NCBI GenBank assembly: GCA_009930415.1 | Contig: RZYG01000005.1 | Location: 1-35,857, forward strand | Reading direction: 5' to 3' | Length of the DNA stretch: 35,857 nt | DNA from: Spartobacteria bacterium | GTDB lineage: Bacteria; Verrucomicrobiota; Kiritimatiellia; CAIQIC01; Lenti-01 | Shown: positions 1 through 35,857 of the stretch, piece after piece | How positions within the stretch are numbered: position 1 is the first letter of the stretch | Layout of the letters: each line of letters starts with the position of its first letter | The notes under the pieces: model-generated | Database searches by the model: none | The model's input: the letters and a program-made list of their open reading frames with translations, nothing else | Told to the model about the DNA's origin: nothing | Program-made: the position numbers and the translations under genes

Positions 1-690
1 AACGACGGCTTCTGCAGCCCGCAGTCCAGCCTGACGCTCGAAGGGAAGCGCAAGTCCCTGCCCTCCACCATGCCCTTCGGCGTGGCGATCGACACGGAAG
101 TCTGCCTGGCCGCGCCCGAGATTCTCTGGCTGGCCGGCGTCGGCGACCTCGTCGCCAAGCTGACCGCCGTGGCGGATTGGAAACTGGCCTTCAACGCCGT
201 CGGGACGCCGGTGGACGACTTCGCGGCGCTGCTGTCGGACGCCACGGTGTTCCAGTTCATCGCCCGCCCCCAGCGCGACCTCGAAGGCGTGCGGCTGCTG
301 GGCACGTCGCTGATGCTCAACGGCATCGCGATGGAAGTCTGCGGTTCGTCGCGCCCGGCCAGCGGCAGCGAGCATCTGATCTCTCACGCCTTGGATTCCC
401 TCGGCGGCAAGCCGCATATGCACGGCCTGCAAGTCGGCGTGGCGACCTATCTCGTCAGCCTCCTCCAAAAGCAGAATTCCGAGCTCATCGCAGGCCTGTT
501 CGAGAAAACGGGGTTCTGGCGCGCCGTGGAAAAAGCCCCCTTCCGGCTTTCCGACTGGCTCGAAGCCCTCCGCCGCGCGCCGTCCATCAAGCAGGACTTC
601 TACACCGTCCTGTCTTCCCGCGACTGCCTCCCCGAGGCCGAAGCATTCCTCCGCACCGATCCGCACCTGCGGAAGTGCGTGGTGGGCTGA
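1..690 (+). CDS. sn-glycerol-1-phosphate dehydrogenase-like protein, 3' part
   Basis: Open from the window edge, so the start lies upstream; 229 residues are visible of a family usually about 350-400 long. The product resembles NAD(P)-dependent glycerol-1-phosphate dehydrogenase (AraM/EgsA, Fe-ADH_2 family), which reduces dihydroxyacetone phosphate to sn-glycerol-1-phosphate. Visible signatures are NDGFCSPQSSL near the left edge, a GKRKS stretch, the block AGVGDLVAKLTAVADWKLA, the metal-site motif SGSEHLISH and a second histidine in HMHGLQVG. The family is cytosolic and metal dependent (Zn or Ni). In archaea it sets ether-lipid stereochemistry; in Bacillus AraM feeds heptaprenylglyceryl phosphate. 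Which role applies here cannot be seen. A related Fe-ADH-type sugar dehydrogenase is the main alternative. Confidence 0.8.
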   Translation, partial: NDGFCSPQSSLTLEGKRKSLPSTMPFGVAIDTEVCLAAPEILWLAGVGDLVAKLTAVADWKLAFNAVGTPVDDFAALLSDATVFQFIARPQRDLEGVRLLGTSLMLNGIAMEVCGSSRPASGSEHLISHALDSLGGKPHMHGLQVGVATYLVSLLQKQNSELIAGLFEKTGFWRAVEKAPFRLSDWLEALRRAPSIKQDFYTVLSSRDCLPEAEAFLRTDPHLRKCVVG

Positions 691-702
691 AGCCAGTCTC
701 GC

Positions 703-733
703 TTGACACTGGTATCATCAGTAGTATCGTATC
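703..733 (+). promoter_or_regulatory. hicAB promoter with GTATC direct repeats
   Basis: A perfect -35 TTGACA (703-708) lies in the short gap before hicA. With 16 bases of spacing it meets TATCGT (725-730). That places the transcript start at or beside the hicA ATG at 737, with no Shine-Dalgarno in between. Three GTATC copies (712, 724, 729) cover the spacer and -10. They could be operator half-sites for HicB, which autoregulates in known hicAB pairs. Promoter and operator are read from sequence only. Confidence 0.5.
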
Positions 734-736
734 GGC

Positions 737-997
737 ATGCCTAAGATCGAGGATCTGGTGGCGGCCATGCAGGCCAACCCAAAGGGCGTCCGTTTCCCGG
801 AGGCCTGCAAGGTGTGCGAACACTTTTTCGGACCACCCCGCCAAAGCGGATCGAGCCATCGCCTGTATCGAACGCCTTGGCCCGGCGACCCGCGAGTCAA
901 CCTCCAGAACGACCGCGGCATGGCCAAAGCCTATCAGATCAGACAAGTCCTCAAAGCCATCGAGAAATGGACAAGCCATGAAACCCACCGGAAGTGA
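737..997 (+). CDS. hicA: HicA-family toxin (mRNA interferase)
   Basis: 86 residues. HicA toxins have a double-stranded-RNA-binding-like fold and cleave mRNA through a conserved histidine. The characteristic PRQSGSSHRLY segment carries that histidine, followed by RVNLQNDRGMAKAYQIRQVLKAIEKW, the expected C-terminal beta strand and helix. The N-terminal helix (KIEDLVAAMQANP) precedes a CKVCEHFFG segment typical of this subfamily. The gene is toxin-first and overlaps hicB by 20 bases (978-997), so the two are probably translationally coupled. No Shine-Dalgarno is visible before the ATG and the promoter implies a leaderless or very short leader, which would keep toxin translation low. Intact by sequence. 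Confidence 0.85.
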   Translation: MPKIEDLVAAMQANPKGVRFPEACKVCEHFFGPPRQSGSSHRLYRTPWPGDPRVNLQNDRGMAKAYQIRQVLKAIEKWTSHETHRK

Positions 998-1310
998 TCG
1001 CTACACCTATCGCGTGACCTGGTCGGAAGAAGACCAGGAGCATGTGGGCCTTTGTGCGGAATTTCCGAGCCTGAGCTGGCTGGCCCGCTCTCCGGAAGCC
1101 GCGCTCAAGGGAATCCGCCGCGTGGTCGCGGCGGCCGTCGCGGACTTGCGCGCCTCGGGCGAAACCGTTCCCGAGCCGGTGGCCACCCGTCGCTACAGCG
1201 GCCGATTCGTCGTCCGAGTTCCTCCGACCCGGCACCAGGCGCTGGTGATGGAGGCCTCCGAAGCCGGCGTCAGCCTGAACCGGCTGGTGTGCGAGAAACT
1301 GGCGGACTGA
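978..1310 (+). CDS. hicB: HicB-family antitoxin
   Basis: 110 residues from an ATG inside the end of hicA. The N-terminal half (YRVTWSEEDQEHVGLCAEFPSLS...) is the partial RNase H-like HicB fold that blocks the toxin. The C-terminal segment (HQALVMEASEAGVSLNRLVCEKL) is the ribbon-helix-helix-type DNA-binding tail that binds the operon's own promoter. The same ATG can be reached from a longer open frame starting at 177, but that frame runs out of phase through the dehydrogenase gene. The internal ATG gives a protein of normal HicB size. Neutralisation of HicA and autoregulation are known for the family; here they are inferred from the pairing. Confidence 0.85.
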   Translation: MKPTGSDRYTYRVTWSEEDQEHVGLCAEFPSLSWLARSPEAALKGIRRVVAAAVADLRASGETVPEPVATRRYSGRFVVRVPPTRHQALVMEASEAGVSLNRLVCEKLAD

Positions 1311-1341
1311 AATAAATGAATTGGATTTGGCGGGGCGCGGC

Positions 1342-1441
1342 GAATGGAATAATGGAATTCGGGAATCATGGAACAATAGAGTGACGGAGAAATTCCTGCG
1401 TTTGGGCTTCCCCATCGTTCCATCCTTCCGCCATTCCATTC
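1342..1441. repeat. Imperfect inverted repeat built of GGAAT/GGAAC words
   Basis: The gap between hicB and glyQS is AT-richer than its surroundings. It contains an imperfect hairpin of about 100 bases. The left arm, beginning GAATGGAATAATGGAA, recurs inverted on the right as TTCC-GCCATTCCATTC. A second matching block (ATGGAAC on the left, GTTCCAT on the right) follows after a small offset. No open reading frame fits it. It looks like a small palindromic repeat element or a degraded MITE-like unit. I do not recognise a named family. Confidence 0.5.
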
Positions 1442-1496
1442 TTGCCATCCCCCCCGCTTGACGCGCCGGGCGTTTTGGCGCATCCTGCGGCCCACT

Positions 1497-3077
1497 ATGA
1501 GCAAGAAACTCGACATGGAAATCCTCGCGTCCCTCTGCAAGCGGCGCGGCTTCATCTTCCAATCTTCGGAACTCTACGGCGGCATCAACGGCTTCTGGGA
1601 CTACGGCCCGCTGGGCTGCGAGCTGAAGCGCAACATCAAGGACGCCTGGTGGAAAACCACGGTCCGCTGCCGCGAGGACGTCGTCGGCCTCGAAGCGTCG
1701 ATCATCATGCACCCGGCCATCTGGAAGGCTTCCGGCCACGCCGACGGCTTCGCGGACCCGATGGTGGACTGCAAGGACTGCCGCAAGCGTTTCCGCGCCG
1801 ACCAGCTCTGCGAAGATCAAGGCCTGGAACTGATCAAGAACGGCGCCGCCTTCGCCCTGCCGGAGGGCGTCAAATGCCCCGAGTGCGGGTCCAAGAACCT
1901 CACCCCGCCCCGCAGCTTCAACCTAATGTTCAAGACGTTCGTGGGCCCCGTCGAGGACGATTCCAACGTGGCCTGGCTGCGCCCGGAAACCGCGCAGGCG
2001 ATCTTCGCCCAGTTCAACAACGTCGTCGCCACCGCGCGCCAGAAGGTGCCCTTCGGGGTGGCCCAGATGGGCAAAAGCTTCCGCAACGAAATCAATCCCC
2101 GCAACTACACGTTCCGCTCGCGCGAATTCGAGCAGATGGAGCTGGAATTTTTCATCCGCCCCGACGAGGCCGTCGAGCTGATCTGCGGGAAGGTCACGAC
2201 GCTGGCGGACAACCCCAATCTGGCCGGCGAGCCGCAGGAAAGCTGGGGCTGGGAAGTCTGGCACCGCTACTGGGTCGAACAGCGCCTGAGCTGGTACCGC
2301 GCCATCGGCCTGCCGGCCGCCGACCTCGAGCAGTATTGGCAGACCGGCGACGAACTCGCCCACTACGCCCGCGCCTGCGTGGACATCGAATACGCCTTCC
2401 CCTTCGGCGTGCAGGAGCTCGAAGGCATCGCCGCGCGCTCCGATTTCGACCTGACCCAGCACCAGAAGCATTCCGGCAAGGGCATGGACGTCTTCGACGA
2501 AGCCCTCAAGCAGGCCGCCGACAAGCTCGACGCCGCCGCGAAAGAAGCGTTCGTCCAGAAGGTCGTCGCGGACTGGATCGGCCGCGGCAAGGCCGAGGAG
2601 GACGCCCGCGCGTTTGCGACGAAGCTCCTCGAGGGCAAATTCGTTCCGCACGTCATCGAGCCCTCCGCCGGCACCGACCGCCTCGCCCTGGCGCTGCTCT
2701 GCAACGCCTACGACGAGGAAACCCTGACCGACGACAAGGGCAAGACCGACGTGCGCACCGTCATGCGCTTCCACCCGGCCATCGCCCCCATCAAGCTCGG
2801 CGTCTTCCCGCTGGTGAAGAACAAGTCCGAGCTCTACGGCAAGGCCCGCGAGATCTTCGCGAAGCTCCAGCGGCGCTGGAACTGCTTCTGGGACGAGTCC
2901 GGCGCCATCGGGCGCCGCTACCGCCGCATGGACGAAGCCGGCACGCCGTGGTGCGTCACCGTCGATTTCCAGACCCTCGAGGACGGCACCGTCACCCTGC
3001 GCGACCGCGACAGCATGAAGCAGGAGCGCTTGACGATTCCGGCTTTGATCGAGAAAATGGACGCCGAAATCGGTTAG
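1497..3077 (+). CDS. glyQS: Glycine--tRNA ligase (alpha2, single-chain type)
   Basis: 526 residues. It charges tRNA-Gly with glycine in the cytosol. It is the homodimeric class II form, not the split glyQ/glyS form. Visible features are the N-terminal segment with GGINGFWDYGPLG, an inserted zinc ribbon with Cys92/Cys95 and Cys127/Cys130, class II motif 2 (GKSFRNEINPRNYTFRSREFEQMELEFF), motif 3 (IEPSAGTDRLALALL), and a C-terminal anticodon-binding domain starting around FHPAIAPIKLGVFPL. The ATG at 1497 was chosen because it gives the family N terminus; an in-frame ATG at 1458 adds 13 non-conserved residues. A weak promoter-like TTGACG (1458-1463) with CATCCT 17 bases later would give an almost leaderless transcript. 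No strong Shine-Dalgarno is present. Confidence 0.95.
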   Translation: MSKKLDMEILASLCKRRGFIFQSSELYGGINGFWDYGPLGCELKRNIKDAWWKTTVRCREDVVGLEASIIMHPAIWKASGHADGFADPMVDCKDCRKRFRADQLCEDQGLELIKNGAAFALPEGVKCPECGSKNLTPPRSFNLMFKTFVGPVEDDSNVAWLRPETAQAIFAQFNNVVATARQKVPFGVAQMGKSFRNEINPRNYTFRSREFEQMELEFFIRPDEAVELICGKVTTLADNPNLAGEPQESWGWEVWHRYWVEQRLSWYRAIGLPAADLEQYWQTGDELAHYARACVDIEYAFPFGVQELEGIAARSDFDLTQHQKHSGKGMDVFDEALKQAADKLDAAAKEAFVQKVVADWIGRGKAEEDARAFATKLLEGKFVPHVIEPSAGTDRLALALLCNAYDEETLTDDKGKTDVRTVMRFHPAIAPIKLGVFPLVKNKSELYGKAREIFAKLQRRWNCFWDESGAIGRRYRRMDEAGTPWCVTVDFQTLEDGTVTLRDRDSMKQERLTIPALIEKMDAEIG

Positions 3078-3104
3078 GCGCTTCCGGGCGCCGGGAGGTT
3101 TGCC

Positions 3105-4001
3105 ATGTTCGTCAAGGTCAACTGCCAGTTCTGCCGCCAGCCGTTCGACTTCGACAGCTCCAGTGGGCTGCCCCAGATCGATTGTCCCCATTGCGGCAAG
3201 CAGAACCACGTCGAGCTGCCGGCGCCGACGCCGAAACCGGAGCTGACGATCCAGCACGGCGCGCCGAACCTGTCGGGCGCCAAGCCGTGCCCGGGCTGCC
3301 GCCACCAAGTCGCGCGCGACGCGTCGCTGTGCATCCATTGCGGCTACAACTTCGTCACCGGCAAAAAAGCCGGCGAAAAGGGCTGGCTGGCTTCGAATCT
3401 CGGATTCGTGCTGCTGCTGGCCGGCGTGGCGATCGCCGCCGTCGTAGGCGGCTTCTACCTGTTGCAACCGGACGAGGCACCGCTTCCGCCGCCGGAAGAC
3501 CCCGCCGTCGAAACGGTGCCCGACCGGCCCGCCGCCGCCCCCGTTGTCGCGGAACCCGCGCCGGCACCGGCTGCCACGAACGCTCCGCCCGAACCGGTTG
3601 CCGCGCCGGAACCCCCGCCGCCGCCGGCCCCGACGCCCGAAGAACTCGCGGCGCAGAAAGCCGAAGCCGAGCGCGCCGCCTTCGCGGCCAAGAAGGCCGA
3701 AGCCGAACGCAACCTGCGCCTGCAGCTTGCCTCCCGCGAACCGTTGTTCAAACTCAACGATCCCGTCGAACTCCGCCGCAAGAACGGATTGCTCGACAAA
3801 GGCACGTTCACGGGCTACGCGGGCGAAGGCACGAACCGCGTGGCGCTCGTCGCCACGCCCCGCGGCGAGATCGGCGTGCCGCTGGTCGCGCTGGACAATC
3901 CCACGCGCCGGCGCATCGATCCCGATTTTCGCGAAGCGTTCATCCAGCACCTGCTGAGCACCAAGGTGCCAGAACCGACTCCGCCGGCCCCGCCACTGTA
4001 A
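3105..4001 (+). CDS. Zinc-ribbon single-pass membrane protein of unknown function
   Basis: 298 residues with a good ribosome site (GGGAGG) before the ATG. There are two CxxC-CxxC zinc ribbons: Cys7/10 with 27/30, and Cys62/65 with 76/79. One membrane helix follows at about 98-120. After it comes a Pro/Ala-rich stretch with many PAP and EPP words, an Ala/Glu/Lys-rich probable coiled coil near 180-210, and a folded C-terminal segment of about 80 residues ending in proline. The layout (cytoplasmic zinc fingers, one helix, extended linker, external domain) suggests a membrane-anchored sensor or scaffold, but I recognise no family. It follows glyQS by 27 bases and may share its transcript. The hairpin array begins 12 bases past its stop. 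Confidence 0.75.
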   Translation: MFVKVNCQFCRQPFDFDSSSGLPQIDCPHCGKQNHVELPAPTPKPELTIQHGAPNLSGAKPCPGCRHQVARDASLCIHCGYNFVTGKKAGEKGWLASNLGFVLLLAGVAIAAVVGGFYLLQPDEAPLPPPEDPAVETVPDRPAAAPVVAEPAPAPAATNAPPEPVAAPEPPPPPAPTPEELAAQKAEAERAAFAAKKAEAERNLRLQLASREPLFKLNDPVELRRKNGLLDKGTFTGYAGEGTNRVALVATPRGEIGVPLVALDNPTRRRIDPDFREAFIQHLLSTKVPEPTPPAPPL

Positions 4002-4013
4002 AACGGCCGAACC

Positions 4014-4400
4014 CGGCGACTTGGGCCAAGTCGCCCTACCGTCCAATCCCTTCGACCCCCGCTGGTAGGACGCATTGGCCCAGCGCGCCGCCGTTTTCAT
4101 TCCGGATTCCGAGGTAGGGCGCGTTGGCTCAACGCGCCGTTTCCAGATCCCGGCGACTTGGGCCAAGTCGCCCTACCGTCCAATCCCTTCGGCCCCCGCT
4201 GGTAGGACGCATTGGCCCAACGCGCCGCCGTTTTCATTCCGGATTCCGAGGTAGGGCGCGTTGGCTCAACGCGCCGTTTCCAGATCCCGGCGACTTGGGC
4301 CAAGTCGCCCTACCATTTGATCCTTTCCGCCGCCAACGGTAGGGCGGGTTGGCCCAACCCGCCGCGGATTTCCGATCCCGGCGACTTGGGCCAAGTCGCC
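4014..4400. repeat. Tandem array of nine palindromes between convergent genes
   Basis: Two full 137-base units (4014-4150, 4151-4287) are followed by a divergent 91-base unit and a final half unit. Hairpins lie at 4015-4035, 4068-4089, 4118-4138, 4152-4172, 4205-4226, 4255-4275, 4289-4309, 4343-4363 and 4380-4400. Four are the same palindrome, GGCGACTTGG/CCAAGTCGCC. Others use GGCGCGTTG/CAACGCGCC or GGCGGGTTGG with CCCAACCCGCC, so stem bases differ but still pair. The two GGACGCATTGG copies carry A-C mismatches and look decayed. Most copies adjoin a TAGGG/CCCTA word. There is no T-run, so intrinsic termination is uncertain. No gene is supported in this 399-base gap. Confidence 0.9.
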
Positions 4401-5444
4401 CTACCGCAAATCAGGTTGTTGCCCGTCGGTCCGGCGGCGCAACTGGCCGCAGGCCGCATCGACGCCCTTGCCCTTGGAGTCGCGCAACGTCACCGACACG
4501 CCGCGGTTTTCCAGCGTGCGCTGGAAGGCCTCGATGGCGGCGCGCGGCGGCGTTTCGCCGGCGAATTCCTCCACCGGGCTCAGCGGGATCAGGTTCACGC
4601 GGCAGGAAAACCGGCGCAAATGCCCCGCCAGTTCTTCTGCGGCGCGGACGGAATCGTTGACGCCCCGGATCAGGGTGTATTCGAAGGTCACGAAGCGCTT
4701 GGTCTTGGCCGTGTAGTCCACGCAGGCCGCCAGCAGCTCGGGCAACGGATATTTGTTCTCGATGGGCATCAGTTGCCGCCGCAGTTCGGAACGGGGCGCG
4801 TGCAGGGAAACGGAGAGCTCCACCTGCAAGCCCTCCCCCGCCAGCCGCCGGATGCCCGGGACCACGCCGCTGGTGCTCAGCGTGATGCGCCGCGCGCCGA
4901 CGTTCAGCCCGTCGGGATGGTTCAGCAGGCGGACGGACTTGAGAACCTCGTCGTAGTTGTCGAACGGCTCGCCCATGCCCATGTAGACGACGTTGTCCGG
5001 CCGCTTGCCCAGCGCGGCGGCCACGAGCTGGAACTGCGCGACGATTTCGCCGGCGGACAGGTTGCGCGCGAAGCCGCACTGGCCGCTGGCGCAGAACGCG
5101 CAGCCCATCTTGCAGCCGACCTGGGTCGAGAGGCAGACCGTGGTCCAGTCGCGGGCCGGAATCAGCACGGTTTCCACGCGCTCGCCGTCGTCGAGGCCGA
5201 CGAGCCACTTGCGCGTGCCGCCGGCATCGCCGGATTCCTTGAGGATTTTCGCCGGTTCGGGCGTGTGCGTGGCGGCCAGCGCGTCTTTCAGCGCCTGGGG
5301 CAGGTTGCCCATCTGGTCCCAGCGCGTCGCGCCCTGGATCTGGACCCATTGCCAGAGCTGCTTGGCCCGGAAGGCGGGCTGGCCGACGGCCTTGCAGAGC
5401 GCTTGCAGCTCATCGGGCAACAGACTTTGGAGGGCGGTTTTCAT
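4401..5444 (-). CDS. rlmN: Dual-specificity 23S rRNA/tRNA adenine-C2 methyltransferase
   Basis: 347 residues. RlmN is a cytosolic radical-SAM enzyme that methylates C2 of A2503 in 23S rRNA and A37 in some tRNAs. The iron-sulfur motif CKMGCAFC (Cys111, 115, 118) is intact, followed by MGMGEPFDNYDEV, LSTSGVVPGIRRLA, and the C-terminal GVDAACGQLR whose cysteine is the methyl-carrying one. I chose the ATG at 5444; a TTG three codons upstream is possible. The TAG stop belongs to the last hairpin repeat's TAGGGCGACTTGG word, so the repeat array abuts the reading frame. It follows ahcY at 88 bases with a hairpin pair in the gap, and probably depends on the ahcY promoter. Confidence 0.95.
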   Translation of the reverse strand: MKTALQSLLPDELQALCKAVGQPAFRAKQLWQWVQIQGATRWDQMGNLPQALKDALAATHTPEPAKILKESGDAGGTRKWLVGLDDGERVETVLIPARDWTTVCLSTQVGCKMGCAFCASGQCGFARNLSAGEIVAQFQLVAAALGKRPDNVVYMGMGEPFDNYDEVLKSVRLLNHPDGLNVGARRITLSTSGVVPGIRRLAGEGLQVELSVSLHAPRSELRRQLMPIENKYPLPELLAACVDYTAKTKRFVTFEYTLIRGVNDSVRAAEELAGHLRRFSCRVNLIPLSPVEEFAGETPPRAAIEAFQRTLENRGVSVTLRDSKGKGVDAACGQLRRRTDGQQPDLR

Positions 5445-5454
5445 GCAATCCAAC

Positions 5455-5526
5455 GGACGACACGGAGGTCGTCCCTCCAGCCCATTCCGACTTTCGCCTT
5501 TTGGAGGGTCGGGCTCCGTCCCGACC
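5455..5526. repeat. Inverted pair of ACGGAG-loop hairpins
   Basis: Two hairpins sit between ahcY and rlmN. One is GGACGAC-ACGGAG-GTCGTCC at 5455-5474. The other, at 5507-5526, reads GGTCGGG-ACGGAG-CCCGACC on the minus strand. Each has a perfect 7-bp stem, the same six-base loop and the same flanks (AC before, CTCCA after), but stems of different sequence. They are two opposite copies of one repeat family. Their loops are complementary on a shared transcript and could pair with each other. No T-run follows. Confidence 0.75.
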
Positions 5527-5532
5527 GTGCCA

Positions 5533-6945
5533 TCAATAGCGGTAATGCTCGGGCTTGTAGGGGCCGTCCGTGGGCACGCCGAGATATGCGGCCTGCTTGC
5601 GGTTCAGACGGTCCAGCTTGACGCCCAGATGCCCGAGGTGCAACTGCGCGACCTTTTCGTCGAGCTTCTTGGGCAGGGTGTACACGCCGATCGGATATTT
5701 CTCCGTGCGGGTGAACAGTTCGATCTGCGCGAGCACCTGGTTCGAGAAGCTGTTGCTCATCACGAAGCTCGGGTGGCCCGTGGCGCAGCCGAGATTCACG
5801 AGGCGGCCTTCCGCCAGCAGCAGGATCGACTTGTCCTTTTTCGTCCAGATGCGGTGCACCTGCGGCTTGATTTCTTCCCAGCGGTACTTCTTCATCGCCG
5901 CGGTCTGGATCTCGCTGTCGAAGTGGCCGATGTTGCAGACGATGGCCAGGTTCTTCATCTTGACCATGTGCTTTTCGGTGATGACGTCGCAGCAGCCGGT
6001 CGTCGTCACGAAGATGTCGCCCTGCGTGCAGGCCTCGTCCATCGTCATGACCTCGTAGCCGTCGATCGCCGCCTGCAAGGCGCAGATGGGATCGATTTCC
6101 GTCACGATCACGCGCGCGCATTGGCCGCGCAGCGACTGGCACGAGCCTTTGCCCACGTCGCCGTAGCCGGCGACCACGGCCACCTTGCCGGCGATCATCA
6201 CGTCCGTCGCCCGCATGAGGCCGTCCACCAGCGAGTGCCGGCAGCCGTAGATGTTGTCGAACTTCGACTTGGTGACCGAGTCGTTGACGTTGAACGCCGG
6301 GAAGAGCAGTTCCTTGCGCGCCGCCATCTGGTAGAGGCGGTGCACGCCCGTCGTGGTTTCTTCCGTGACGCCCTTGATGGACTTGGCCATCTTGAGGAAG
6401 CGGTCCGGGTTCTTCTTCACGGCCTTGCGGACCTGCGCCTTGAGGATTTCCTCTTCCTCGCTGTCGTAGGGGCCGTTCAACGTCTGGAGGCCTTCGCGCG
6501 CGGCCTTGACGCCGAGGTGCACGAACAGCGTCGCGTCGCCGCCGTCGTCGAGAATCATGTTGGGCGATTCCTTGCCCCAGTCGAGGATGCGGTCGGTGTA
6601 TTCCCAGTATTCCTTGAGCGTTTCGCCCTTGACGGCGAAGACGGGCGTGCCCTTGGCCGCCAGCGCGGCCGCGGCGTGGTCCTGGGTGGAGAAGATGTTG
6701 CAGCTGGCCCAGCGGACGCGGGCGCCCAGCGCCTGCAGCGTCTCGACCAGGACGGCCGTCTGGATGGTCATGTGGATGGAGCCCGCGATGCGCGCGCCCT
6801 TCAGAGGCTTCGTCTTGGCGAATTCCGCCCGGACGCTCATCAGGCCCGGCATCTCGTGCTCGGCCAATTCGATTTCCTTGCGGCCGAACGCCGCCAGGGA
6901 GAGATCCTTCACCACCGCGTCCAACGTCTTTTTGCGCTTCGCCAT
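5533..6945 (-). CDS. ahcY: Adenosylhomocysteinase
   Basis: 470 residues. It hydrolyses S-adenosylhomocysteine to adenosine and homocysteine, removing the inhibitory product of methyltransferases and recycling methionine. It is a cytosolic NAD-containing tetramer. Visible are [15 protein letters not shown] near residue 57, the substrate region [14 protein letters not shown], the NAD-binding [25 protein letters not shown] and the C-terminal [13 protein letters not shown]...KPEHYRY that closes the active site. It is the long form, with an extra segment around [23 protein letters not shown] that shorter homologues lack. The AAGGAG site 6 bases before the ATG fixes the start. It has its own strong promoter. 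Its neighbour rlmN also depends on SAM. Confidence 0.97.
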
Positions 6946-6977
6946 GCCGACTCCTTCTGGGTTGAAAACAGGGCGGA

Positions 6978-7006
6978 ACTATACCCGCCCCCCCGCCCCG
7001 TTGCAA
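6978..7006 (-). promoter_or_regulatory. Sigma70-type promoter of ahcY
   Basis: On the minus strand TTGCAA (7001-7006) is followed after 17 bases by TATAGT (6978-6983). The predicted transcript starts near 6971, giving a leader of about 25 bases that carries the AAGGAG ribosome site. The leader is too short for an SAH riboswitch. The spacer is an almost pure G/C run. Confidence 0.7.
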
Positions 7007-7045
7007 GGGCCGCGTGCCGGGCGGCCGGGACCGGCCCGCGCAGCC

Positions 7046-7101
7046 TTTTTACGTGGAACGTAAAAACTTTCGCGCGGTTTTACGTGGAACGTAAAAACTT
7101 T
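7046..7101. repeat. Two tandem TTTTACGT palindromes
   Basis: The word TTTTACGTGGAACGTAAAAA occurs at 7047-7066 and 7078-7097, each followed by CTTT. Each copy is a dyad (TTTTACGT/ACGTAAAA around GGA), and the first arm is one base longer. They lie 8 bases beyond the ftsW stop and upstream of the ahcY promoter. They may act as a weak terminator for ftsW, or as a binding site for a dimeric regulator of ahcY. The AT-rich stems stand out against the very GC-rich flanks. Confidence 0.7.
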
Positions 7102-7109
7102 GCGGCGGC

Positions 7110-8213
7110 TCATTTGCGGAGGCGGACGCGGACGCCCTGGCGGGCGACGTTGAGCAGCACGCCGGTCATGAACAGGGTGACCAGCAGGCTGGTGCCGCCG
7201 AAGCTGATGAACGGCAGCGGCAGGCCCTTGGTGGGCAGGCGGCCGGTCACGACGGCGACGTTGATGGCGGCTTGCAAGGACACGAGCGCGGTGATGCCGA
7301 ACGCCAGCAGGCGGCCGCCGACGTCCGGCGCGCGGCCGCTGATGCGGATGCCGCACAGCAGGAAGACGACGAACAGCGCCACGACGCCCACCGAAAAGAA
7401 GAGCCCGAGTTCTTCGCCGATGATGGCGAAGATGAAATCGGTGTGGGCCTCGGGCAGGTAGAATTTCTTTTGCAGGCTTTGCCCCAGGCCCGCGCCGCCG
7501 AGGCCGCCGGCCACGAAGGCATAGAGCGCGTTCATGAGCTGGAAGGCTTCGCCCTGGGCGTACTGCTCCGGATTCCGGAAGGCCAGGATGCGCCCCATGC
7601 GCTCGGGGTTCTTGGAAATCATCCAGGCCAGGACGCCGGTCGCCGCCGCGCCGGCCGGCAGCAACCACAGCACCGGCGCGCCCGCCACGAACATCATCAG
7701 GCCGCCCGTCGCGCCGATCAGGACGGTGGCGCCGAAATCGGTCTCGAAGACGATCAGCGCCAACAACGAGCCGAGGATCGCGCCCGGGATCGCGAGGCCG
7801 CCCACGAAGCCCCCGCGCTCGCGGCGCTTGGTGCCGTACCACGCGGCCAGCGCGTTGATCGCGGCGAACTTGGCGAGCTCCGAGGGCTGGAAGCTCAAGC
7901 CCAGCGGCAGGTGGAGCCAGCGGCGGCTGCCCTTGACGGTCAGGCCGATGCCCGGCACGTAGACCAGCGCCAGCAGCACCAGCACGACGCCCAGCAGCGG
8001 CCACGCCGCTTTCAACCAGAGGCGATAGTCCACCTTGGCCGCGACGACGGCGGCGAGGAGGCCGAGCACGAGCCAGACGATCTGGCGCTGGACGAAGTAG
8101 TACGGATTGCCGGCGATCTTTTCGCCCTGCGGTCCGCTGGTGCTGAAGAGCATCACGAGGCCGAAGACGACCAGCACCCCCACGACCAGGATCAGAATGA
8201 CGCGCGCCGACAC
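7110..8213 (-). CDS. ftsW: Septal peptidoglycan glycosyltransferase FtsW (SEDS family)
   Basis: 367 residues with about ten membrane helices. FtsW polymerises lipid II into glycan strands at the division site together with FtsI. SEDS signatures include KGSRRWLHLPLGLSFQPSELAKF, the FETDFGATVL segment with the catalytic Asp region, EAHTDFIFAIIGEELG, and the C-terminal LPTKGLPLPFISFGGTSLL. RodA or SpoVE is possible by sequence alone, but the dcw setting and the partner ftsI support FtsW. The start is GTG at 8213 with an AAGGA site upstream. A terminator hairpin stands 18 bases upstream, so expression may need readthrough from the LysM gene or a nearby promoter that I cannot identify. Confidence 0.92.
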   Translation of the reverse strand: MSARVILILVVGVLVVFGLVMLFSTSGPQGEKIAGNPYYFVQRQIVWLVLGLLAAVVAAKVDYRLWLKAAWPLLGVVLVLLALVYVPGIGLTVKGSRRWLHLPLGLSFQPSELAKFAAINALAAWYGTKRRERGGFVGGLAIPGAILGSLLALIVFETDFGATVLIGATGGLMMFVAGAPVLWLLPAGAAATGVLAWMISKNPERMGRILAFRNPEQYAQGEAFQLMNALYAFVAGGLGGAGLGQSLQKKFYLPEAHTDFIFAIIGEELGLFFSVGVVALFVVFLLCGIRISGRAPDVGGRLLAFGITALVSLQAAINVAVVTGRLPTKGLPLPFISFGGTSLLVTLFMTGVLLNVARQGVRVRLRK

Positions 8214-8230
8214 CGTGGACTTCCTTTCGC

Positions 8231-8258
8231 AAAAACGCCCGGCCTTTCGGGCCGGGCG
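8231..8258 (-). terminator. Intrinsic terminator after the LysM gene
   Basis: On the minus strand a 9-bp GC stem CGCCCGGCC / GGCCGGGCG with a CGAAA loop (8236-8258) is followed directly by TTTTT (8231-8235). It lies 30 bases after the LysM gene stop and just before ftsW. It would end or attenuate the mraZ-to-LysM transcript and separate ftsW expression from the mur genes. Confidence 0.8.
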
Positions 8259-8288
8259 CTCGACACCATGCCCCGCAGGGCCGGCGGA

Positions 8289-9242
8289 CTACATGCTGGG
8301 GGGAATCTTGATCTTCTGGCCGGGCGCGACTTCGGCGCCCGCGGCGAGACCGTTCACCTTGCGGATTTCCTCGGCGCTCACCACGAACAGCCGGGCAATG
8401 CCTTCGACCGTGTCGCCGTCCTGGACGTTGTAGTCCAGCATGGCGTCCTGGAGCCCGCTGGCCGCGGCGGCGGCGGGCGCCGGCGCGGGCGCGACCTCGG
8501 GCACCGGGGCGGGCAACGGCGCGACGGGCGCATCGGCGGGTTTGGCTTCGTCTTTCTTCTCGGCCTGCGGCTCGTCCTTCTTTTCGGACTTCTTCTCGGC
8601 GGCCGGGTCGTCGGACTTGGCGGCCTTCTTGACGCCGGGGATGGTCAGCTTCTGGCCGGCGCGGATCTTGTTGGCGTCGGTCAGGTTGTTGGCGGCCATC
8701 AGGTCCTTCGTCTTCACGCCGTGGGCGGCCGCGATCTTCGAGAGCGCATCGCCGGGCTTGACGACGTAGCCGTCGCCGGACGCGGTTGCCTTGGCTTCCG
8801 CGGACTTGGCGGACTTCGCGGCGGGCTGCGAAGTGGACGGCTTGGAATAATCCGGCAGGATCAGCTTCTGGCCGACGAGGATTTTGTTCACGTCGGCGAT
8901 TTTGTTGAGTTCCTTCAGCTCGGCCGTCTTGATGCCGTGGGCGGCCGCGATCTTCGAGAGCGAATCGCCGGATTTGACGACGTAGACGTTTTCGGCGGCG
9001 ACGGACGTTTTCACCGGCGCGGGGGCGACGGGCGGCTGCAGGGCCGGGAACGCCACGGGCGCGGGCGGCGGCAGGACGTCGACGCTCGGCGGCATCGGGG
9101 GCACGGGCGCGGTTTCGACCGGCGCGGGAACGACGACTTCGGACTCGGTCCGCGTGCTGACGCAACCCTGCGTCATGACCACGGAACCAATCACCGCGAC
9201 ATGGACGGCGACGATCAAACCGGCAACGACAGATACCCTCAT
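8289..9242 (-). CDS. Three-LysM peptidoglycan-binding envelope protein
   Basis: 317 residues. The ATG at 9242 was chosen because AAGGAG stands 8 bases upstream; an upstream in-frame ATG at 9284 has no such site. The N terminus (MRVSVVAGLIVAVHVAVIG...) is a signal anchor, or possibly a lipoprotein signal ending at TQGC, though that lipobox is poor. After a Pro/Val-rich linker come LysM domains at about 86-130, 158-202 and 270-314, each with YVVKSGDSLSKIA-like starts and GQKL.IP ends. The spacer between the second and third is Lys/Glu/Pro rich. LysM binds N-acetylglucosamine in peptidoglycan. No hydrolase domain is visible, so it is probably a wall tether or division accessory. It is 79 bases after murD. 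Confidence 0.85.
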   Translation of the reverse strand: MRVSVVAGLIVAVHVAVIGSVVMTQGCVSTRTESEVVVPAPVETAPVPPMPPSVDVLPPPAPVAFPALQPPVAPAPVKTSVAAENVYVVKSGDSLSKIAAAHGIKTAELKELNKIADVNKILVGQKLILPDYSKPSTSQPAAKSAKSAEAKATASGDGYVVKPGDALSKIAAAHGVKTKDLMAANNLTDANKIRAGQKLTIPGVKKAAKSDDPAAEKKSEKKDEPQAEKKDEAKPADAPVAPLPAPVPEVAPAPAPAAAAASGLQDAMLDYNVQDGDTVEGIARLFVVSAEEIRKVNGLAAGAEVAPGQKIKIPPSM

Positions 9243-9321
9243 CTTCGGACTCCTTGCTTGTTTTGAAATTCGGACGTTCTTCAACGTTCGGGGCGGATTA
9301 TGCCCCCGCCCTGTTTGGGAT

Positions 9322-10647
9322 TCAACCCTTTTCCCGCGCGAAATGCCGGAAGGCGTCGCCGCGTTCGCCGTAGGCGCGGAACTGGTCGTAGCTGGTGCAG
9401 GCGGGCGCGAGCAGGACGGTCTCGCCCGGCGCCGCGGCGCGGCGCGCGGCGGCCACCGCGCGATCCAGCGTGCCGCAGATCTCGCACGGGACGGCCGCGC
9501 GCCAGGCGGCGGCCAGCGCGGGGGCGGCCTCGCCGATCAGGAACACGCCGCGCACCCGCTCTTCCAGGACCGGAACCGCGGCCGAGAAATCGCTTTCCTT
9601 GGGCCGTCCGCCGGCGATCAGCCAGACGGGGCGGTCCTGCATGCGCACGGACGCGATCAGCGCCGAGAGGTTCGTGGCCTTGGAATCGTCGACGTAGCGC
9701 ACGCCGGCGAACTCTCCCACCGGTTCGGCGCGGTGCGGCAGCGGCCGGAACGCGCGCAGGGCCGCGGCGGCGGTATCCGCCGGCACGCCGGCGGCCCGCG
9801 CCGCGCCGTAGAGCGCGGCGGCGTTGGGGCCCAGCACGGCGTTGTCGAAATAGGAGCCGGCGACGTCGATCGCGCCGCCGTCGCGCGCCGCGAGGCGGTG
9901 CGGCCCATGGCGAAAATCGCACTGGGCGTCGGTGCCGAACGTCCGCCACTCCCCTTGCCCGCCGGACCATTCTTGAAAGCGCTCGCGCCATTCCGGCGGG
10001 GTCAGGGCGAGATCGCCCGCGCGCTGGCGCGCGAACGTCCGCGCCTTGAGGCGCGCATAGGCCTCGAGCGTGCCGTGCCGATCCAGGTGGTTCGGCAGGA
10101 CGTTCAGCAGCACGGCGACGTCCGGCCGGAAATCCGCGCACGTTTCGAGCTGGAAGGAACTGGCTTCGATCACGAGCCAGTCGGCGGCGGGTTCGTCGAG
10201 AACGGTCTGGCAGACCGGCAGGCCGTAGTTGCCGCAAGGCACCGCGCGTTGGCCGGACGCGGCGAGGGCTTCGGCCAGCGCCTTGACCACGCTGCTCTTG
10301 CCGTTGCTGCCGGTTACCGCGAGCGTGCGGCCGCGAAACCGGCTCCAGCCCAATTCCATCTCCGATAACAGCGGAATCCCGCGGCGGCGGACGGCGGCGA
10401 GAAACGCGCCTTGCGCCGGCAAGCCGGGACTGACGACGGCCACGTCGAAATCCCCCGCGGGCGGCGCGGAGACGCCCAGCGCGACGGCACAGCCGAGTTC
10501 CGCCAGCGCGGCCGCGCGCGCCCGGCTTTCGGGCGATTCGCGCTCGTCGACGGCCGTCACGGCGACGCCTGCCGCGCGCAGGAGGCGCGCGGCGGCGGCG
10601 CCGCTCGCGCCGAGCCCGCAGACCATCGCCTGGCGAAACGTCTCCAC
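9322..10647 (-). CDS. murD: UDP-N-acetylmuramoylalanine--D-glutamate ligase
   Basis: 441 residues. It adds D-glutamate to UDP-MurNAc-L-Ala in the cytosol, using ATP. Visible are the N-terminal Rossmann start VCGLGASGAAAARLL, the P-loop VTGSNGKSS (111-119), IEASSFQLE, NVLPNHLDRHGT, and the ligase C-terminal domain beginning HRAEPVGEFAGVRYVDDSKATN with the family lysine. IAGGRPKESDF and LLAPACTSYDQF follow. The start is GTG at 10647, 8 bases after the mraY stop, with GAGGG just before it. An open frame continues upstream inside mraY, but that is out of phase with mraY and has no Mur homology. Serine replaces the usual second threonine in the P-loop, as is common in MurD. Confidence 0.95.
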   Translation of the reverse strand: METFRQAMVCGLGASGAAAARLLRAAGVAVTAVDERESPESRARAAALAELGCAVALGVSAPPAGDFDVAVVSPGLPAQGAFLAAVRRRGIPLLSEMELGWSRFRGRTLAVTGSNGKSSVVKALAEALAASGQRAVPCGNYGLPVCQTVLDEPAADWLVIEASSFQLETCADFRPDVAVLLNVLPNHLDRHGTLEAYARLKARTFARQRAGDLALTPPEWRERFQEWSGGQGEWRTFGTDAQCDFRHGPHRLAARDGGAIDVAGSYFDNAVLGPNAAALYGAARAAGVPADTAAAALRAFRPLPHRAEPVGEFAGVRYVDDSKATNLSALIASVRMQDRPVWLIAGGRPKESDFSAAVPVLEERVRGVFLIGEAAPALAAAWRAAVPCEICGTLDRAVAAARRAAAPGETVLLAPACTSYDQFRAYGERGDAFRHFAREKG

Positions 10648-10655
10648 GGCGGCCC

Positions 10656-11819
10656 TCAGCGCAGTTTCAGCGTCGCCAGGCCCAGCAAGGCGCAGACGAT
10701 CGACACGATCCAGAAGCGGATCACGACGGAATTTTCCGCGGCTTCCGGAGCGCGGCCCTCGGCTTTGGCGCGCTCCTTGGAAATGATCTCGAAGTGGTGG
10801 TGGATGGGGGTCATGCGGAACGGGCGGCGTTCCGGCGGCAGGCCCTGGCCGGTGAACCGGCGGTAGATCTTGCAGCTGGCGCGCTGGACCAGCACGCTGG
10901 CGGCTTCGCCCACGAACACCAGGCCGACGATCAACAGCGTCAGCTCGTGCTTGATGAGAATGGCGACCATGGCGATCGTGCCGCCGAGCGCGAGGCTGCC
11001 CGTGTCGCCCATGAACACCTTGGCCGGATAGGCGTTCCACCAGAGAAAGCCGAGGCCGGCGCCCAGCAGGCAGCCGCAAAACACGGCCAGTTCGTGCGCG
11101 CCGCTGATCGACGGCACCTGCAGATAGGTGGACATGACGACGTTGCCCGCCACGTAGGCCAGCACGAGATAGGCGGCCGAGACGGAGTTCATGCAGCCCG
11201 CCGCCAGCCCGTCGAGCCCGTCCGTCAGGTTGACCGCGTTGGTCGTGCCGACGAGGACCAGGAACATGAAGACCAGCGCGCCCGGCACGGTCAAATCCGC
11301 CACCACCGGCGCCTTGAAGAACGGCACCATCAGTTCCCGCGCGTGGGGCCGCGTGCCCGGCACCGCCTCGATCGCGACGAACGCGACGACGACCCAGAGG
11401 CCTTGCAGCGCCAGCTTCTGCCATTCCAGCAGGCCCTTGGAATTTTTTTCGCGCAGTTTCAGCCAATCGTCCAGGAAGCCCACGCCGCCCATGAACAGCA
11501 TGGTGGCCAGCACGATCCAGACCTGCGGATTGGCGGTTTCGCACCACAGCAGCGCCGCGACCAGCGTAGCGAAGATGATCAGGACCCCGCCCATCGTCGG
11601 CGTGCCCTTCTTGCCATGGTGCATGATCCGTTCCATTTCCGGATCCTGCCGCACGATCTGGCCGATCTTGTAGGCCCGCAGCTTGCCGATCATCCAGCGC
11701 CCGAGCAGCAGCGACAGGGCAAACGCGGTGCCCGCGCCCATGACCGCGCGGAAGGTGACGTAGCGGAAGAGGTTCAGCGGCGTGAACCACTGGGTCAGTT
11801 CGGACAGGTAGTACAGCAT
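10656..11819 (-). CDS. mraY: Phospho-N-acetylmuramoyl-pentapeptide-transferase
   Basis: 387 residues and about ten membrane helices. MraY moves phospho-MurNAc-pentapeptide onto undecaprenyl phosphate to form lipid I on the inner face of the membrane. Conserved blocks are GKKGTPTMGG, GFLDDWLKL (the Asp pair), GTTNAVNLTDGLDGLAAG, WWNAYPAKVFMGDTGSLALGG, and the loop with PFRMTPIHHHFE. Length is typical. It starts 3 bases after murF ends. murG, the next enzyme of the pathway, is not found in this window. Confidence 0.97.
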   Translation of the reverse strand: MLYYLSELTQWFTPLNLFRYVTFRAVMGAGTAFALSLLLGRWMIGKLRAYKIGQIVRQDPEMERIMHHGKKGTPTMGGVLIIFATLVAALLWCETANPQVWIVLATMLFMGGVGFLDDWLKLREKNSKGLLEWQKLALQGLWVVVAFVAIEAVPGTRPHARELMVPFFKAPVVADLTVPGALVFMFLVLVGTTNAVNLTDGLDGLAAGCMNSVSAAYLVLAYVAGNVVMSTYLQVPSISGAHELAVFCGCLLGAGLGFLWWNAYPAKVFMGDTGSLALGGTIAMVAILIKHELTLLIVGLVFVGEAASVLVQRASCKIYRRFTGQGLPPERRPFRMTPIHHHFEIISKERAKAEGRAPEAAENSVVIRFWIVSIVCALLGLATLKLR

Positions 11820-11822
11820 GGC

Positions 11823-13220
11823 TCAGCTTTCTTGCTTCAGCGATTCCAGGACGCGTTCGATGCGCACGCCGCGCGAGGCCTTCAGCAGCAGGGCGTCGCC
11901 CGGACGCAGCCGGGCGCGCAACCAATCCGCGGCGGCGGCCGCATCCGGCGCGACAACGGTTTTTTCCGCGGGCCAGCCGCCGGCGCGAAGCCCGGTGGCC
12001 AGCGCCCGCACCGCGGGTTCGGCGGCCGCCTGATGGGGCACGAGCGCCACGCCCGCCCAGGAGCCGGCGGCCACTGCGCGGCCGATGTCTTCGTGTTCGG
12101 CGGCCGCGCGGCCACCCAGTTCGAGCATGGGACCCAGCGCCAAAAAACGGCGGCCGGAAACGGGCCACGGCGCGAACGCGGCCAGTGCGGCGCGCACGCT
12201 GACGGGATTGGCGTTGTAGCCGTCGTTGACGGCGGTCCAGCCGCGGACGTCTTCCACCGCCCAGCGCATGCCGACGGGGCGATACGCGGCCAACGCGGCG
12301 GCCAGCGCGTCCCATGCCGCGCCGCATCGCCGCGCCGCGGCCACGGCCGTCAGCACGTTGCGCGCCATGTAGCCGCCCGGGGGAGGCACCGGCAACTCGG
12401 CGCGCTCCCCCGTGGCTTTTTCGCGCACGCGCAGGGCGCCGGACGGCAAGATTTCCCCGAAATAGTCGGCCGCAGGATCGACCAGCGAAAGGACCACGAC
12501 CGGCGCGGACGAATGCGCGCGCAGGACCGGGAAAAACGGATCGTCGCGATCCAGCACCGCGAAACCGTCCGCGGGCAGCTTGTCCAGCAGCGCGGCTTTT
12601 TCTTCCGCGATGGCGCGGACGGATTCGAAGAATTCGATATGGACCGGCCCGATGGCGGTCATCGCGGCGGCGTTCGGCCGCAGCACGTCGCGCAACGGGG
12701 CCATTTCGCCGGGATGGCTGATGCCGGCCTCGATGACGGCGAACGCGCAGGCGCCGTCCACGCCGAGCACGCTCAGCGGCAGGCCGATCTCGTTGTTGAA
12801 ATTGCCCGCGGTGCGCGCGGTCCGGCCGACGGTGGCCAGCAGATCGGCCACGAGTTCCTTCACGGTGGTCTTGCCGACGCTGCCGCCGATGCCGACGATC
12901 CGCGCGGGCAGCGTCGCGCGGTAACCCGCCGCGAGGCGCCCCAGCGCGGCCTGCACGTCGTCCACGCGCAGGAACGCGCCGCCCGCCGGCAAGCGGTCGG
13001 CCGGGAAATCCGTGCGCACGACGGCCGCCGCGCCGGCGGCTACAACGGTCGCGAGAAAATCGTGGCCGTCGGCGCGGGCGCCGGGCAGCGCGAGAAACAG
13101 GTGGCCGGGGCCGACCGCGCGGCTATCCACGGCCACGGCGCGCAGCGGCGCCGCGGGCCGCGCGCCGTGCCACCGGCCGCCGCACCAGGCCGCCGCCGAT
13201 TCTGGGGAGAGGAGATCCAT
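11823..13220 (-). CDS. murF: UDP-N-acetylmuramoyl-tripeptide--D-alanyl-D-alanine ligase
   Basis: 465 residues. It adds D-Ala-D-Ala to UDP-MurNAc-tripeptide to complete the pentapeptide precursor. Visible are the N-terminal VDSRAVGPGHLFLALPGARADGHDF, the P-loop GGSVGKTTVK (112-121), GNFNNEIGLPLSVL, EAGISHPGEMAPL, NDGYNANPVSV and the C-terminal LGPMLELG. The ATG at 13220 gives the normal N terminus (MDLLSPESAAAW). A TTG 14 codons upstream is open but adds unconserved sequence. It follows murE by 57 bases. Confidence 0.95.
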   Translation of the reverse strand: MDLLSPESAAAWCGGRWHGARPAAPLRAVAVDSRAVGPGHLFLALPGARADGHDFLATVVAAGAAAVVRTDFPADRLPAGGAFLRVDDVQAALGRLAAGYRATLPARIVGIGGSVGKTTVKELVADLLATVGRTARTAGNFNNEIGLPLSVLGVDGACAFAVIEAGISHPGEMAPLRDVLRPNAAAMTAIGPVHIEFFESVRAIAEEKAALLDKLPADGFAVLDRDDPFFPVLRAHSSAPVVVLSLVDPAADYFGEILPSGALRVREKATGERAELPVPPPGGYMARNVLTAVAAARRCGAAWDALAAALAAYRPVGMRWAVEDVRGWTAVNDGYNANPVSVRAALAAFAPWPVSGRRFLALGPMLELGGRAAAEHEDIGRAVAAGSWAGVALVPHQAAAEPAVRALATGLRAGGWPAEKTVVAPDAAAAADWLRARLRPGDALLLKASRGVRIERVLESLKQES

Positions 13221-13277
13221 GTCGAAGGGTGAATATGTAGGAGTTTCGGCCGCGGGGGGCAAATTCTTTCGGGCCGC

Positions 13278-14774
13278 CTACGGGCCGGCGGCGGCGAGGA
13301 TTTCGCGGGCGATTTCGCGGTCGTCGAACGGCAGCATGCGGCCGGCGACTTCCTGGTAGGGCTCGTGGCCCTTGCCGGCGATCAGCACGACGTCGCCCGC
13401 CCCGGCCTCGCGCAAGGCCGCGCGGATGGCCGCGGCGCGGTCGGGTTCGACGAGATGCGGCCGGGCGCGGTCCATCCCCGCCAGGACGTCCGCGAGAATG
13501 GCCTGCGGATCTTCGTGGCGCGGATTGTCGCTGGTGAGGACGGCGAAATCGGCGAATTCCGAGACGGCGGCGCCCATGCGCGGGCGCTTGGAGCGGTCGC
13601 GGTTGCCGCCGCAGCCGAACAGGCAGATCAGGCGGCCGGAAGCGGTCTCGCGCAAGGTCTGGAGCACGCTGCGCAAGGCGTCTTCGGTGTGGGCGTAGTC
13701 CACGAACACGTGGCGGCCGGCCGGATCGGGGATGCGTTCGAGCCGGCCGGGCACGGGCCCCATCCGGCCCAGCGCGGCGGCCATGGTTTCCGGCGGCACG
13801 CCGAACCCGCCGCATACGGCCAGCGCCGCCAGCGCGTTCATCACGTTGAAGCGTCCCGCAAAAGCCAGCTCCACCGGCGTTTCGCCCCACGGGCCGATGG
13901 CCCGGAAGGCGGAACTCGTTTCCGACAAGCGAAGGTCGGCCGCCCGCACGGCGGCCTCCGGGCCGATGCCGAACGTCGCCAGCCGGCCGGCCAAGCCCGG
14001 TTCCGCCGCGAGCCGCCGGCCGTAGGGATCGTCGACGTTCACGATGGCGGGCGCTGCCGGCGGCAAAAGGTCGAAGAGGCGCTTTTTGGCATCGAAATAG
14101 GCCTCCATGGTCTGGTGGAAATCGAGGTGGTCCACGCTGAGGTTGGTGAAGACGGCCGCGGCGAAGCGCGTGCCGCGCAGGCGGCCGGCGGCGAGTCCCT
14201 GCGAGGACACTTCCATCGCCATGGCCCGGCAGCCGGCGGCCAGGGCTTCGGCGAACATCCGCTGCAGATCGGGCGCTTCGGGCGTGGTGCGGGCCGCGGC
14301 GATTTGCCGGCCGCCGTATTCGTACTGGATCGTGCCGATCAGCCCGCATTCCCGGCCGGCCGCGCGCAGAATCTCGCGGATCATGTACGCGACCGTGGTT
14401 TTGCCGTTGGTGCCGGTGACGCCGACGACCGGCAGCTCGGCCGAGGGGTGGCCATAGAATTCCGCGGCGAGATCGGCCATGGCGGCGCGGGCGTCGGGCG
14501 CGGCGACGTCCGCCGTGCCGCGCGGCAGGCGCAGGCCGTTCTGATGGAGCACGGCGACGGCGCCGCGCCGGATGGCTTCCTCGGCGAACTGGCCGCCGTC
14601 GGTTTTCTCCCCGGGCAAGGCGCAGAACAGGAAGCCCGGCCGCACGGCGCGCGAGTCGTAGGCCAGCCCTGCGATTTCCGCGGCGGCGGAACCGTCCCGC
14701 AAGCGGGCCGCCGGCGCCGCCTGCAAGAGGCGGCCCAGCTTCACCGGCCGGGCTCCGCGACCGTCCCGGTTCAT
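13278..14774 (-). CDS. murE: UDP-MurNAc-L-Ala-D-Glu--2,6-diaminopimelate ligase
   Basis: 498 residues. It adds the third amino acid of the peptide stem. The motif DNPRHE (416-421) matches the DNPR signature of enzymes that use meso-diaminopimelate rather than lysine, pointing to a Gram-negative-type wall. Also visible are YDSRAVRPGFLFCALPG, the P-loop VTGTNGKTT (119-127), TTPEAPDLQ, MEVSSQGL, FTNLSVDHLDFHQTM and VDYAHTEDAL. The ATG at 14774 overlaps the ftsI stop (ATGA), implying translational coupling. The upstream continuation of this frame lies inside ftsI and is not conserved. Confidence 0.96.
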   Translation of the reverse strand: MNRDGRGARPVKLGRLLQAAPAARLRDGSAAAEIAGLAYDSRAVRPGFLFCALPGEKTDGGQFAEEAIRRGAVAVLHQNGLRLPRGTADVAAPDARAAMADLAAEFYGHPSAELPVVGVTGTNGKTTVAYMIREILRAAGRECGLIGTIQYEYGGRQIAAARTTPEAPDLQRMFAEALAAGCRAMAMEVSSQGLAAGRLRGTRFAAAVFTNLSVDHLDFHQTMEAYFDAKKRLFDLLPPAAPAIVNVDDPYGRRLAAEPGLAGRLATFGIGPEAAVRAADLRLSETSSAFRAIGPWGETPVELAFAGRFNVMNALAALAVCGGFGVPPETMAAALGRMGPVPGRLERIPDPAGRHVFVDYAHTEDALRSVLQTLRETASGRLICLFGCGGNRDRSKRPRMGAAVSEFADFAVLTSDNPRHEDPQAILADVLAGMDRARPHLVEPDRAAAIRAALREAGAGDVVLIAGKGHEPYQEVAGRMLPFDDREIAREILAAAGP

Positions 14775-16522
14775 GGCGCGCCGTCCAGGATTTTCCGGTA
14801 ATAGACCATTTCGGCGGCGTCGAGCGGGCGAACGTCGAGATAGCGCGCGACGGGTTCGGCGATCTGCGCGAACACCGGCGCGGCGGTGATGCCGCCGGTG
14901 CGCAGTCCCGTGGCCGGATCGGTCGGATTGTCCAGCACCACGATGATGCCGATCTCCGGCCGCTCCGCCGGCAGCATCCCCATGAAGGAGGAAACGTTGG
15001 CGTTCTTCACGTAGCGGCCCGCCACGATTTTTTCGGCGCTGCCGGTCTTGCCGGCGACGGTATAGCCCGCCACGGCGGCGCGCTTGCCGGTGCCGTCTGC
15101 GCCCGTGACCTCCGCCAGCATCCGCCGCATCAGCGCCGCCGTGCGCTCGGTGATGGGCCGGGCCAGGGCTTCGGGCTTGTTCTCCTGCAGCACGACGCCG
15201 TCGACGTCCACCACCTTGCGGACGACGTGGCTTTTCATCAGGAAGCCGTCGTTGCCGATGCAGCACAGGACGTTGAGCATCTGCAAGGCCGTGACGGCCA
15301 CGGAATGGCCCATCGCCACGCGGGTGACGTCGATCTTGGCCCACTTCCGCCACGGGTTGAGGATGCCGGTTTCCTCGCCGGGCACTTCGATGCCGGTGAG
15401 CCGCCCCAGCCCGTAGGCGGACAGGTAGCGGTGCAGCCGCTCCTCGCCGAGCAGCACGGCGATCTTCGCCGCGCCGATGTTGCTGGATTTGCGCAGGATG
15501 CCCGTGACGTCGAGATCGCCGTACGGATGGAAATCCTTGAGCGGGCGCCCGGCGTAGAACCACATGCCGTTTTCGCAGTCGAACACGTCGTTGGTGGCCA
15601 CGAGGCCTTCGTTGAGCGCGGCGGCGACGACGCCGATCTTGAAGATGGACCCCGGCTCGAAGTTGACGCCCACGGCCCGGTTCAGGCGCGTTTCCGGCGC
15701 GGTCTTCGCATAGGCGTTGAGGTCGTAGGCCGGCCGCGAAGCCATGGCGAGGATCGCGCCGGTGCGGACGTCCTGCACGATGGCCCAGGCGGCTTCCGCC
15801 TGCAGGTTGGTCATGGCCGCGTCGAGCGCCTTTTCGACGAAATACTGCACGTTGAGGTCCAGCGTCAGGTGGACGTCCGCGCCTTCCTGCGGCTCGATCT
15901 GGAGCGTGCGGCGCAAGACCATTTCGCGCCGGACGCCGTCGCGCTCGCTTTGCCGCAGGCCGGGCCGCCCCTTGAGCAAGGCGTCCCAGCGCTGCTCGAG
16001 GCCGGCGCTGCCGACGCCCTCCGCGTTGGAAAACCCCAGCAGGTGGCACCCGAGCGAATCGTGCGGATAGTAGCGGGTCGTCAGCGGTTCGGGATAGACC
16101 CCCTTGAGCTGGAGCCGCATGACTTTTTCGGCGACCTCCTCGCGGACGAGCCGGGCCACGGGTTCGTAGGGATCGCCGGGCTTGTTGACGCGGGCGAAGA
16201 CCTGCTCGTAGGGCAGCTCCAGCACGCGGGCCAGCTGCGCGCTGACGGCCCGCGCCTGGCCGTTGCTCAGGACGACCTTCGGCTCGACGATGATGTTCTT
16301 GACCGGCAGATCCAGCGCCAGCAACTGGCCGTTGCGGTCCAGGATGCGCCCCCGCCCCACCAGGATTTCCTGTTCCACGGAGCGCATCTGGCGCACGCGT
16401 TCCCGGAGCGTTTCGTTCGGCCCCAGATGCAGATAGCCCAGGCGGACGGCCAGTCCCGCCCAGACCGCCAGCAGGGCCACCACCACCAGCGTCGTGCGCC
16501 AGATGTAGCCGCGGTCAATCAC
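14771..16522 (-). CDS. ftsI: Peptidoglycan D,D-transpeptidase FtsI (PBP3-like)
   Basis: 583 residues. It cross-links septal peptidoglycan and works with FtsW. One membrane helix (about 9-30) anchors it. A PBP-dimer domain follows (GRGRILDRNGQLLA). The penicillin-binding transpeptidase domain has SxxK as Ser292-Ile-Phe-Lys295, SxN as SSN (346-348) and KTG at 492-494. The three motifs are intact, so it should be active and beta-lactam sensitive. It overlaps the ftsL-like gene by 8 bases and murE by 4. No PASTA domain is present after the transpeptidase domain, unlike Gram-positive homologues. Confidence 0.95.
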   Translation of the reverse strand: MIDRGYIWRTTLVVVALLAVWAGLAVRLGYLHLGPNETLRERVRQMRSVEQEILVGRGRILDRNGQLLALDLPVKNIIVEPKVVLSNGQARAVSAQLARVLELPYEQVFARVNKPGDPYEPVARLVREEVAEKVMRLQLKGVYPEPLTTRYYPHDSLGCHLLGFSNAEGVGSAGLEQRWDALLKGRPGLRQSERDGVRREMVLRRTLQIEPQEGADVHLTLDLNVQYFVEKALDAAMTNLQAEAAWAIVQDVRTGAILAMASRPAYDLNAYAKTAPETRLNRAVGVNFEPGSIFKIGVVAAALNEGLVATNDVFDCENGMWFYAGRPLKDFHPYGDLDVTGILRKSSNIGAAKIAVLLGEERLHRYLSAYGLGRLTGIEVPGEETGILNPWRKWAKIDVTRVAMGHSVAVTALQMLNVLCCIGNDGFLMKSHVVRKVVDVDGVVLQENKPEALARPITERTAALMRRMLAEVTGADGTGKRAAVAGYTVAGKTGSAEKIVAGRYVKNANVSSFMGMLPAERPEIGIIVVLDNPTDPATGLRTGGITAAPVFAQIAEPVARYLDVRPLDAAEMVYYRKILDGAP

Positions 16523-16877
16523 GGAGCGGCGGCGCGCTGCGCAGCGCGTACTGGGCCGGCTGGTCCGGCTCCGTCGCCTGCAGGCGGATGATGTTCCGCT
16601 CCTGGGGGAACGTCATGGCGAGGCCGTGGGCCGCCAGCAGCCGTTCCATGTTGCCGATCGAGCGCGCCATGGTCCAGTTGCGCTCCTCGTTCACCACCTG
16701 CTTGCGCAGCTCGGCGCGATTGGCTTCGAGCGTCTTGATCTGGCGGCCGAGATTGTCGCAGGCGTTGACCAGCCCGAGATAGATGCCGGCCAAGGCCGCG
16801 GCCACGCCCAGCAGCGCGAAGCTCCACAGCATCGCCCGATGTCCCTCTTCGCCGTTTTTGCGGTTCCGTCTCGCCAT
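16515..16877 (-). CDS. ftsL: FtsL-like division protein
   Basis: 120 residues. The short basic cytoplasmic start (MARRNRKNGEEGHR) is followed by one membrane helix at about 16-38 and a periplasmic helix rich in heptads (NLGRQIKTLEANRAELRKQVVNEERN), probably a coiled coil. The C-terminal third is polar. FtsL sequences are poorly conserved, so the call rests on topology, size and position between rsmH and ftsI, where ftsL is normally found. FtsL forms a complex with FtsB and FtsQ and activates FtsWI. Neither partner gene is seen here. It overlaps ftsI by 8 bases and follows rsmH by one base. Confidence 0.75.
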   Translation of the reverse strand: MARRNRKNGEEGHRAMLWSFALLGVAAALAGIYLGLVNACDNLGRQIKTLEANRAELRKQVVNEERNWTMARSIGNMERLLAAHGLAMTFPQERNIIRLQATEPDQPAQYALRSAPPLRD

Positions 16878-16878
16878 G

Positions 16879-17808
16879 TCACGCCATCCTTTCCAACACC
16901 CGCAGCTTGGCCGAACGGGCGCGCGGGTTGCGCGCCGTTTCGTCCGCGCCGGCCACCAGCGCCCGGCGCTCCACGCGCCGCGCGCGCGGCAGTTGCCCGA
17001 CCCAGCGGGAACCGCCTCTCGCCAGCGCTTCCATGCGCCCCTCGTGGGCCACCATGAACCGCTTCGCCATCCGGTCTTCCAAACTGTGGAAACTGATCAC
17101 CGCCAGACGCCCGCCGGGCCCCAGCAGGTCCAGCGCCGCCGGCAGCGCCCGTTCAAGCGCGTCCAGTTCGCCGTTCACCGCGATCCGCAGCGCCTGGAAC
17201 GTCTGCGTCGCGGGATGCGCATGCCCGCGCCGGCCGCCCTTGGCCCGCGCCACCAGATCCGCCAGCTGCTTCGTCGTGGCCGGCGTCTCGCCGCGGGCGC
17301 GCGCCTGGACCACGGCCTTGGCGATGCGCCGGGCCATCCGTTCCTCGCCGTAGCGCCGCAGCACGTCGGCCAGTTCGGCTTCCGGCAGCGTCTGCAGCAG
17401 CCGCGCCGCCGTCAGCTCCTGGCGGTCGTCCATCCGCATGTCCAGCGGGTGGTCGTGCTGGAAACTGAACCCGCGCTCCGGCCGGTCGAGCTGCATGGAC
17501 GACACGCCCAGATCCAGCAGGATGCCGCGCACGTCGCGGACGCCGTGCCGCGCGGCCACGGCGGGGAGATCCGCGAAATTCGCCCGCTCCAGGACGGCGC
17601 GGTCGCCGAACGGCGCCAGCGCGGCGCGCGCCAGCTCCAGGGCCTCGCCGTCGCGGTCCAGCGCCAGCAGGCGCGCATCGAGCCCCGCCGCGGCCAGGAC
17701 CGCCGTCGCATGGCCCCCGGCCCCCGCCGTCGCATCCACGTACCAACCGCCCGGGGCCGTCACCAACCTGGCAACGGTTTCCGCGAGCAAAACCGGCACG
17801 TGCAACAT
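16879..17808 (-). CDS. rsmH: 16S rRNA (cytosine1402-N4)-methyltransferase
   Basis: 309 residues. RsmH (MraW) methylates N4 of C1402 in the ribosomal P site using SAM. Conserved features are HVPVLLAETV at the start, the SAM motif DATAGAGGHATAVL, LALDRDGEAL, GILLDLGVSSMQLDRPERGFSF, LDMRMD, TFQALRIAVNGEL and ISFHSLEDRMAKRF. The ATG at 17808 is preceded by GGAGGT with 5-base spacing. A GTG two codons upstream is less likely. It is in its usual place after mraZ, though separated from it by an unknown gene. Confidence 0.96.
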   Translation of the reverse strand: MLHVPVLLAETVARLVTAPGGWYVDATAGAGGHATAVLAAAGLDARLLALDRDGEALELARAALAPFGDRAVLERANFADLPAVAARHGVRDVRGILLDLGVSSMQLDRPERGFSFQHDHPLDMRMDDRQELTAARLLQTLPEAELADVLRRYGEERMARRIAKAVVQARARGETPATTKQLADLVARAKGGRRGHAHPATQTFQALRIAVNGELDALERALPAALDLLGPGGRLAVISFHSLEDRMAKRFMVAHEGRMEALARGGSRWVGQLPRARRVERRALVAGADETARNPRARSAKLRVLERMA

Positions 17809-17824
17809 GGACACCTCCGCGCGC

Positions 17825-18247
17825 TCAGACGAACCAGACCCGGCCCCGCTGCGTCTTCAAGGCCGGGGAGCCGATCCGCAGCCGCCCCTGTTCCTCGACG
17901 ACCGCATCGGCGCCTTCGAACAATTGAAAACGCGGCAGGAGGGTGCGCTGGGGAACGGAGAACCAGCGCGATGCCTCCCTGCCGCTTGAAAGGGATTGAC
18001 TCATGAACAGATGGCGGGCCACCTCGCCCCGCGTGCCCGCCGCGGTCTTGGGCACCGCCGCCACGCGCGTCGCCGCGACCGCGCGGGTCGTGGCCACGAC
18101 GCGCGCGCCGGTCCGGGACTTGGCGTGCACCGAAACGACGGTCCGCGGCGGCGCCGGCGCGGCCTTGGCCGCCGCGGGTCGGGCCGCCGGCACGGCCACC
18201 GCCTGGCCGGCCGCGTCGAACAGTTCCGCCTGCCGGCCGATCACCAT
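17825..18247 (-). CDS. Small Ala/Arg-rich protein of unknown function between mraZ and rsmH
   Basis: 140 residues from the ATG at 18247, ending 16 bases before the rsmH start. No family is recognised. The first part (MVIGRQAELFDAAGQAV) leads into a low-complexity basic Ala/Val/Thr/Arg stretch. A more ordered-looking C terminus (REASRWFSVPQRTLLPRFQLFEGADAVVEEQGRLRIGSP) follows. Support comes from its fill of a 550-base gap in an otherwise tightly packed operon. The start is uncertain: no good ribosome site is visible. The frame is open upstream into mraZ, with ATGs at 18427 and 18442, which would add an acidic Trp-containing segment. It could be non-coding leader sequence instead. Confidence 0.4.
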   Translation of the reverse strand: MVIGRQAELFDAAGQAVAVPAARPAAAKAAPAPPRTVVSVHAKSRTGARVVATTRAVAATRVAAVPKTAAGTRGEVARHLFMSQSLSSGREASRWFSVPQRTLLPRFQLFEGADAVVEEQGRLRIGSPALKTQRGRVWFV

Positions 18248-18357
18248 GGGCACCGCGTCGTCGCGGGCCGGGGCCGGATCGCGATCCCACCAGTTTTCCG
18301 CGTCGCGCTCTTCGCGCGCGTCCGGCCCGATGCCGAGGAAAAACGCGCCGAGGAAGC

Positions 18358-18837
18358 TTAGAAACCGATGTATTGGGCGGCTTCCGCGAACTTCGATTGA
18401 TCCAGCTGCGAACTCTGCTCGTTCCATGACTCCGGACTCCATAACTCGAATCGGCTGCCGGTGCCGACCAGCACCATCTGGTTGAGAATTCCCGCGAAAT
18501 CCAGCAACTCGTCTTTCACCCGGATGCGCCCTTGCCCATCCAGCGCCACGCGGTCCGCCCGCGAAAAGAATTCGCGCATGAATTTCTGCGCCTGGACGTT
18601 CGCGACCGACGCCGCGCGCACCGTTTCGAGGCGCTGCGCCATCTCGCGGGCCGTCACCACGTAGAGACACTTGAAGTTCACCCCGGGCAGCACGAACAGC
18701 GTGGGATTCCCCGCCGCCTCGCGCCAGTCCGCCGGGATCGTCACCCGCTTCTTGGCGTCGAGCGAATGGACGTAGCTGCCCACGAACGCGCCGGCGTTCA
18801 ACAGCTCCTCCATTTCGGTTGTGACACGACGCTCCAT
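18358..18837 (-). CDS. mraZ: Transcriptional regulator / division protein MraZ
   Basis: 159 residues. MraZ is a ring-forming DNA-binding protein with two SpoVT/AbrB-like halves that controls its own dcw operon. The two half-motifs are visible: SLDAKKRVTIPADWR and ALDGQGRIRVKDELL. The ATG at 18837 has an AAGGTGAG site upstream. The frame is open further upstream to 18981, but that part covers the promoter and encodes no MraZ-like sequence. It is the first gene of the operon. Two TGGG boxes ten bases apart in its promoter fit known MraZ operators. Confidence 0.93.
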   Translation of the reverse strand: MERRVTTEMEELLNAGAFVGSYVHSLDAKKRVTIPADWREAAGNPTLFVLPGVNFKCLYVVTAREMAQRLETVRAASVANVQAQKFMREFFSRADRVALDGQGRIRVKDELLDFAGILNQMVLVGTGSRFELWSPESWNEQSSQLDQSKFAEAAQYIGF

Positions 18838-18852
18838 TCGGCTCACCTTCTG

Positions 18853-18888
18853 ATGCACTTTATCCCACTTCGCCCCACCAAGCGTCAA
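18853..18888 (-). promoter_or_regulatory. mraZ/dcw promoter with MraZ-type boxes
   Basis: On the minus strand TTGACG (18883-18888) is followed after 18 bases by GATAAA (18859-18864). Within the spacer and -10 are TGGGG (18873-18877) and TGGGA (18863-18867), exactly ten bases apart. A weaker third word, TGCAT, follows at 18853-18857. Direct TGGG repeats with five-base gaps are the known MraZ binding pattern. Binding here would block polymerase, consistent with autorepression. The transcript would start about 15 bases before the mraZ ATG. Confidence 0.65.
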
Positions 18889-18969
18889 CAGAAAAAAGGA
18901 CAAAATTTTTTGAATATTCATCTCCTTGCCGCAGAGAATATTGCGATATCCAAGAACCCCGGGGATCCC

Positions 18970-18998
18970 CCGCCTGTACACAACTTATCCACAGGCGG
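18970..18998. promoter_or_regulatory. DnaA box inside an inverted repeat
   Basis: A consensus DnaA box TTATCCACA (18985-18993) overlaps an exact 8-bp inverted repeat CCGCCTGT (18970-18977) / ACAGGCGG (18991-18998) with a 13-base loop. It lies in the 340-base divergent gap between mraZ and hypA, beside an AT-rich stretch (18890-18960). Only one perfect box is present, so this is not an origin. A role for DnaA in division-operon control is possible but unproven. Apart from the mraZ promoter, I see nothing else in this gap. Confidence 0.5.
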
Positions 18999-19177
18999 TT
19001 TGGACCCCCGGTTGAAAAGCCGCGAAATCCCTCGAAAACGAGCCGTTTTTCCGTCCCGAAAACCCCTGTGCACATCCGGCCGAAATCCGTCGTTTCCCAA
19101 GATAATCGCACGCGGACGGCGGGAGATTTTCCGGTGGCGCCGCGCCGCCAAGCCGGTTATGGTACGGGCTCGCGTTT

Positions 19178-19519
19178 ATGCACGAACTGAGCCTCATGTC
19201 GAATTTGCTGGCGGATGCCGCGGCGGCGGCCGATGGCGCGCCGATCTGCGCCCTGCGCGTCCGCGTCGGCCCGCTGTCCGGCGTCGTCGTCGAGGCCCTG
19301 CGCTTCGCGTTCGAGGCCCTTTCGCCCGAGACTTGCGCCGCCGGCGCGCGGCTCGACGTCGAGGAAACGGCCCCCGCTTTCCACTGTCCCCGCTGCGGCG
19401 CCGATTACGAGACGCCCATCGGCGCCTACCAATGCCCCGGCTGCGGCGCCGCCGACGGCGAATTGCGCGGCGGCAACGAACTGGAATTGGTCTCCATCGA
19501 GGTACCCGACCATGTGTGA
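19178..19519 (+). CDS. hypA: Hydrogenase/urease nickel incorporation protein HypA
   Basis: 113 residues. HypA delivers nickel to hydrogenase large subunits together with HypB. The N-terminal MHE is intact (His2 and the following Glu bind nickel). The zinc loop has Cys70, 73, 86 and 89 in a CxxC-x12-CxxC pattern. LRVRVGPLSGVV and ALRFAFEAL are family blocks. No clear promoter or Shine-Dalgarno is visible before the ATG. It overlaps hypB by 8 bases. There is no hydrogenase structural gene or hypCDEF within the window. Confidence 0.93.
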   Translation: MHELSLMSNLLADAAAAADGAPICALRVRVGPLSGVVVEALRFAFEALSPETCAAGARLDVEETAPAFHCPRCGADYETPIGAYQCPGCGAADGELRGGNELELVSIEVPDHV

Positions 19520-20243
19520 CACCTGCGGCTGCAACGATCCCCACAACCATCCCCACGACCACGCCCATCCCCATGCGCACGGCCACGACCCCGCCCACGG
19601 CCACCCGCCGCCGGTCCGGACGGTCCCCGTCCAGAAATCCGCGCTGGAACTCAACCAGCGCCTGGCCGACCAGAACCGCGGCTGGTTCCGCGCCAAGGGA
19701 CTGAAGGTGTTCAACCTGCTCTCCTCCCCCGGATCCGGCAAGACCGCGCTGCTTGAGCGCACGCTCCGCGCCGCGCCCCGCGCCGCCGCCATCGTCGGCG
19801 ACCTGCAGACCGAGAACGACGCCGACCGCCTGCGCGCCGCGGGCGCCCAGGCCATCCAGATCGTCACCGGCGCGACCTGCCACCTCGACGCCCACATGGT
19901 CGCCCACGCCCTCGACCAACTGGACACCGCCGATCTCGACGTGCTGTTCATCGAGAACGTCGGCAACCTCGTGTGCCCCGCGTCCTACGACCTAGGCGAA
20001 ACGAAACGCGTCGTGCTGCTCTCCGTGACCGAAGGCGAAGACAAACCGCTGAAGTACCCCGTGATTTTCCGCAACGCCGATCTCGTGCTCGTCACCAAGA
20101 CCGATCTGGCCGCCGCCGTCGGCTTCGACCGCGAAAAGGCCTTGGCCGCCATCCGCCAGACCGCCCCCCGGGCGCAGATCCTCGAGTTGTCCGCCAAAAC
20201 CGGCGCGGGCCTCGACGATTGGTACGCCTGGCTCCAAGCCTGA
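19512..20243 (+). CDS. hypB: Hydrogenase nickel incorporation GTPase HypB
   Basis: 243 residues. A cytosolic GTPase that loads nickel with HypA. The start MCDTCGCND carries the CxxCGC high-affinity nickel motif, followed by a histidine-rich nickel-storage stretch (about 11 His within residues 11-31). The G domain has the P-loop SSPGSGKT (71-78), GDLQTENDADRL, the metal-site ATCHLDAHMV, IENVGNLVCP and the NTKTD-equivalent VTKTDL. All key motifs are intact. It ends 40 bases before a large AT-rich palindrome that faces the convergent methyltransferase gene. Confidence 0.95.
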   Translation: MCDTCGCNDPHNHPHDHAHPHAHGHDPAHGHPPPVRTVPVQKSALELNQRLADQNRGWFRAKGLKVFNLLSSPGSGKTALLERTLRAAPRAAAIVGDLQTENDADRLRAAGAQAIQIVTGATCHLDAHMVAHALDQLDTADLDVLFIENVGNLVCPASYDLGETKRVVLLSVTEGEDKPLKYPVIFRNADLVLVTKTDLAAAVGFDREKALAAIRQTAPRAQILELSAKTGAGLDDWYAWLQA

Positions 20244-20283
20244 CCGGTTCTTCCACAACGCCTCGTTGAACGTAAACCGCGAT

Positions 20284-20327
20284 TTCATTAATTACAATAC
20301 ATGAACTCATATATTGTAATTATTGAA
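20284..20327. repeat. 44-base near-perfect AT-rich palindrome
   Basis: Arms 20284-20304 and 20307-20327 pair over 21 positions with only two mismatches and a two-base centre. The core is TAATTACAATA / TATTGTAATTA, with an inner ATGA/TCAT. It lies almost exactly midway between the stops of hypB (40 bases away) and the methyltransferase gene (38 bases away). It is sharply AT-rich in a GC-rich region. It could be a bidirectional transcription barrier, a protein-binding site or the trace of a mobile element. It lacks the GC stem of a standard intrinsic terminator. Confidence 0.8.
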
Positions 20328-20365
20328 TCCGGCCGATCCGGCCATCGGGTCGATCCCGGATTGTT

Positions 20366-21112
20366 TCAGCGGCCGTGCGCCGGCTCGAACCGCACGATCA
20401 CCGGCGACCCCCACAGCCGCGTGAGCCCCAGCGCGCGGCAGACCGCCTCCAGCGCGGCCGACGCCGCGCGGCTCTTCAGCATCCGGTGCAGCACCATCGG
20501 CAGGAAGAACTGCTTGCCGGCCGCCGCCGGCGCGTAGCCGTTCCGCGCGAATTCGCCGGTCACCTGCGCGTGCCGGAACAGCGCCCAGGTGCGCGTGTTC
20601 TTCTCGAACTTCTTCTTCGCGCCGAACAGCGCCGGCGCGATCGCGTTCAGGCTCTGTCCCGTCGGGTAGTCCACGATCACCGCGCGCCGCGCCACGCGGC
20701 ACAGCTCGCGCACCAGCTCCGGCCACCGCTCGCAGTGCGTCAGCAGGCGGAAGCACAGCACCACGTCGAAGGACTGGTCCGGAAACGGCAGCGCGACCAC
20801 GTTGCCGACGACGAACGTGCAGGCGCCGGAATCCACGGCGGCCTGCACGCGATGCCGGCACGATTCGTCGCTGCCCAGCACCGTCACGTTCCAGCCGGCG
20901 CGGCCCAGCGGCACCGCCAGCTGCCCGTGGCCGCCGCCGACGTCCAGCAGCGTCGCGCCCGCAAACCCGCGCAGCAGGCGCCGGGCGATCCGTTCCTGCA
21001 CCGCCAGCATCCACTCGCCGGCCGCGCCGGCAAACCGCGTGGCGTATTCGTCCGACGACGTGTGGATGTCGGCGGTTTCGGGGAACGGGCAATCGGGATC
21101 GGTCGCGCTCAT
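20366..21112 (-). CDS. Class I SAM-dependent methyltransferase
   Basis: 248 residues. SAM motif I is LLDVGGGHGQLAVPL, the acidic strand 2 end is LGSDES, and motif post-I is VVALPFPDQSFDVVLCFRLLTH. ELCRVARRAVIVDYPT follows, as in the Methyltransf_11 group. The N-terminal segment contains TSSDEYATRFAGAAGEWMLAVQE, often seen in small-molecule or lipid-head methyltransferases. The substrate is unknown. Its ATG overlaps the stop of the upstream MFS gene (ATGA), so the two are co-translated. That suggests the methyltransferase modifies the compound that the transporter moves, or supports resistance, but this is inference only. Confidence 0.85.
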   Translation of the reverse strand: MSATDPDCPFPETADIHTSSDEYATRFAGAAGEWMLAVQERIARRLLRGFAGATLLDVGGGHGQLAVPLGRAGWNVTVLGSDESCRHRVQAAVDSGACTFVVGNVVALPFPDQSFDVVLCFRLLTHCERWPELVRELCRVARRAVIVDYPTGQSLNAIAPALFGAKKKFEKNTRTWALFRHAQVTGEFARNGYAPAAAGKQFFLPMVLHRMLKSRAASAALEAVCRALGLTRLWGSPVIVRFEPAHGR

Positions 21113-22326
21113 GCGATTCTTGTATCCTTTCGGGCGCGGAGGCGCAAGGCCGCGCCGAACAGCAGCGCCAATCCCAGGAACCCCGCGGCCGAGAACCCGA
21201 AGACCGCGCGCAGGCCGAGCAGCGAGACGGCCCCCGCCGCGATCGGTCCCGCCGCCCAGCCGATCGAGCGCGTCGTGCTGGCCAAGCCGAACGCGACGCC
21301 CTGGCGGGACTCCGGCACGTGCTTGGCCAGCCACGCGTTCAGCGCGGGTTCCAGCGCCCCCGCGAAGAACACCGCGCCGAACCGCACCGGGAACAGCACG
21401 GCGAACGAATCCACGAACATCTGCGCCCCGCTGAACGCGGCCGCCACCATGGCCGCCAGGATCACGAGCCGCAGCGGATTGAGCCGGTCGGACAGCCAGC
21501 CCGTCGCCAGCCCCGCCAGCAGCCCCGCCACGCTGCCGCAGGCGTTCAGCGCGCCGCTCCACAGCGACACCCGCTCCAGCGTGCCGTGGATCTCCTGCAC
21601 CAGCAGCGGCAGGAAAGCCAGGTCGGACTGGCGCACGAACGCAATGGCGCCGATCAGCGCCAGCACGCCGTAGAACGCGGACGACAGATCGCGCCAATGC
21701 ACCCGCGCGCTTTCGGGTATCCCCTCCGGCACGTGGCTGCGCACCGTCGGCACCACGGTCTCGCGCGTGCAGCCCAGCACCAGCAGCCCCGCCGCGAGCA
21801 GCAGCGCGCCCGACACCGCAAACGCCGTGCGATAGCCCAGCCACTCCCCCGCGAAGCCGCCGAGCAGCGCCCCCGCCATGCTGCCCGAAAACACCGCCGC
21901 GCTCAAGCCCCCGACCGCCAGCCCGCGCCGTTCGCGCGGCATCTCGCCGGCGAGGAACGCCTGCGCCGCCGTCATCGTGCCCGTCAGCGCCCCTTGCAAC
22001 AACCGCAGCACGATCAACGTCGTCGGCGTTTGCGCCGCCCCCATCAGCGACATGACCACCGCCCCCGCGAAATTCGCCCGGATCAGCATGATCCGCTTGC
22101 CGTAGCGGTCCGCCAACAGCCCCCACAGCGGCGCGGCCACCCCCATCGTCACCGCCGTCGACGCCGAAAACAGCGCCACCCACATCCGGATCTCGGCCGG
22201 CCGCGTCACCCCGAGATCTTCCTGGAAGAAAAACGCGACGAACGGCAGCGCGAAGGAAAAACCCATGATGGCCAGGAACTGCGACGCCCACACGAACGCC
22301 ATCTGTTTTTTCCACGAACCGGACAT
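21109..22326 (-). CDS. Major facilitator superfamily transporter, MdtG-like
   Basis: 405 residues with about twelve membrane helices. Motif A is present as APLWGLLADRYGKRIMLIR after helix 2, with a weaker second copy GLATGWLSDRLNPLRLVI in the second half. The region GALTGTMTAAQAFLAGEMPRERRGLAVG resembles the antiporter motif of drug-efflux (DHA1) members such as MdtG. It is probably a proton-coupled inner-membrane exporter; the substrate is unknown. It is the first gene of a two-gene unit with the methyltransferase. Its upstream region holds two long hairpins, and I see no convincing promoter between them and the start. Confidence 0.88.
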   Translation of the reverse strand: MSGSWKKQMAFVWASQFLAIMGFSFALPFVAFFFQEDLGVTRPAEIRMWVALFSASTAVTMGVAAPLWGLLADRYGKRIMLIRANFAGAVVMSLMGAAQTPTTLIVLRLLQGALTGTMTAAQAFLAGEMPRERRGLAVGGLSAAVFSGSMAGALLGGFAGEWLGYRTAFAVSGALLLAAGLLVLGCTRETVVPTVRSHVPEGIPESARVHWRDLSSAFYGVLALIGAIAFVRQSDLAFLPLLVQEIHGTLERVSLWSGALNACGSVAGLLAGLATGWLSDRLNPLRLVILAAMVAAAFSGAQMFVDSFAVLFPVRFGAVFFAGALEPALNAWLAKHVPESRQGVAFGLASTTRSIGWAAGPIAAGAVSLLGLRAVFGFSAAGFLGLALLFGAALRLRARKDTRIA

Positions 22327-22393
22327 GATCGACGCATGTTACCCGACCCGTCCCCGACTGGGCATAAAAATCACAGGTGGCCGCTCCGTCAGG

Positions 22394-22451
22394 GTCAGGC
22401 ACTAACAAAGTTAACAATCTGGCGAGATTGTTAACTTTGTTAGTGCCTGAC
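22394..22451. repeat. Perfect 27-bp-stem hairpin with GTCAGGCAC ends
   Basis: Arms 22394-22420 and 22425-22451 are exact reverse complements around a GGCG loop. The ends read GTCAGGCACTAAC / GTTAGTGCCTGAC and the middle contains GTTAAC. The copy is flanked by TCAGG on the left and ACC on the right. Such GTCAGGCAC-ended palindromes with variable inner stems resemble REP-type repeats that RAYT (REP-associated tyrosine) transposases mobilise, but no transposase is in the window. It lies in the divergent gap between the MFS and TPR genes. Confidence 0.9.
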
Positions 22452-22483
22452 ACCGAGCAGTCGGAGGGACTTTGGCGGACGAT

Positions 22484-22520
22484 GGATGCCGCAATCGGTT
22501 CTTGCTCAATTGCGGCATCC
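22484..22520. repeat. 12-bp-stem hairpin, GGATGCCGCAAT type
   Basis: GGATGCCGCAAT (22484-22495) and ATTGCGGCATCC (22509-22520) are exact complements with a 13-base loop. It stands 32 bases after the larger hairpin and has an unrelated sequence. No T-run follows on either strand. The rest of this 336-base divergent gap, up to 22662, shows no supported gene. Confidence 0.8.
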
Positions 22521-22662
22521 TTCTAAGATATGCCGGCAAATGGTTTCATCAGGGAAACAATCCACTGCGAGCAAGCGCCCGCCCGCGGCCGCGACGTCGC
22601 CGATCCCGCCCCGGGACCATTACCGCCCCCGGCGCAATGCGCTCATTCCGCCCCAGCCGTCG

Positions 22663-23604
22663 ATGCGCACCCACGTCGTCCGGCTGGCCATCGCCACCGC
22701 CCTGAGCCTGGTGCTGATGTCCGCCTTGCTGCTGCTGGCGGTCCAATACCTGAAACGAGACTGGACGCAGAAACAGCAGCGCGCCTGGGCTTCCGGCGCG
22801 CCCCGCCCAGCCGAAGAACCGGCGCAAGCGCCCGCCGGACCGGCCGGCCAGCCTTACGTCCCGCCCGCCGCCGCCGCGGACCGCTATCTGGCGCAACTGG
22901 CCACCGATCCGCTCACCCGGAGGAACGGCTGGCTCATCCTGGCGCGAAGCTTGTCGAACAAGGCCGATGCGCAGGCGGTGGTTTCCGCCCTGCGGATGGC
23001 TCTGGCCATCGACGGCGAAAGCGCCGACGTCCGCAACGATTTCGGCGCGGCCTATCTCCAGCAGCGGCGCATGCGGCAAGCCGCCGAGCAGTTCGCCGCG
23101 GCCGAACAGATCCAGCCCGGATTCGCCCCGGCCCTCTACAACCTCGCCCTCTGCGCCATTTCCGACCGCCAGCCGGAACAGGCCGTGCGCCGGTTGGGAC
23201 AATACCTCGGCCGCCGCCCCGGCGACGTCACGGCCTTGCGGCTGCAGGCGACGCTGCTGGATCGGCTAGGCCGCACGGACCGAGCGCTGTTGCTTCTGGA
23301 AAAATTCCTGAAAAACCAACCGCCGGAGCAACCCCTGTTCCTCGAAGCCGCCCAACTCGCCGCGCGCCTCGGCCAGACCGGAAAAGCCCTCCGCTATCTC
23401 GAAACCGCCCTCAACGGCAATCCCATCCAGGCCGTCGTCCGCACCTACCAATCCGGCGTATTCCGCGAGATCCGCCTCTCCGGCGAAGGCGACCGCCTGG
23501 CCGCGCGCATGGCGGATCAGGCCCGCATGGCCTTCTCCTCCCCGATCTCGGAAGAAGACATCCAGCCGCTGCGCGAGACGCCGCCGGAAGCCCTCGTCCG
23601 CTGA
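22663..23604 (+). CDS. Membrane-anchored TPR protein
   Basis: 313 residues from the ATG at 22663. The start was chosen because it begins directly with a signal anchor (VRLAIATALSLVLMSALLLLAVQYL, about 5-29); a longer open frame to 22486 adds a Pro/Arg-rich tail that runs through a hairpin. After an Ala/Pro linker come about four or five tetratricopeptide-like repeats, for example ADVRNDFGAAYLQQRRMRQAAEQFAAAEQIQPGF and PALYNLALCAISDRQPEQAVRRLGQYLGRRPGD. TPR solenoids mediate protein binding. The partner is unknown. It is convergent with comEC, with stops 6 bases apart. No clear ribosome site is visible. Confidence 0.75.
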   Translation: MRTHVVRLAIATALSLVLMSALLLLAVQYLKRDWTQKQQRAWASGAPRPAEEPAQAPAGPAGQPYVPPAAAADRYLAQLATDPLTRRNGWLILARSLSNKADAQAVVSALRMALAIDGESADVRNDFGAAYLQQRRMRQAAEQFAAAEQIQPGFAPALYNLALCAISDRQPEQAVRRLGQYLGRRPGDVTALRLQATLLDRLGRTDRALLLLEKFLKNQPPEQPLFLEAAQLAARLGQTGKALRYLETALNGNPIQAVVRTYQSGVFREIRLSGEGDRLAARMADQARMAFSSPISEEDIQPLRETPPEALVR

Positions 23605-23610
23605 CGCGCG

Positions 23611-26067
23611 TCATCGCCGCCGGGCCGCCCAGATGCGATAGCCGGGCTGCGGCCAGCGCGCGGGATCCCGCGTCGGCTCGATGCAGACCGTCCCATCCAA
23701 ATCCGTCCGCCACGCGCGCGCGCCTTGCGCAGCCAACCGCGCGAGCACCGCTTCGTCGGGATGGCGCTCGAACGCGTGCGGTCCCACGCTGAAAAGGACG
23801 TCGCGCGGCCGCACGGCCTGCAGCCAGGCGGCGGAGGTGGCTTCGGCGTCGCCCTGCCGCCCCGCCACCAGGACGGAGGCCGCCAAGGACCTTCCGGACG
23901 CCACCAATTGCTTTTCCACGGCGCGCCCGGCATCGCCGGCCAGCAGGACCGCGGTGCCTCCGCGCGCGACGCGCAGCACCAAAGAGGCGTCGTCGGCGCA
24001 CGCCATCTCGAGGCCGGCCGGCGGCCAGAACACTTCCCAGTACACGTCGCCCGGCCAATCGCCGGCATCGCCGGCGGTCAATTGGCGGATGGGCATTCCG
24101 GCGGCTTCGGCCCGGCGCAAGATCTCTTTCATGACCGGCGAAGGCCACCGCGTTGCGGGCACCCACAATTCCCGGATCGGCAACGCCGCCATCAAGTCCG
24201 GCGCGGCGCCGACGTGCCGGGCATCCGCATGCGACAAGACCAGCGCGTCCAACCGGTTGACGCCCTCGGCCCGCAACTCCCGCAGCGTGTCCGCCGCGGC
24301 GAACGCCGAGCCCGTATCCACCAGAATCCGCGCCGAACGGGCCTGCACCAGCGTGGCGCTCCCCGCGCCCACGTCCAGCGCGGCAATCCGGCAGCGCCGA
24401 ACCTCGCGGGCATGCCACGCCACCGCCAGCGCGGCCAGGATCCCCAACCCGGCCGGAAACGCGCCCCGGATGCGGCGCGCCATCGTCGTTGCGGCGGCCA
24501 GCACCGCGTACCAAACGACCACGCCTGCGGTCGGCGGCGCCCGCACGAACCAATGCCCGCCGGGGAATTCCGCGGCCCAGCCGATGCACCGCGCCAGACC
24601 GGCCGCCAACAGCGCCGCCGCGTGGTTGAACGTCGTCGCCAGCCACTCGGAAAGCGGCGCGCTCATCAGGCTGACGACGCCCGCCATCAGGATGAAAAAC
24701 GCCGCGGGAATCACCAGCAGGTTCATGCCGAGCGCGATCGGCGATACCAGATTGAAGAAATACGCCGTCAAGGGCGTCGTGCCGATCCAGGCCGAAACGG
24801 ATACCAGGCCGAAGCGCGTCGCGGCCAGACCGCCTTCCCGCAGCCAGCGCCCCGGGGGCTGTTCCTGTTCCGGCAATTGCCAGGTGTCGCGCCGAAACCA
24901 CCGCACGGCCGCGGCATCGAACAGCGGTTGGATCGCCAGCAGGCCGGCCACGGCCGTGAACGACAGCAAAAAGCCCAGATCGCCCAGTTGCCCCGGCGCC
25001 GCCAGCAGGATCGCGATGGCCGCCACGGCCAGACCCGAAACCGCATCGGGCCGGCGCCGGCAAAACGGTGCCGCCAGCATCAGGACGGCCATGATGCCGG
25101 CGCGGACCGCGCTGGTGGCCGCGCCGGTCGCGACCACGTAGATCGCCAGCAGCGGCGCCAGGAACAGGAACCAGCGCGTCAGGGGAATCCGCAGCGCCCG
25201 CAGCAATCCGGCGATCATCAGCGCCAGCATGCCCACGTGCGCGCCGGAGATCGCAAAGATATGCACCGTGCCGGTCGCGGCGAAATCGCGCCGCAGCGCG
25301 CGCGGCAAATCCTCGCGGTAGCCCAGCAGCAAGGCCTGCAGCACGCCGCGCTCTTCGGGCCAGTCTTCCAATCCGCGGCCCAGGATTTCCCGGCAGGTCC
25401 GCCGGCGCCCGAGGCACCACTCCACGAATGGATTTCCATGCCCGGCATCCAGGAAAAACATCCGGTCCGCATCCACCATCGCCTGGTTTTCCGGCAGCGT
25501 GAACAACCCTTTGCGCCGCGGCTGGGCCGGACACACCAGCCCGCGCAGGCGCCAGCGCTCGCCGTAGCGCGGCCGGCGGCCGGCGGGCAACGCCCCGCGC
25601 ACCGTCACGCGCAGGCGATCGTCGATCCGCTGCCACGTGCCGTCGCGGTTCAGACCTTCCACCTGGGCCACGAACGTCGCGCCGGCGGACCGGCCGGGCT
25701 GCGCCGCCTGCGGCACGGCGTCCTCCGACACCCGCACCACGACCTGCACGTATTCCATCGGGCGCGCCAGCGCCGCGGCCAGCGTCGCCGACCCGCCCCC
25801 GCCCGTCGCCAGCCGCGCATGCGCCGCCATCAACAGGAACGCCGCCGCCATCAAAGGCGCTACGGACCAACGGTGGCGCACCCAGACGAACAGCGGCAGC
25901 AGCAGCAGCGCGCCGGCGCCCCAGAACCACGCCGGCGAAACCGGCGCGCAGATGCCCGTCGCCGTCCCCGCCAGGATCGGCAACGCCACCCCCACCGCCG
26001 CCCGCCGGCGCGAGGCCCGCGCCGGCCGCCGCATCTCCCGCCATTCTTCTTCGAACCAGGTTTCCAC
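23611..26067 (-). CDS. comEC: ComEC/Rec2-like DNA internalisation protein with degenerate MBL domain
   Basis: 818 residues, normal length. ComEC forms the inner-membrane channel that takes up single-stranded DNA during natural transformation. Order: N-terminal helices (about 25-85), an OB-like soluble domain (105-205), the Competence domain with FAISGAHVGM (271-280) and many helices to about 550, then a C-terminal metallo-beta-lactamase-like domain from DVGAGSATLVQ (565). The metal motif expected as HxDxDH reads His613-Ala-Asp-Ala-Arg-His618. The later HHGS site reads Arg-Gln-Gly-Asp (737-740), while the GD at 711-712 remains. The nuclease-like domain is probably inactive. The start is GTG at 26067; an ATG at 26034 is an alternative. 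It has its own promoter. Confidence 0.9.
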   Translation of the reverse strand: METWFEEEWREMRRPARASRRRAAVGVALPILAGTATGICAPVSPAWFWGAGALLLLPLFVWVRHRWSVAPLMAAAFLLMAAHARLATGGGGSATLAAALARPMEYVQVVVRVSEDAVPQAAQPGRSAGATFVAQVEGLNRDGTWQRIDDRLRVTVRGALPAGRRPRYGERWRLRGLVCPAQPRRKGLFTLPENQAMVDADRMFFLDAGHGNPFVEWCLGRRRTCREILGRGLEDWPEERGVLQALLLGYREDLPRALRRDFAATGTVHIFAISGAHVGMLALMIAGLLRALRIPLTRWFLFLAPLLAIYVVATGAATSAVRAGIMAVLMLAAPFCRRRPDAVSGLAVAAIAILLAAPGQLGDLGFLLSFTAVAGLLAIQPLFDAAAVRWFRRDTWQLPEQEQPPGRWLREGGLAATRFGLVSVSAWIGTTPLTAYFFNLVSPIALGMNLLVIPAAFFILMAGVVSLMSAPLSEWLATTFNHAAALLAAGLARCIGWAAEFPGGHWFVRAPPTAGVVVWYAVLAAATTMARRIRGAFPAGLGILAALAVAWHAREVRRCRIAALDVGAGSATLVQARSARILVDTGSAFAAADTLRELRAEGVNRLDALVLSHADARHVGAAPDLMAALPIRELWVPATRWPSPVMKEILRRAEAAGMPIRQLTAGDAGDWPGDVYWEVFWPPAGLEMACADDASLVLRVARGGTAVLLAGDAGRAVEKQLVASGRSLAASVLVAGRQGDAEATSAAWLQAVRPRDVLFSVGPHAFERHPDEAVLARLAAQGARAWRTDLDGTVCIEPTRDPARWPQPGYRIWAARRR

Positions 26068-26093
26068 GCTTCACGCCTCGGGCCAACGGCTGA

Positions 26094-26123
26094 ATTTTAC
26101 CGCTTCGCACAGGCCCCGGACAA
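26094..26123 (-). promoter_or_regulatory. Promoter of comEC
   Basis: On the minus strand TTGTCC (26118-26123) is followed after 18 bases by TAAAAT (26094-26099). The transcript would start about 20 bases before the GTG of comEC. I see no clear promoter for the divergent gene at 26185 in the same 117-base gap. Confidence 0.5.
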
Positions 26124-26184
26124 GCCGCAAACCGGCCGCAAAAACGTCTCCCCTTCCGGCCGCGCAACCGCCATACTCCCGGCC

Positions 26185-27090
26185 ATGTCTCCCATCGCGA
26201 ACCTGTTGGCCGAGCGCGGCCCGCTCACCGGCGCCGAACTGGCCGCCGCCGGCGATTTCGCCGACGTCCTCGGCCTTTGGCGCGCCTGCCACGCGCCGAA
26301 GCTCGTCCTGCGCCGCACCGGTCGCCGCTATCTGCGGCTGGACCACGCGGTCGACGGCTATGCCCGCCTCTCCCCCTCCATCCGCCGCGAATTCCTAACC
26401 TATACTCTCATCGGCCTCGCCGGCCAGGGCGCCGCTCTCGAAGCGCGCGCCGCCGACCTGGAGCGGGACGTCGCCGCCGTTTCCCGAGAAAAAATCGATC
26501 TGGCCCGCGAAAGCATCTGCATGGCCATGGCCGGCCTGGCCGACGAAACCCGCCTGCTTCGCCGCGCCACCTTTCTGATCGCCGGAGACGTCACCTACCA
26601 GATGGCCCACCGCGTCCCCCGCCCCGAAAAAAGTTCCGGCCAGATGGTCCGCGGCTCGGACCTCGACGTCATCGTCGTCGTGGCCGACGACCTGCCCGAG
26701 GACGAAGGCCGCGCGCTGGACGACGCCATCTATCGCCAAAAGCACTATCTTCTCACCCATCCGGACATCCAGGAAGAAATCGACTACGTGCTCAAGCCGC
26801 TCGCAAAGGTCCGCCAGCAGCTGGCCTTCGACCGCTTCGAGCACATGGTCGCCTGCAAGATCCTCTGCGAATGCCGGCTGCTCTACGGGTCGCCCTTCCT
26901 GTTCGACGAAATCGTGCGGCTCGTGGAGGCCTCGGGCGTCCGCGCCAAGCTGGCCGCGATGGAAAGCGCCGCCGAAGCCCACCGCCTCGCGGCCGAGCGG
27001 ATCCTGCGGGATCCGATCGCCACCGCGGCATCCGGAACGGGAGCCCTCGACTTGTTTTTCACCCGCGAAGAAGGCGACGAAATCTACTAG
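26185..27090 (+). CDS. Nucleotidyltransferase-like protein with N-terminal helical/winged-helix region
   Basis: 301 residues from the ATG at 26185; the same frame is open far upstream but there it is antisense to comEC. The central motif VRGSDLDVIVVV (Gly157-Ser158, Asp159, Asp161) matches the GS-x-DxD core of polymerase-beta-type nucleotidyltransferases. A possible third carboxylate is Asp200 in EEIDYVL. The first 75 residues (IANLLAERGPLTGAELAAAGDFADVLGLWRAC...YLRLD) look like a winged-helix reader. A helical linker follows at 85-125. Substrate and partner are not apparent, and no HEPN gene adjoins it. Possible roles include tRNA, antibiotic or protein nucleotidylation. I do not recognise a named family. 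Confidence 0.65.
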   Translation: MSPIANLLAERGPLTGAELAAAGDFADVLGLWRACHAPKLVLRRTGRRYLRLDHAVDGYARLSPSIRREFLTYTLIGLAGQGAALEARAADLERDVAAVSREKIDLARESICMAMAGLADETRLLRRATFLIAGDVTYQMAHRVPRPEKSSGQMVRGSDLDVIVVVADDLPEDEGRALDDAIYRQKHYLLTHPDIQEEIDYVLKPLAKVRQQLAFDRFEHMVACKILCECRLLYGSPFLFDEIVRLVEASGVRAKLAAMESAAEAHRLAAERILRDPIATAASGTGALDLFFTREEGDEIY

Positions 27091-27113
27091 CCGGCGTTTC
27101 GCATTTGTCGGTT

Positions 27114-27143
27114 TTGACCGCGGCGCCGACGTTTCCGTATTGA
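27114..27143 (+). promoter_or_regulatory. Possible promoter of the nagB-like gene
   Basis: TTGACC (27114-27119) is followed after 18 bases by TATTGA (27138-27143). This would start transcription near 27150, about 55 bases before the ATG. The -10 match is weak. Confidence 0.35.
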
Positions 27144-27205
27144 TTTGCCGGTTGTCCCGGTTCATTCTCCACGACGTTTTTCACCATCCCACCCAAGGAC
27201 AACCC

Positions 27206-28234
27206 ATGCCCCACCAGGTCATCATCGCGCGCGATTTCGACCACATGAGCGAAGTGGCCGCCGCCTTCATCCAGGTCCGCATCGCGCAATCGCAGGCCCA
27301 GCGACGCGCCTTCGTCCTCGGTCTCGCCACCGGCAGTTCCCCCACCGGCGTCTACAAGCATCTCGCCAAGGCGCTCAATGCCGGCCAACTGGATCCCGCC
27401 CGGATCCGCAGTTTCAATCTCGACGAGTACGTCGGCCTGCCGGGCGACAACGCCCAGGCCCGCGCGCTCCATCCCGAAAGCTATTCCTTCTTCATGATCC
27501 AGGAATTCTTCGGCCTCCTGCGCGGGAAATTCGGCGAAACCAACGTGCCGTGGGGTTGCCTGATCGATCAAGCCAGGCTGGCGGCCGAATTGCGGGACCA
27601 CCCGGACGACTGGCAGGAACAAGGCACCGACAAGGGCAAGGCGATCGTCATCCGTCCGGACGCGAAATCGGATTGCCTCCGCTGGGTGCGCGCCGAAATC
27701 CTCGATGCCTACGAGCGCAAGATCCAGCGCGCGGGCGGCATCGACCTCCACGTGGTCGGCGTCGGCGGCCGCGGCCACGTCGCGTTCCACGAATCCGGGA
27801 TTCCCTTCGAAAACAACCGCATGCTGCTCGTCCGGCTCGACGACAACACGGTCGCCAACGCCGTCGCCGACGGCCATTTCGCCCGCCGGGAAGACAGTCC
27901 GCTCTACGCGATTTCGATGGGCGCGGAACTGGTGTACCGCGCCAAGTGCGTCGTGCTCCTCGCCTCCGGCAAGCGCAAGGCGGAACCCGTCGCCGCCTCC
28001 CTCGCGGAAGACCCCACCCCCGCCGTGCCCATTTCCTACGGCCAGCTCTTTGCGCAGCGCGGCGGCGAGATGGTCTACGTGATCGACCGCGAAGCCGCCG
28101 CCGGCGTCCTCGCCCGGCGCGACGAAATCGAGCAACGCGGCATCGCCATCGAAGACCGCTCCGCGCAGGCCGCGACGGTCCGCGTGGCCGATCTGGCATT
28201 CGCCCGCGATCCCGTTTCCGGCCTGATGGGCTGA
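27206..28234 (+). CDS. nagB: Glucosamine-6-phosphate deaminase-like protein, long divergent form
   Basis: 342 residues, against about 240-270 for classical NagB, which turns glucosamine-6-phosphate into fructose-6-phosphate and ammonia. An AAGGA site precedes the ATG. Visible are LGLATGSSPTGVYKHL (38-53), FNLDEYVGL (70-78, catalytic-base Asp73) and IDLHVVGVGGRGHVAFHESG. In the last motif the usual Asp or Asn before Gly-His is Arg189, and the following Asn is His195; His191 and Glu196 are kept. Extra sequence lies mainly at 79-88 and 104-155. The altered loop may change substrate, so it could be a related amino-sugar isomerase/deaminase. It is convergent with glmM, another enzyme of hexosamine metabolism. 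Confidence 0.75.
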   Translation: MPHQVIIARDFDHMSEVAAAFIQVRIAQSQAQRRAFVLGLATGSSPTGVYKHLAKALNAGQLDPARIRSFNLDEYVGLPGDNAQARALHPESYSFFMIQEFFGLLRGKFGETNVPWGCLIDQARLAAELRDHPDDWQEQGTDKGKAIVIRPDAKSDCLRWVRAEILDAYERKIQRAGGIDLHVVGVGGRGHVAFHESGIPFENNRMLLVRLDDNTVANAVADGHFARREDSPLYAISMGAELVYRAKCVVLLASGKRKAEPVAASLAEDPTPAVPISYGQLFAQRGGEMVYVIDREAAAGVLARRDEIEQRGIAIEDRSAQAATVRVADLAFARDPVSGLMG

Positions 28235-28249
28235 AGCGCCCCGCCCCGG

Positions 28250-28290
28250 AAAACGAAAAAGGCCGTCCCAGCGATTGCCGCCGGCCGGCC
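28250..28290 (-). terminator. Intrinsic terminator after glmM
   Basis: On the minus strand GGCCG / CGGCC (28286-28290 with 28261-28265) encloses a second stem CCGGCG / CGCTGG and a GCAAT loop. TTTTT (28256-28260) and more T-rich sequence follow. It lies 17 bases past the glmM stop. A separate 14-base palindrome, GTCCCGCGCGGGAC, sits at 28293-28306. The hairpin may also slow plus-strand transcripts from the nagB side, but no T-run follows in that direction. Confidence 0.75.
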
Positions 28291-28306
28291 CGGTCCCGCG
28301 CGGGAC

Positions 28307-29668
28307 TCAGCCGATTTCCTTCTTCAGCGCCGCGGCGATCGAATCGCACAGGCGCCGGACGATTTCGTCCGTCGGCCCTTCGGCCATCACGCGGCACATG
28401 TTCTGGGTGCCCGAATAGCGCACCAGCACGCGCCCGTCCTGGCCCAGTTCCTTTTCCGCGGCCTGGATTGCGGCCTGCACGCCCGGCAGATCCTTCAGCG
28501 GCGGCCGGCTGGCCACGTCCACGTTGACGAGGTGCTGCGGCGACAGTTTGAGGATCGAGGCCAATTCCGACACTTCCTTGCCGGTCCGCCGCATCACCGC
28601 CAGCAACTGCAGGCCCGACACGATGCCGTCGCCGGTCGTATGCTTGTCCAGGAAGATCATGTGGCCCGACGACTCCGCGCCGAGGATGCCGCCCTTCTCC
28701 TTCATCAGTTCCAGCACGTAGCGGTCGCCCACCGCGCTGCAACCGAAGTCGATCCCCAGCTTGCGCATCGTCGCGTGCAGCCCGAAATTGCTCATCACCG
28801 TGCCGACCGCCAGGTTGTTGTTCAGCTTGCCGCGCTCCTTGAGATCCTTCGCGCAAACCGCCAGAACGTGGTCGCCGGACAATTCGACGCCGTTTTCGTC
28901 CACGACGATCAGTCGGTCGCCGTCGCCGTCGAACGCCAGGCCGACGTCCGCGCGTTCGGCCTGCACCTGCTCGCACAGGGCTTCGGTGTGCTGCGAACCG
29001 CAGCGCGCGTTGATGTTGAGCCCGTTGGGCGTGCTGTGCAGCGTCGTCACGTGCGCGCCCAGCCGCTCGAACGTCGCCGGCGCCGCCTTGTAGGTCGCCC
29101 CGTTGCCGCAATCCAACACGATCCGCACGCCTTTCAAGTCCAGTTCCTTCGGGAACGTCCCGATGCAGAACGCGATGTAGCGCTCCAAGGCGTCCTCCAC
29201 CCGGAAGGACTTGCCGATGCCGCCCGCCTTCGGCAGCAGGCTCGGCAGTTTGCCGCTGGTCATCAACTTCTCGATCTCGGCTTCTTCCTCGTCCGGCAGC
29301 TTATAGCCGTCGCACGAGAACAGCTTGATCCCGTTGTCCTGGAAAGGATTGTGCGACGCGGAAATCACGAAGCCCGCGTCCGCCTTCTGGTCGATCGTCA
29401 GCACCGCGATGCCCGGCGTGGGCAGCGTGCCCACCAGCAGCGCGTCGGCGCCCATCGAGCACAACCCCGCCACCAGCGCGTTTTCAAGCATGTAGCCGCT
29501 CAGCCGCGTGTCCTTGCCGATCACCACGCGCGGCCGTTTGCCGTGCTTGCGCTCCATCAGCACGTAGGCCACCGCGCGGCCGAGGTTCACGGCCATTTCC
29601 ACCATCATCGGCTCGCGGTTCGCGACCCCGCGCACGCCATCCGTTCCGAACAGTTTCTTTTCGCCCAT
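28307..29668 (-). CDS. glmM: Phosphoglucosamine mutase
   Basis: 453 residues. GlmM converts glucosamine-6-phosphate to glucosamine-1-phosphate, the entry to UDP-GlcNAc for peptidoglycan and LPS. Visible are FGTDGVRGVAN (7-17), the phosphoserine motif ISASHNP with catalytic Ser105, the metal loop DGDGDR, the sugar-binding GAESSGHM and the phosphate-binding RYSGTQNMCR near the C terminus. All are intact. The ATG at 29668 has GGAG upstream and gives the family N terminus; the open extension upstream is unconserved. It is the last gene of the unit with the beta-helix protein, 19 bases after it. Confidence 0.96.
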   Translation of the reverse strand: MGEKKLFGTDGVRGVANREPMMVEMAVNLGRAVAYVLMERKHGKRPRVVIGKDTRLSGYMLENALVAGLCSMGADALLVGTLPTPGIAVLTIDQKADAGFVISASHNPFQDNGIKLFSCDGYKLPDEEEAEIEKLMTSGKLPSLLPKAGGIGKSFRVEDALERYIAFCIGTFPKELDLKGVRIVLDCGNGATYKAAPATFERLGAHVTTLHSTPNGLNINARCGSQHTEALCEQVQAERADVGLAFDGDGDRLIVVDENGVELSGDHVLAVCAKDLKERGKLNNNLAVGTVMSNFGLHATMRKLGIDFGCSAVGDRYVLELMKEKGGILGAESSGHMIFLDKHTTGDGIVSGLQLLAVMRRTGKEVSELASILKLSPQHLVNVDVASRPPLKDLPGVQAAIQAAEKELGQDGRVLVRYSGTQNMCRVMAEGPTDEIVRRLCDSIAAALKKEIG

Positions 29669-29687
29669 CGCAAACTCCGATTCTTTT

Positions 29688-30860
29688 CTATGCCGGCGCA
29701 CCGGCTCCATCCACGATTTTCTGCAACCACGCGGTACCCGCCGCCTTGGCTTCCGCCGGCAACGCCTGCATCCGCGCCAAATGCGATTCCTCTTGCGCCG
29801 CGTTCCAGGCGGCGAGGAACGCCGCCTTTTCGGCGCACTCCACGTCGCCCGCGGCGGCCAGGCGCGCCCGCGCCGCGGTCCAGCCCCCGCACAGCTTCTC
29901 GTGCTCGCGGCAGAGCTCGGCGGCCAGCTGCGCCCGGTTTTCCTTGGCGATCTTTTCCATCACGTCGTCGAGGCGCTTCAGGCGCTCCTTGCGCACCGCC
30001 GCCAATTGCCTGAGCGCCCCTTCGCAGCAGGCCCGGCCGTGCGGCGTCCGCTCCAGCAGGGGGCGGCGCACCTGCTCGTACCAGACCTGCAGCGCGGCGA
30101 CGTTCCCCAGATAGATGGCGCAGTTGCGCACCACGCGCGCGACGGAGCGATACCCCGTCCCGTAGGGCTTCGTGCCGGGCGCCGGCGCTTCCGGCACCAC
30201 CAGCTGGTTCGGCTGCAGCACGTCCTTGCGCGACACCAGCCCCGCCGCCTGCACCGTGCCGTACTCGATCCGCACCGGCCCCGCCAGCCCCCCCTGCCCG
30301 CCCAGGAAAATCGGGTCCCGGTCCAGCATGACCCCGCGCGGCACGTCGCCGATCAGCGACGCCGTCGCCTTGTCGCCGTGCGGCGTGTAGTTGAAATGGA
30401 TGAACGACGAGCCGATTTCGCTGTGCACCTTGCGGCTCTTGCCGCCGGCCATCAGCGCGTCGCAGAAATTGATCAGGCTGCCGCCGACCACGAACGGGAA
30501 GAAAATCGTCTGCTTGAGGCCCACCGTATGCGCCATCTCGGCGCCTTCCTCGAGGATCGTGCCGGGCCGCACCTGCGCGCCGCTGCCCATCGCCGCCCCG
30601 TCGAGGAACACCGCCCCGCTGAAATAGCCGCCCTTCAGCTCGACCTTTTCGCCGAGCTGGCAGTCTTCCACCGTCGCCGGCGCCTCGCGCCCCAGCACGC
30701 AGCCGGGACCGATGCTCGTCGCCGCGCCAAACACCTTGCAGCCCGCGTGGATGACCACGCCCGGCGCGATGCGTTCCGGATCCACGTCGTCGCCGATCTC
30801 CACCGCCGCCGGGGCTGCGATCCTCACCCCGCGCGCCAACAAGGCTTCCGTCGCTTTCAT
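29688..30860 (-). CDS. Left-handed beta-helix (hexapeptide-repeat) protein
   Basis: 390 residues. Residues from about 18 to 215 are hexapeptide-type repeats (IAPGVVIHAGCKVFG, IGPGCVLGREA, VRPGTILEEGAEM), as in GlmU C-terminal and other sugar acyl/nucleotidyltransferase-linked beta-helices. A conserved-looking core has FFPFVVGGSLINFCDA, SEIGSSFIHFNYTPHGDKATASLIGDV and LGGQGGLAGPVRIEYGTVQAAG. The last 130 residues are helical and charged. Placement between a small membrane protein and glmM suggests a role in making or modifying UDP-GlcNAc, perhaps standing in for the acetyltransferase half of GlmU. No pyrophosphorylase domain is visible, so the activity is unproven. The ATG at 30860 overlaps the upstream stop (ATGA). 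Confidence 0.7.
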   Translation of the reverse strand: MKATEALLARGVRIAAPAAVEIGDDVDPERIAPGVVIHAGCKVFGAATSIGPGCVLGREAPATVEDCQLGEKVELKGGYFSGAVFLDGAAMGSGAQVRPGTILEEGAEMAHTVGLKQTIFFPFVVGGSLINFCDALMAGGKSRKVHSEIGSSFIHFNYTPHGDKATASLIGDVPRGVMLDRDPIFLGGQGGLAGPVRIEYGTVQAAGLVSRKDVLQPNQLVVPEAPAPGTKPYGTGYRSVARVVRNCAIYLGNVAALQVWYEQVRRPLLERTPHGRACCEGALRQLAAVRKERLKRLDDVMEKIAKENRAQLAAELCREHEKLCGGWTAARARLAAAGDVECAEKAAFLAAWNAAQEESHLARMQALPAEAKAAGTAWLQKIVDGAGAPA

Positions 30861-31036
30861 TTGCGCAGCAACGCTCCCGCCACCACCCCGACGCCCGCCG
30901 CCGCCAGCAGGGCGTACGACGTTTTCAGCGTCACCTTCATCGAAAACAGGTTCACCGTCGCGTTCCCCCCGGTCATGATCAGGACGATCACGAACGCGGC
31001 CAGGATCAGCAGTCCCAGAATCATGCCTTTGCTCAT
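30857..31036 (-). CDS. Small two-helix membrane protein
   Basis: 59 residues. AAGGAG stands 5 bases before the ATG. Two hydrophobic helices are visible: about 5-21 (MILGLLILAAFVIVLIM) and 40-56 (SYALLAAAGVGVVAGALL), ending LLRK. The loop NATVNLFSMKVTLKT resembles short single-domain membrane proteins of the DUF1049/LapA type, with a Thr/Asn-rich turn and a V-x-L-x-T strand; the match is weak. It is coupled by ATGA overlaps both to the primase-helicase gene upstream and to the beta-helix gene downstream. That makes it the link between the conflict-type genes and the cell-wall precursor genes. Confidence 0.75.
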   Translation of the reverse strand: MSKGMILGLLILAAFVIVLIMTGGNATVNLFSMKVTLKTSYALLAAAGVGVVAGALLRK

Positions 31037-33948
31037 CGAAGCTCCTTATGATCTCGCCGGGCATCGTTGCACAACCCCGCTTGATTATCACGCATATTCA
31101 TCCGCAGACCCTGCGGCGGGTTTTGCGGCGCGTGGCCGGCATCCGTTGCCGCTCCCGCGCGGTGATGCCAGGCGCGCAGGATGCCATCGAGGACCTCGTC
31201 GAGGCGCTCGGCGACGTCGGCGCTCAGGAATCGCAACACGCGATATCCGTTTTCCTGCAGCAGAACGTCCTTGCGCCGGTCCCGTCGATAGGCCTCCGGG
31301 CGGGCGAAATGGTGCGGCCCGTCGAGCTCGATCGCCAGCCGCCGTTCGGCGCAAAGCAAATCCACTTCCATGGATCCATTGCCGTCGAACGGGATCGGCA
31401 TGGAAACGTTCAGGCGGAAATGCCCGGCCGTCGCCGGCAGCGTTTCCAGGCGGCGATACAGAAAGGCTTCCGCGGCGCTGCGGGCGCGCGCCTCGCCTTC
31501 CGCGTCCGCCGCCGGCGCCGCCCGCTGCGTAGCCGCCACGAACAAATCCGCCAGCGGCGCATCCAGCCCGTCGCGGACCAACCGCCGCACGCTGTCCGCG
31601 TAACTCTCCTGCCAATGCGACGAAACCGGCAACGGCACCTCGTCGGGCCAGCCCGGCATGGACTTCAACGGCAGCAGGACCGAATATCCCAGCGCGCGAT
31701 AGCCCTGGCACCGGCGATCGAACATGCGCGAAAGCATCGGCACGTTCAGATCCGCGTAGTCGCAAATCCGCACTTCCCGCTTCCCGGCGTGGACCCGGTG
31801 CAGCCGGCCGGCATATTGCGCAATGCGCCCGCGCCACGAAATGGGCATGGCCAGGAACAGCGTGTCCAGCCGCGCATCGTCGAATCCCTCGCCCAAATAT
31901 GCACCCGTCGCCAGGAGAACGCGCGGCTCGTTGTCTGGAATCGCGGCCAGTTGCGCGGCAATGGCCGCCAACTGTTTTCGTCCCATTCCGCCGCGCATCA
32001 CGACCAGATGCGGCACCCGCCCTTCCAGCAACTCCGCCAGTTCGGCCAGATGGTTCTTGCGCTCGGTCAGCACCACGGGCGAACGCCCTTCCTTTACCGC
32101 GGCCAGCACGTCCGCCACGATCAGGCGATTGCGCGCTTCGTTGCGTGCCAAGTCCTCGCACAACGCATGGAAGGACACCTTCGCGCTTTCCTCGCCCGGG
32201 AACGGACCTCCCGCGAAATTCGTCGGCCGCACCCACACGGTATGCTCGAACGCTTGGATTTGATGCATCTTGCGCGCGTTCACCTGATGCCGCACGGGAC
32301 CGCACTGCATGAAAATGATCGGATGGTGACCATCCTTGCGGATCGGCGTGGCCGACAATCCCGTCACGAAACGCGCCTTGGCCCGGCGCGCCACCCGCTC
32401 GAACGCCGGCGCGGATATCGCGTGGCATTCGTCCACGATCAAATGGCCGTAATCCCCCACCATGTCGTCGGTTTCGCCTTTGCGTCCGAGGCTTTGGATC
32501 AACGCGACGTCGACCTGGCCCGTGACCTGCCGTTTGCCCCTGCCAATGCGCCCAATCTCTTTCTCCGCCAAGCCCAGGAAAGTCGCCAGCCGCGCCACCC
32601 ATTGTGTCTGCAATTGCCGCCGATTCACCAGTACCAACGCGTTCACGCCGCGCTGTGCGATCAACCACGCCGCCAACACAGTCTTGCCGAACGCCGTCCC
32701 CGCCGCCAGCACGCCCGTCTCGTGCCCCAACATGGCCTTGCCCGCCAATTCCTGCTCGGGACGCAGTTCGCCGCGAAAAGACAGGTCCAGCGGAATACCC
32801 GGATTCCGTTCATCTCGCACGCGCAGCCGCACCCCGCAGGCAGACAGGCATTCTCGCACGTCGTCCAAGCAGCCGCGCGGAAGCGCCAGATGCTGCGGAT
32901 AATCCACCGCGCAGGAAATCACCCGCGGTTTGCCGAAGGTGCTCAGCCGCATTGCCTGCGCTTTATGGAATTCCGGATTGGCGAATGCCGCCAGACGGAT
33001 CAGCCGCCCGCGCAGCGCGGGATTCAGCCCTTCTTTCGCAACGTAGAGCTGGTCGCTGGAAACCACCTCCAGTACTTCCGGCAGCGCCCCGGCGATGGGC
33101 CGCTCTTTGCGCTCCCGCGAAGGCGACAGCAACCACGGCGCGTCGCTTTCCTCCGGCACCGGGTCGTCCACCGCCAAGATGAGATTCTCCCGCCGGGCCG
33201 GCTCGACGACGCGCTCCACTTCTGCGCGGAAAAGCCTCCGCAAGCCGCCCAGGAATGCCCACTGGTCTTCGTAGGGCTCGAAATGCTCGTCGAGGAAAAG
33301 GCTGTTGCCCTTGTCCCGTGCCGTCTTTTGCAGCGGCAACGCAATCAGATTGCCGAATCCGCCCTTGGGCATCGTGTCCTGGTTCGGGAACAATCGGTCG
33401 TACGAATCCAATCCCAAATCCGGATGGCGCTCCATCGTCGCCGTCAGCAAAACCGCCCCCAGTTCGCGGGCCAGCCGCGCCGGCAACGGCTCACGGAAAG
33501 AGAACCACAGATGCGCCCCGTTGCCCGATCGCGAGCGCTCCACGGCCACGGGCAAATCCAGTTCGCGGCAAGTCGCCGCCACAGCGGCCACGTCCTCGCG
33601 CCACGAATCCTTGTCGAAATCCGCCGCCAAAAACCAGCAATGCTCGTCGGCCAGCAGCGGATAGACTCCCATCACGAACGGCTTGCCGGACGAATCCGAT
33701 CCGGTCAGATGCCATTTCACTTCTTCGTCCGTCACCGACATGAACCGCCGGTTCGGGCAATTGGCACATTTGGTCTTGGGCTTGTCGCAAAACCGCCGGT
33801 TCCATTCGTTCGCGCAGGCCGGCTGATATCCCGATTTCCCCGTCTTCGCGCTCTCGAACCGCCGCGGATACACGTCTTCCCGCCCCCGGAACAACGCACG
33901 GAACAAGGCGATCTTCTCTGCCGGCGGCGACCGGTTCGTCAACCCCAT
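31033..33948 (-). CDS. TOTE-type primase, SF2 helicase and DUF559-like nuclease in one protein
   Basis: 971 residues. Domains in order: (1) a TOTE-type archaeo-eukaryotic primase, about 10-250, starting AEKIALFRALFRGREDVYPRRFES, with a zinc cluster Cys45/54/61/64, catalytic Asp110 and Asp112 in FLAADFDKDSW, and His146 in SRSGNGAHLWFSF; (2) an SF2 helicase, about 390-770, with P-loop GTAFGKT (417-423), DECH (506-509), SAT (532-534) and QYAGRLHR (711-718); (3) a PD-(D/E)xK nuclease of DUF559/Vsr-like type, 845-930, with Glu861, Asp863, Glu874, Asp876 and Lys893. All catalytic motifs seem intact. Such fusions belong to TOTE conflict systems, proposed to act against invading DNA. GAGGG 7 bases upstream favours the ATG at 33948; an ATG at 33987 overlapping the ATPase stop is the alternative. 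Confidence 0.88.
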   Translation of the reverse strand: MGLTNRSPPAEKIALFRALFRGREDVYPRRFESAKTGKSGYQPACANEWNRRFCDKPKTKCANCPNRRFMSVTDEEVKWHLTGSDSSGKPFVMGVYPLLADEHCWFLAADFDKDSWREDVAAVAATCRELDLPVAVERSRSGNGAHLWFSFREPLPARLARELGAVLLTATMERHPDLGLDSYDRLFPNQDTMPKGGFGNLIALPLQKTARDKGNSLFLDEHFEPYEDQWAFLGGLRRLFRAEVERVVEPARRENLILAVDDPVPEESDAPWLLSPSRERKERPIAGALPEVLEVVSSDQLYVAKEGLNPALRGRLIRLAAFANPEFHKAQAMRLSTFGKPRVISCAVDYPQHLALPRGCLDDVRECLSACGVRLRVRDERNPGIPLDLSFRGELRPEQELAGKAMLGHETGVLAAGTAFGKTVLAAWLIAQRGVNALVLVNRRQLQTQWVARLATFLGLAEKEIGRIGRGKRQVTGQVDVALIQSLGRKGETDDMVGDYGHLIVDECHAISAPAFERVARRAKARFVTGLSATPIRKDGHHPIIFMQCGPVRHQVNARKMHQIQAFEHTVWVRPTNFAGGPFPGEESAKVSFHALCEDLARNEARNRLIVADVLAAVKEGRSPVVLTERKNHLAELAELLEGRVPHLVVMRGGMGRKQLAAIAAQLAAIPDNEPRVLLATGAYLGEGFDDARLDTLFLAMPISWRGRIAQYAGRLHRVHAGKREVRICDYADLNVPMLSRMFDRRCQGYRALGYSVLLPLKSMPGWPDEVPLPVSSHWQESYADSVRRLVRDGLDAPLADLFVAATQRAAPAADAEGEARARSAAEAFLYRRLETLPATAGHFRLNVSMPIPFDGNGSMEVDLLCAERRLAIELDGPHHFARPEAYRRDRRKDVLLQENGYRVLRFLSADVAERLDEVLDGILRAWHHRAGAATDAGHAPQNPPQGLRMNMRDNQAGLCNDARRDHKELR

Positions 33949-33983
33949 TGTCCCGCCCTCGCTGCTGCCCCTGCCGGTCGCCA

Positions 33984-35144
33984 TCATGCCAAAACGGCTT
34001 GCGCCTTGCCCGACAATTCGCCCAAGCTGACCACGTCCACGCCCGGTTTCATCGCCCAGCCTTCCGACACGGGCGCCGCCACGAAGGTTTTTAGCGGCTG
34101 GATGTCTTCCAAGGCGAACGCCGTTCCCTTGGTCAGGCTTGGCGACAGCGAGCACTTGCACTCCACCGCCACGACCTTCTGGCCCCGCTGCACCACGAAA
34201 TCCATCTCGGCGCCCCTTGAACTGCGATAGAACGATACGTCCACCCCGGGCAATCGCCCCTTCAGATTGGAAAGGACGATCTGCTCCCATGCCGCCCCCA
34301 AACCGGGATGGGCTTGCCAATCTTCAAAATTCCGCACGTTCAGCAACGCCGCCGCCAAACCCGAATCGGCGATGTAAACCTTGGGCGATTTCACCAGGCG
34401 CTTGCCGAGATTGGATACGAAAGGCGGCACGACTTCCACCATGTAGACGTTGGCCAGCAAATCGATATGCCGCCTCACGGTCATGTCCGAAACCCCCAGC
34501 GAAGAGGCCAGCGCGGAATAGTTGGCCGTCTGTCCGTTGAAGTGCGCCAACATCTGCCACAAGCGGCGCATCGCCACGGGCGAAACGCCCGCCCATTGGA
34601 GCAAATCCCGTTCCAGAAACGAGGTGATGAATTGTTCGCGCCAATCGAATGAACGTGTCGCGCTGGCCGCCAGCAAACTCGGAGGAAACGCCCCCCGGGT
34701 AACGTAGGATTCGATGGAGCGGCACTTTGCCACCTCCGTCCATAAAAACGGAGTCAAGCGGCGATAGGCAATTCGCCCGGCCAGACTCTCCGAACTCTGG
34801 CGCAGCAAATCCCGCGAGGCCGAACCCAGAACCAGAAAGCGGCCGTTCCCGCCCCATTCGTCCACGGTGCTGCGAATCACGGGGAACAACTCCGGGCGAC
34901 GCTGGATTTCGTCGATGCAGATCAACCGTCCTTTTTGCGACTCAAAAAACCATTGTGCATCCTCCAACTTGCGCAAATCGGCCGGATTCTCCAAATCCAG
35001 ATAGACGACCCGCGAATGTCCTTTCAGCGCCTCTTTCACGAGCGTGGACTTCCCGCATTGGCGCGGCCCGACAATGGCCGTGACCGGGAAATGCTTCAGG
35101 GAACGCATCAATTCGCGCTCGAGAAACCGTTGGACATAAGGCAT
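33984..35144 (-). CDS. AAA+ ATPase with DUF4143 domain
   Basis: 386 residues. The AAA_14-type ATPase core has Walker A GPRQCGKST (26-34) and Walker B LICIDEIQ (Asp78, Glu79), then VLGSASRDLL as sensor 1 and LAGRIAYRRLTPF. A winged-helix segment follows (NYSALASSLGVSDMTVRRHIDLL). The C-terminal DUF4143 region contains FYRSSRGAEMDFVVQRGQKVVAVECKCS, which keeps the E...D...ExK pattern of a PD-(D/E)xK nuclease fold. Members are common, often as orphan accessory genes; their function is unclear. A GAGGA site precedes the ATG by 7 bases. It is the first gene of the unit with the primase-helicase, whose possible upstream ATG overlaps its stop. Its codon use and AT-rich upstream region hint at acquisition. 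Confidence 0.88.
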   Translation of the reverse strand: MPYVQRFLERELMRSLKHFPVTAIVGPRQCGKSTLVKEALKGHSRVVYLDLENPADLRKLEDAQWFFESQKGRLICIDEIQRRPELFPVIRSTVDEWGGNGRFLVLGSASRDLLRQSSESLAGRIAYRRLTPFLWTEVAKCRSIESYVTRGAFPPSLLAASATRSFDWREQFITSFLERDLLQWAGVSPVAMRRLWQMLAHFNGQTANYSALASSLGVSDMTVRRHIDLLANVYMVEVVPPFVSNLGKRLVKSPKVYIADSGLAAALLNVRNFEDWQAHPGLGAAWEQIVLSNLKGRLPGVDVSFYRSSRGAEMDFVVQRGQKVVAVECKCSLSPSLTKGTAFALEDIQPLKTFVAAPVSEGWAMKPGVDVVSLGELSGKAQAVLA

Positions 35145-35168
35145 GGGGCAATCCTCAATATCTCATTA

Positions 35169-35185
35169 TCAACATTAAATGTTGA
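35169..35185. promoter_or_regulatory. Palindromic operator before the ATPase/primase unit
   Basis: TCAACAT-TAA-ATGTTGA is an exact 7-bp dyad. It lies 10 bases downstream of the -10 element, just past the predicted transcript start and upstream of the ribosome site. That is a typical position for a repressor. No regulator gene adjoins it; the winged-helix part of the ATPase itself is one candidate. Confidence 0.55.
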
Positions 35186-35195
35186 ATATGGGATA

Positions 35196-35224
35196 CAACT
35201 ATTTCCACTCCCGGCAAATGTCAA
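35196..35224 (-). promoter_or_regulatory. Promoter of the ATPase/primase-helicase unit
   Basis: On the minus strand a perfect TTGACA (35219-35224) is followed after 17 bases by TAGTTG (35196-35201). The weak -10 implies low activity or a need for activation. The gap between pheT and the ATPase gene is otherwise AT-rich and holds no gene. Confidence 0.5.
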
Positions 35225-35254
35225 GTCGGAATCCCGCGCGATTGTTGACCCCGC

Positions 35255-35857
35255 CTATCCTTCCCGGATTTCGGCCGGCAGCTGCGCCTTGAGCGCCGCG
35301 TTGACCTTCGCCTGGAAGCCGTTGGCGACCTCGTCGGTCAGCGTCCCGGTCTTGGAGCGGTAGGTGAACGCATAGGCCATGCTCTTGCGGCCCTCGCCCA
35401 GGTTCTTGCCCTGGTAGACGTCGAACAGCTCGATCTTCTCGAGTTCCGTCGGCGCGGCTGCGCGCGCGACCTCCACCACCCGCTCGTGGCGCACGTCCGT
35501 GCCCACGATCAGCGCCGCGTCGCGCCGGATGCTCGGATAGCTCGGCGGAGGGGTCAGCCCGTGAATTGTAGCAATTTGGGCCACCAGCGGCTTTGCTTCC
35601 GCTTCCAGCAGGCCCACCGGCTCGTGGAGGCGCCATTCCTTGGCGATGCTCGCGTTCAACAGGCCCAGCCAACCGACGACCGCGCCGTCCACGACGATCT
35701 CCATGCCGCGCCCCGGCTCGCTCCACGGGCGGTCGGCGGGCCGCAGCGCCGCGCCGCGCAGGTTCAGCGCGGCCGAGGCCTGCTCCCACAGGCCCTTGAT
35801 CCACAGGAACATTTCCAATTCATCGACGGGCTTGAACTTGTCCAGCCCCGTGCGCCC
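35255..35857 (-). CDS. pheT: Phenylalanine--tRNA ligase beta subunit, C-terminal part
   Basis: The gene runs off the right edge, so its start lies outside; 200 residues are visible. PheT pairs with PheS as alpha2beta2 and charges tRNA-Phe. Visible are the end of the core (GLDKFKPVDELEMFLWIKGLWEQAS...), a VVGWLGLLN segment from the B5/catalytic-like module, and the full C-terminal FDX-ACB domain that clamps the tRNA (YPSIRRDAALIVGTDVRHERVVE...IELFDVYQGKNLGEGRKSMAYAFTYRSKTGTLTDEVANGFQAKVNAAL). The stop is 30 bases before the -35 of the ATPase unit. pheS is presumably upstream beyond the window. Confidence 0.95.
   Translation of the reverse strand, partial: GRTGLDKFKPVDELEMFLWIKGLWEQASAALNLRGAALRPADRPWSEPGRGMEIVVDGAVVGWLGLLNASIAKEWRLHEPVGLLEAEAKPLVAQIATIHGLTPPPSYPSIRRDAALIVGTDVRHERVVEVARAAAPTELEKIELFDVYQGKNLGEGRKSMAYAFTYRSKTGTLTDEVANGFQAKVNAALKAQLPAEIREG

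Follow-up and report, generated by a model that had tools for sequence, protein, structure and literature searches.

The comEC gene on a contig of an uncultured, Kiritimatiellae-type member of the Verrucomicrobiota raises the question of what a DNA-import channel does with a C-terminal metallo-beta-lactamase-fold (MBL) domain in which residues of the nuclease site have been replaced. The window, i.e., the whole stretch of DNA analysed, is this contig of 35,857 bases (G000:C223), part of a metagenome-assembled genome (MAG) of 3.10 Mb (G000). A first-pass annotation had described a ComEC with the motifs HADARH and RQGD in place of HxDxDH and HHGS, and this description was borne out by the open reading frame, the domain matches and the residue positions (Table 1). 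The start position of the gene agrees with that of aligned relatives.

Table 1 Features of the comEC gene; positions are those of the window
Feature	Residues (aa)	Position	Strand	Evidence or remark
comEC gene	818 aa	23611..26067	(-)	GTG start, stop included; TIGR00361 above cut-off
DUF4131 region including OB fold	45-178	25534..25935	(-)	Pfam PF13567, E=4.4e-11
Competence (membrane channel) domain	246-530	24478..25332	(-)	Pfam PF03772, E=4e-55
C-terminal MBL domain, predicted catalytically inactive	559-797	23677..24393	(-)	PF00753 (Lactamase_B), E=1.5e-10; Foldseek 9ic4
Motif II, HADARH	613-618	24214..24231	(-)	R617 (codon CGG) stands at the position of the general-base Asp (M. glycerini D602)
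Metal-bridging Asp, kept	D712	23932..23934	(-)	Alignment; equals M. glycerini D700
RQGD, where HHGS is expected	737-740	23848..23859	(-)	Alignment; M. glycerini H725-S728

The whole protein scores 208.4 bits against the TIGR00361 ComEC_Rec2 equivalog, above the curated cut-off of 190.05. The match to PF03772 is nearly full length (1-267 of 270), and the channel domain is intact, as had been claimed. By its domain content, the protein is a ComEC DNA-import channel of the orthodox three-domain type, with DUF4131, Competence and MBL domains, in the same OB (DUF4131)-Competence-MBL order as the active ComEC proteins of Moorella glycerini, M. thermoacetica and Bacillus subtilis. The MBL fold around the altered motifs also proved to be intact. 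The AlphaFold model has a mean pLDDT of 87.6, with values mostly of 88-96 (about 92) in the MBL blocks, and the best Foldseek match of the modelled MBL domain is the M. glycerini domain (9ic4; TM-score of 0.85 when normalised by target length, with an rmsd of 2.3). The sequence also contains the stretches DVGAGSATLVQ and LVDTG, as well as the late GD (D712).

Alignment to the solved M. glycerini domain equates its residues H598, D600, D602, H603, D700, H725, H726 and S728 with H613, D615, R617, H618, D712, R737, Q738 and D740, respectively. Four of the five residues that were mutated as Mn ligands in M. glycerini are kept (H613, D615, H618 and D712), whereas the general base D602 and H725, H726 and S728 are gone. 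Of the features of an active ComEC MBL nuclease, the fold and the bridging Asp are present, while HxDxDH with its general-base Asp and HHGS are not. The earlier statement that both metal-site motifs are lost thus holds for the equivalents of D602, H725 and S728 and fails for the four remaining ligands, which are invariant in 14 aligned proteins. As read from the alignment, the metal site is reduced by one ligand/general base and by the HHGS residues, without being erased.

In M. glycerini, D602 is the proposed general base and H725 was placed beside the substrate; the variants D602A, H598A, H603A and D700A were virtually inactive, and the activity of D600A was approximately fivefold lower (PMC12455585). 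Mutants of L. pneumophila at the equivalents of activity-reducing residues lose transformation, except for S662, which corresponds to M. glycerini S728 (PMC12455585). Because the equivalent D602A variant is virtually inactive and L. pneumophila mutants at equivalent residues are non-transforming, the nuclease chemistry of the window ComEC is very probably gone. The proposal of the first-pass annotation, a channel without the nuclease-type activity of ComEC, is well supported by these mutants and by the replacement of D602, H725 and S728.

A scan of genome contigs with an alignment as query identified named relatives, which are MAGs of Kiritimatiellae, Lentisphaerae and Verrucomicrobia; a scan with the single protein as query gave no matches. 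A check of the close relatives revealed none with intact HxDxDH/HHGS. The equivalent of D602 is absent from all 12 other family proteins, five of which come from the same genus, and all 13 family members are without Asp at this position. Because every family member checked shows this loss, it is beyond chance, and a sequencing or assembly error behind HADARH and RQGD, already argued against in the first-pass annotation, is ruled out. An Arg at the H725 position is found in ten of the 12 other proteins, including all five of the same genus. Members of the genus carry HxDA[R/Q]H as motif II and GRHGD at the second site, Q738 being peculiar to the window genome. The remaining family members have HADAAH, HADTAH, HSDAEH or HIDTEH as motif II. 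Among the relatives in the order, families f3 and f4 mostly carry HADAEH or HGDAEH together with GGHGA or GDHGA, and in f3 the position of D712 is occupied by Gly, the Asp being lost as well. In family f2, motif II is gone entirely.

In an extended survey, which covered 143 genomes from the class and 115 from the phylum, 57 ComEC-fused MBL domains were read, the motifs being sampled from MAGs. A complete H-D-D-H site with the additional Asp occurs in none of the 57. H598, D600 and H603 are kept together in 26 of them, none of which has D602, and only five have a His at the 725 position. Within the phylum, it is these degenerate-MBL ComECs that score highest against TIGR00361, so that an intact fused domain is hardly likely to have been overlooked in this sample. 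The motif script is able to detect a near-canonical site, since for an Ignavibacteria ComEC (L069) it returned ISHYHSDH/GD/NHGG. In the wider class, the MBL motifs degrade further, and the domain is missing in two lineages, the ComECs of which measure approximately 520-570 aa. In a quickly built tree, many forks of which are weak, these domain-less ComECs are nested inside degenerate-MBL lineages; inactivation therefore appears to have preceded deletion of the domain. Judged from these sequences, the inactivation is an old inherited change, common to family, order and class. In family f19 (L139-L145, L048), eight genomes encode a ComEC of approximately 640 aa in which the MBL domain stops after its first part, an apparent half-deleted state.

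The worsening of the motifs across the class, together with the absence of the domain from two lineages and its halving in f19, might suggest that the MBL domain is under relaxed selection and merely decaying toward loss, with no present function. Within the genus of the window, however, the domain is folded, is not eroding and is under purifying selection like the channel, as follows from the confident model, the TM-score, the invariant ligand columns and the dN/dS ratios (dN 0.26 and dS 1.03 for the MBL domain; 0.18 and 0.72 for the channel; both ratios approximately 0.25). Of 236 MBL columns, 28 are invariant in the 14 aligned proteins, and the four ligands are among these, whereas position 617 is not. 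As a full-length domain is, moreover, still present in most lineages with a degenerate site, simple decay is considered quite improbable. The presence of four of the five ligand positions among the invariant columns exceeds the chance expectation (hypergeometric P=7e-4), and D692 likewise does not vary within the family or in its nearest relative from the order. Retention of the ligands looks selected, which could point to an altered activity or one that needs a single metal. Mononuclear MBL enzymes exist, and a one-metal site formed by H613, D615, H618, D712 and perhaps D692 might hydrolyse DNA or another phosphodiester by a different chemistry. Against such altered catalysis, the general-base position varies freely in relatives (R, Q, A or E), R737 sits where an active-site His should be, D712 has been lost in f3, and D602A by itself renders the M. 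glycerini domain virtually inactive (PMC12455585). This alternative is rated as very unlikely.

The nuclease role might also have shifted to a second ComEC-family protein or to a separate enzyme acting in trans, which would be compatible with a dead domain in the window protein. The window genome does encode a second ComEC-family protein, of 1130 aa (G000:C188; L034:320-3709 (-)), the MBL remnant of which retains E602-H603, D700 and HHGT and lacks H598 and D600, a mirror image of the window ComEC. It has relatives in other genomes, and its model is poor (pLDDT 60). Without H598 and D600, this paralogue is probably inactive as well. A profile search of G000 and the family gave weak matches to ordinary MBL proteins and no stand-alone ComEC-type MBL protein with intact motifs, and a nuclease of the EndA/NucM type (PF01223) was absent from G000 and present in one of the ten genomes searched. 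Elsewhere in the phylum, stand-alone ComEC-like MBL proteins do occur (L170, G223:C37; L180, G199:C76) that have intact motifs, measure approximately 305 aa and begin with what resembles a signal peptide. They belong to another family (f41), in which the site of ComEC itself is degenerate or cannot be recognised, and are candidate exported nucleases working in trans. For the window organism, a transfer of the nuclease role is deemed unlikely. A composite active site, with site-1 residues from one paralogue and HHGT from the other, is without precedent and was set aside.

The reading that we hold to be probable is that of a ComEC channel with a pseudo-nuclease MBL domain, kept at the channel mouth as a non-catalytic scaffold or as a guide for the strand, in which inactivation is old and the domain was later dropped in two lineages of the class. 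Such a domain would be unable to hydrolyse the non-transforming strand and may have been retained since it shapes the channel mouth together with the OB fold. It could guide or separate the strands, possibly with the help of a metal that is residual or structural, and the Arg substitutions would bring positive charge to a groove already facing DNA. The other strand might be displaced during uptake driven by type IV pili and ComF, or be removed by another nuclease. Inactivation would date to the root of the class or before, followed by the discarding of the domain in the two lineages. DNA uptake in the window organism is plausible because PilT and DprA are encoded, both with scores exceeding the cut-off, together with a ComF-like protein. 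ComEA was not recognised in the family; G000 has a weak TIGR00426 match that falls short of the cut-off, and its HHH_3 match (L252) lies in a protein with a CxxxCxxC radical-SAM-like stretch, which is not ComEA.

Compared with the active ComECs of Moorella and B. subtilis, the window MBL domain superposes and keeps H598, D600, H603 and D700, but it has R, R, Q and D for D602, H725, H726 and S728. A degenerate ComEC MBL domain is not unprecedented: that of Streptococcus pneumoniae is present with substituted metal ligands (PMC8579336), and approximately half of the bacteria have a ComEC that lacks the MBL domain (C and DC profiles), the channel of which is presumed to work without a ComEC nuclease (PMC6299819). 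The substitutions in the pneumococcus (Asn, Glu, Asn) are conservative, whereas here the general base has become Arg, Gln, Ala or Glu, and EndA degrades the strand in S. pneumoniae, while no EndA-type gene was found in G000. Unlike the MBL-less ComECs, the window protein has a domain that is present, folded and constrained. A literature search, with most subscription journals outside its reach, yielded no account of an inactive ComEC MBL domain in Kiritimatiellae, and within the literature searched its class-wide inactivation appears to be undescribed so far. The fate of the non-transforming strand where the ComEC nuclease does not work was posed as an open question (PMC8579336). A folded and constrained domain without general base, with sister lineages in which deletion came later, makes the structural role separable from the catalytic one, and the class supplies natural test proteins for the two. 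The wider proposal, that the whole class imports DNA via a ComEC whose nuclease has become a strand separator that is positively charged and does not cut, with uptake and strand selection proceeding while ComEC leaves the other strand undegraded, is regarded as unlikely.

A larger ComEC-family protein (approximately 1100-1370 aa) accompanies the window-type ComEC in most family genomes and in many others of the class (also L035, L053, L188, L189, L147 and L146), and a third one of approximately 935 aa was seen in some genomes. One such protein per proteome had been reported for all proteomes but one (Pimentel and Zhang 2018). In G037 (L042; G037:C1:1407500-1412500), the ComEC frame is broken by three TAG codons and a second frame, of 310 aa, encodes the MBL part apart from it, which may represent a pseudogene, a split gene or a gene in which TAG is read as sense.
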